From Eubacteriaceae bacterium (GTDB lineage: Bacteria > Bacillota > Clostridia > Eubacteriales > Anaerofustaceae): DNA of 38,835 nt. Positions 1 through 38,835 of the stretch are shown piece by piece. How positions within the stretch are numbered: position 1 is the stretch's first letter; every line of letters starts with the position of its first letter. Under the pieces are notes generated by a model. The model searched no databases and was not told the DNA's origin. It was given only the letters and a program-made list of their open reading frames with translations. The stretch lies in NCBI GenBank assembly GCA_017531485.1, contig JAFXKY010000049.1, positions 1 to 38,835 of the forward strand. Reading direction: 5' to 3'. Position numbers and translations under genes: made by a program.

Positions 1-43
1 GTTTTTTTCGCGCCCGCTGAGCCGTTGCCCGGACAGCTCGCTT

Positions 44-110
44 AATATACTCCCATTCCTCGCTTTTGTCAACCCTTTTTTGATACTTTTTTGCCTTTTT
101 TGCTCTTTTT
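44..110 (-). promoter_or_regulatory. Strong promoter with phased A-tracts, reading out of the left edge
   Basis: On the minus strand TTGACA (67-72) and TATATT (44-49) are separated by 17 bp. Directly upstream of the -35 box lie four A-tracts of five or six A (plus-strand T-runs at 76-81, 87-92, 96-101, 106-110), with centres 9 to 11 bp apart, one helical turn. Such phased tracts bend DNA and act as UP elements at rRNA and other very strong promoters. Transcription would start near 37 and leave the window, so the gene it serves, perhaps an rRNA or tRNA operon, is not visible. Confidence 0.75.
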
Positions 111-318
111 CTTCTCTCTGTTCACACTTACTGCCGGGTGTTTACCGAAATGTACTCTCTTCTCGGGTGGGTGCGGTGAGGTGCGGGAAAAGAATCTTTT
201 TTTACAATACACAGAATTACATGAACAGATCTCTCTTTATTTCGCTTACGCACCTCGGGAATAACATCAGGGGCTTTATGCATTGCATAAAGCCGACTTT
301 ATTGGCTGAAAAAAATAC
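111..318. other. Intergenic stretch without a convincing gene
   Basis: This lies between the left-edge promoter and the terminator of the first MATE gene. A 95-codon open frame on the plus strand has no ribosome binding site and an unlikely composition, so I do not call it. The only structure is a near-perfect inverted repeat at 272-294 with arms of 11 bases (GGCTTTATGCA and its complement). It has no T-run on either side, so it is not an obvious terminator. Confidence 0.5.
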
Positions 319-337
319 AGGCCGCGATGTGCGACCT
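319..337 (-). terminator. Rho-independent terminator of the first MATE gene
   Basis: On the minus strand a 7-bp stem (AGGTCGC/GCGGCCT, one G-U pair, loop ACATC) is followed by TATTTTTTT. It starts a few bases beyond the stop codon of the MATE gene. Confidence 0.7.
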
Positions 338-344
338 GCAGATT

Positions 345-1757
345 TTATGCTGATATTCTTTTTTTAGCCACCGGATCCCATTCAAGCGGATTCCATCTGC
401 CTGAGAGATACGTGCGGATGTAAAGCATGCAAAGACACATATTGTGCGCGATCATGCATCCCCATGCAGCAACGAGGTTGTAACCGAGAATCTGTGTTGT
501 GATGAATGTGCCGACGATTCTGATTCCCCACATGCAGCCTACGTTGTACATAAACGGAAGCTTTGTGTTACCAACTCCGAGGAGAAGGCCTTCAACAATG
601 ATTGAGAATCCATAGAACGGTTCAGAGAGAGCTACCATCTTGAGAACTGTATTTCCGAGCGCGATAACTTCCGCGTTGTCTGAGAAGATGCCAACGAGAG
701 GTTTGGCAAAGAGGAACAATGCCGCACCTGAAATTACCATAAGTCCGATTTCAATAGGAATGAACATCTTGGCAAGTGCATTCATTCTTTCCTTATCTTT
801 AGCACCGTACGCGTTACCTGCGAGAGTTGATGCTGCAGTCTGCATACCGTTTCCGGGGATATAGAATGCTGATTCAACAGTATTCGCTACTGTGTGAGCT
901 GTTGTTGAGATATATCCGAGTGAGTTGATCATTGATGCGAACATAACGAATCCGAAAGATGTTGCGAATCTCTGGATCATGTTCGGAAGAGCAACTTTAA
1001 GACACGGAAGGAGAATATTCGTGTCAAGCTTGAACGGCTGACCCTTCGGAGAAACCATCGGGTGTTTCCACATAACCATTGTTATTCTGATACCACCGTA
1101 TGTTACCGCAATTGCGCCTGCGATAGCCGCGCCGACAACTCCGAGTCCTGCACCGAATACTTTGATGTTCATGCCGAAAAGACTGATCACTCTTGTTTCG
1201 TAAATAAGGAAGAAGTTAAGGATGATATTGATGATGTTTACCATAACGCCGACTTTCATCGGAGTTTTTGTGTCCCCTGCAGCACGAAGAACAGTACCGA
1301 ACATGATCGTCGCTGCTCTCGGAAGCATGGGAAGGTATACGATAAGGAAGTATGTTGATGCGAGTTTTACGATTGCAGCATCAACGTTCATCCATACGGG
1401 AACGTAAGGATGGATAATTACGATAACGCCTGTGAGGATCGTTCCGAGAATGAGCGTTACAATAACCGCCTGCATAACTGATTTTGAAGCCGCATCTTTG
1501 TCATTTGCACCATATGCCCTTGCAATGAACGAAAGGAAACCGATGCTGAGAGCCGAAATACTGCTGATGATGAGCCAGCTTACTGTTGATGTGGAACCTA
1601 CCGCAGCAGTCGCCTGAGGACCGAGACTTCCTACCATTGCCGTTGCAACGTACTGAACAGCAGTCTGCATTATCTGCTCGACCATTGTCGGCCATGCAAG
1701 AGCAACGATTACTCCAAGCAGCTGTTTGTCCATGTTTTGCCAAATTTTCTTTTTCAA
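345..1757 (-). CDS. MATE family multidrug/toxin efflux transporter
   Basis: This 470-residue polytopic membrane protein has the usual MATE length (about 450) and twelve expected hydrophobic segments in two similar halves. Typical MATE stretches are visible: an early WPTMVEQ segment, and the internal repeats AAGDTKTP and LLGVGNTK after helices 5 and 11, the equivalents of the family's G-D-T/N-T loop. It should export cationic or other small compounds using a Na+ or H+ gradient. The start is a TTG with GAGGTG five bases upstream; the next in-frame Met (residue 9) has no such site. The gene is monocistronic with its own promoter (1857-1885) and terminator. The substrate cannot be read from the sequence. 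A second, more distantly related MATE gene lies at 3921-5336. Confidence 0.92.
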   Translation of the reverse strand: MKKKIWQNMDKQLLGVIVALAWPTMVEQIMQTAVQYVATAMVGSLGPQATAAVGSTSTVSWLIISSISALSIGFLSFIARAYGANDKDAASKSVMQAVIVTLILGTILTGVIVIIHPYVPVWMNVDAAIVKLASTYFLIVYLPMLPRAATIMFGTVLRAAGDTKTPMKVGVMVNIINIILNFFLIYETRVISLFGMNIKVFGAGLGVVGAAIAGAIAVTYGGIRITMVMWKHPMVSPKGQPFKLDTNILLPCLKVALPNMIQRFATSFGFVMFASMINSLGYISTTAHTVANTVESAFYIPGNGMQTAASTLAGNAYGAKDKERMNALAKMFIPIEIGLMVISGAALFLFAKPLVGIFSDNAEVIALGNTVLKMVALSEPFYGFSIIVEGLLLGVGNTKLPFMYNVGCMWGIRIVGTFITTQILGYNLVAAWGCMIAHNMCLCMLYIRTYLSGRWNPLEWDPVAKKRISA

Positions 1758-1825
1758 TTTACACCTCTAAAAATAAAAATGATTGCCCAAAATGCCTGAT
1801 ATATTTCTTCTCAAAAATATATTTT

Positions 1826-1849
1826 ATGTTCCGGATAATTTTGGAACAT
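1826..1849. promoter_or_regulatory. Inverted repeat just downstream of the MATE promoter (possible operator)
   Basis: ATGTTCC and GGAACAT form perfect 7-base arms around a 10-bp centre. The repeat lies immediately downstream of the -10 box of the minus-strand MATE promoter, over or just after the transcription start, where a TetR- or MarR-type repressor would block initiation. It could instead form a hairpin at the mRNA 5' end. No regulator gene lies next to it. Confidence 0.4.
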
Positions 1850-1856
1850 CAGCACT

Positions 1857-1885
1857 ATTAAATACCAATTCCGTAATAATGTCAA
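1857..1885 (-). promoter_or_regulatory. Promoter of the first MATE gene
   Basis: Minus-strand TTGACA (1880-1885), a 17-bp spacer and TTTAAT (1857-1862). The transcript would carry a leader of about 90 bases before the TTG start. Confidence 0.65.
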
Positions 1886-1959
1886 CAGTTATTTAATAAA
1901 CAACTGTCTGTTTGTCACATACGCTCACTCGCATCTGCCCGTGAAATTATATGCAACGA

Positions 1960-2436
1960 TTATTCCTCCTGAGGAAGCTTACATACATCGATCCACTCGA
2001 TGCATCCGGAATATTTCTCAAGTTCGTCACACGTCAGCTCGATGGCGCTGTGGGATGATCCGCACGCAGGAAATACCGTTTCAAATCTTTTTAATGATTC
2101 ATCAAGATATACCTTCACGCCTTCATTCACTCCGAAAGGACAGACTCCGCCGACTGCGTGCCCTACAAGCTCAACCGCTTCGTCCGCACTCAGCATCTTT
2201 GCTTTTGTCTTGAAATATCCCTTATATTTCGGGTTATCTATCTTCGCATCCCCAGCCGCAACGACGAGGACGACATCCTCCCCGACCTTGAATGAAAGTG
2301 TCTTCGCGATCCTCTTTCCTTCAACACCAAGAGCCTGCGCCGCAAGCTCCACCGTCGCGGAAGAAGCTTCAAATTCCATTATCCTGTCTTCAATTCCGAA
2401 ACTGCGGAAATGTTCTCTTACTTTTTCAACAGACAT
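1960..2436 (-). CDS. ybaK: YbaK/EbsC family aminoacyl-tRNA deacylase
   Basis: This 158-residue single-domain protein matches the YbaK/EbsC/ProRS-INS family, free-standing editing enzymes that hydrolyse mischarged aminoacyl-tRNAs (E. coli YbaK acts on Cys-tRNA-Pro). Family marks are the RIAKTLSFK segment carrying the conserved lysine, the VVAAGD segment, and the GHAVGGVCPFG loop before the C-terminal strand-rich part. Length is typical. The ATG is preceded by AAAGGAGGAAGGC, an excellent ribosome binding site. The gene stands alone behind its own promoter (2464-2492). The exact misacylated substrate is not predictable; other members clear Ala or Ser from tRNA-Pro or have lost activity. Confidence 0.9.
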   Translation of the reverse strand: MSVEKVREHFRSFGIEDRIMEFEASSATVELAAQALGVEGKRIAKTLSFKVGEDVVLVVAAGDAKIDNPKYKGYFKTKAKMLSADEAVELVGHAVGGVCPFGVNEGVKVYLDESLKRFETVFPACGSSHSAIELTCDELEKYSGCIEWIDVCKLPQEE

Positions 2437-2463
2437 GCCTTCCTCCTTTTCACACTAACGCAT

Positions 2464-2492
2464 ATGATACCACATCTTCCCATACTTGGCAA
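2464..2492 (-). promoter_or_regulatory. Promoter of the ybaK-like gene
   Basis: Minus-strand TTGCCA (2487-2492), 17-bp spacer, TATCAT (2464-2469), about 25 bases upstream of the start codon. Confidence 0.55.
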
Positions 2493-2559
2493 TATGATTT
2501 ATGCACTTTATTCAGAAAATACAACACTGGCTGCATATTTAAACAGTACACAAAACAAA

Positions 2560-2581
2560 AAGAGTGGCAGCTGCCACTCTT
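2560..2581 (-). terminator. Terminator of the lipoprotein gene
   Basis: A perfect 22-base palindrome (arms AAGAGTGGCAG/CTGCCACTCTT), followed on the minus strand by TTTTGTTTTG, seven bases after the lipoprotein stop codon. Confidence 0.8.
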
Positions 2582-2588
2582 ACAGAAA

Positions 2589-3317
2589 CTATTTATATGA
2601 TGTAAATCCGAGATCCGCAAGGGTTATTCCGAGACCTGTTTCTTCGAGGATACTTTTGCTGAATGATAAAAGATCATCCAACAATCCCTGAGCGTCGGTC
2701 AGATCTGTTTCATCCGGCGAATAGCTACTTTCAACATTTCCATAAATGTCTTTTGAGTAACTGCTGAAATTACTGTTTCGATTGAGGCTGGTCCACTCGG
2801 TAATATAACCAATCTCTACATGTCCATCTGCGGAACATTCACCACCGCCGGATTTTCCGCCTGTTACCAATGTATGTTCGCTATTTAGCGAATAATATGC
2901 GTAAGATAAATCTTTATAAACAACTAACACACAATCATCCTGATATTGCATAAAGCCCAAATCTTTAACATATGTTGCGTTGATGATCAATGAATCCGGA
3001 TCCGAGTCAACTGTAGCAACGTACACAGTAGTTATCGCATAATTTTCTACAGGACCGCTTTTTTCCAAAGCATATGAACTTCCAACTCTTCTGCCATTTT
3101 TCTCAATGTAATCATGAAGTGCATACCATTTCGCATCCTTGAGATACTTTGCGGAATCTTCATAATCCCCCAATTCTGAGAATATTACAATAGCCGCCTG
3201 ATAATCACCGGAGTCGTATAGTTCAACAGCCTTTTTATATTTGCTACTGTCACAACCGGCAAGTGAACAAATCATCAGCGCAACAACCAAAATAGCCAGT
3301 ATTTTTTTCATAATCAT
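2589..3317 (-). CDS. Putative lipoprotein with an N-terminal TPR-like motif
   Basis: The 242-residue product has a signal peptide with two or three Lys-flanked N-terminal residues, a hydrophobic core and a lipobox LAGC, so Cys22 should be lipidated and the protein anchored outside the cytoplasmic membrane. Residues about 27-65 resemble a tetratricopeptide-like repeat (AVELYDSGDYQAAI..FSELGDYEDS), common in clostridial surface and secreted proteins. The rest (about 66-242) is rich in Tyr, Asp and Ser and matches nothing I recognise. The ATG at 3317 is chosen because AAGGAG lies five bases upstream; a TTG at 3320 and an ATG at 3311 are alternatives. The gene is divergent from the XRE regulator across a shared operator, so that regulator probably controls it. 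Function unknown. Confidence 0.82.
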   Translation of the reverse strand: MIMKKILAILVVALMICSLAGCDSSKYKKAVELYDSGDYQAAIVIFSELGDYEDSAKYLKDAKWYALHDYIEKNGRRVGSSYALEKSGPVENYAITTVYVATVDSDPDSLIINATYVKDLGFMQYQDDCVLVVYKDLSYAYYSLNSEHTLVTGGKSGGGECSADGHVEIGYITEWTSLNRNSNFSSYSKDIYGNVESSYSPDETDLTDAQGLLDDLLSFSKSILEETGLGITLADLGFTSYK

Positions 3318-3372
3318 CAAATCTCCTTACTACAAGTATTGTTTTTAATGAAATTTCATCATTCGCAAAGAT

Positions 3373-3401
3373 ATTTTAACGGATATTCCGTTAAAAGTCA
3401 A
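3373..3401 (-). promoter_or_regulatory. Lipoprotein promoter with a perfect palindromic operator in its spacer
   Basis: Minus-strand TTGACT (3396-3401), 17-bp spacer, TAAAAT (3373-3378). A 23-bp perfect palindrome, arms TTTTAACGGA/TCCGTTAAAA around TAT (3374-3396), fills the spacer and touches both boxes, so a bound dimer would exclude RNA polymerase. The obvious candidate ligand is the XRE-type protein encoded at 3448-3672, whose start codon is about 50 bp away. Confidence 0.75.
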
Positions 3402-3447
3402 TATATGCATACACAAAACAGTAAAATTTCCGCAAAGAGGTGAATGT

Positions 3448-3672
3448 ATGAAATACACAGACAGAATCAGAGCTTTACGGGAAGACAGCGATCTGAATCA
3501 GACAGAAGTATCAAAAATAATTCATGTGGCGCAAACAACATATTCCGATTATGAAAAGGGGAAGGTCCGCATCCCCATAGAGTGCCTTATAGAGCTTGCA
3601 AAATTTTACAATGTAGATATGAACTATATTTCCGGGGTCAGTGATATAAAAAATCATTTCCCATACAAATAA
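3448..3672 (+). CDS. Small XRE (Cro/CI-type) HTH transcriptional regulator
   Basis: This 74-residue protein is essentially a single Cro/CI helix-turn-helix domain: RIRALREDSDLNQTEVS then a recognition helix in VAQTTYSDYEKGK, followed by the usual helix ECLIELAKFYNV and DMNYISG. There is no second domain for ligand binding or dimerisation, so it probably acts as a small DNA-binding repressor. GAGGTG lies seven bases upstream of the ATG. It is divergent from the lipoprotein gene, and the perfect palindrome at 3374-3396 between them is a plausible binding site, including for autoregulation. Terminated at 3698-3729. Confidence 0.9.
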   Translation: MKYTDRIRALREDSDLNQTEVSKIIHVAQTTYSDYEKGKVRIPIECLIELAKFYNVDMNYISGVSDIKNHFPYK

Positions 3673-3697
3673 ATTTTGACTGAACAGATATAAATCG

Positions 3698-3729
3698 AAA
3701 CAGGATATTTCCCGGGAAATACCCTGTTT
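3698..3729 (+). terminator. Terminator of the XRE gene
   Basis: AAACAGG/CCTGTTT outer stem and TATTTCCC/GGGAAATA inner stem with one A-C mismatch, followed by a T-run. It begins about 25 bases after the XRE stop codon. Confidence 0.75.
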
Positions 3730-3794
3730 TTTTGCAAATATGTCATACAAAACAGTAATCTGTCCGCATTTTTCCGATCCAAGGATTTTTTTTA

Positions 3795-3824
3795 TTGACA
3801 AACACAAATTATAAGGCGTAAAAT
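3795..3824 (+). promoter_or_regulatory. Promoter of the second MATE gene
   Basis: TTGACA (3795-3800), 18-bp spacer, TAAAAT (3819-3824). The start would be near 3831, giving a leader of about 90 bases that is mostly the tandem hairpin element. Confidence 0.7.
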
Positions 3825-3852
3825 CTGTTATTGTAAATATAAAGAAATTTTA

Positions 3853-3905
3853 TTCCGCCACAAAGGAGTACGGCGGAAGGATCCGCGCAAAAGGACTGCG
3901 GATCC
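3853..3905 (+). promoter_or_regulatory. Tandem-hairpin leader of the MATE gene, riboswitch-like (guanidine-IV candidate)
   Basis: Two perfect hairpins lie end to end. The first has a 7-bp stem (TTCCGCC/GGCGGAA, 3853-3859 and 3872-3878) with a 12-base loop. The second has an 8-bp stem (GGATCCGC/GCGGATCC, 3879-3886 and 3898-3905) with an 11-base loop. The two loops are alike: CAAAGGA in the first, CAAAAGGA in the second, while the stems differ, the hallmark of a conserved RNA element. The MATE start codon is 16 bases further on. MATE genes of Clostridia are known targets of guanidine-IV (mepA motif) riboswitches, which are built from two interacting hairpin loops; I could not check the consensus. 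Alternatives are a pair of CsrA sites (GGA in loops, 28 bases apart) or a new class. Confidence 0.6.
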
Positions 3906-3920
3906 GGAAAGCGAGGCAAA

Positions 3921-5336
3921 ATGACAGACAAACAAACCCTCCACAGGGAAAAGCGAAGACAGATGATGCTTGAAGAAAAAATGATCCGCGTCATCCCGAA
4001 AGTCGCGATCCCTATGATTATTTCCACACTGATCGATTCAATTTACAATCTCGCAGACACATTTTTCGTAAGTCAGCTCGGAAAGAATGCTACGGCGGCG
4101 GTTGCGGTAAATGATTCACTGATGCACATTCTTCGTGCCATCTCCATGGGTTTTGCCGTCGGTGCATCAAGCTATATTTCAAGGCTTATGGGTGCGAAAG
4201 AAGACGACAAAGCATCGAAAGTTGCTTCGACGACCCTCATTTCCGGATGCGTGTTCTCTTTCGCATTTGCGATCTTCTGCTTTATTCTCCGCAGTCCTCT
4301 CGTTGATATGCTCGGCGTTACGGAAGGAGCGAAGCAGTATTCAATGGATTACGCAACATATATCCTTCTTGCGTCTCCGTTCACAACAGCCAACACGATC
4401 ATGAACCAGCTCCTCAGAAGCGAAGGCAGCACCACATACGCAATGATCGGAACGGTTTCAGGCTGTTTTCTCAATATCATTCTCGACCCGATCTTCATTA
4501 ATGTTCTCGGACTTGAAGTTGCCGGCGCTGCTATGGCGACAGCAATTTCGAAAGTATTCAGCTTTATGGTTCTTGCACTTCCGTTTATCAGAAAGAAAGC
4601 AATGATCGAGTTGAAACTGAAGAATTTCTCATTTAATATGGACACAATGTATGAAGTAGGCAAGATGGGTATCCCGACATTCATCAGAATGAGCCTTATG
4701 AGCATGGGCGGAATCATTTCCAACAACGTTGCAAAAGGCTTCGGAACATCTGTCCTTGCAGCGATCTCAATCGCAAACAAACTCAACCGTTTCATCAACT
4801 CTGCGATCATGGGATTCTCTCAGGGATTTGGTCCGGTTGCGGGATATTGCTGGGGCGCGAAGAAATACTCACGTGTCCGCGAAGCATTCAGAACAACTGC
4901 CCTGATCGGAAGCGTATGTGCGCTTATTATCGGCGGTGGTATGTTCATCTTTGCGGAACAGCTCATTGACGTATTCAACTCAGAAGCTGATGCGGTCATC
5001 ACCACTCTCGGTGCATTCAAAGTAAGATCACTCTGCCTTGTTCTCATTCCGCATATTATGGTCATGGTAACAAGTAACCTCTATCAGTCCCTCGGCCTTC
5101 CGGTAGGAAATCTTGTTCTGAGTATGTCAAGACAGCTCCTTGTGCTTATACCGATCCTTCTCACACTCCCGAGATTCTTCGGAGAATACGGCCTTGCAGG
5201 AGCTCAGGCACTTTCCGACTTCATATCATTCGCATTCCTCGCGGTTCCTCTCCTCTGGAACCTTATGCGTAAGATCAAAAAACTCACCGACGGTGAAGAT
5301 GCCCCGTTCGGCTCAGTCAGTGCAAAACACAAATAA
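3921..5336 (+). CDS. MATE family efflux transporter with a structured leader RNA
   Basis: This 471-residue protein has twelve hydrophobic segments and the family's N-terminal pattern (VAIPMIISTLIDSIYNLADTFFVSQLG), which is closest to the MepA/DinF-like branch. Other family marks are LLRSEGSTTYAM after helix 5 and LYQSLGLPVGN after helix 11. It is predicted to export small, probably cationic compounds with Na+ or H+ counter-transport. The start at 3921 has a modest GAGG site seven bases upstream; Met15 (3963) is an alternative. The chief interest is regulation: the whole leader is a pair of matched hairpins (3853-3905). It ends at a bidirectional terminator shared with pyrG. Confidence 0.92.
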   Translation: MTDKQTLHREKRRQMMLEEKMIRVIPKVAIPMIISTLIDSIYNLADTFFVSQLGKNATAAVAVNDSLMHILRAISMGFAVGASSYISRLMGAKEDDKASKVASTTLISGCVFSFAFAIFCFILRSPLVDMLGVTEGAKQYSMDYATYILLASPFTTANTIMNQLLRSEGSTTYAMIGTVSGCFLNIILDPIFINVLGLEVAGAAMATAISKVFSFMVLALPFIRKKAMIELKLKNFSFNMDTMYEVGKMGIPTFIRMSLMSMGGIISNNVAKGFGTSVLAAISIANKLNRFINSAIMGFSQGFGPVAGYCWGAKKYSRVREAFRTTALIGSVCALIIGGGMFIFAEQLIDVFNSEADAVITTLGAFKVRSLCLVLIPHIMVMVTSNLYQSLGLPVGNLVLSMSRQLLVLIPILLTLPRFFGEYGLAGAQALSDFISFAFLAVPLLWNLMRKIKKLTDGEDAPFGSVSAKHK

Positions 5337-5348
5337 TTTCAAAACACA

Positions 5349-5374
5349 AAAGACCGCATTTTCATGCGGTCTTT
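5349..5374. terminator. Bidirectional terminator between the MATE gene and pyrG
   Basis: 10-bp perfect stem AAAGACCGCA/TGCGGTCTTT with a TTTTCA loop, followed by T-rich sequence on both strands. It ends the rightward MATE transcript and the leftward glmU-to-pyrG operon. Confidence 0.85.
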
Positions 5375-5399
5375 AATATATTTTTTAAGAAACACTTTT

Positions 5400-7693
<2,294 letters not shown>

Positions 7694-7694
7694 C

Positions 7695-8633
7695 TTATTT
7701 CATTGCGATGGCTTCTTTTGCCTTTGAGATGATGTTTTCAACTGTGAGGCCGTATTTTTCAAGAAGCTCATCAGGCTTTCCGCTTTCGCCGAAAGTATCG
7801 TTTACAGCAACCGCTTTGACCGGAACAGGTTTGTTTCCTGCAAGGCACTGGGAGATAACGCTGTAAAGTCCACCATAAACAGAATGTTCTTCACATGTTA
7901 CTGCGCATCCGCATTTGCCTGCAACTTCGATGACTGTCTTTTCATCAAGGGGTTTGATTGTCGCAACATTGACAACACTTGCGTTGATGCCTTCTTTTTT
8001 GAGTTCTTCGCAAGCTTTGAGTGCTTTTGCAACCATAATTCCGCATGCAAAGATCGCAATGTCACTTCCTTCTGTAAGTACGTTTGCTTTGCCGACTTCG
8101 AATTTATAGTTTTCATCAAAGATAACTTCCGTCTTGCCTCTGCCGAAACGCATATAAACAGGACCGTCAACTTCCGCTGCCGCATAAACAACCTGCTTTG
8201 CCTCTGTGTCGTCTGCGGGAACGATAACTGTCATATTCGGAAGTGCCGTCATAAGAGCAACGTCTTCGAGCATCTGGTGTGTGGCGCCGTCTTCACCGAC
8301 TGTGAGCCCTGCGTGAGTCATGGCAAGTTTGACATTAAGTTTCGGGTAGCAGATCGCGTTTCTTACTGCATCATAGATTCTGCCTGTTCCGAACACAGCG
8401 AATGTTGAGATGAACGGAATCTTTCCGCAAGCCGCCATACCTGCTGCCATGCCTGCCATGTTCATTTCTGCGATACCTGCATTAAAATGTCTTTCCGGGA
8501 ATGCTTTTTTGAAGACTGCTGTCTTCGTTGATCCTGAAAGGTCCGCATCAAAAACGACGATCTTGTCGTTTATTTTTCCAAGCTCGCAAAGAGCGTTTCC
8601 GTAAGATTCTCTTGTAGCGATCATATTACTCAT
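7695..8633 (-). CDS. Transketolase, C-terminal subunit
   Basis: This 312-residue protein corresponds to the pyrimidine-binding and C-terminal domains of transketolase. Typical stretches are GKINDKIVVFDADLSGST, the FNAGIAEMNMAGMAAGMA segment with the cofactor-activating Glu, and GEDGATHQMLEDVALM. With the neighbouring N-terminal subunit it should form a thiamine-diphosphate transketolase that moves two-carbon units between ketose and aldose phosphates. Its start overlaps the end of the N-terminal subunit by 8 bases, so translation is coupled. The split form is normal in many Firmicutes and archaea and is not a broken gene. Confidence 0.95.
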   Translation of the reverse strand: MSNMIATRESYGNALCELGKINDKIVVFDADLSGSTKTAVFKKAFPERHFNAGIAEMNMAGMAAGMAACGKIPFISTFAVFGTGRIYDAVRNAICYPKLNVKLAMTHAGLTVGEDGATHQMLEDVALMTALPNMTVIVPADDTEAKQVVYAAAEVDGPVYMRFGRGKTEVIFDENYKFEVGKANVLTEGSDIAIFACGIMVAKALKACEELKKEGINASVVNVATIKPLDEKTVIEVAGKCGCAVTCEEHSVYGGLYSVISQCLAGNKPVPVKAVAVNDTFGESGKPDELLEKYGLTVENIISKAKEAIAMK

Positions 8634-9435
8634 TGCTTCCCTCCATGATTTCCTTTATTGCCTGAATCCTCTGTTCCTCGTTCGGTGCGCTGCCGTGCCA
8701 TGAAGCGTTGTTTTCCATGAATGAAACGCCTTTGCCTTTGACTGTGTGTGCGATGATTGCCGTCGGTCTGCCTTTTGTGTTTTTCGCATTTTCAAATGCC
8801 GCGCGGAGTTCTTCAAAAGAATGTCCGTCAACTTCGACAGCGTTGAAACCGAATGCTTCCATCTTTTCCTTGATCGGATACGGACTCATAACGTCGCTTA
8901 CCTTACCATCGATCTGAAGACCGTTGTTGTCAATGATGACGCAGAGATTGTCGAGGTCATAATGAGCTGCACTCATGAACGCTTCCCATACTGTTCCTTC
9001 CTGAATTTCTCCGTCCCCAAGAAGAGAATATACTCTGTAATCTTTCTTGTCGAGCTTTCCTGCAAGTGCCATTCCGACAGCTGCGCAGATGCCGAGACCG
9101 AGGGAACCTGCTGTCATGTCAACGCCTGTGACCTTGTTCATGTCCGGGTGTCCCTGAAGGTGTGTGTTGATCTTTCTGAATGTCTTTAAATCTTCTTTTG
9201 TAAGAACGCCTTTCTGTTCGAGAACTCCGTAAAGAAGCGGTGAAGCGTGACCTTTACTCAGAACGAATCTGTCGCGGTCCGGATCATCGTATGACGGAAT
9301 GTTCATCACTTCGAACTGGAGGAGAGTAAGGATCTCAACTCCGGAAAGGCTTCCGCCGGGATGACCGCTCTGTGCGTCTGCCGTCTGGTTTATGATATTG
9401 ACTCTGACATTGGAAGCTATTTCTTTTAAATTCAT
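8626..9435 (-). CDS. Transketolase, N-terminal subunit
   Basis: This 269-residue protein is the thiamine-diphosphate-binding half of transketolase. Visible are SGHPGGSLSG near the N-terminus, SKGHASPLLYG, and the diphosphate/Mg2+ motif GDGEIQEGTVWEA through VIIDNNGLQIDG (residues about 140-175). It pairs with the subunit encoded next to it for the non-oxidative pentose phosphate pathway, which supplies ribose 5-phosphate to the upstream prs product. It lies 15 bases after prs, with GGAGAG before the ATG. Confidence 0.95.
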   Translation of the reverse strand: MNLKEIASNVRVNIINQTADAQSGHPGGSLSGVEILTLLQFEVMNIPSYDDPDRDRFVLSKGHASPLLYGVLEQKGVLTKEDLKTFRKINTHLQGHPDMNKVTGVDMTAGSLGLGICAAVGMALAGKLDKKDYRVYSLLGDGEIQEGTVWEAFMSAAHYDLDNLCVIIDNNGLQIDGKVSDVMSPYPIKEKMEAFGFNAVEVDGHSFEELRAAFENAKNTKGRPTAIIAHTVKGKGVSFMENNASWHGSAPNEEQRIQAIKEIMEGSNE

Positions 9436-9450
9436 ATTTCTCTCCGTAAA

Positions 9451-10401
9451 TTATTCAAATAATACGCTTACGCTTTCGCCGTCGTGTACTCTTCTGATAA
9501 CTCTTGAAAGGATCGGTGCCATTGATACGACTTCGATCTTGTCAAGTTTCTTTTCTTCCGGAAGCGGGACTGTGTCTGTGATGATGAATTTGTCAATTGC
9601 TGAGTTTTTGATTCTTTCAACTGCCGGACCTGAGAGAAGAGCGTGTGTGCATGATGCGAAGATCTTGTTTGCGCCGAGTTCTTTGAGTGCATTTGCTGCA
9701 CCTACGAGTGTTCCTGCTGTATCAACGATGTCGTCGATCATGATAACGTCTTTGCCTTCAACTTCGCCGATAACGTTCATTACTTCCGCAACGTTGTCTT
9801 TCGGACGGCGTTTGTCTACGATAGCAAGGGGTACACCGAGTCTTTCTGCGAGTGCTCTTGAACGTTTTGTGCTTCCTACGTCCGGAGAAACGACAACGAG
9901 GTTATCGAGGTCGAAGTCGTGACACATGATGTAATCAGCGATAATGGGCATAGCCTGCATTCTGTCAACGGGGAAGTTGAAGAATCCCATGATCTGGTCT
10001 GCGTGAAGATCGCATACTACGAGTCTTTCTGTGCCTGCAACGCTGAGAAGGTCAGCAACGAGCCTTGATGTGATGGGAACGCGTGATTTTTCCTTGCGGT
10101 CCTGTCTTGCATAGCAGTAATACGGCATGATAACGTTGATTCTGCCTGCTGAAGCACGTCTTAAAGCGTCGATGATGATGAGGATTTCCATCAGGTGATC
10201 ATTTGCCGGCGGTGAGCAGGGCTGAATGATGTAAACGTCCTTACCACGTACTGATTCCTGAATAGTTACTGAAATTTCTCCGTCAGCGAATCTCTTTACG
10301 TCTGTTTCCGTAAGGGGAATGTCGAGAAGTCTTGAGATCTCTTCTGCGAGAGGTCTGTTTGCATTACCTGTGATGAGTGCGATGTCTGAAAAATAATTCA
10401 T
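9451..10401 (-). CDS. prs: Ribose-phosphate pyrophosphokinase (PRPP synthase)
   Basis: A 316-residue class I PRPP synthase that forms PRPP from ribose 5-phosphate and ATP for purine, pyrimidine, NAD, His and Trp synthesis. Marks are FADGEISVTIQESVRG, the flexible-loop region PYYCYARQDRKEKSR, and the PRPP-binding loop DDIVDTAGTL. The start at 10401 (MNYFSD) is preferred over the upstream ATG at 10425 because AGGAAG lies eight bases before it and nothing comparable lies before the other. It follows glmU by about 76 bases that contain a hairpin. A glmU-prs pairing is also found in Bacillus. Confidence 0.96.
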   Translation of the reverse strand: MNYFSDIALITGNANRPLAEEISRLLDIPLTETDVKRFADGEISVTIQESVRGKDVYIIQPCSPPANDHLMEILIIIDALRRASAGRINVIMPYYCYARQDRKEKSRVPITSRLVADLLSVAGTERLVVCDLHADQIMGFFNFPVDRMQAMPIIADYIMCHDFDLDNLVVVSPDVGSTKRSRALAERLGVPLAIVDKRRPKDNVAEVMNVIGEVEGKDVIMIDDIVDTAGTLVGAANALKELGANKIFASCTHALLSGPAVERIKNSAIDKFIITDTVPLPEEKKLDKIEVVSMAPILSRVIRRVHDGESVSVLFE

Positions 10402-10443
10402 TGTGTGTTTCTTCCTGTTCTTCATAAAAAATATGTTTATATA

Positions 10444-10461
10444 TTAAAGCTTGCGCTTTAA
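10444..10461 (-). promoter_or_regulatory. Intercistronic hairpin between glmU and prs
   Basis: In the minus-strand RNA a perfect 7-bp stem UUAAAGC/GCUUUAA is closed by a GCAA tetraloop of the stable GNRA type. It is followed by AU-rich sequence rather than a U-run, so an mRNA-stabilising or processing element is more likely than a terminator. Confidence 0.45.
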
Positions 10462-10477
10462 AGACTTTTGTATATTC

Positions 10478-11839
10478 CTATCTGTAACGATGTTTTTTAT
10501 TTACCTTTGTCTCCTGACGGACTCTTCCGATGACAAAACTTCCGGGGGGAGTGTCTTCCGTGACGTTGCTTCCCGCCGCAACGAATGTCCTTTCGCCGAC
10601 GTTTACCGGAGAAACAATGTTTGAGTTGCATCCGATGAAGCTGTCACGTCCGATCCTCGAACGGTGTTTGTTTTCGCCATCATAATTCGCCGTAATAACG
10701 CCGCATCCGATATTTACATCTTCCTCGATGTCCACATCTCCGAGATAAGCGTGGTGGGATGCCTTGACTCCGTCTGCAAGATGAGCATTTTTAAGCTCCA
10801 CAAAGTTTCCGATCTTCAGACCGTTTCCGATAGAAGATTTCGGACGGAAGTGCGCATAAGGACCGATCTTTGAATGATCCCCCATAGAGGATTCTTCAAT
10901 GGTTGAGGATTCGATCACGTTATCATTTCCTATAACCGAAGATATGATCCTTGACGAAAAGATCTCGTTTCTTTCACCGATGACGGTCTTTCCGGAAATG
11001 AATGTTCCCGGATAGATGACCGTATCTTTTCCGATGATAACATCCTTTTCGATATACGTATTTTCAGGGTCTATGATGCTGACGCCGGAAAGCATAAGCT
11101 CTTCATTGATCCTTCTCTGCATCACTTTATTTATCTTCGCAAGGTCGATACGTGTGTTCACGCCGAGAACAACGTCGCTGTCTTCGGTCTTGTAAGCCCC
11201 GACTTTATATCCGTGATTTCTGAAGATCTCCACAAAATCCGTAAGATAATATTCCTTCTGTGAGTTGTTACTCTGAAGTTCTCCTGCGCATGAAAGAAGT
11301 TTGTTTATGTCGATGAGGTAAGTTCCCGAATTGACTTCCGTGATCTTTCTTTCCTCTTCATTCGCATCTTTCGTCTCCACAATGCGGAGCATATCTCCGT
11401 TTTCATCGCGGACAATGCGTCCGTAAGAATTTTTATAGAATATATCCGCCGAAAGAAGACAAAGGTCATATTCCCCTTCTTCAGCATACGATATAAACTG
11501 CCTTATGCATCCTTCATCAACAAGCGGAGCATCTCCGCAGGCAACATAAACCTTTCCGCCCATGTTTTCCATGAACTCCTTCGCGCTGAGGAGCGCGTGT
11601 CCCGTTCCGAGAGGAGTTTCCTGTACGGAATAGACAAAGCTGTCGCCGTATTTTTCCCTGATCTCGTCTGAGGACGGGGAAACGACAAGGGAAATATTTT
11701 CTATTCCCGCGTCTTTGATATTATCCGTAACATGAGAAAGAATAGCCTTTCCGTAAACTTCAAACAATACCTTCGGACGGTCCGAACGCATTCTCGTTCC
11801 TTTTCCCGCTGCAAGGACAACTGCCGATATCTTACTCAT
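10478..11839 (-). CDS. glmU: Bifunctional GlcNAc-1-P uridyltransferase / glucosamine-1-P acetyltransferase
   Basis: The 453-residue product makes UDP-GlcNAc, the precursor for peptidoglycan and wall polymers. The N-terminal nucleotidyltransferase domain opens with LAAGKGTRMRSDRPK and carries ETPLGTGHALL. From about residue 250 the protein becomes a left-handed beta helix of hexapeptide repeats (YIEKDVIIGKDTVIYPG and following), with the acetyltransferase site residues in HFRPKSS and ANYDGENKHR. Length is canonical. It is the first gene of the leftward operon; the next genes are prs and transketolase. UDP-GlcNAc made here feeds MurA (20453-21715) and eventually MurC (12137-13531), encoded elsewhere in the window. 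Confidence 0.97.
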   Translation of the reverse strand: MSKISAVVLAAGKGTRMRSDRPKVLFEVYGKAILSHVTDNIKDAGIENISLVVSPSSDEIREKYGDSFVYSVQETPLGTGHALLSAKEFMENMGGKVYVACGDAPLVDEGCIRQFISYAEEGEYDLCLLSADIFYKNSYGRIVRDENGDMLRIVETKDANEEERKITEVNSGTYLIDINKLLSCAGELQSNNSQKEYYLTDFVEIFRNHGYKVGAYKTEDSDVVLGVNTRIDLAKINKVMQRRINEELMLSGVSIIDPENTYIEKDVIIGKDTVIYPGTFISGKTVIGERNEIFSSRIISSVIGNDNVIESSTIEESSMGDHSKIGPYAHFRPKSSIGNGLKIGNFVELKNAHLADGVKASHHAYLGDVDIEEDVNIGCGVITANYDGENKHRSRIGRDSFIGCNSNIVSPVNVGERTFVAAGSNVTEDTPPGSFVIGRVRQETKVNKKHRYR

Positions 11840-11920
11840 AATACATTTCTCCGTTTATTATTTATCAAACAAATCTGCTTCCGGGGACATGCCTCCCCCA
11901 ATATAAAAACAGATAGTACC

Positions 11921-11926
11921 ATTATA
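11921..11926 (-). promoter_or_regulatory. -10 box of the probable glmU operon promoter
   Basis: A consensus TATAAT on the minus strand about 80 bases before the glmU ATG. No good -35 box lies 16-18 bp upstream, so it may need an activator or be weak. Between it and the gene is a short hairpin (GGGGA/TCCCC arms, about 11883-11898). The remaining bases to 12060 are AT-rich and show nothing else. Confidence 0.4.
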
Positions 11927-12060
11927 CACCAAACAGAAGAAAAATACATCTCATTTCTTTAGAATTTTCAAACATTATTTATCACAAAAATAAAAAATTC
12001 CGCATATAATTTTCCGTAACGGCCAAAATTCTTAAATTACAAATTAATATTAAAAATTCA

Positions 12061-12089
12061 TTGAACAGCACGGCGTTCTGTGATAAAAT
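12061..12089 (+). promoter_or_regulatory. murC promoter
   Basis: TTGAAC (12061-12066), 17-bp spacer, TAAAAT (12084-12089) with an extended -10 TGA directly before it. It covers the upstream ATG at 12080, which shows that the true start is the ATG at 12137. Confidence 0.7.
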
Positions 12090-12136
12090 TTTACTTAAAC
12101 TGCTTCAGTTTGAAATTTATTCAAAAGGAGTATATT

Positions 12137-13531
12137 ATGACAAACAGACTTGATGGTATAAAGAAAATATTCTTCGTCGGCATCGGCGGAACCAGCATGA
12201 GCGGACTTGCGCTCATGGCACAAAAAAGAGGTATAGAAGTACTCGGCAGCGATATGCGCCCCTGCAGCTATACTGAAAAACTCGAACAGAAAGGCATTAC
12301 CGTACATATCGGACACGACAAACAGAACGTCCCCTCTGACTGCGATCTGCTCGTATATTCCGCAGCGATCAAGGAAACAAACCCGGAAAGAACAGCCGCA
12401 AGGGAAATGGGCATAGAAGAAATGGAAAGAAGCGTATTTCTGGGATGCCTCTCCGATTTTTATTCAAAGACTATCGCCGTCAGCGGAACACATGGAAAGA
12501 CGACTACTTCCTCCCTTTCCTCAATGCTTCTTTATTACGCAGGACTTGACCCGTCTATCTCTATCGGCGGAACCCTCGAACTCATCGGCGGAAACTCACG
12601 AAGCGGCGACGGAGATTATTTCGTCGTTGAAGCCTGTGAATTCGTTGACAGCTTCCTTCACACAAAACACACCATCGGAACGATCCTCAACATCGAAGAA
12701 GACCACCTCGATTATTTCACAGGCGGCATCGACCATATCCGTTCGTCATTTGAAAAATTCGCGAAGATAATTCCCGAAAACGGACTTCTCATCGCAAACG
12801 GCGACGACGAACAGGTCCTCATGATCCTTCCGAACCTCTCCTGCCCGATCACCACATTCGGCTTTGGCGAAAATAACTTCTGGAAGGCGAAAAACGTAAA
12901 TTACGACGCCCTCGGCAAACCGACATTCGATGTATACAAAGGCGAAGAGTATTACGGAACGTTCTCCCTCATGATCCCCGGATCCCACAACGTCTCAAAC
13001 TCACTTTCCGTCGTTGCCCTCGCGGATCATCTCGGAATCGAAAAAGAAGTCATCCACAAGACTTTCTCAGCCTTCACAGGTGCCAACAGACGTTTCCAGC
13101 TCGCAGGTGAAGAAAAAGGCATAAAAGTATTCGAAGATTATGCTCACCATCCGACAGAACTCCGCGTTACCATTGAAGCTTGCAAGAATTATGAGCACAA
13201 CAAATTATGGGTCGTTTTCCAGCCCCATACATACTCAAGAACATTCTTCCTGTTTGACGAATTCGTTTCTGCCGTAAAGGATGCGGATGAAGTAATCTTC
13301 AACGATATCTATTCCGACCGCGAAGCAAACGACTGGAACATCTATTCCGAAGACCTCGCAAAAGCGGCAATCGAAAGATACGGCTCTTCCGCAAGAGTAA
13401 TTTCGGCTTTCGAAGACATCGTGAAATTCATCGCGGACAACGCAGACGAAAACGACATAGTCCTCGTTGCGGGAAGTCAGTCGATCAATCAGGTTGCTTA
13501 TGACCTTGTGAAATATTTAAGAGAAAATTAA
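12137..13531 (+). CDS. murC: UDP-N-acetylmuramate--L-alanine ligase
   Basis: A 464-residue Mur ligase that adds L-Ala to UDP-MurNAc in the cytoplasm. The N-terminal UDP-binding domain has FVGIGGTSMSGLA, the central ATPase domain has the P-loop in VSGTHGKTTTSS and the metal/substrate segment LNIEEDHLDYF, and the C-terminal domain has YAHHPTEL and FQPHTYSRT. AAAAGGAG lies seven bases before this ATG; a start 57 bases earlier would fall inside the promoter. A weak stem (about 13542-13563) follows the gene, then the DUF2284 gene, which may be partly co-transcribed. Confidence 0.97.
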   Translation: MTNRLDGIKKIFFVGIGGTSMSGLALMAQKRGIEVLGSDMRPCSYTEKLEQKGITVHIGHDKQNVPSDCDLLVYSAAIKETNPERTAAREMGIEEMERSVFLGCLSDFYSKTIAVSGTHGKTTTSSLSSMLLYYAGLDPSISIGGTLELIGGNSRSGDGDYFVVEACEFVDSFLHTKHTIGTILNIEEDHLDYFTGGIDHIRSSFEKFAKIIPENGLLIANGDDEQVLMILPNLSCPITTFGFGENNFWKAKNVNYDALGKPTFDVYKGEEYYGTFSLMIPGSHNVSNSLSVVALADHLGIEKEVIHKTFSAFTGANRRFQLAGEEKGIKVFEDYAHHPTELRVTIEACKNYEHNKLWVVFQPHTYSRTFFLFDEFVSAVKDADEVIFNDIYSDREANDWNIYSEDLAKAAIERYGSSARVISAFEDIVKFIADNADENDIVLVAGSQSINQVAYDLVKYLREN

Positions 13532-13581
13532 TTCAACTACGGTACCTTCTCGACAGGGTGCCTTTTGTTAAAGGAGATAAA

Positions 13582-14121
13582 ATGTACGAAAAAATACTGA
13601 CCAAAGCATCATCTGCGGGAATATTTGAATGTGGACTGATAAAGACATCTCAGCTCAATTTCCGCGACGACATCAGAAAAATATGTGAAGAAAATTCATG
13701 CCACTCCTACGGAAAATCATGGGCATGCCCGCCTGCGGTGGGAACGCTTGAAGAATGTAAAGAAAGGCTCCTCCGTTATGAAAATATGCTCGTCTTTACG
13801 GGAAAATACGACATGGACGGTCAATTCGACTTCGAAGGCTGGGGAAAGAGCATGAAGGATTTCAAAAAGCTCGTTTGGAAATTTGACGAAGAACTTGAAG
13901 ATTTAAAAGACAGCCTTCCGGGATATCTCCTTTTATGGAACGAAGGATGCGGAGTCTGCAAAGAGTGTTCATATCCCGACGCACCCTGCCGTTTCCCGGA
14001 AAAGATGCATCATTCCCTCGAAGGATACGGCCTGTGGGTCAGCGAGCTGGCAAGACTTGCGGAAGTAAAGTACAACAACGGCCCCAACACAATCACATAT
14101 TTCGGAGCGTTGTTATATTAG
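13582..14121 (+). CDS. DUF2284 family putative metal-binding protein
   Basis: This 179-residue protein has the cysteine-rich pattern of DUF2284 (predicted metal-binding, CxxC-type). There is CEENSCHSYGKSWACPP near residues 31-50, then a second cluster NEGCGVCKECSYPDAPCRFP (about 119-140), with HHSLEGYG following. The cysteines suggest an iron-sulfur or zinc site. The function is not established; members often occur in strict anaerobes. AAGGAG sits six bases before the ATG. It follows murC by 50 bases and ends at a strong terminator. No partner gene suggests a pathway. Confidence 0.85.
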   Translation: MYEKILTKASSAGIFECGLIKTSQLNFRDDIRKICEENSCHSYGKSWACPPAVGTLEECKERLLRYENMLVFTGKYDMDGQFDFEGWGKSMKDFKKLVWKFDEELEDLKDSLPGYLLLWNEGCGVCKECSYPDAPCRFPEKMHHSLEGYGLWVSELARLAEVKYNNGPNTITYFGALLY

Positions 14122-14129
14122 GCAAATTT

Positions 14130-14153
14130 AAAGGCGCCTGCTTCGGTGCCTTT
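14130..14153. terminator. Bidirectional terminator
   Basis: 9-bp stem AAAGGCGCC/GGTGCCTTT with one G-U pair and a TGCTTC loop, T-rich on both sides. It ends the DUF2284 transcript and the leftward helical-repeat gene pair. Confidence 0.8.
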
Positions 14154-14160
14154 CGTATTT

Positions 14161-14826
14161 TTATAAACCAAGATCGTTAAATATATATCCTGCGATCTTT
14201 ACAGGATCGTGTGCTTCCGAATAGTCTTCGGCTTGCCGGTCAATCTTGTTTATTCTATCGTAATTATCACGGATATCCGCACATATCTCTTTGAATGAAT
14301 TCATCTCGCCGGCAAGTTCCTCATCCGACCTTCCGCAGTTGTTTTCCCGAAGTTCATTTTCTTTCGCAATAAGCGCCGCACATATCCTTATGGGGCCATA
14401 TTTCCCAAAATCCGTAAGGATCTCATCCGCGATCTCTTCCGCTGCGGGAGCTCCGCAAACCCACAGTCTTTGCAGGATACGGTACGAAAGTTCATCCTCA
14501 ACTTCCCAAAAGATTTTTTCAAGAAACACAACGCTTTCATCATCTGACGGCAATACACTGACTGCCGTTTCCCTGATCTCATAATCCTCCGATTCATCTG
14601 AAATGATGTTCATGATCTTCTTTTTCGGCATTATCTCTCCGTAGTATTTTATGGTATATTTTTTAACATAAACCGGAAATCTCTCAAATGAAGCAGACAG
14701 CTCCTGACCTTCACCGACGGCATTGAAACATCCGATGACAGACCAGAAGACAGGTCTGGCAAACACCACTCCCGTCACTAGAACGAGAAGCGTAAAAAGG
14801 AGAATTAAAGGTACAATGTTTTTCAC
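14161..14826 (-). CDS. Membrane-anchored helical-repeat protein, short paralogue of its upstream neighbour
   Basis: The 221-residue product starts with a hydrophobic segment (residues about 4-25), suggesting an uncleaved signal anchor, followed by an all-helical, HEAT-like outer domain. It is a shortened paralogue of the upstream protein: ELSYRILQRLW then AAEEIADEILTDFGKYGP here matches VSYHVLKYLY then VAEELADIVLQDYLKYSP there, in the same order. The start is uncertain. The GTG at 14826 is 13 bases after the upstream stop, and GGAGGTGG lies at the very end of the upstream gene, rather far (about 16 bases) from the GTG, so coupled translation is likely. No function is recognised. Confidence 0.75.
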   Translation of the reverse strand: MKNIVPLILLFTLLVLVTGVVFARPVFWSVIGCFNAVGEGQELSASFERFPVYVKKYTIKYYGEIMPKKKIMNIISDESEDYEIRETAVSVLPSDDESVVFLEKIFWEVEDELSYRILQRLWVCGAPAAEEIADEILTDFGKYGPIRICAALIAKENELRENNCGRSDEELAGEMNSFKEICADIRDNYDRINKIDRQAEDYSEAHDPVKIAGYIFNDLGL

Positions 14827-14839
14827 GTTTCTTTTCGTA

Positions 14840-16024
14840 TTACCACCTCCATGAATCTATGCAACTACTGACATCCGGCATAGGCGTGTAGACAAACTTC
14901 TCATCAAACTGTGCTAAAACATTTACTATTTCTGTTTTTTTTGCAGAATCAATTTTAACATCTTTTGACAGTATCTTTTCTTTTAAAGGTTCCACAAACT
15001 CTCGATACGGGCAAATCTTAATTGCCTCCGCCACCAGAAGCATATCTTCTTCATCGGAACTTTCTTTCGCAAGTCTCGCAATAGCTTTTCCGTTCTGGTT
15101 CACCGTAATATTACTCAGGTATGACATCGCCGGATATTGACTTCCGGATTTTTCCGGAAACTCCATAAGCATGTATCTTACAGCCGTTTCACACTGAACA
15201 TAGGCCATAGCACTTGCAGAACTGAGAACCGGGTTTATAGCATTATACTTCAGTTCCGTATCACTTCCTGCCAGAATTTTTGATGCGGGGTATGTTTCGA
15301 GTATTTCTATCGCTTTTAACGTAAACGATTCTTTTTCCGTCAACAATTCATCATATGTTCTGTTTGCCGTATTATACAAAAGCATCTGACTCTTTGCCGT
15401 AAGCGCTATAGAAATTTTCTGAGGACTGTATTTCAAATAATCCTGAAGAACTATATCCGCAAGTTCTTCAGCAACAAGAGAATTATTCTGATATAAATAT
15501 TTCAGAACATGATATGAAACATCTTCATCAATATTAAAGAAAAATCCTCTGAATAACTTCTCTGTTTCAGCGTTGTACGGCATTGATGCTACAGCGTTGG
15601 TTCGTACTCTGAATTCTTCTGTCTCATCCAGAATTAAATCAATGAGCTTTTTTGATGAAGCCTTATTTCCGAGCTTATCCGCATAAAGCTGTAACATCGT
15701 ATATCGGACTGATGTGTGATTACTGTCATCACACGCAACCTCCATAAGATATTCCGGCGAAATATCATCAAGCCTTTCAGCAAGTGAAATTGCATGATAC
15801 ATAGCAACATCATCACTTCCCGTCTCATTAAGAAGAATATTCATCTCATCAATGATCTCTTCCGTCGACATTTTGGCAAGATCATCAAATATTGCCTTTT
15901 CCGAGTCCGACATGGACATTCTCTGAATAATCGCCGTTATTTTCGGCATGGCAAAAACCGTCGTGGTTATCCCCACAATGAGAACAACCGCTATAATTAT
16001 CAATCTTCGTTTTTTATTACCCAT
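14840..16024 (-). CDS. Membrane-anchored helical-repeat protein (HEAT-like)
   Basis: The 394-residue product has a basic N-terminus (NKKRR), one transmembrane segment (about 7-28) and a long extracytoplasmic domain of repeated helix pairs reminiscent of HEAT repeats: units such as SVRYTMLQLYADKLG, RVRTNAVASMP and VSYHVLKYLY recur about every 35-40 residues. I recognise no enzyme motif. The ATG at 16024 is chosen because GAAAGGAAG lies just before it; an upstream in-frame ATG (16042) lacks a site. Its start nearly touches the end of a possible 16-codon leader ORF. The next gene is a shorter paralogue. Both probably act in binding or scaffolding at the cell surface; that is inference. Confidence 0.8.
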   Translation of the reverse strand: MGNKKRRLIIIAVVLIVGITTTVFAMPKITAIIQRMSMSDSEKAIFDDLAKMSTEEIIDEMNILLNETGSDDVAMYHAISLAERLDDISPEYLMEVACDDSNHTSVRYTMLQLYADKLGNKASSKKLIDLILDETEEFRVRTNAVASMPYNAETEKLFRGFFFNIDEDVSYHVLKYLYQNNSLVAEELADIVLQDYLKYSPQKISIALTAKSQMLLYNTANRTYDELLTEKESFTLKAIEILETYPASKILAGSDTELKYNAINPVLSSASAMAYVQCETAVRYMLMEFPEKSGSQYPAMSYLSNITVNQNGKAIARLAKESSDEEDMLLVAEAIKICPYREFVEPLKEKILSKDVKIDSAKKTEIVNVLAQFDEKFVYTPMPDVSSCIDSWRW

Positions 16025-16028
16025 CGTT

Positions 16029-16079
16029 TTACTTCCTTTCATAAGATTTTGTTATAGGGTAAGTTTCTTTCTTGCCCAT
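16029..16079 (-). CDS. Possible 16-residue leader peptide upstream of the helical-repeat genes
   Basis: ATG with GGAGGTG seven bases upstream, the best ribosome binding site in this region, opens a 16-codon frame (MGKKETYPITKSYERK) that ends four bases before the next start codon. The binding site of the main gene lies inside its last codons, so translation of the small frame could open or control the main gene. There is no run of a single regulatory amino acid. It could also be a chance frame. Confidence 0.5.
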   Translation of the reverse strand: MGKKETYPITKSYERK

Positions 16080-16102
16080 CGGACTCACCTCCGCTTCTAC
16101 TC

Positions 16103-16135
16103 AATTGAAAGAATATTTTTGAGATTCTTTCAATT
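16103..16135. promoter_or_regulatory. Perfect inverted repeat over the transcription start of the helical-repeat operon
   Basis: 12-base arms AATTGAAAGAAT/ATTCTTTCAATT around a 9-bp centre. The expected start (about 16131, minus strand) falls inside the first arm, so the repeat either is an operator or folds as a hairpin at the extreme 5' end of the mRNA, which would slow decay. It has no T-run in the transcribed direction and is not a terminator. Confidence 0.6.
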
Positions 16136-16137
16136 AA

Positions 16138-16166
16138 AAATTATCATGTTTTTTTGATACAGTCAA
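16138..16166 (-). promoter_or_regulatory. Promoter of the helical-repeat gene pair
   Basis: Minus-strand TTGACT (16161-16166), 17-bp spacer, TAATTT (16138-16143). From here to 16307 the sequence is AT-rich and shows no gene. Confidence 0.65.
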
Positions 16167-16307
16167 GTATTTACACGCATATTGTCGCTGATGAATTCAA
16201 TTTTGCATCACAAATGCGAGCATTGTACATTCAAAATAATCATTATTTACACTATAACAAAAGAAAATACTTAAATTTAAATACTAAAAATGTTATCCTG
16301 AAAAGAA

Positions 16308-16331
16308 AAAGGACTGTCATTACAGTCCTTT
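16308..16331 (-). terminator. Terminator of the proC-ttcA pair
   Basis: 9-bp stem AAAGGACTG/CAGTCCTTT whose loop contains the ttcA-like stop codon; on the minus strand it is followed by TTTTTCTTTTC. Confidence 0.8.
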
Positions 16332-17021
16332 AAGATACGTCTTGACCGCATGGATCATCCTCTCATCGCTTTCGGGAAATTGCTTGGAGAGCGTTTTTAC
16401 AAGCTCTTTCACATCTTCCCTTTTGGTTATGCCATCTACGGGGCATGCGGATTTTATAACGGGGATATTGTTTTTATTCACGATATAAATTATTTCCGAT
16501 TCTCGCAGGTTGATAAGAGGGCGGATGGCTTTTACGCCGCTTCTGTCCATATACGTAACCGGCTTGAATGTCCCGATCCTTCCCTCATACAGAAGGCTTA
16601 AAAGGAATGTTTCTATAAGGTCGTCTGCGTGATGCCCGAGAGCGATTGTGTGTGAACCGAGTTCCTTTGCCGCATCCGTCAGCGCACCGCGGCGCATCTT
16701 GGCGCAAAGCGAGCAGGGGCTTTTTTCTTTTCTCGTTTCGAAAACGATTTTCGCGATCTCTGTCTTTTTTATAGTGAGAGGAACGTCGATCTCTCGGCAG
16801 AATTCTTCCAGAGCGCCAAAGTCCATATTTTCAAAACCTGTATCGAGGCATAATGCATGAACCTTGAACGGAATAGGGGAAAAATTCGAAAAGCTCCTCA
16901 TTCCCGCGAGCATGGCCATAGAGTCCTTGCCACCGCTGACAGCGACGCATATGGTCTCGTTTTCTTCGATCATGCCGTATTCATCACAAGCCCTTCTTAT
17001 TTTACTCAGAAGTTTTCTCAT
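16320..17021 (-). CDS. TtcA-like tRNA thiolation protein (PP-loop ATPase, probable Fe-S enzyme)
   Basis: This 233-residue protein has the PP-loop SGGKDS at residues 29-34, the pair CSLC at 103-106 before MRRG, and a third cysteine at 193 in SACPVDG. Three cysteines in this arrangement match TtcA, which uses a [4Fe-4S] cluster to thiolate C32 of tRNA. LGHHADDLIETFL is the usual adenylation-site segment. Firmicutes carry several TtcA/TtuA-like paralogues, so the modified position is not certain. Its ATG directly follows the proC stop, so the two are co-translated. There is no obvious functional link to proline synthesis. Confidence 0.85.
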   Translation of the reverse strand: MRKLLSKIRRACDEYGMIEENETICVAVSGGKDSMAMLAGMRSFSNFSPIPFKVHALCLDTGFENMDFGALEEFCREIDVPLTIKKTEIAKIVFETRKEKSPCSLCAKMRRGALTDAAKELGSHTIALGHHADDLIETFLLSLLYEGRIGTFKPVTYMDRSGVKAIRPLINLRESEIIYIVNKNNIPVIKSACPVDGITKREDVKELVKTLSKQFPESDERMIHAVKTYLKGL

Positions 17022-17837
17022 CTATTTCTCCGAACGGTCCATTTTTTCAGCCTTTTCGATGCATACCTTCATCGCATTTATAAGACTGTGGCGAAGTCCC
17101 GTTTCTTCAAGCGCCGCAACGGCTTCGATTGTCGTTCCGGAAGGTGAACATACCATATCCTTGAGTTCTCCCGGATGTTGTTTTGTGTCAAGGACCATCT
17201 TTGCGCTACCGAGGACAGCCTGAGATGCTATAGTGTAAGCTTTGTCACGTGGGATACCCATCATAACTCCGCCATCTGCCATAGCTTCGATGATCATAAA
17301 TATAAACGCGGGGCTGCTGCCTGCAAGGGCAACGAAAGCGTTGATATATTTTTCATCCATCACTATACATTCCCCCAGAGAGAGGAGCATATCTTTAACC
17401 ACGTCGATATGCGCCTTTTCGATGCGTTCGTTTTCACATATCATACACATTCCTTCGCCGACGGAAATGGGAAGGTTCGGCATTATCCGGATTATTCTCT
17501 TGTCCGCGCCAAGGAATCTTTTCAGGTCGTCCTGAGTTATTCCCGCTGCGATGCTGACAAGAACGGAAGACTGCTGAACGTGATTTCTCAGCTCGTGACA
17601 TACGGAAGGCATCTTGTCCGGCTTTACGCAAAGAAAAATATAATCTGCATCCTCAATGGCTTCGAGGTTGTTTTCCGTGATCTGGATTCCGAGTTCATCA
17701 CGGAGCGTATCGAGTTTTTTATTATCTATGTCTGTGGCGAATATCATGCTCGGCGCAGCTTTTCCGCTTTTGACGAGTCCTCTGATGATTGACGAAGACA
17801 TATTTCCGGCACCGATAAACGCAAGCTTTTTATTCAT
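17022..17837 (-). CDS. proC: Pyrroline-5-carboxylate reductase
   Basis: A 271-residue enzyme for the last step of proline synthesis, reducing pyrroline-5-carboxylate with NAD(P)H. The N-terminal Rossmann fold starts FIGAGNMSSSIIRGL. ADYIFLCVKPDKM, MPNLPISVGEG and the C-terminal family signature region (SPAFIFMIIEAMADGGVMMG, then PGELKDMVCSPSGTTIEA) are all present. Normal length. It is the first gene of the leftward pair; a TATACT -10 (17869-17874, minus) lies 30 bases upstream without a clear -35 box. Confidence 0.96.
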   Translation of the reverse strand: MNKKLAFIGAGNMSSSIIRGLVKSGKAAPSMIFATDIDNKKLDTLRDELGIQITENNLEAIEDADYIFLCVKPDKMPSVCHELRNHVQQSSVLVSIAAGITQDDLKRFLGADKRIIRIMPNLPISVGEGMCMICENERIEKAHIDVVKDMLLSLGECIVMDEKYINAFVALAGSSPAFIFMIIEAMADGGVMMGIPRDKAYTIASQAVLGSAKMVLDTKQHPGELKDMVCSPSGTTIEAVAALEETGLRHSLINAMKVCIEKAEKMDRSEK

Positions 17838-17978
17838 TGTATTACCTCATAAAACAAATTTTGTTAACAGTATACCAAAAATACACCGTTTTGTACACCA
17901 TACAAAAATCATATCGCAAAAAATTTTAAAATACCGTCAAATTCCGCTTATATTCACCCAATCTTCACATTCCGGTGC

Positions 17979-18066
17979 TATACTCTCCAACGTAAGAGCT
18001 GAGCTCTTATAAATTCTCTTCAATTCCTTTTTATGGCAAACTCCGCCCGAACGGGCGGTTTTTGCT
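17979..18066 (+). ncRNA. Candidate small RNA of about 75 bases with its own promoter and terminator
   Basis: An extended -10 element (TGC then TATACT, 17979-17984) without a clear -35 would start transcription near 17991. The RNA would begin with a perfect stem (TAAGAGCT/AGCTCTTA, 17993-18009), continue with about 30 unpaired pyrimidine-rich bases, and end in a GC-rich terminator (CCGCCCG/CGGGCGG, 18043-18058) followed by TTTTTGCTTTTTT. No start codon with a ribosome binding site lies inside. The next gene has its own promoter further on. It could also be an attenuated leader of that gene. Confidence 0.5.
18043..18058 (+). terminator. Terminator of the candidate small RNA
   Basis: 7-bp all-GC stem with a two-base AA centre (effective loop four or more bases), then a T-rich tail on the plus strand. 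Confidence 0.7.
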
Positions 18067-18098
18067 TTTTTGCAATCATTAAAATTTGATTAAATTTC

Positions 18099-18126
18099 TT
18101 GCCTTTCCCGAGGGGTGGGGTATAAT
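18099..18126 (+). promoter_or_regulatory. Promoter of the 98-residue membrane protein gene
   Basis: TTGCCT (18099-18104), 16-bp spacer, perfect TATAAT (18121-18126). The rest of the gap from 17838 holds the proC upstream region and the candidate small RNA. Confidence 0.65.
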
Positions 18127-18174
18127 CAAGGTGTAAAGCAAATATACAAAACAAACAAAAGGAGGATCTGAATA

Positions 18175-18471
18175 ATGATGCCTGAATTAAATGTAATGGC
18201 TCTGTGGTTTTCGGTTGCGATGGTATTCGCAAATGCAGCTCGTATTGCAGTGGACTATATCGGAGCACTTTTCGGAAAACCTTATGACGAAAATAATGTA
18301 AAAAGAAAAGTTGTAACTCTTCTCGTTGCGATTCTTTCTTTCGGTGTATGCTGGATGAGTATTTACGCGACGTTCCTTCCGGAAATGGGAATTGCCGGAT
18401 TCGTGCAGATAATAGCTTATATACTCACTGCAGCAACATTCGGAATGCAGACGTTATATGTATGGCTGTAA
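18175..18471 (+). CDS. Small hydrophobic membrane protein of unknown function
   Basis: The 98-residue product has three predicted membrane segments (about 8-31, 46-66, 72-97) joined by one short charged loop (FGKPYDENNVKRK). I do not recognise the family. Size and layout resemble holin-like or small accessory membrane proteins, but there is no phage context. AAAAGGAGG lies about nine bases before two adjacent ATG codons (18175 and 18178); either could start. It has its own consensus -10 promoter and shares a bidirectional terminator with rpsR, so it is a stand-alone unit and very probably real. Confidence 0.75.
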   Translation: MMPELNVMALWFSVAMVFANAARIAVDYIGALFGKPYDENNVKRKVVTLLVAILSFGVCWMSIYATFLPEMGIAGFVQIIAYILTAATFGMQTLYVWL

Positions 18472-18476
18472 AAACA

Positions 18477-18500
18477 AAAGGCATCCTCATGGATGCCTTT
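18477..18500. terminator. Bidirectional terminator between the small membrane protein gene and rpsR
   Basis: 10-bp perfect stem AAAGGCATCC/GGATGCCTTT with a TCAT loop; the minus-strand tail TTTTGTTTTT is the stronger one. Confidence 0.85.
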
Positions 18501-18513
18501 GATTTTGCTTGGA

Positions 18514-18759
18514 TTATTCTGTTGTGTACGGGAGTAATGCGATATTTCTAGCGATCTTAACAGCGTTTGTTACTGCTCTCTGATGCTTAGCGCATGTGCC
18601 TGTAGCTCTTCTCGGGAGGATCTTATATCTTTCTGAGATATACTTTCTGAGAAGTTTTGTGTCTTTATAATCTACATAGTCAAGTTTGTTTTCGCAGAAA
18701 TAGCAAACTTTTTTTCTACGTTTGAAATTATCGTTTTTGTTGAATTTGTTTTCAGCCAC
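18514..18759 (-). CDS. rpsR: 30S ribosomal protein S18
   Basis: An 81-residue S18, with its basic N-terminus, [10 protein letters not shown] (Cys19 and Cys22, the cysteine-bearing form), [21 protein letters not shown] and the C-terminal KHQRAV and IKRARN-like segment. It pairs with S6 on the platform of the small subunit. Last gene of the rpsF-ssb-rpsR operon. Confidence 0.97.
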
Positions 18760-18787
18760 TTGTTTTCTCCTTTCCGAAGCTTACATC

Positions 18788-19240
18788 CTAAAATGGCACA
18801 TCAAGATCATCGATCTCTTCAAATCCGTCAATGGGAACTCCGAAGAACGGGTCTCCGTTCTGTTCGAACTGACCGGATTGTCTGTTGAACTGTGCGGGCT
18901 GTTTTGACTGAACCTGCTGTTCGGAACGTGAAGTAAGAAACTCAACTTCGTCTGCCACAACTTCCGTAATGTATCTCTTTGTTCCGTCGTTTGCAACGTA
19001 TGAACGTGTCTGGAGTCTTCCCGAAATTCCGACTCTGGAACCTTTCGCAAGATATTTTGCGCAGTTTTCCGCAGTCTTGTTCCATGTTACAATGGGAATG
19101 AAATCTGCTGATCTCTCTCCGTCACGTGAAGTATACGTTCTGTCAATGGCAACGGTAAAGCTCGTTACGGCAGAACCGGAAGGAATCTGACGTGTTTCAG
19201 GGTCTTTTGTAAGTCTTCCGATTAAAATTACCTTATTCAT
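18788..19240 (-). CDS. ssb: Single-stranded DNA-binding protein
   Basis: A 150-residue SSB with an N-terminal OB fold (NKVILIGRLTKDPETR, ADFIPIVTWNKTAENCAKYLAKGSRVGISGRLQ), a Gln/Asn-rich flexible linker (about 112-135), and the acidic tip DDLDVPF that recruits partner proteins. It sits in its classic place between rpsF and rpsR, tying replication-repair supply to ribosome synthesis. Confidence 0.97.
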   Translation of the reverse strand: MNKVILIGRLTKDPETRQIPSGSAVTSFTVAIDRTYTSRDGERSADFIPIVTWNKTAENCAKYLAKGSRVGISGRLQTRSYVANDGTKRYITEVVADEVEFLTSRSEQQVQSKQPAQFNRQSGQFEQNGDPFFGVPIDGFEEIDDLDVPF

Positions 19241-19254
19241 AATAACTCACCTGA

Positions 19255-19542
19255 TTATTTCTCTAATTTGATGACGATTCCACGGTAGAGATCTTCTGTG
19301 ATCTTGTAAATGTGGTTTAATTCATCGAGAACATCGTTGTTGCCCTTGAAGTTTACGAGTGTGTAGTAACCTTCGCGCTGCTTGTTGATTTCGTAAGCAA
19401 GTCTTTTCTTGCCCCATTCGTCAACATTTTCAACTTCACCGCCCTTGCTTGCGATAACATCGAGAACTTTCTGTGTCATAGCTTTCTGTTCTTCTTCGAG
19501 AAGAAGCGGGCTTGTGATAAATAATGTTTCGTATGCTTTCAT
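19255..19542 (-). CDS. rpsF: 30S ribosomal protein S6
   Basis: A 95-residue S6 with YETLFITSP at the start, WGKKRLAYEINKQREGYYTLVNF in the middle and a C-terminal IVIKLEK. The ATG at 19542 is preferred over a GTG three codons earlier because AAGGAGGTG ends seven bases before it. First gene of rpsF-ssb-rpsR; the S6:S18 complex controls this operon through its leader in several bacteria. Confidence 0.96.
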   Translation of the reverse strand: MKAYETLFITSPLLLEEEQKAMTQKVLDVIASKGGEVENVDEWGKKRLAYEINKQREGYYTLVNFKGNNDVLDELNHIYKITEDLYRGIVIKLEK

Positions 19543-19554
19543 TATTTTCACCTC

Positions 19555-19604
19555 CTTATGGACTTATGGGGGAACTCCCCAAGGATGTCCGCCACATAAG
19601 CGAA
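19555..19604 (-). promoter_or_regulatory. rpsF leader with alternative pairings around the ribosome binding site
   Basis: The leader RNA (about 60 bases) contains one CUUAUG and two downstream copies of CAUAAG, the second fused to the AAGGAGG ribosome binding site. Pairing with the first copy encloses a GGGG/CCCC hairpin with an AGUU loop and leaves the site free; pairing with the second would bury it. This is the layout expected for autogenous control by S6:S18, whose known target is a hairpin with an unpaired CCG mimicking 16S helix 22. I could not confirm that consensus. Confidence 0.45.
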
Positions 19605-19610
19605 CGGCTT

Positions 19611-19639
19611 ATTCTATCACGAAAAAACACCTTTTGCAA
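19611..19639 (-). promoter_or_regulatory. rpsF operon promoter
   Basis: Minus-strand TTGCAA (19634-19639), 17-bp spacer, TAGAAT (19611-19616). The -35 box lies in the loop region of the terminator of the preceding operon, so terminator and promoter overlap. The same hexamers and spacing serve mltG at 25705-25733. Confidence 0.65.
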
Positions 19640-19649
19640 GGTGTTTTTT
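19622..19649 (-). terminator. Terminator of the yicC-to-MBL operon
   Basis: 12-bp perfect stem AAAAAACACCTT/AAGGTGTTTTTT around a TTGC loop, immediately after the MBL hydrolase stop codon. Confidence 0.85.
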
Positions 19650-19655
19650 GCTATT

Positions 19656-20456
19656 TTATAATATTTTTTTCGTATCCATACTTTCCGATACCCTGTCGTG
19701 CAGGGCAATATTGAGAACATAATCCTTTCCGCGGCGTATCCCTGCCTTTTCCAGATATCCCACCACTGTGTTGAGCGCAACAAGAGGAGTGTTGTTGTGG
19801 CGGCTGAGATGTCCGAGGATAATGTTTTCCGTTCCGCTTTGTATGAGTTCTTCGCAGAGCTTTCCTGCGCTGTCGTTGGAAAGATGTCCTTCATTCCCGA
19901 GGATCCTCTTTTTGAGATGCATCGGGTAAGGGCCGTTTTTCAGCATCTGTATGTCATGGTTGCTTTCGACAAATGCACACTTTGAACCTCTGAGATTGGC
20001 GAGGATGTCGGAAGTTATTATTCCAGTATCCGTCGCAAGGGATATCTTGTCTTTCCCGTCATAAAACGAATACCCCACCGGATCCTTCGCATCGTGATTT
20101 ACCGAAAACGGCATTATTTCCACACCCTTTATCTCAAAAGGACTGTTCGTGTCGAAGATGATCATATTCTCTTCCTTCATCTTTCCGAGTTTTGAAAGAG
20201 ATGCGTGCATGGTCTTTTCGTTTGCATAAACGGGAATGTCAAGTTTACGGGAAAGGATCCCGACGCCTTTTGTGTGATCGTCATGTTCGTGGGTTATGAG
20301 GATCCCGTCGATCTCGGACGGAGAAACCTCCACTTCATCCAGCGCGCCGAAAATGGCTTTCGCGCTCATTCCCGCATCAATAAGAAGCTTCACCCCGTCA
20401 TTTTCAAACAACACACAGTTTCCGCTTGAGCCGCTGAAAAGCCCCGTTATCCTCAA
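19656..20456 (-). CDS. MBL-fold hydrolase, YycJ/WalJ-like
   Basis: This 266-residue metallo-beta-lactamase-fold protein has FSGSSGNC at the N-terminus, the metal motif THEHDDHTKGV (residues about 55-65), ATDTGIIT, FVESNHD and a late GHLSRHN histidine. That pattern fits the YycJ/WalJ group, in B. subtilis a probable DNA exonuclease encoded in the walRK operon. Here it is not with walRK but is last in a repair and cell-wall operon, its start overlapping murA by four bases. Substrate and exact role are inferred. Confidence 0.88.
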   Translation of the reverse strand: MRITGLFSGSSGNCVLFENDGVKLLIDAGMSAKAIFGALDEVEVSPSEIDGILITHEHDDHTKGVGILSRKLDIPVYANEKTMHASLSKLGKMKEENMIIFDTNSPFEIKGVEIMPFSVNHDAKDPVGYSFYDGKDKISLATDTGIITSDILANLRGSKCAFVESNHDIQMLKNGPYPMHLKKRILGNEGHLSNDSAGKLCEELIQSGTENIILGHLSRHNNTPLVALNTVVGYLEKAGIRRGKDYVLNIALHDRVSESMDTKKIL

Positions 20457-21715
20457 GAGTCGATCCTTTCTATATCTGCTCCGAGATTTTTAAGGTCGTT
20501 TACTATATTGTCATATCCGCGGTCGATAAATTCAACACCTGTTATTTCCGACGTTCCCTCTGCCATGAGTGCGGCGATGATCATCGCTGCCCCTGCCCTG
20601 AGGTCCGTTGCCCTGATAGGGCATCCCGTAAGCTTATCGACGCCGTTGAATACGGCAGTATTTCCCGCAACAATGACGCTTGCGCCCATTTTCACGAGTT
20701 CGTCTACATATTTGAAGCGGTTTTCGAAAATAGTTTCCGTGATGGCGCTCTGTCCCTTTGCAACACACATCAATACGCCCATAGGCTGCTGAAGGTCTGT
20801 CGGGAATCCGGGATAAGGGAGGGTCTTGAGCTTCGTGGGAAGAAGCGGAGTATGTCCGATAACCCTGAGAGAATCATAATCCTCAATGACTTCAGCACCC
20901 ATTTCCCTGAGCTTCGCACTGATGGAATCAAGGTGTTCGGGGATGATGTTCCTGATGGTGACATCTCCGTTTGTTGCCGCAGCCGCCACCATGTATGTAC
21001 CCGTGGTGATCTGATCCGCAACAACGCAGTATGATACGGGGTTAAGCCTTTTTACGCCTGTGATCTTTATTACATCCGTGCCGGCACCGACGATCTTCGC
21101 GCCTGCCTTGTTAAGGAAGTTCGCAACGTCAACGACATGCGGCTCTTTCGCTACGTTTTCAAGGGTCGTCGTTCCTTCCGCCAAAACAGCGCCAAGCATT
21201 ACATTTATCGTCGCTCCTACTGACACAACGTCAAAATATACCCTTGAACCAACGAGCTTGTCTGCATAAGCATGGATATATCCTTCCTTTAAATCTACTG
21301 TCGCGCCGAGGGCCTTGAAACCCTTGATGTGCTGATCTATAGGTCTTGCGCCGATATCACATCCGCCGGGAAGCGGAAGACGGACATCTTTGAAAAGCCC
21401 GAGAAGCGTTCCTATCATATAATAAGAAGCTCTCATCATCCTGCTTTCTTCTTCGATCTCACTTATCGCATCGGGCGTTACATCTTTCGTATCTACCGTC
21501 ATCGTTCCGTCAGCGCTTTTTGTTACGTTTGCGCCGAGCTTGCGGAGCATTGTTTCGTAATGTCTCATATCGCTGATGTCAGGCACGTTTTCGAGAACGC
21601 ACTCTCCCTTGCAAAGAAGCGTCGCCGGCAAAATACCGAGGGCTGCATTCTTCGCTCCGACTATATTAACTTCTCCGACGAGTCTTTTACCGCCGGTAAC
21701 GAGAATCTTTGACAT
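20453..21715 (-). CDS. murA: UDP-N-acetylglucosamine 1-carboxyvinyltransferase
   Basis: A 420-residue EPSP-synthase-fold enzyme catalysing the first committed step of peptidoglycan synthesis, enolpyruvyl transfer from PEP to UDP-GlcNAc. The catalytic and fosfomycin-binding cysteine is present (Cys119 in PGGCDIGARP). KNAALG near residue 22 and FPTDLQQP are also typical. Many Firmicutes have two murA copies; which one this is cannot be told. It follows uvrC by 40 bases and overlaps the MBL gene. Confidence 0.97.
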   Translation of the reverse strand: MSKILVTGGKRLVGEVNIVGAKNAALGILPATLLCKGECVLENVPDISDMRHYETMLRKLGANVTKSADGTMTVDTKDVTPDAISEIEEESRMMRASYYMIGTLLGLFKDVRLPLPGGCDIGARPIDQHIKGFKALGATVDLKEGYIHAYADKLVGSRVYFDVVSVGATINVMLGAVLAEGTTTLENVAKEPHVVDVANFLNKAGAKIVGAGTDVIKITGVKRLNPVSYCVVADQITTGTYMVAAAATNGDVTIRNIIPEHLDSISAKLREMGAEVIEDYDSLRVIGHTPLLPTKLKTLPYPGFPTDLQQPMGVLMCVAKGQSAITETIFENRFKYVDELVKMGASVIVAGNTAVFNGVDKLTGCPIRATDLRAGAAMIIAALMAEGTSEITGVEFIDRGYDNIVNDLKNLGADIERIDS

Positions 21716-21755
21716 AGTCTTTCTTCTCCTTTATCTTATATTATATCTCAGGACA

Positions 21756-23633
21756 TCATCCTTCGTCTTCGTCCTGCATCTCTTCCTGTCTGAAATATAA
21801 ATACACACTTCTCGCTGCAGCTTCGTTCATCTTCTCTGCTTTTTTCAACTCGTCGATGTCTGCGTTTTTTATTTCTTCGACGCTTCCGAAATATCTCAGA
21901 AGGGAAAGCTTTCTTTCCTTTCCGATTCCGGGAATGTCGTCGAGCTCTGAACGGGAAACTCCCTTCGAACGCGAAGCGTGGTGGTAACCTATGGCTTTTT
22001 CGTGAACGTATTCACTTATCTGCATGAGAATATCTCCGCTGAGCTTTACTTCCGAAAGAGAGATCTCATTTCCTTCTCCGTCGATTATCCCGCGAAGTCT
22101 GTGCCTGTTGTTTTTTACAAGACCGATTATGCCTATGTCATCAAAGCCAAAGTCTTCCAATATTCCTTTTATGATTTTAACATGAACTTTGCCACCGTCA
22201 AGCATTATTACATCCGGAAGCGGCAAAAATTTCGGATTTTCCGCATTTTCACGCATTTCTTCCGTTGCGCGGGTGAGTCTGCGGAAGATAACTTCACTCA
22301 TGGATGCGTATTCATCCCCGCCTTCGGAATATTTTATCCTGAACTTCCTTAAAGCGGACGGATCCTTCTTCCCGTCTGTATATACTACCATGACTCCTAC
22401 TGCATCACTCCCCGAAACGTGCGAGATATCGTAACTCTCGATCCTGACTGCAGGACGGGTGATGCCTGCAATTTCCGAAATTTCCATAAGAGCGTCGTCT
22501 TTTTTCTTTCGGGCGTTTTCATTTTTGGTGCGTACAACTTCCGCGGAGAGCTTCGCATTCTGCACGGAAAGCTCCATAAGTCGCTTTTTCTCTCCTCGCT
22601 GCGGAACAACAAAACGCACTTTCTTCCCTCTGAGTTCAGACAGCATCGCCGACATGCTTTCCTCATCCGGAAGACTGCACTGAAGTATTATCTCGGAAGG
22701 GATATACATAACGGTGGTGTAATACTGCGCGATGAACGACTGAAGCACATCCGGAAGTTCTTCATCGTTGCAGGAAAGCTTCTTCGTTACCGTGCGGATC
22801 ATTCTTCCGTCACGGATTATGAACATATGGACATACGCCGTATACCCTTCGATATGAAGTCCGATAATGTCCCTTTCGTCAAAGCTCGTCGCGGAGATCA
22901 TCTGCTTTGTGAAGAGGTTATTTACTTCGTCCATCTTCTTTTTGATCTCTCCCGCCATCTCGAAATTAAGTTTCTTCGATTCTTCCAGCATCATCTCTCT
23001 GAGCCTGTCCGTCAGAACGGAACTTTTGCCTGAAAGGATCTCGGTGATCTGTTTTATATATTCATCATAAATTCCCTTATCCACATCTCCTTTGCAGCAA
23101 CCGAGACATTTGCCGATGTGATAATTAAGACATACTCTCCCCTGCGTCGTTCCGAAAGATGTCTTTTTGGTGCATTTCTGAATGGGATACACATCATTTA
23201 TCGCATCTATCGTCGCCTTTACTGCCGAAGAGTCCGGATAAGGACCGAAGTATTTATTCTTGTCGTTTTTTCTTGTGCGCGAAAACAACACCCTCGGATA
23301 TTCTTCCGATAATGACAACATGATATATGGATATGCCTTGTCGTCTTTTAAGAGGATGTTGTAATATGGTTTATGAGTCTTTATGAGGTTACACTCCAGA
23401 AGGAGCGCTTCCGCCTCGCTGCCTGTTATGACATAATTCATGTCGCATATATTTGCGACCATGTGGATCACTTTTGTAGTGTGTGAAATATTTTTACGGA
23501 AATAGCTTGAGACCCTGTTTTTAAGGTTTTTTGCTTTTCCCACATAAATGATATCACCTGCCTTGTCGAGCATCATATAAACTCCGCTTTTTTCAGGCAG
23601 GTTGTCTATCTTGTTTTTAAGAATTTCGTTCAT
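21756..23633 (-). CDS. uvrC: Excinuclease ABC subunit C
   Basis: The 625-residue UvrC makes the dual incisions of nucleotide excision repair. Domains in order are GIY-YIG nuclease (SGVYMMLDKAGDIIYVGKAKN, residues about 16-36), a cysteine-rich segment (VCLNYHIGKCLGCCKG, about 168-183) like that proposed to hold an iron-sulfur cluster, a UVR motif that contacts UvrB (about 210-245), the RNase H-like nuclease (IESYDISHVSGSDAVG and DVIMLDGGK) and a C-terminal helix-hairpin-helix (DDIPGIGKERKLSLLRYFGSVEEI). The start overlaps the end of gmk by 17 bases. Confidence 0.97.
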   Translation of the reverse strand: MNEILKNKIDNLPEKSGVYMMLDKAGDIIYVGKAKNLKNRVSSYFRKNISHTTKVIHMVANICDMNYVITGSEAEALLLECNLIKTHKPYYNILLKDDKAYPYIMLSLSEEYPRVLFSRTRKNDKNKYFGPYPDSSAVKATIDAINDVYPIQKCTKKTSFGTTQGRVCLNYHIGKCLGCCKGDVDKGIYDEYIKQITEILSGKSSVLTDRLREMMLEESKKLNFEMAGEIKKKMDEVNNLFTKQMISATSFDERDIIGLHIEGYTAYVHMFIIRDGRMIRTVTKKLSCNDEELPDVLQSFIAQYYTTVMYIPSEIILQCSLPDEESMSAMLSELRGKKVRFVVPQRGEKKRLMELSVQNAKLSAEVVRTKNENARKKKDDALMEISEIAGITRPAVRIESYDISHVSGSDAVGVMVVYTDGKKDPSALRKFRIKYSEGGDEYASMSEVIFRRLTRATEEMRENAENPKFLPLPDVIMLDGGKVHVKIIKGILEDFGFDDIGIIGLVKNNRHRLRGIIDGEGNEISLSEVKLSGDILMQISEYVHEKAIGYHHASRSKGVSRSELDDIPGIGKERKLSLLRYFGSVEEIKNADIDELKKAEKMNEAAARSVYLYFRQEEMQDEDEG

Positions 23634-24177
23634 TTAAAATAAGATCATGCAGTTCCCTGACCGCTTCGTCAAGATTATCGTTTACGATAATGTGCTCATA
23701 ACGGTCTTCATATTCGATTTCCTTTACTGCGTTTTTCAGCCTTTCCCTGATCTCCTCTTCAGTTTCCGTGTGTCTGTCACGGAGCCTCTGTTCAAGGATC
23801 TCCATAGAAGGGGGCGCCACGAAGACCATAACAGCTTCCGGCGACTGCTCTTTGATTATCATTCCGCCCTGCACATCGATCTCAAGGATAACGTCAATGC
23901 CCTGAGCGCGTTTTTCTTCGACGATCTTTCTCGGAGTTCCGTAACGGCCGCTGTGCACCTTCGCCCATTCATAGAATTCGTTGTTTTCTATCATTCTGTC
24001 GAATTCTTCGTCTGAAATGAAGTTATATGTAACTCCCGGAATGTCATTATCGCGGACTTCTCTTGTAGTTACTGATATGGAAATGAAGATATTTCCGTCA
24101 TTATCCCTTACTTTCTCGCATATCGTTCCCTTGCCGACTCCTGACGGACCTGAAACCACAAATAAATTTCCCTTCAT
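23617..24177 (-). CDS. gmk: Guanylate kinase
   Basis: A 186-residue kinase that converts GMP to GDP with ATP. The P-loop is in VVSGPSGVGKGT at the N-terminus; VTTREVRDNDIPGVTYNF, FYEWAKVHSGRYGTP and ILEIDVQGG carry the GMP-binding residues. Normal length. It lies nine bases after yicC. The omega subunit gene rpoZ, which commonly follows gmk, is absent; uvrC follows directly. Confidence 0.97.
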   Translation of the reverse strand: MKGNLFVVSGPSGVGKGTICEKVRDNDGNIFISISVTTREVRDNDIPGVTYNFISDEEFDRMIENNEFYEWAKVHSGRYGTPRKIVEEKRAQGIDVILEIDVQGGMIIKEQSPEAVMVFVAPPSMEILEQRLRDRHTETEEEIRERLKNAVKEIEYEDRYEHIIVNDNLDEAVRELHDLILNERNS

Positions 24178-24186
24178 GCTTTGCTC

Positions 24187-25062
24187 CTATTCGATATTCT
24201 GAATCTGTTCTCTCATTTTTTCAAGCTCACTCTTGATCTCAACGACGAGCGTGCTTATTTCATAGCTGTTGGATTTTGAAGCGATGGTGTTCGCTTCGCG
24301 GTTTATTTCCTGAAGAAGAAAATCGAGTTTTCTTCCTGAAGGCTCTTTTGAATCGATTATTTTAAGGAAGTTCTTAAGATGTGCCGAAAGACGCACGAGT
24401 TCTTCTGTAATGTTGCAGTTTTCCGCATATACCGCAGCTTCCGTTGCAAGACGGTTTTCATTAATGAGTCCGCCGACAAATTCGTCCATAGTTTTTTTGA
24501 GCTGTTCGTAATATGCTTTCGGGATCTCTTCGGAGAGAGAGGAGATGTTTTTGATGTATCCTTCGATAAGACCGATGCGGTAAACAAAATCACCCTTGAG
24601 ATTTTCGCCTTCCACACTTCTTGCATTATCAAGCATCACGCACGCAGCTTCAACGGCTTTTGAAAGACATTCCCATAAAAACTCAAGGTCTGTGTCTTCC
24701 TCCCTTACGGTTACAACATCAGGAAATTTGGCAATGAGAGAAACCGAAATGTCGTCTTTAGCAAACGGAGCGTCCGCGCGGATCATATTGAGGATCTCTG
24801 CGTACTGCATGGCGAGAGCTTTGTCGTAGAAGAGTTCTCCGCCTTTGCCTGTTTCACTCTGCATACGTACAGAAACCTCGATGCGGCCTCTTGTTACGTA
24901 AGATGAAATGAGTTTTTTCATGTTTTCTTCAAGGGGGCTGAGCTTACGGGGCATCTTTACGGAGAAGTCTCTGTAACGATGATTTACAGTCTTTATCTCC
25001 ACATATATATTCAAACCGTTATCGGCATATTCACCCATGCCGAAGCCTGTCATACTTCTCAT
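24187..25062 (-). CDS. YicC/YloC family endoribonuclease
   Basis: This 291-residue protein has the YicC N-terminal domain (MRSMTGFGMGEY, VEIKTVNHRYRDFSVKMPRKL) and the C-terminal DUF1732 domain (GRKLDFLLQEINREANTIASKS, then VVEIKSELEKMREQIQN). E. coli YicC and B. subtilis YloC act as endoribonucleases that tune mRNA and small RNA turnover. It is first in the leftward operon yicC-gmk-uvrC-murA-MBL, 35 bases behind a consensus promoter, with CCGGAGGAAAATA before the ATG. Confidence 0.94.
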   Translation of the reverse strand: MRSMTGFGMGEYADNGLNIYVEIKTVNHRYRDFSVKMPRKLSPLEENMKKLISSYVTRGRIEVSVRMQSETGKGGELFYDKALAMQYAEILNMIRADAPFAKDDISVSLIAKFPDVVTVREEDTDLEFLWECLSKAVEAACVMLDNARSVEGENLKGDFVYRIGLIEGYIKNISSLSEEIPKAYYEQLKKTMDEFVGGLINENRLATEAAVYAENCNITEELVRLSAHLKNFLKIIDSKEPSGRKLDFLLQEINREANTIASKSNSYEISTLVVEIKSELEKMREQIQNIE

Positions 25063-25097
25063 TATTTTCCTCCGGATAATATCTAAGTTTAACTGTT

Positions 25098-25126
25098 ATT
25101 ATATCACATACCTCTTGCAATGTCAA
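25098..25126 (-). promoter_or_regulatory. Consensus promoter of the yicC-gmk-uvrC-murA-MBL operon
   Basis: Perfect TTGACA (25121-25126) and perfect TATAAT (25098-25103) on the minus strand, exactly 17 bp apart, preceded by a TGA extended -10 element. Confidence 0.9.
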
Positions 25127-25179
25127 AAAAATGCGGAAAATAAAAAATTCCCTTCACGCCTTTGTCTTACGGAAGAGAA

Positions 25180-25626
25180 TTAAAATAATATTATTTCACA
25201 CCGGCAGTACATATCCAAAGCTTTCCTCGCCTTTTCCCCGTACTGAAACCCGCAACGTACGGTGCTGCGCAAGTTTCTGTGTATGTATGAAGCTTCGTCG
25301 GTGAGCTTTATATCCAAAAATGCGGCATCGACAGCTCCCGGATAACGTGATTTTTTCAGATGTGAAATTTCATCCCACGTGAATTCCCATTCTGTTTTTC
25401 CTTTGCGTTCGCACAATATCCCTTTTTCATCAATGACAACGTATGCTTTGGGGCTGAAAAGGCTGTACCCGAAAATAATTATCCCGGCAACAAACAGCCA
25501 GTTCTCCTCAGCATATGATTTCGCGACAAAAATAAGCCAAAACAACTCATATGACAAAAAACATATCAAGAAAACTTCCAAAACAGCAAGTTTTCTTTCC
25601 GTAACATCCCTTTGTCTGAATCTCAT
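25180..25626 (-). CDS. Two-helix membrane protein with a PH-like cytoplasmic domain
   Basis: The 148-residue product has two adjacent membrane segments (about 14-34 and 43-60) followed by a soluble, beta-rich part (IDEKGILCERKGKTEWEFTWDEISHLKKSR). The pattern of a helical hairpin, then a strand with a W-x-E-I core, resembles bacterial PH-like domain proteins, but no family is certain. Ribosome binding site GGAGGAAAG and its own promoter (25649-25677) support it. Divergent from mltG; function unknown. Confidence 0.75.
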   Translation of the reverse strand: MRFRQRDVTERKLAVLEVFLICFLSYELFWLIFVAKSYAEENWLFVAGIIIFGYSLFSPKAYVVIDEKGILCERKGKTEWEFTWDEISHLKKSRYPGAVDAAFLDIKLTDEASYIHRNLRSTVRCGFQYGEKARKALDMYCRCEIILF

Positions 25627-25648
25627 CTGTCTTTCCTCCGCTTTTCAG

Positions 25649-25677
25649 ATTATATCACACCTAATTCCGCCGGACAA
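25649..25677 (-). promoter_or_regulatory. Promoter of the PH-like membrane protein gene
   Basis: Minus-strand TTGTCC (25672-25677), 17-bp spacer, perfect TATAAT (25649-25654) with TGA just upstream. Confidence 0.7.
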
Positions 25678-25704
25678 TCACGGTTTTAAAATTTGTCGAT
25701 ATTA

Positions 25705-25733
25705 TTGCAAAAGGCCATCAAATAATGTAGAAT
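25705..25733 (+). promoter_or_regulatory. Promoter of mltG-trmR
   Basis: TTGCAA (25705-25710), 17-bp spacer, TAGAAT (25728-25733), 30 bases before the mltG start. Confidence 0.65.
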
Positions 25734-25764
25734 TGTAAAATAACACAAACAACGAGGTTTTATC

Positions 25765-26826
25765 ATGGCAGCAAAGAAATCAAAGAAATCAAAAACTCCG
25801 AAACTCCTCCTGTCAGCAGTGCTTATCATAGTACTCATCCTCACAGCAGCACTTTTCGGATATAAATTCATGCTCTCTCCGACAGACGACAGCGGAAGCG
25901 AAGTATATATCGACATTCCAAGCGGCTCATCTCTTACTTATATCTCCGAAGTTCTTGAAGACGGCGGACTTGTAAGGAATGCGCTTGTGTATAAATTATA
26001 CGTAAAGATCGAAGGTCTTGATTCTTCCCTCAAGGCAGGCTCATATACCTTCAACACTTCAATGTCAGCAGAAGACATAACAGCTCTCCTCCTCGAAGGA
26101 ACTCAGAGAGAATCCATGCGCATCACAATCCGCGAAGGACTTGACTCATACCGCATTTCAAATTATCTCGAAGAAACAGGTCTCTTTACTGCAGAATTGT
26201 TCTTGAAAGAGATAAAGGACAACTTCGATTATTATCAGGACAAATATGAATTCTTAAAAGACGTAGACCCGTCTTCAGACCGCGACTGTCTTCTGGAAGG
26301 ATATCTCTTCGGTGACACTTATGACGTGTACATCGACGCATCTCCGAGGGATGTCATCGAAAAGATGCTCGACCGTTTTGACAGAGCATTCAAGGACGAA
26401 TATTACGACCGTTGCAACGAAATGGGAATCACAATCGACGAAGCCGTAACAATGGCATCAATCGTGGAAAGGGAAACCATTGCGGAAAGCGAACTCAAGA
26501 CAGTGGCGGGAGTATTCTACAACAGAATCGATGACGGCATTATGCTTCAGTCCTGCGCGACACTGCAGTATATCTACAAGGACTATCAGTACACCTTCAC
26601 CTACAAGCAGATGCAGACAACAAACCCCTACAACACATATAAATACAAAGGTCTTACCCCCGGCCCCATCGCCAACTTCCGCGAATCTGCCCTGGAAGCG
26701 GCGCTTTATCCGGAAGATCACGATTATTATTACTTCTGCGCAAAGGGCGACGGAACTTCCGCTTTCGCAAAGACCCTTTCGCAGCACGAAGCCAACATAA
26801 GAAAATACGGAGACAACTGGCAGTAA
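25765..26826 (+). CDS. mltG: Endolytic murein transglycosylase MltG
   Basis: The 353-residue product has a short Lys-rich cytoplasmic tail, one membrane anchor (about 14-35), a LysM-like subdomain, and the YceG catalytic domain. MASIVERET carries the catalytic Glu; GLTPGPIANF and ALYPEDHDYYYFCAKGDG are signature stretches near the C-terminus. MltG cleaves nascent glycan strands outside the membrane and so sets their length. The weak GAGG site lies nine bases before the ATG. trmR follows after one base, as in B. subtilis yrrL-yrrM. Confidence 0.95.
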   Translation: MAAKKSKKSKTPKLLLSAVLIIVLILTAALFGYKFMLSPTDDSGSEVYIDIPSGSSLTYISEVLEDGGLVRNALVYKLYVKIEGLDSSLKAGSYTFNTSMSAEDITALLLEGTQRESMRITIREGLDSYRISNYLEETGLFTAELFLKEIKDNFDYYQDKYEFLKDVDPSSDRDCLLEGYLFGDTYDVYIDASPRDVIEKMLDRFDRAFKDEYYDRCNEMGITIDEAVTMASIVERETIAESELKTVAGVFYNRIDDGIMLQSCATLQYIYKDYQYTFTYKQMQTTNPYNTYKYKGLTPGPIANFRESALEAALYPEDHDYYYFCAKGDGTSAFAKTLSQHEANIRKYGDNWQ

Positions 26827-26827
26827 A

Positions 26828-27490
26828 ATGAGAGAAAAGACAAGAGAATACTTAAACTCACTCCTTCCGCAGGACTCGGAATATAAGCGCGTAAGCCCCC
26901 TTCTTGAATACAAGCAGGATGCGAAGGAACATCTCTATCCCGTGATCCACGACGATACATTACAGCTCATAAGAGTAATGATCAAAACATCCGGCGCAAA
27001 GAAGATGCTTGAGGTAGGAACAGCCGTCGGCGCATCGGCTATGCTGTTTTCATCATTCATGGGAGAAGATTCGAAGATCATCACAATCGAGCGCGATCCG
27101 GACAGCCATGCAAAAGCCGTCGAAAATATCTCCTCATACGGGTATTCAGATCGCATCACTCCCCTCCTCGGAGAAGCGGAACCAATCGTCTCCGAAATGA
27201 CGGAAACAATGGCAGGAACATTCGATATCGTATTTTTAGACGGAGCGAAAGGACATTATATATATCTTCTTGACGACTGCGTAAAGCTGCTTCGTCCGGG
27301 CGGACTCTTAATCGCAGACAACGTTCTCTTCCGCGGAATGGTCAGCGGAGCCGATAAGCTCATAAGAAGAAAGATAACGATAGTCAAACGCCTTCGTAAA
27401 TTCCTCATCGCAATAAATAACCGCGAAGACATCATCTCCTCAGTCCTCCCCATCGGTGACGGAGTGAGCGTATCGGTGAAAGTCAAATAA
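26828..27490 (+). CDS. trmR: SAM-dependent O-methyltransferase, probable tRNA 5-hydroxyuridine methyltransferase
   Basis: This 220-residue class I methyltransferase of the O-methyltransferase-3 family has the SAM-binding motif MLEVGTAVGASAML (residues about 60-73), IERDP closing the second strand, FDIVFLDGAKGHY, and LLIADNVLFRGMV with metal ligands typical of this family. The position after mltG matches B. subtilis yrrM, renamed trmR, which makes 5-methoxyuridine at tRNA position 34. The ATG follows the mltG stop after one base, so translation is coupled. The exact substrate rests on synteny. Confidence 0.85.
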   Translation: MREKTREYLNSLLPQDSEYKRVSPLLEYKQDAKEHLYPVIHDDTLQLIRVMIKTSGAKKMLEVGTAVGASAMLFSSFMGEDSKIITIERDPDSHAKAVENISSYGYSDRITPLLGEAEPIVSEMTETMAGTFDIVFLDGAKGHYIYLLDDCVKLLRPGGLLIADNVLFRGMVSGADKLIRRKITIVKRLRKFLIAINNREDIISSVLPIGDGVSVSVKVK

Positions 27491-27500
27491 ACAATACAGT

Positions 27501-27524
27501 AAAGGCATCTTGAAGGGTGCCTTT
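27501..27524 (+). terminator. Terminator of mltG-trmR
   Basis: 9-bp stem AAAGGCATC/GGTGCCTTT (one G-U pair), then TTTTT; starts ten bases after the trmR stop. Confidence 0.8.
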
Positions 27525-27576
27525 TTGTTATGCGCATATAACGCTTTTTCAACGCACCGGTAATATCGTACTAAAA

Positions 27577-27594
27577 AAGGACCATCCGGTCCTT
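27577..27594 (-). terminator. Terminator of the DUF1836 gene
   Basis: 7-bp stem AAGGACC/GGTCCTT with a 4-base loop, followed on the minus strand by TTTTTTA, about 25 bases after the stop codon. Confidence 0.75.
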
Positions 27595-27618
27595 AAATCA
27601 GTTTCGGGGGAAACCGTA

Positions 27619-28149
27619 TCATACATTCTCCTTAATCATTTCTTCTCTTATTGCATCGAAGCATGCGTGCATGTGAATTACCGTTGCCGCGGAAAACACA
27701 AGGCTTCTGAGCATATCTTTTTCCATTGATTCCGTTTGTCCGAGGATATCCACGTTATCTTTCAGACCGAAAGTATAAAACAGCATATTCTCAAGCTCTA
27801 TGCAGACATAATCATATGCCACGGGGAGAGTATATGAACGCTCCTGCATATCTATGAGAAGGCGTATATTATCCATAGTCATAAAATTCTTTGCAATGGT
27901 AATAAAGATAAAATACGCTATCTGCTCCCGGTAATAAAGCTTCTTTACGGGGTTCTTTACGAGCCCTTTTTTCACATAATTGCTGAGCATGGATGAAGTG
28001 ACTTCCAGATATCCGAGGGGCTCGAGGTATGAGTTGATGTATTTTGTTGTCTGATCCAGATAAAAGCCCACATTCGGAATCTCATTAAATCTCGGAAGTC
28101 GGAAATTTCTGATCTTCTCGGCGATGAGCTTTGCAGTTTCGTTTTTCAT
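27619..28149 (-). CDS. DUF1836 family protein, probable DNA-binding regulator
   Basis: This 176-residue protein matches DUF1836: FRLPRFNEIPNVGFYLDQTTKYIN then VTSSMLSNYVKKGLV, a MerR-like winged-helix recognition segment, then YYREQIAYFIFI and a C-terminal helical part. Family members occur in Firmicutes, often beside degV genes as here, and are presumed transcription regulators. The ATG lies six bases after a TAAAAT -10 box, without a ribosome binding site, so the mRNA may be leaderless; the next Met is at residue 55, too late for the domain. Probably it controls itself and the divergent degV through the twin palindromes at 28177-28209. Confidence 0.85.
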   Translation of the reverse strand: MKNETAKLIAEKIRNFRLPRFNEIPNVGFYLDQTTKYINSYLEPLGYLEVTSSMLSNYVKKGLVKNPVKKLYYREQIAYFIFITIAKNFMTMDNIRLLIDMQERSYTLPVAYDYVCIELENMLFYTFGLKDNVDILGQTESMEKDMLRSLVFSAATVIHMHACFDAIREEMIKENV

Positions 28150-28155
28150 AAGCTG

Positions 28156-28230
28156 ATTTTACATTAAACTATTTTTCTTGTCAAGGGCTACATAAAAACT
28201 CTTGACAAGATATATTCAAACTGATAAACT
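28156..28230. promoter_or_regulatory. Divergent DUF1836/degV promoters with twin 9-bp palindromes on the -35 boxes
   Basis: Leftward promoter: TTGACA (28179-28184, minus), 17 bp, TAAAAT (28156-28161). Rightward promoter: TTGACA (28202-28207), 17 bp, TAAACT (28225-28230) with extended TGA. Each -35 lies inside a palindrome CTTGnCAAG (28177-28185 and 28201-28209), with centres 24 bp apart. A regulator occupying both would shut both genes. Confidence 0.75.
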
Positions 28231-28277
28231 GATTAAACGAAACTTGTAATGCAATTCGTGAAAGGATATATAAGTAT

Positions 28278-29111
28278 ATGAAGATCAAACTCGTCATGGA
28301 CTCTTCCGGCGACCGTTATGAATTCGACGGCATCGACTTTCAGAGCGTACCCATGAAGATCCTCGCAGGAAACAGGGAATTTGTTGACAACAAAGATCTT
28401 GATCTCGCAGAAATGGTGGACTATTTAAAGAATTATACCGGAAAATCATCAACTGCCTGCCCGGGAGTGGGAGAATATCTCGAAAGCTTCGGGGATTATA
28501 ATATCGTATACGTAGTCACAATCACAAGCAACCTCTCAGGAAGTTACAACTCCGCCAAAGTCGCGTCAGAACAGTATATGGAAATGTACCCCGAAAGAAA
28601 GGTATACGTTTTCGATTCCCTTTCCACAGGCCCTGAAATGGTCATTCTCGCGGAAAAGATCGTCGAATGTGTAAACAAAGGAATGGAGTTCGAAGAGCTC
28701 GTAAAATGCGTTCTGGACTACCACGAAACGATCCGCCTCGTATACTCACTCGAAAGCCTCCGGAACCTCGTCAACAACGGACGCGTTCCCGCTGCTGTTG
28801 CAAAGATCGCTGATGTCCTCAGCATAAGACTCATCGGCATCGCCAGCGACGAAGGAACCCTCAAACCCACAGGCAAGGCAAGAGGCGAAAAAAAGGTTCC
28901 TGTTGAACTCTTCGAATATATGACCTCCCACGGATACGTCGGCGGCAGGGTCCGCATCTCACACTGCTTCAACGAAACCGCGGCAAAGAAAGTCGAAGAA
29001 ACCATCCGTGAAACATATCCTCAGGCAGACATACATATCGCAAGAGCCAACGGCCTTGACTGCTTCTATGCAGAACTCGGTGGACTTCTTGTTGCATATG
29101 AACATATTTAA
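28278..29111 (+). CDS. DegV family fatty-acid-binding protein
   Basis: The 277-residue DegV-fold protein starts with LVMDSSGDR and carries the conserved TITSNLSGSYNSA loop that holds the fatty-acid carboxylate; YSLESLRNLVNNGRV is the second typical stretch. Family members such as FakB present fatty acids to a FakA kinase for phosphorylation and phospholipid synthesis. No fakA-like gene lies in the window. The ribosome binding site AAAGGA is about ten bases before the ATG. It is divergent from and probably controlled by the DUF1836 protein. Confidence 0.92.
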   Translation: MKIKLVMDSSGDRYEFDGIDFQSVPMKILAGNREFVDNKDLDLAEMVDYLKNYTGKSSTACPGVGEYLESFGDYNIVYVVTITSNLSGSYNSAKVASEQYMEMYPERKVYVFDSLSTGPEMVILAEKIVECVNKGMEFEELVKCVLDYHETIRLVYSLESLRNLVNNGRVPAAVAKIADVLSIRLIGIASDEGTLKPTGKARGEKKVPVELFEYMTSHGYVGGRVRISHCFNETAAKKVEETIRETYPQADIHIARANGLDCFYAELGGLLVAYEHI

Positions 29112-29133
29112 ACGCTGCACATATCGTCATTTC

Positions 29134-29157
29134 AGACCGTCAATAATCTGGCGGTCT
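29134..29157 (+). terminator. Terminator of degV
   Basis: 9-bp stem AGACCGTCA/TGGCGGTCT (one G-U pair) with an ATAATC loop and a T-run, 23 bases after the stop. Confidence 0.8.
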
Positions 29158-29282
29158 TTTATTATCCTTTTCCCCATATCTTCCGAAAGCGGAGACTTCG
29201 CCATATTTTTACAAAAATTAAAGGTATCCCACCCGTGATCTGCTTATATATATTATGAGAGGAGTTTTACGGAGGGAATGGG

Positions 29283-29762
29283 ATGAATGACGAATACGTA
29301 GTGTCTTTTTTCGGAAATGATGATCCCGGCGGAGATTATGATTACGAACCGGAAAGAAATATTTATCTTATACTGCATGGCTTCGCCGCAAATTGCCGAA
29401 ACGTGATGTTTATCACCAACAGCACAAAAGGTTTCGGAATGTCCGTTGCCGAAGCTGCGGAAGAACTCCGGAGAGTGGGAAAGCTGGAAAATTTCCGGGT
29501 TGTGCTTGAACTTGACGCGTATGACGGTTCTTACGACAAGATCACAGATATGCAAAGCGACTATTACGACGAAATAACTATATGCAGCAGATCATCAGAC
29601 AATTATCGTGAGATCTCAGATCGCCTGCGGTACAACAACATCATAGATCATTCCGATCATATCATCTTCGGTCCCGGAGATATGACGGAAAAAATGAAAA
29701 ATGCGTATTTATACGCAATAAAAATTGGCAAAAAGATCGGTATTATGAAAAATAAAGAGTAA
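29283..29762 (+). CDS. Unrecognised 159-residue soluble protein
   Basis: I do not recognise the family. The protein is acidic at the N-terminus (NDDPGGDYDYEPE) and mixed alpha/beta: NIYLILHGFAA, then RNVMFITNSTKGFGMSVAEAAEELRRVG, then FRVVLELD, then DEITICSR, and finally DHIIFGPGD with helix MKNAYLYAIKIGKKIGIM. Alternating strands and helices with late Gly-Pro-Gly and a helix leading to a Lys-rich strand suggest a Rossmann-like fold, possibly of the SLOG (DprA/YpsA-like) type, but the nucleotide-binding motif is not clear. GGAGGGAATGGG precedes the ATG. Monocistronic, between degV and the ferredoxin gene. Confidence 0.75.
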   Translation: MNDEYVVSFFGNDDPGGDYDYEPERNIYLILHGFAANCRNVMFITNSTKGFGMSVAEAAEELRRVGKLENFRVVLELDAYDGSYDKITDMQSDYYDEITICSRSSDNYREISDRLRYNNIIDHSDHIIFGPGDMTEKMKNAYLYAIKIGKKIGIMKNKE

Positions 29763-29770
29763 ACAAAAAC

Positions 29771-29790
29771 AGCACGCATAAGCGTGCTGC
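29771..29790. terminator. Terminator of the ferredoxin gene (also follows the 159-residue gene)
   Basis: 8-bp perfect stem CAGCACGC/GCGTGCTG with an ATAA loop; the minus-strand tail TTTTTGTTT makes it the ferredoxin terminator. The opposite gene stops eight bases before it. Confidence 0.8.
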
Positions 29791-29820
29791 AATTGCTTCT
29801 TAATGATAAGTAAATAGCTA

Positions 29821-29991
29821 TTAGCCTTCGATGATAGCAGCGTTCGGGCAAGCTTCTGCGCAAGAACCGCAGTCTGCACAAGCGTCAGCGTCGATAACGA
29901 AGATGGGATCGCCTTCTTTAATAGCTTCGTTCGGACATTCGTCGATGCATGTTCCGCAAGCTACACAATCTTCTGTAATTACATATGCCAT
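29821..29991 (-). CDS. 2[4Fe-4S] ferredoxin
   Basis: A 56-residue clostridial-type ferredoxin with two classic clusters of ligands: Cys9, 12, 15, 19 and Cys38, 41, 44, 48, each CxxCxxCxxxCP. It carries low-potential electrons for hydrogenase, pyruvate oxidoreductase and similar enzymes, and could in principle feed the nitrogenase-like reductase encoded 3 kb away. The ATG at 29991 has GGAGG eight bases upstream; a start five codons earlier would include that site as coding sequence. Strong own promoter at 30022-30050. Confidence 0.97.
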   Translation of the reverse strand: MAYVITEDCVACGTCIDECPNEAIKEGDPIFVIDADACADCGSCAEACPNAAIIEG

Positions 29992-30021
29992 GATGTTTAC
30001 CTCCATATAAAATCTAAACTG

Positions 30022-30050
30022 AATATATCACACTTATCACACCTTTGCAA
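30022..30050 (-). promoter_or_regulatory. Ferredoxin promoter
   Basis: Minus-strand TTGCAA (30045-30050), 17-bp spacer, TATATT (30022-30027) with an extended -10 TGA. Confidence 0.75.
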
Positions 30051-30094
30051 GGCTTTTTTCTAAAAAAACAAAACTTTTCGTATGATATTTTTTC

Positions 30095-30511
30095 CTACGC
30101 TTCAGAATCTTGTTTGCACATTTTGACAATCAAATTTACAAGTTCATCTACTCTGTCTTCATCACCTTTAAGGCTCAGATATCCGAAAACAGCCTCGAGT
30201 GCAGTAGCATGAATGTATTCCGTACGGGTCGAATGCTTTGGAATATTATGTGGTTTTTTGTTTCTGGCCCTCTTTGCAACGGACTGTTCTTCTTCCGTCA
30301 GATCATCCCAGATGCCGTTTAAGAATCTTGACTGATTGGGAGCCGTAACAAAATCAGCGGCGGCAGCGGAAAGGTTTCCCGCGCCGTTTATCCCGCTTAA
30401 TATCAGATTTCGCCTTATCTTCAGTTCATACACCGCATCCCCGAGATATGCGAGGTCTGCTGTTGATATCATCTGAAGATGAGTGTGATCAAGAGTTATA
30501 CCCTTTTCCAT
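30095..30511 (-). CDS. mrnC: Mini-ribonuclease III
   Basis: This 138-residue protein is an RNase III domain without a dsRNA-binding domain: ISTADLAYLGDAVYELKIRR carries the catalytic acidic residue region and YIHATALEAVFGYL the second. In B. subtilis it matures 23S rRNA. It follows cysS with a 16-base overlap, the usual Firmicute arrangement. No clear terminator follows before the ferredoxin promoter. Confidence 0.95.
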   Translation of the reverse strand: MEKGITLDHTHLQMISTADLAYLGDAVYELKIRRNLILSGINGAGNLSAAAADFVTAPNQSRFLNGIWDDLTEEEQSVAKRARNKKPHNIPKHSTRTEYIHATALEAVFGYLSLKGDEDRVDELVNLIVKMCKQDSEA

Positions 30512-31905
30512 TTAACTCCTTCTCTCGTATCCTCAAGGACGATTCCTCTTTCCTTGAGAAGATCTCTTATTTCATCACTTCTCTTGAAGTCTTTGTTCTT
30601 TCTTGCCTGTGTTCTCTGTTCGATGAGATCGAGGATCTCTTCTTCGAGGAGTTCTTTTTCTTTGAGAACGATTCCGAGGACTTTGCAGGGAGTCATGTAT
30701 TTATTATAAATAAATTCAAGCACTGCTTTTGTTGTGTTTTCGTTCACTTCAACATTGATGACTCTTGCCATTTCGAAGATAGCGGTAAGAGCGTTTGCCG
30801 TGTTGAGGTCATCTTCCATTTCAGCTTCAAACTGCGCGATATAGGAATCGAGCTTTGCGATAGTTTCCTTTTCGGAATCCGTAACCGGACCTTCCGGAGC
30901 GTTTTCCATGAAGAACTGAAGGTTGTATTTTACGTTGTAAAGTCTTTCGATGGAGTTCTTGGTCTGATCGAGGTGATTTTTGCTGAATGAGATAGGGCTG
31001 CGGTAATGAGCTGAGAGAATAAACATTCTTACAACTTCGAGGTCGAACTGTTCGGAAATATCCCTTACAGTAAAGAAGTTGCCGAGAGATTTGCTCATCT
31101 TTTCTTCTTCGCCCTTGTCGTTCACTACGTTGATATAGCCGTTATGCATCCAGTAGTTTACGAACTTCTTTCCGCTGCAAGCGCAGGACTGCGCGATCTC
31201 ATTTTCATGGTGCGGGAACACAAGGTCTGCTCCGCCGCCGTGGATGTCGATGGTTTCACCGAGATATTTTCTGCTCATTGCACTGCATTCGATATGCCAG
31301 CCCGGTCTTCCCTGACCCCACGGGCTTTCCCAGTACGGTTCGCCCTCTTTTTTGTTTTTCCAGAGCGCGAAATCAAGCGGACTTTCTTTTCTGTCATCGA
31401 TGTCAATTCTTGCTCCGCTCATAAGGTCGTCAATACTCTGTCCTGAGAGGATACCGTAGTCTTTGAATGCACTTACTCTGTAATATACATCCCCGTCAAT
31501 GGCATAAGCATATCCTTTGTCAATGAGCGTCTGAATCATGTCAATGATTTCGGGAATATGTTCGCTTACTTTCGGGTGAACGTCGGCTTTCATGATGCCG
31601 AGTCCCTGAGCATCTGTGAAGTATTCGGCGATGTATCTTTCACTGAGTTCATGAGCTTCGATGCCTTCTTCGTTTGCGGCTCTGATGATCTTGTCATCAA
31701 CGTCCGTGAAATTCTGAACGAATGTTACGTCATATCCCTTATAAATGAAGTATCTTCTCAGTGTGTCAAACACTACGAACGGACGTGCATTTCCGAGATG
31801 GAAAAAGTTATAAACCGTCGGTCCGCACACATATATCTTTACCTTACCTTCTTCAATAGGGATAAATTCTTCTTTTCTGTTTTTCTGCGTGTTGTATATT
31901 TTCAT
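30496..31905 (-). CDS. cysS: Cysteinyl-tRNA synthetase
   Basis: A 469-residue class I synthetase. [19 protein letters not shown] contains the first zinc cysteine and the HIGH-type motif; [10 protein letters not shown] and [15 protein letters not shown] supply the other zinc ligands; KMSKSLGNF is the KMSKS loop. A C-terminal helical anticodon-binding part follows. It lies between ispF (22 bases upstream) and mrnC. Confidence 0.97.
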
Positions 31906-31927
31906 ATTTACCTCTTATAAAGTATAT

Positions 31928-32401
31928 TTATTTTTCTTCAAGTAAAACGACAGCGTAACACTTCATTCCGAGCATCTCGCCTGTAAATCCGAGTTTTTCT
32001 TCTGTCGTCGCTTTTACGCTTATCCTGCCCACATCACATTTAAGATGCTCCGCGAGATTCTCCCTCATCTTTTCGGTATAAGGAGAGATCCTCGGCTTCT
32101 GAGCAACGATAGTAATGTCTGCATTGCCGATCTTATAACCGTTTTCATCCATGCGCCTCGCGCATTCATCCAGAAGCACCATGCTGGAGATTCCTTTATA
32201 GGTCATATCCGTATCCGGAAACAGCTTTCCTATATCTCCCATCGCAAGGGCGCCGAGGATGGCGTCCATAAGCGCATGGGTCGGACAGTCTGCATCGGAA
32301 TGACCGAGAAGACCCATTTCGCAGTCCAGTTTTATTCCGCAAAGGATCATGTCCCTTTCAGTATCGTATCTGTGGACATCATATCCGAATCCGATTCTCA
32401 T
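31928..32401 (-). CDS. ispF: 2-C-methyl-D-erythritol 2,4-cyclodiphosphate synthase
   Basis: A 157-residue enzyme of the MEP isoprenoid pathway. RIGFGYDVHRY holds the zinc ligands Asp and His; GLLGHSDADCPTHALMDAILGAL and DIGKLFPDTD are signatures; KATTEEKLGFTGE is the C-terminal substrate loop. The start at 32401 has CGGAGG seven bases upstream; an ATG 33 bases earlier would give an atypical extension over the inverted repeat at 32414-32430. First gene of ispF-cysS-mrnC. Confidence 0.96.
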   Translation of the reverse strand: MRIGFGYDVHRYDTERDMILCGIKLDCEMGLLGHSDADCPTHALMDAILGALAMGDIGKLFPDTDMTYKGISSMVLLDECARRMDENGYKIGNADITIVAQKPRISPYTEKMRENLAEHLKCDVGRISVKATTEEKLGFTGEMLGMKCYAVVLLEEK

Positions 32402-32413
32402 AATATCCTCCGT

Positions 32414-32430
32414 AATACACCACGTGTATT
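32414..32430. promoter_or_regulatory. Inverted repeat in the ispF leader
   Basis: Perfect 7-base arms AATACAC/GTGTATT around CAC, between a TACAAT -10 box (about 32440-32445, minus; TTGCTG lies 18 bp upstream) and the ispF ribosome binding site. It may be an operator just after the transcription start, or a 5' hairpin. Confidence 0.4.
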
Positions 32431-32541
32431 TCACTGATATTGTACCATATACGACAGCCTTTCAGCAAGCATATTCAAAAATTTCGCATTTTGAACTTTC
32501 CAAAGGCATATATATTACAAACCACACAAAAGGAGATTACA

Positions 32542-32826
32542 ATGAATATCGGCATCGGCTTTTCCTCCGTAGTAAAATACTTATTTCTTCTCATCATTCT
32601 TTATATCGCAGGAAGCATCATTCTCAGATATTTCCGCTTCCCCACAAAACTGATCATCACCCTCATTTCAAACTCCCTCATCGGACTCGGGTTTCTGATC
32701 CTCGCAAACGTGCTGCTCGCGGCGGGTGGAATGAACCTTCCCGTAAATCCGTTCAACGTCATTTTTTCCGCAATTTTCGGCCTTCCGGGAGCAATTTGCC
32801 TTGTTGCTCTGAAATTTTTGCTGTAA
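32542..32826 (+). CDS. BofA-like membrane protein (pro-sigma-K processing inhibitor family)
   Basis: This 94-residue protein has two or three membrane segments and the BofA-family core: LISNSLIGLGFLILANVLLAAGGMNLPVNPFNVIFSAIFGLPGAICLVALKF, in which the INIPVNP-like segment and the LGIPG-like turn are characteristic. In B. subtilis BofA holds the SpoIVFB protease inactive during sporulation. Many Clostridia carry the gene without a pro-sigma-K pathway, so its role here is open. AAAGGAG lies seven bases before this ATG. It stands alone between ispF and tRNA-Thr. Confidence 0.88.
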   Translation: MNIGIGFSSVVKYLFLLIILYIAGSIILRYFRFPTKLIITLISNSLIGLGFLILANVLLAAGGMNLPVNPFNVIFSAIFGLPGAICLVALKFLL

Positions 32827-32848
32827 AGAGGGTATAAATCAAAAACAT

Positions 32849-32877
32849 TTGACAAAGATATATTCAGATGATATAAT
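32849..32877 (+). promoter_or_regulatory. Consensus promoter of tRNA-Thr
   Basis: Perfect TTGACA (32849-32854) and TATAAT (32872-32877), 17 bp apart, with extended TGA; 13 bases before the mature tRNA. Confidence 0.9.
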
Positions 32878-32890
32878 ACACGGGTAATAA

Positions 32891-32966
32891 GCTGATATAG
32901 CTCAGCAGGCAGAGCGCATCCATGGTAAGGATGAGGTCAGCGGTTCGATCCCGCTTATCAGCTCCA
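32891..32966 (+). tRNA. tRNA-Thr (anticodon GGT)
   Basis: 76 bases including an encoded CCA. Acceptor arms GCTGATA/TATCAGC pair fully; the D arm is GCTC/GAGC; the anticodon arm CATCC/GGATG encloses ATGGTAA, giving anticodon GGT for ACC and ACT threonine codons; the T arm AGCGG/CCGCT encloses TTCGATC. It has its own promoter and terminator. Confidence 0.97.
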
Positions 32967-32994
32967 TTTTTATTTTTTGAAGATTACCCCTTAT

Positions 32995-33016
32995 ACACCG
33001 CACATTGGTGCGGTGT
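32995..33016 (+). terminator. Terminator of tRNA-Thr
   Basis: 9-bp perfect stem ACACCGCAC/GTGCGGTGT with an ATTG loop, followed by TTTTTATTTTT. It separates the tRNA unit from the nitrogenase-like operon. Confidence 0.85.
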
Positions 33017-33072
33017 TTTTATTTTTACAACATTAAAGTCGTATTTAACGTTATACTTATTTTGTTATCCTA

Positions 33073-33101
33073 TTGACTTATTTTGCCGACAGATGTAAAA
33101 T
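33073..33101 (+). promoter_or_regulatory. Promoter of the nitrogenase-like operon
   Basis: TTGACT (33073-33078), 17-bp spacer, TAAAAT (33096-33101). It is a sigma-A type, not the -24/-12 type of many nif promoters. The leader is only about 55 bases and shows no riboswitch. An imperfect palindrome centred on AACGTT (about 33040-33055) lies upstream of the -35 box and may be a regulator site. Confidence 0.7.
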
Positions 33102-33164
33102 CAATTGTGAGAAAACATATACAGACACTAAAGCATACGATATTATTTCACTAAGGAGGCAATT

Positions 33165-33911
33165 ATGAAAAAGATTGCTATTTACGGCAAAGGCGGCATC
33201 GGCAAATCCACCACCGTATCAAACCTTTCTGCGGCTCTCGTAAAAATGGGATATACGGTAATGCAGATCGGCTGTGACCCGAAAGCGGACTCAACAAGAA
33301 ACCTCACCGGCGGAGTAAGGATACCGACAGTCCTCGAACTCATGCGCGATAAAGGTGATGTGGAACTTGAAGACATCGTTTTCAAAAGCGACAGCGGAGT
33401 TTACTGCGTCGAATCAGGCGGCCCGATCCCGGGAGTAGGATGCGCAGGAAGAGGCATCATTACAGCTTTCGAAAAACTCGAAGAACTTGATGCTTATGAG
33501 ATCTATAAACCGGACGTTATTTTTTATGACGTTCTCGGCGACGTCGTTTGCGGCGGATTCGCCATGCCTATAAGAGGCGGATATGCAGATGATGTATGCA
33601 TCGTAACAAGCGGAGAAATGATGGCACTTTATGCCGCAACAAACATCTCCCATGCAGTAAAAAGTTTCGGAAAACGCGGATACGCTTCCCTCAAAGGTCT
33701 TATCTTCAACGCGAAGAATTTCGAGGGTGAAGATGAGCTCGTTGAAAAAGCTGCCGAAGAGATCGGAACTCAGGTAATCAAGAAGATCCCCCGCGATCAG
33801 ACTATCCAGGAAGCAGAAGCCCTCGGAAAGACAGTCGTTGAAGCTTTCCCCGAAAGTGACATCGCAAAGCTTTACATGGATCTCGCAAAAATGCTCGTAG
33901 AGGGTGAATAA
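33165..33911 (+). CDS. NifH-like ATP-dependent reductase (nitrogenase-like iron protein)
   Basis: The 248-residue product has the full NifH layout: P-loop [11 protein letters not shown] (residues 7-17), [10 protein letters not shown] switch segment, and both cluster ligands, Cys93 (GVGCAGRG) and Cys129 ([12 protein letters not shown]), which in a homodimer bind one [4Fe-4S]. Arg96, the equivalent of the ADP-ribosylation site of NifH, is also kept. It is somewhat shorter than NifH (about 275-290), missing the C-terminal extension. It should pass electrons, two ATP each, from ferredoxin to the D/K-like partner encoded downstream. AAGGAGG lies five to seven bases before the ATG; nifD-like begins one base after the stop. 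Homologues BchL, BchX, CfbC and MarH use the same chemistry, so this protein alone does not show the substrate. Confidence 0.95.
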
Positions 33912-33912
33912 G

Positions 33913-35220
33913 ATGAGCGAACATCTTAAACACCTAAAAAAACTCTCCACGATCCGCTCAGGCAAAAATATCAAATTCCTCACCCCTGCCGTATATTCCG
34001 GCGGATGGTGCCCGATGAGGGTTGCCTGCAATATCGTGGAAGACATAGAAGGAGTTTCCTACCTTATGGTAGGAATGCCGGAATGTGCTACGCACTCCCG
34101 CGGAATGAATTCCCTTCCGGAAGGCCCCAACGGAGAACTCAGATGGCTTTATGTTCTTGACGCAAACGAGGTTATCTTCGGTTGCAGAAACGGTGTAATA
34201 GAGGCGCTGAAAGAAATGGATGCCGCAGGCGCAAAGGCGATACTCATGATCGCAACCTGTGTAACTGACCTCATCGGTGAAGACTTCGAAGGCATCATCA
34301 GCGAAGTTCAGCCGAAGATGAACGCAAGACTTTCTTACGTAACCCTCGGTCAGTTCAAAAATTTCGGAAGCGGAATCGGAACATGGAAAGTTGCTGAAGC
34401 GCTCGGAGAATTCATGCTCCCGAGAGAGAAGAAAGAAAAAGTCGCGAACCTTCTGTTCCTCGAACCGTGGAGAACGAAAGGATCCCCCCTTGAACTGCCG
34501 CTTATCATAGATGCTCTCGAAAGAAGAGGCGTCACCGTCAGAAAGATCGCCGCAGGAGCAACCCTTGAAGATTATATGGATGCGCCGGATGCTGCGCTCA
34601 ATCTCGTAACGACTTCATACACCCAGCCTCTCGCTGCGAAGATGCAGGACCGTTTCGGCACGCCTTACAGCCCGCTTCACAACGCGTTCACCGTTGAAGA
34701 CATCGACAAGGTATATAAGGAAATCGAAGATATTCTCGGCATCTCCCTCGAAGGCGAATTTGACGGATGGAGAAAGAAAGCCGTTGAGCTGGAAGAAAGG
34801 GCGAAGAAGGAGCTGGGCGGAAAGACATTCGTCATGATAACGGAAGTTGACATGCCTGTTGCGCTGACGAAATATCTCGTCGGTTTCGGAATGAAGCCGC
34901 TTCTCATCAATGTTGACGACATTCATAACGAAGACATCGGTTTTGCAAAGGAAATGAAAGCTGAGGGAATCGATCCTCCTGCTTGCAGAATAATGTATAT
35001 CGAAAAGGACCTCGAGATCGTCAGGGAACTTCAGCCGGACATCGTCTTCGGATATGTTGACAAACCAGTAACCGACATCAAACTCGCAGAGGAAATGGGT
35101 GACTTCTTCGGAATCACAGGTTACGAAAGAACAGTAGGAATATTATCACGCATCTTTACCGTTCTGGAAACGGGCAAGATGGGAGAAAGGTTGGATATCT
35201 ATGGGCCTGCACCGCTTTAA
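33913..35220 (+). CDS. NifD-like catalytic subunit of a nitrogenase-like reductase
   Basis: The 435-residue product belongs to the nitrogenase component 1 family but is about 50 residues shorter than NifD. Three conserved cysteines, Cys33 (GGWCPM), Cys58 (MPECATHS) and Cys116 (TCVTDLIGED), fall where NifD binds its P-cluster. The segment after LNLV (residues 229-232) has Thr-Thr where NifD has the His-Cys that holds FeMo-cofactor, and no counterpart of the C-terminal cofactor histidine region is visible. So it should bind a simple Fe-S cluster and an organic or tetrapyrrole-like substrate, not FeMo-co; that is inference. Start chosen at the ATG with GAGGG eight bases upstream; a GTG three codons earlier overlaps nifH-like. 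It overlaps the K-like gene by 20 bases. Confidence 0.92.
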   Translation: MSEHLKHLKKLSTIRSGKNIKFLTPAVYSGGWCPMRVACNIVEDIEGVSYLMVGMPECATHSRGMNSLPEGPNGELRWLYVLDANEVIFGCRNGVIEALKEMDAAGAKAILMIATCVTDLIGEDFEGIISEVQPKMNARLSYVTLGQFKNFGSGIGTWKVAEALGEFMLPREKKEKVANLLFLEPWRTKGSPLELPLIIDALERRGVTVRKIAAGATLEDYMDAPDAALNLVTTSYTQPLAAKMQDRFGTPYSPLHNAFTVEDIDKVYKEIEDILGISLEGEFDGWRKKAVELEERAKKELGGKTFVMITEVDMPVALTKYLVGFGMKPLLINVDDIHNEDIGFAKEMKAEGIDPPACRIMYIEKDLEIVRELQPDIVFGYVDKPVTDIKLAEEMGDFFGITGYERTVGILSRIFTVLETGKMGERLDIYGPAPL

Positions 35221-36439
35221 ACCCATGCCCTCTGGAAGAATGGGCATTTTCTGGACACTCGCAAGCATAAGCGAAGCCGCAGTAGTTGAATTCGGCTGTA
35301 TGGGACATAATATCTACAGCGGCGGCAACCTGCGTCGCGGCGGTATCTATGAAGGATACGGCGCTCCGCTTTACACTACATACATCGACGAGACCGACAT
35401 CGCCATGGGAGATACTTCCCGCCTTAAAGCGACGATCGCTCAGGTAATCAAAAACGACAAACCAAAGGCAATTTTCCTTCAGCCGTCGGCTGTACCGGAA
35501 GTTGTGGGAACGGATATGTACGCAGTGGCGAATGAACTGCAGTATGACTTTCCCGATACTCCCCTCATCCCCCTCGGTCACGGAAGCTTTGCCATTTCTC
35601 AGCAAAAAGGCGTTGAAGAGGCTTTAAAAGCTCTCGCTAAAGCTCTCCCGGAAGAAAGGGAAAAGACGGAAAAACCGACATACAACATCATCGGTTCATG
35701 CCCGGATCTTTTCAACTTCGCTTCCGACAGCCTTGAGATCCAGAGGCTCATGAAGGGCGCATTTGACATGGACATCGTCTGCGACTTTTCTTCAAAATGC
35801 AGCGTAACCGACATCAGAAACATGCCCTCCGCACACATCAACCTCGTCATCCGCCGGGAAGGCATCCCTGCGGCAAAATACCTTCAGAAGAAGTTCGGAA
35901 CGCCGTATATCTACGCGCGTCCCTACGGAATAAAAGGCACGACGAAGTGGCTTTGCGATATCGGCGAAATCCTCGGAACGGAACCGTGCAAGGAATTTAT
36001 CGATTTCGAAGAAAATCTGTGGAAACTGCAGTATGAGCCGGGAAGATATACTCTCGAAAACAATCAGTGGCAGTATCCCGACGAAGCGGTCCTTACTATC
36101 GGCGGACATTATGACGTAGTAAAAGGAATCCTCACTTTCGCAACGACGGAACTTCCAATCTCCAAAGGCACAGCATGGTGCAACTGCCCGGAAATGGGTG
36201 ATGAAGAAATTCCGTATTTCTCAGAAAAGGAATGGATCCCCGTCGTTCAGAACCACGACAAAGGATATCTCATGTTCAGCGGCGAAGCTCTCAAATGGGC
36301 AGGAAAGAACACACAGCTCCAGATCGCAAACCCGGACATCGCATACCGTATGCACCCGTATGACCCACCGTTTGTGGGATACCGTGGTGCGATAAATATC
36401 GTGAATAAATTACTTAATGAGTATGTGCTGAAGCACTAA
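35201..36439 (+). CDS. NifK-like catalytic subunit of a nitrogenase-like reductase
   Basis: The 412-residue product is in the nitrogenase component 1 family, beta-subunit side, and much shorter than NifK (about 520). Of the three P-cluster cysteines of NifK only the middle one remains, Cys33 (VEFGCMGHN); the first position has Pro8-Met9 and the third has Ser96-Ala97 in a segment (VPEVVGTDM) that otherwise matches NifK. With three cysteines from the D-like partner this gives four ligands for one [4Fe-4S] cluster at the interface. Other family stretches are TYIDETDIAMGDTSRLKATI and GGHYDVVKGI. The start lies inside the end of the D-like gene, so the two are translated in step. The last 60 residues are rich in Asn, Pro and Tyr (PDIAYRMHPYDPPFVGYRGA). 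A strong terminator follows. Confidence 0.9.
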   Translation: MGLHRFKPMPSGRMGIFWTLASISEAAVVEFGCMGHNIYSGGNLRRGGIYEGYGAPLYTTYIDETDIAMGDTSRLKATIAQVIKNDKPKAIFLQPSAVPEVVGTDMYAVANELQYDFPDTPLIPLGHGSFAISQQKGVEEALKALAKALPEEREKTEKPTYNIIGSCPDLFNFASDSLEIQRLMKGAFDMDIVCDFSSKCSVTDIRNMPSAHINLVIRREGIPAAKYLQKKFGTPYIYARPYGIKGTTKWLCDIGEILGTEPCKEFIDFEENLWKLQYEPGRYTLENNQWQYPDEAVLTIGGHYDVVKGILTFATTELPISKGTAWCNCPEMGDEEIPYFSEKEWIPVVQNHDKGYLMFSGEALKWAGKNTQLQIANPDIAYRMHPYDPPFVGYRGAINIVNKLLNEYVLKH

Positions 36440-36443
36440 AATT

Positions 36444-36467
36444 ATCCCCTCACAATAGTGAGGGGAT
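36444..36467 (+). terminator. Terminator of the nitrogenase-like operon
   Basis: 10-bp perfect stem ATCCCCTCAC/GTGAGGGGAT with an AATA loop, then TTTTTTC; four bases after the K-like stop codon. It closes a three-gene unit. A short stem at 36484-36496 may end the opposing RHH gene. Confidence 0.9.
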
Positions 36468-36494
36468 TTTTTCATAAAAAATAAGGGCAGTGCC

Positions 36495-36689
36495 CTATTC
36501 TTCCACCTTTACTATTTCAACCGCAGCTTCCAGAAGCATATTGATGAGTTCGTTTCTTGAACGGTTTGTCTTTTCGGAGAGTTCGTCAAGCTTTTCGATC
36601 AGCTCGTCTTTCATGCGTACAGAAACCACTTTGTGTCCGTCATCGCCGCGACGGGGATTTTTCTTCTTGATTCTGATTTCTTCTGACAT
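36495..36689 (-). CDS. Ribbon-helix-helix (CopG/Arc-type) regulator
   Basis: The 64-residue product has a basic N-terminal arm (IRIKKKNPRRGDD) then a ribbon KVVSVRMKDELIEKL and two helices (DELIEKLDELSEKTN, SRNELINMLLEAAVEIV), the RHH fold in which dimers insert the strand into the major groove. GAGGTG lies six bases before the ATG. It faces a disrupted small ORF across an AT-rich region full of TTATAGT repeats (36751-36797), probable binding sites. RHH proteins often control themselves plus a partner gene (antitoxin, plasmid copy or transporter); the partner here appears lost to an IS insertion. Confidence 0.88.
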   Translation of the reverse strand: MSEEIRIKKKNPRRGDDGHKVVSVRMKDELIEKLDELSEKTNRSRNELINMLLEAAVEIVKVEE

Positions 36690-36728
36690 GGCCCACCTCT
36701 GAAAAATTATTTACAATATCATTTTACC

Positions 36729-36797
36729 TTGACAAAGATCGTTTTAATATACTATACTGTTATAGTGTTTAGTATACTATATATTTATAGTTATAGT
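36729..36797 (+). promoter_or_regulatory. Promoter and repeat operator between the RHH gene and the disrupted ORF
   Basis: Rightward promoter TTGACA (36729-36734), 18 bp, TATACT (36753-36758). Around and after it are ACTATA/TATAGT arms (36751-36756, 36761-36766), a palindrome AGTATACT (36771-36778), and TTATAGT at 36760, 36785 and 36791. The spacing suits cooperative binding of RHH dimers. Confidence 0.6.
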
Positions 36798-36809
36798 CAG
36801 AGAGTTAAA

Positions 36810-36896
36810 ATGAAGTGGTCGCTGTCTGCGGCTAAAAAAACAGGCGAGCAATATAGTGTTACAATAAAAACGGACAATAAAAAGAGTCTATGGTAA
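36810..36896 (+). pseudogene. 5' fragment of a gene interrupted by the IS element
   Basis: An ATG 45 bases after the expected start of the rightward transcript opens 15 codons (MKWSLSAAKKTGEQY) that run into the left end of the IS; reading continues for 12 more codons inside the IS to a TAA in its first hairpin. Its promoter and operator are intact, so the original gene was probably a target of the RHH protein. No convincing remainder is found after the right IS end: a short open frame there (37907-37963) is out of phase. Identity unknown. Confidence 0.45.
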
Positions 36897-36914
36897 AATA
36901 ACCATAGGCTCTTT
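36881..36914 (+). repeat. Hairpin just inside the left end of the IS
   Basis: 14-bp stem (AAAGAGTCTATGGT against ACCATAGGCTCTTT, one G-U pair) with an AAAATA loop, followed by TTTGTT. Such stems near IS ends block read-through transcription into the transposase; it precedes the transposase start at 36930 by 15 bases. Confidence 0.7.
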
Positions 36915-36929
36915 GTTATAGGAGGAAAA

Positions 36930-37878
36930 ATGGCGAACAAAAAATACAGTGATGAGTTAAAACTGCAGGTAGTATAGGAATATCTTGCAGGTGGTAGCCC
37001 GACAGAGTTGGCAAGAAAATATGGAATCAGGGATGTGGACAGAATCAGATTCCGGAAGAAGCAGTATATCACCTACGGCTGCTTTCCCGATGGAAGAGGG
37101 AAAGGTTCTCCCGGAAGACCGGAACATAACAAGCTTGATGAAACGAAGAAGGATGCAGTTCTTTCTGTTTACAATGAGAAGAAAAGCAGAGGCAGGAGAC
37201 AGATAAAGATGATGCTGTCGACAAAATTCGACATACATATGAGTTTAGGGAGCGTACACAGATATATGAAGATATTAAATTTGAGGTCAATAATGAAGAA
37301 AATGCCTGAAAATAAGGGGAAAGATGATATAAAAAAAAGAAGAAGTACAAAATCCGAAGACATTCGCCAATGATTTAAACCGTGATTTTTGTACTTCAAA
37401 ACCGGGCCATAAATGTCTCACAGATATCACATACATCCCATGTACGGACGGAACATTGTTTCTGTCGTGCATAAAGGATATGCTTGACAAGTCTATTATA
37501 GCATATTATATGTCAAAAAGGAATGATACAGAGCTGGTAATGAAAACTTTATACATGGCGGAGCATCTGATAGGTGAAAACACGATATTGCATTCGGATC
37601 AGGGGAGTCAGTATGTATCGAAGGAGTATCAGGCGTATCTGAAAGAGAAAGGTATAACGGGAAGTATGTCAAGGAAAGGGACTCCGTACGACAATTCGCC
37701 GATGGAATCAGTCTTTTCGCTACTGAAGAATGAGGAACTTAAACTGAATGGACTTATGACGATGAAGCAGACAGAGAGAGTCGTCGAAGAATATATAAGA
37801 TATTACAATGAAGAAAGACCTCAGTGGGGATTAAAAAAGCAGACTCCTCACTCTGTTCGGAGTCTGCTTTTGGCTTAG
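36930..37878 (+). pseudogene. IS3-family transposase (orfA/orfB), broken
   Basis: It opens with AGGAGG and ATG. Codon 16 is an in-frame TAG (36975-36977) in the orfA helix-turn-helix (LQVV stop EYLAGGSPTELARKYGI). Soon after, GSPGRP leads straight into the orfB HTH_21 segment (VYNEKKSRGRRQIK), so the usual coiled coil is lost. Near the A8 run at 37331-37338 the frame shifts by +1; in the new frame the catalytic triad is intact: TDITYI, HSDQGSQY and the Glu of PMESVFSLLKNE. The shift is in the wrong direction for the family's programmed -1 frameshift, so it is damage. Confidence 0.85.
37835..37871 (+). terminator. Terminator inside the 3' end of the IS transposase
   Basis: 13-bp perfect stem AAAAGCAGACTCC/GGAGTCTGCTTTT with an 11-base loop, overlapping the last codons of orfB. 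Confidence 0.65.
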
Positions 37879-37964
37879 GCTTTTTTATTGTCCGTTTTTC
37901 TTGACACGGAGTAGCAAAAGCGTGTTGTTCTTAACGGAGAAATACAAAAACCGAGTAGGATAAG

Positions 37965-37985
37965 TTGCCGTGCCATAAACGGCAA
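37965..37985. repeat. Hairpin between the IS and the potassium transporter gene
   Basis: Perfect 7-base arms TTGCCGT/ACGGCAA with a 7-base loop, followed by TTATAAAA. It has no clear T-run; it may be a remnant terminator of the interrupted gene. Confidence 0.35.
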
Positions 37986-38075
37986 TTATAAAATTCAATG
38001 AATTGTGAAAGGCGTCGCAAAAATGCGGTGTTCTTTCTTTATGCAATCTTAATGTCATAAATTGCTTTCTTACAC

Positions 38076-38108
38076 CGTCTTAAAATTCAAAATAGTATAA
38101 TTAAGACG
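38076..38108 (+). promoter_or_regulatory. trkH-like promoter -10 flanked by an inverted repeat
   Basis: A perfect TATAAT (38096-38101) sits inside an inverted repeat with arms CGTCTTAA (38076-38083) and TTAAGACG (38101-38108). No good -35 box is present 17 bp upstream, so an activator or repressor acting through the repeat is possible. The stretch 37986-38075 shows nothing clear; I saw no ydaO-type c-di-AMP riboswitch. Confidence 0.45.
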
Positions 38109-38134
38109 ACAAAAGGAAGATAAGGAGAAGCGTT

Positions 38135-38835
38135 ATGGCGGATCTGATACATAAAAAGAGGGGCCTGACCTCGTTTCAAATCATCATACTCGGCTTTGCA
38201 GGAGTCATACTTGCGGGTGCGTTATTACTGATGCTCCCCATATCAACGAAAAGCGGTATCGTAACACCGTTTAACGAAGCGTTATTTACCTCAACCTCGG
38301 CAGTGTGCGTTACAGGGCTTGTAGTTCAGGATACAGCCACATATTGGTCGGTGTTTGGTCAAAGCGTTATTTTGGTTCTGATTCAAATCGGTGGTCTCGG
38401 AGTTATCACGGTTGCTGCATCCTTTGCTCTGCTTTCCGGAAGGAAAATATCCTTGATGCAACGCAGTACAATGCAGGAAGCTATAGCAGCTCCTAAAGTT
38501 GGTGGAATTGTTAGGCTAACCGGATTTGTACTAAAGGTAACATTTATTTTAGAACTGCTCGGTGCTGTTGTAATGATGCCAACCTTTATTTCTGATTACG
38601 GGATAAAAGGAATTTGGATGTCCTTCTTCCATTCTGTATCTGCCTTTTGTAATGCCGGATTTGACATTATGGGAACAGAAGGTGCGAAATATTCATCTCT
38701 CACTTCATATGCTACAAATCCAATAATCAATATTACAGTAATGTTTTTAATTATAATCGGCGGCATAGGGTTTCTTACCTGGGAAGATATTGCTGCCAAT
38801 AAATATCATTTCAAGCGTTACCGTATGCAGAGCAA
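38135..38835 (+). CDS. TrkH/KtrB family potassium uptake protein (partial, cut by the right edge)
   Basis: The first 233 residues of a K+ channel-like transporter subunit. After a short Lys-rich tail come membrane segments in the M1-P-M2 pattern: pore loop 1 is SAVCVTGLV (residues about 56-64) and pore loop 2 SAFCNAGFD, each with the selectivity-filter glycine. Intervening QIGGLGVITVA and IIGGIGFLTW are typical of KtrB/TrkH. It should import K+ with a cytoplasmic TrkA/KtrA-type gating ring, perhaps encoded just beyond the window. AAGGAG lies seven bases before the ATG. It shares no operon with the broken IS upstream. Confidence 0.93.
   Translation, partial: MADLIHKKRGLTSFQIIILGFAGVILAGALLLMLPISTKSGIVTPFNEALFTSTSAVCVTGLVVQDTATYWSVFGQSVILVLIQIGGLGVITVAASFALLSGRKISLMQRSTMQEAIAAPKVGGIVRLTGFVLKVTFILELLGAVVMMPTFISDYGIKGIWMSFFHSVSAFCNAGFDIMGTEGAKYSSLTSYATNPIINITVMFLIIIGGIGFLTWEDIAANKYHFKRYRMQS

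Follow-up and report, generated by a model that had tools for sequence, protein, structure and literature searches.

The nflHDK genes of a gut anaerobe encode a nitrogenase-like enzyme that, judged by its sequences, belongs not to the chlorophyllide reductases (COR) but to a separate lineage of group IV-type nitrogenase-like enzymes that is linked to iron uptake. Our overall explanation, which we consider on balance probable though far from assured, is a two-component reductase of this lineage carrying one [4Fe-4S] cluster at each D/K interface. The operon lies on contig JAFXKY010000049.1 of a Eubacteriaceae bacterium (assembly GCA_017531485.1); the window refers to the whole 38,835-nucleotide stretch that was analysed, and the genome from which it comes is 2.17 Mb in size and 95% complete.

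Three open reading frames on the forward strand make up a compact three-gene operon. The first, nflH (33165..33911), encodes a NifH-like ATP-dependent reductase subunit (Fer4_NifH; PF00142, E 1.6e-95). It is followed by nflD (33913..35220), whose assignment as the D-like catalytic subunit is based on PF00148 (nitrogenase component 1), the tree and pN/pS, and by nflK (35201..36439), the K-like catalytic subunit, which matches PF00148 over residues 14–272 and shares 20 nt with nflD. All three reading frames are intact and show purifying selection, with pN/pS values against a same-genus relative (L008) of 0.13 for H, 0.20 for D and 0.21 for K. Upstream of the operon on the same strand is a sigma-70-like promoter (TTGACT-17-TAAAAT, 33073..33101), a consensus match only, at 10/12 positions, and a strong intrinsic terminator, also on the forward strand (36444..36467), marks its end. 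An Rfam search returned tRNA only and no riboswitch. Closely 3′ of the operon are remnants of an IS3-family transposase (36960–37900), interrupted by a frameshift and by a stop codon in frame, and between this element and the HDK terminator we noted a small minus-strand ribbon-helix-helix-like ORF (36505–36700, start MSEEIRIKKKNPRRGDDGHKVVSVRMKDELIEKLDELSEKTNRSRNELINMLLEAAVEIVKVEE, read by eye).

Profile searches left H and K far below the COR cut-offs. The NCBIfam score of H falls between the NifH and CfbC models and under all equivalog cut-offs (200 bits against a BchX cut-off of 331), K reaches 66 bits against a BchZ cut-off of 529, and among single proteins in the PDB, BchB matches K best. 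In a maximum-likelihood tree with Nif, Vnf and Bch references (BchY/BchZ taken from two Roseobacteraceae plasmids, BchN/BchB from a third), all D homologues group together (93/98), as do all K homologues (95/83), and both clades lie outside BchY/BchN and BchZ/BchB; the Bch branches are very long, which makes their own exact placement uncertain. Similarly, a tree of H with BchL and BchX contained very long branches. The D and K proteins of the window fall inside an iron-uptake-linked lineage comprising clades A, A′, A″ and B, and K did so again in a second tree. Since linkage to the FecBCD transporter is common in this lineage and not strict, membership rests on the tree.

The link to iron uptake was seen in gene neighbourhoods, gathered from the family, the class, the phylum and annotated plasmids: in clades A′, A″ and B alike, FecBCD shares an operon with HDK. 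Clade-B loci often have the transporter genes set between those of the enzyme (H-FecB-FecC-FecD-D-K), and in several of them a flavodoxin gene follows K. Three loci (L023, L024 and L051) combine NEAT-domain proteins, a sortase, FecBCD and HDK, two of them together with flavodoxin. The heme-binding lipoprotein model IsdE was the top NCBIfam match for 5/5 clade-B binding proteins tested, and the protein of L024 was the sole one above the cut-off (358 bits versus 299). IsdE-like genes were found in only 14/291 genomes of the class, at E values of up to 1e-60. Also, Fur-box-like sites, defined as 1–2 mismatches to TGATAATNATTATCA, with 0–2% of simple shuffles equally good, precede the clade-B operons of L023, L052, L054 and L055 and the transporter of Sporomusa. 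A URO-D gene downstream in L011 was set aside, as none was seen next to HDK at the other loci. Decayed copies were found as well: L049 retains just AraC and K, L060 has pieces of K, and the D gene of L021 contains an in-frame TGA.

These clade-B operons would fit an anaerobic heme reductase, with every member of the family, also that of the window, reducing heme at its macrocycle or at its iron for O2-free iron release, in place of IsdG-type heme oxygenases. That DPOR, COR and CfbCD reduce tetrapyrroles (PMC7242693) also counts in favour of such a role. However, the clade of the window lacks neighbours of this kind, the binding proteins of clade A′ weakly resemble siderophore binders, and clades A/A′ differ from B in their K motif and are split from it by a long branch, so that the substrate may have changed between them. 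We regard heme reduction across the whole family as possible, although rather less probable than not.

In the window itself HDK stands alone, with no transporter gene next to it, and a Fur-box scan of its promoter found nothing above chance; the link to iron import would thus hold for the window by ancestry only. The operon is mostly without transporter linkage throughout the window's clade, the exception being L008, in which FecBCD and a NIR/SIR-ferredoxin cluster lie divergently upstream of HDK. The genome of the window has an apparent orthologue of this L008 FecBCD cluster, located on a different contig (C44; L072 16518–19405, L073) and including a Crp/Fnr-like regulator.

A sequence-only reading of this DNA had drawn attention to three D cysteines spaced 25 and 58 residues apart, to a single K cysteine, and to the resemblance of this pattern to COR. 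The codons are located in the D reading frame as described: Cys33 (TGC, 34009..34011), Cys58 (TGT, 34084..34086) and Cys116 (TGT, 34258..34260), all on the forward strand, are predicted cluster ligands in the columns of NifD Cys62, Cys88 and Cys154, respectively, and of the first, second and third BchY cysteines. The BchY intervals given there are likewise right, with exactly 25/58 in BchY of Sulfitobacter and Thalassococcus; the BchN interval is 25/61. The three D cysteines together with K Cys33 are invariant in the eight close homologues aligned, most of which come from anaerobes of gut and rumen, and the D triad is retained across the wider family with the exception of a Treponema outlier. 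The interval of 25 is present in every D homologue counted and that of 58 in about half, including the distant clade-B members L024 and L026, which argues that the intervals mark homologous columns and not COR identity. The outlier, on a Treponema saccharophilum plasmid (L071 6637–9059), has a distant HDK set adjoining FecBCD, in which the canonical K column is Cys and the first D cysteine is missing, which gives another arrangement of ligands within the same genomic setting.

Two additional D cysteines that the earlier reading did not mention, Cys39 and Cys358, are also invariant. Cys39 is restricted to clade A, and a C-terminal WCxC pair in K (residues 326–329) is found in clade A and partly in A′. 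These extra conserved cysteines (K WCxC, D Cys39 and D Cys358) may form a further site for a metal or for redox chemistry.

On the K side, BchZ does supply a cysteine near residue 35, as the earlier reading states (Cys35), but its column is occupied in the window by His36 (35306..35308, forward strand) and not by Cys33 (TGT, 35297..35299, forward strand). The motifs end in VIDGPVGC35 in BchZ, LHAPQGD36 in BchB and VEFGCMGH36 in K, and a MAFFT alignment with all references sets His36 on the column of BchZ Cys35, BchB Asp36 and NifK Cys95, with Cys33 falling on a Pro/Ser position three residues earlier. Cys33 had been described as the only survivor of the NifK cysteines; it is the sole cysteine in the P-cluster region of K, yet it lies three residues off the Cys95 column. 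Comparing 13 ungapped offsets scored with BLOSUM62, we found offset 0, which places His36 on the ligand column, to be best against all six kinds of K-type reference (+1.5 for the His36 register versus −10.7 for the Cys33 register against BchZ; +8.9 versus −9.8 against NifK). In clade-B relatives offset 0 was ahead by about 38–49 units against BchZ, BchB and NifK. The shift of −3, which brings Cys33 onto the column, was the second-best register and scored slightly better against the D-type references BchY, NifE and VnfD; the displacement of Cys33 from the column is thus strongly, not perfectly, supported.

Variation among relatives points in the same direction. Across the 29 K homologues, 13 have Cys33 with His36, two have Ser33 with His36, 13 have Pro with Thr, and one has Ala with Thr. 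Within the branch of the window, His36 is present in 15/15 K proteins and Cys33 in 13/15. The two Ser33 proteins (L077 and L078) branch as sister to the clade of the window, with support of 98/93 and 100/99; they keep His36, and their D partners keep all three cysteines. The earlier reading had named homologues without Cys33 within the clade as grounds for its own refutation, and these proteins are such a case. His36 is therefore preferred over Cys33 as the ligand from K, and Cys33 would be a derived extra. In clade B both K positions are replaced by Pro and Thr, so a K-side Cys or His appears dispensable in parts of the family, and the cluster there would have to be bound in some other way, for instance by Thr or by solvent.

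An all-cysteine, COR-like 3 + 1 [4Fe-4S] cluster can still be envisaged if the K loop is re-threaded to put Cys33 in the place of BchZ Cys35, leaving His36 another role. Cysteine is far commoner than histidine as a [4Fe-4S] ligand, Cys33 is kept in most K proteins of the branch and has no rival cysteine in the P-cluster region, and the register that it requires is the runner-up. The ungapped register, the sister branch with Ser33 and the position of D and K outside the COR clade all stand against it, and we consider this arrangement unlikely. The cluster is likely a single interface [4Fe-4S] cluster with three cysteines and His36 (or Cys33) as ligands, which from these comparisons would be nearer to the three cysteines and one aspartate of DPOR than to COR. 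The proposal of a COR-like cluster rather than a P-cluster is supported as to one small interface cluster and no P-cluster, as indicated by the retained D triad, the ligand columns, the absence of NifEN and the lack of a NifB above cut-off. The more specific claim of 3 + 1 cysteines as in COR is not supported, given the register of Cys33, its replacement by Ser in the sister branch, the loss of both Cys33 and His36 in the wider family, the separate D and K clades and the low BchX and BchZ scores.

Structure prediction with seven close sequences as input gave models with pLDDT of 46 for K and 60 for D, with cluster regions mostly below 50 (in the D model, residues 1–99 and 102–126). A fold search with this low-confidence D model returned the nitrogenase-component-1 fold only, at a TM of about 0.4–0.5.

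Operons of clades A′ and A″ are organised as AraC-FecB-FecC-FecC-FecD-H-D-K with variations (L022, L050, L063 of Sporomusa termitida, L077 and L078), and that of L048 is rearranged. Their AraC regulators and FecCD permeases would suit enzymes that, in clades A and A′, use ATP to reduce ferric siderophores of very low potential such as catecholates. Binding proteins of clade A′ look siderophore-like and not heme-like, through weak matches, and an enterobactin-binding model is the best, well under its cut-off, for the FecB proteins of L022 and Sporomusa. These matches are sub-threshold, the clade of the window has no direct link, and ordinary ferric-siderophore reductases have no need of such a complex; we therefore find this substrate doubtful.

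The columns of NifK Cys70 and Cys153 hold Pro/Met and Ser in K, those of NifD Cys275 and His442 are neither Cys nor His in the D alignment, D and K are the only two PF00148 proteins in the genome, and neither NifEN nor a NifB above cut-off was found in it. From these sequence features a P-cluster or a FeMo-co/L-cluster in nflDK appears very unlikely. A diverged nitrogenase or NifEN-like cofactor scaffold, to which the low-scoring matches of D and K to NifE and NifD models might point, is already mostly refuted by the incomplete six-cysteine set, the missing cofactor ligands and the lack of NifEN and of a NifB above cut-off, and we judge it highly improbable. Sulfur salvage of the MarHDK type was rejected as well, since its ligand sets differ and the operons showed no sulfur genes.

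We propose that enzymes of this lineage are ATP-driven reductases of an iron chelate or of heme. In the mechanism that we favour, the H2 dimer would donate low-potential electrons, one at a time and at the expense of ATP, to a D2K2 assembly, in which each D/K interface would hold one [4Fe-4S] cluster bound by D Cys33, Cys58 and Cys116 and by the K loop 32–36, most likely through His36, with Cys33 as the alternative. If there is neither a P-cluster nor a FeMo-co/L-cluster, electrons would pass, as they do in DPOR and COR, from the cluster straight to a substrate bound where nitrogenase has its FeMo-co. The single cluster is proposed by analogy with DPOR (three cysteines and an aspartate) and COR (three cysteines and a fourth one). 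DPOR and CfbCD are described as containing only [Fe4S4] clusters and tetrapyrrole sites (PMC12552129), and a [4Fe-4S] cluster in BchYZ has been reported by EPR (PMC7242693). With cousins of the lineage residing in heme and iron uptake operons, the substrate of the enzyme may be an iron-binding molecule instead of N2. The ancestral substrate was probably something imported by the FecBCD transporter; in the NEAT/IsdE branch (clade B) heme would be the best candidate, its macrocycle or its iron being reduced, and a different iron chelate or tetrapyrrole would be expected in the branch closer to the window. In the clade of the window, now mostly uncoupled from the transporter genes, the enzyme could act on an iron chelate or a tetrapyrrole within the cell. 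Gene content, conserved residues, register, phylogeny and operon linkage are direct observations; the cluster and its ligands, the D2K2 assembly and the class of substrate are inferred.

Comparison with known systems brings out both the kinship and the distinctness of nflHDK. With COR (BchXYZ) it shares the D intervals, a NifH-like donor, the expectation of a single cluster and the absence of cofactor ligands, but it differs in having His36 in the BchZ Cys35 column, in its separate clade, in a C-terminal part of K unlike that of BchZ, and in a genome without further PF00148 proteins such as BchNB. DPOR (BchLNB) resembles it in combining three D cysteines with a non-cysteine residue on the K column, although His replaces BchB Asp36, the BchN interval differs, and D and K fall outside the BchN and BchB clades. 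Unlike nitrogenases (NifHDK/Vnf/Anf), it has neither the six P-cluster cysteines nor the NifD Cys275/His442 ligands nor nifENB. Methylthio-alkane reductase MarHDK is likewise a non-diazotrophic nitrogenase-like HDK system; it carries a six-cysteine P-cluster and an [Fe8S9C] cluster (PMC12552129), and HDK of the window has neither ligand set. The isethionate enzyme IsrHDK (PMC11423573) is similar in belonging to group IV, in lacking cofactor ligands and in offering four candidate ligands for one cluster, but its cysteines are distributed the other way round from those of the window, with three in K and a single one in D.

Also among the closest known systems, and similar to clade B, are the nitrogenase-like NifHEN-type proteins of Clostridium botulinum and Alkaliphilus oremlandii described by Dos Santos et al. 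2012 (PMC3464626), with three D cysteines, none in K, and adjoining NifH and ABC ATPase genes. For related clades these authors suggested a DPOR-like non-cysteine ligand; they also suggested that metal transport is coupled to cofactor assembly. The proteins resemble clade B in the three D cysteines, in lacking the canonical K cysteine and in the NifH and ABC transporter genes; unlike them, the clade of the window has K Cys33/His36, D Cys39 and K WCxC, and is mostly unlinked from a transporter.

Other anaerobic heme routes are known, through HmuW and HmuS. An open-access search, outside which most subscription papers lie, found no literature on a nitrogenase-like enzyme linked to heme, so that both the C/D/H/T series in the ligand column and the connection to heme would, as far as can be seen, be new. 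One tentative extension, which we think more likely wrong than right, is that the lineage is an oxygen-independent counterpart of IsdG and heme oxygenase, performing an ATP-driven NifH-NifDK-type reduction of imported heme or ferric chelate, with a cluster of three cysteines and one histidine in the window's branch and the member in the window re-purposed for an internal substrate.

For annotation, the window carries a warning, cysteine counts being insufficient for a nifHDK or COR label. The ligand column, which reads Cys in Nif and BchZ, Asp in BchB, His in the window and Thr in clade B, provides a natural series in which to ask how ligation tunes cluster potential in the nitrogenase superfamily. 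Finally, the role of nitrogenase-like pairs beside ABC transporters was left open in 2012, and the link to IsdE-like transporters, NEAT proteins, sortase and Fur-box-like sites offers a testable answer, in which these enzymes would serve the anaerobic reduction of heme or of iron chelates.
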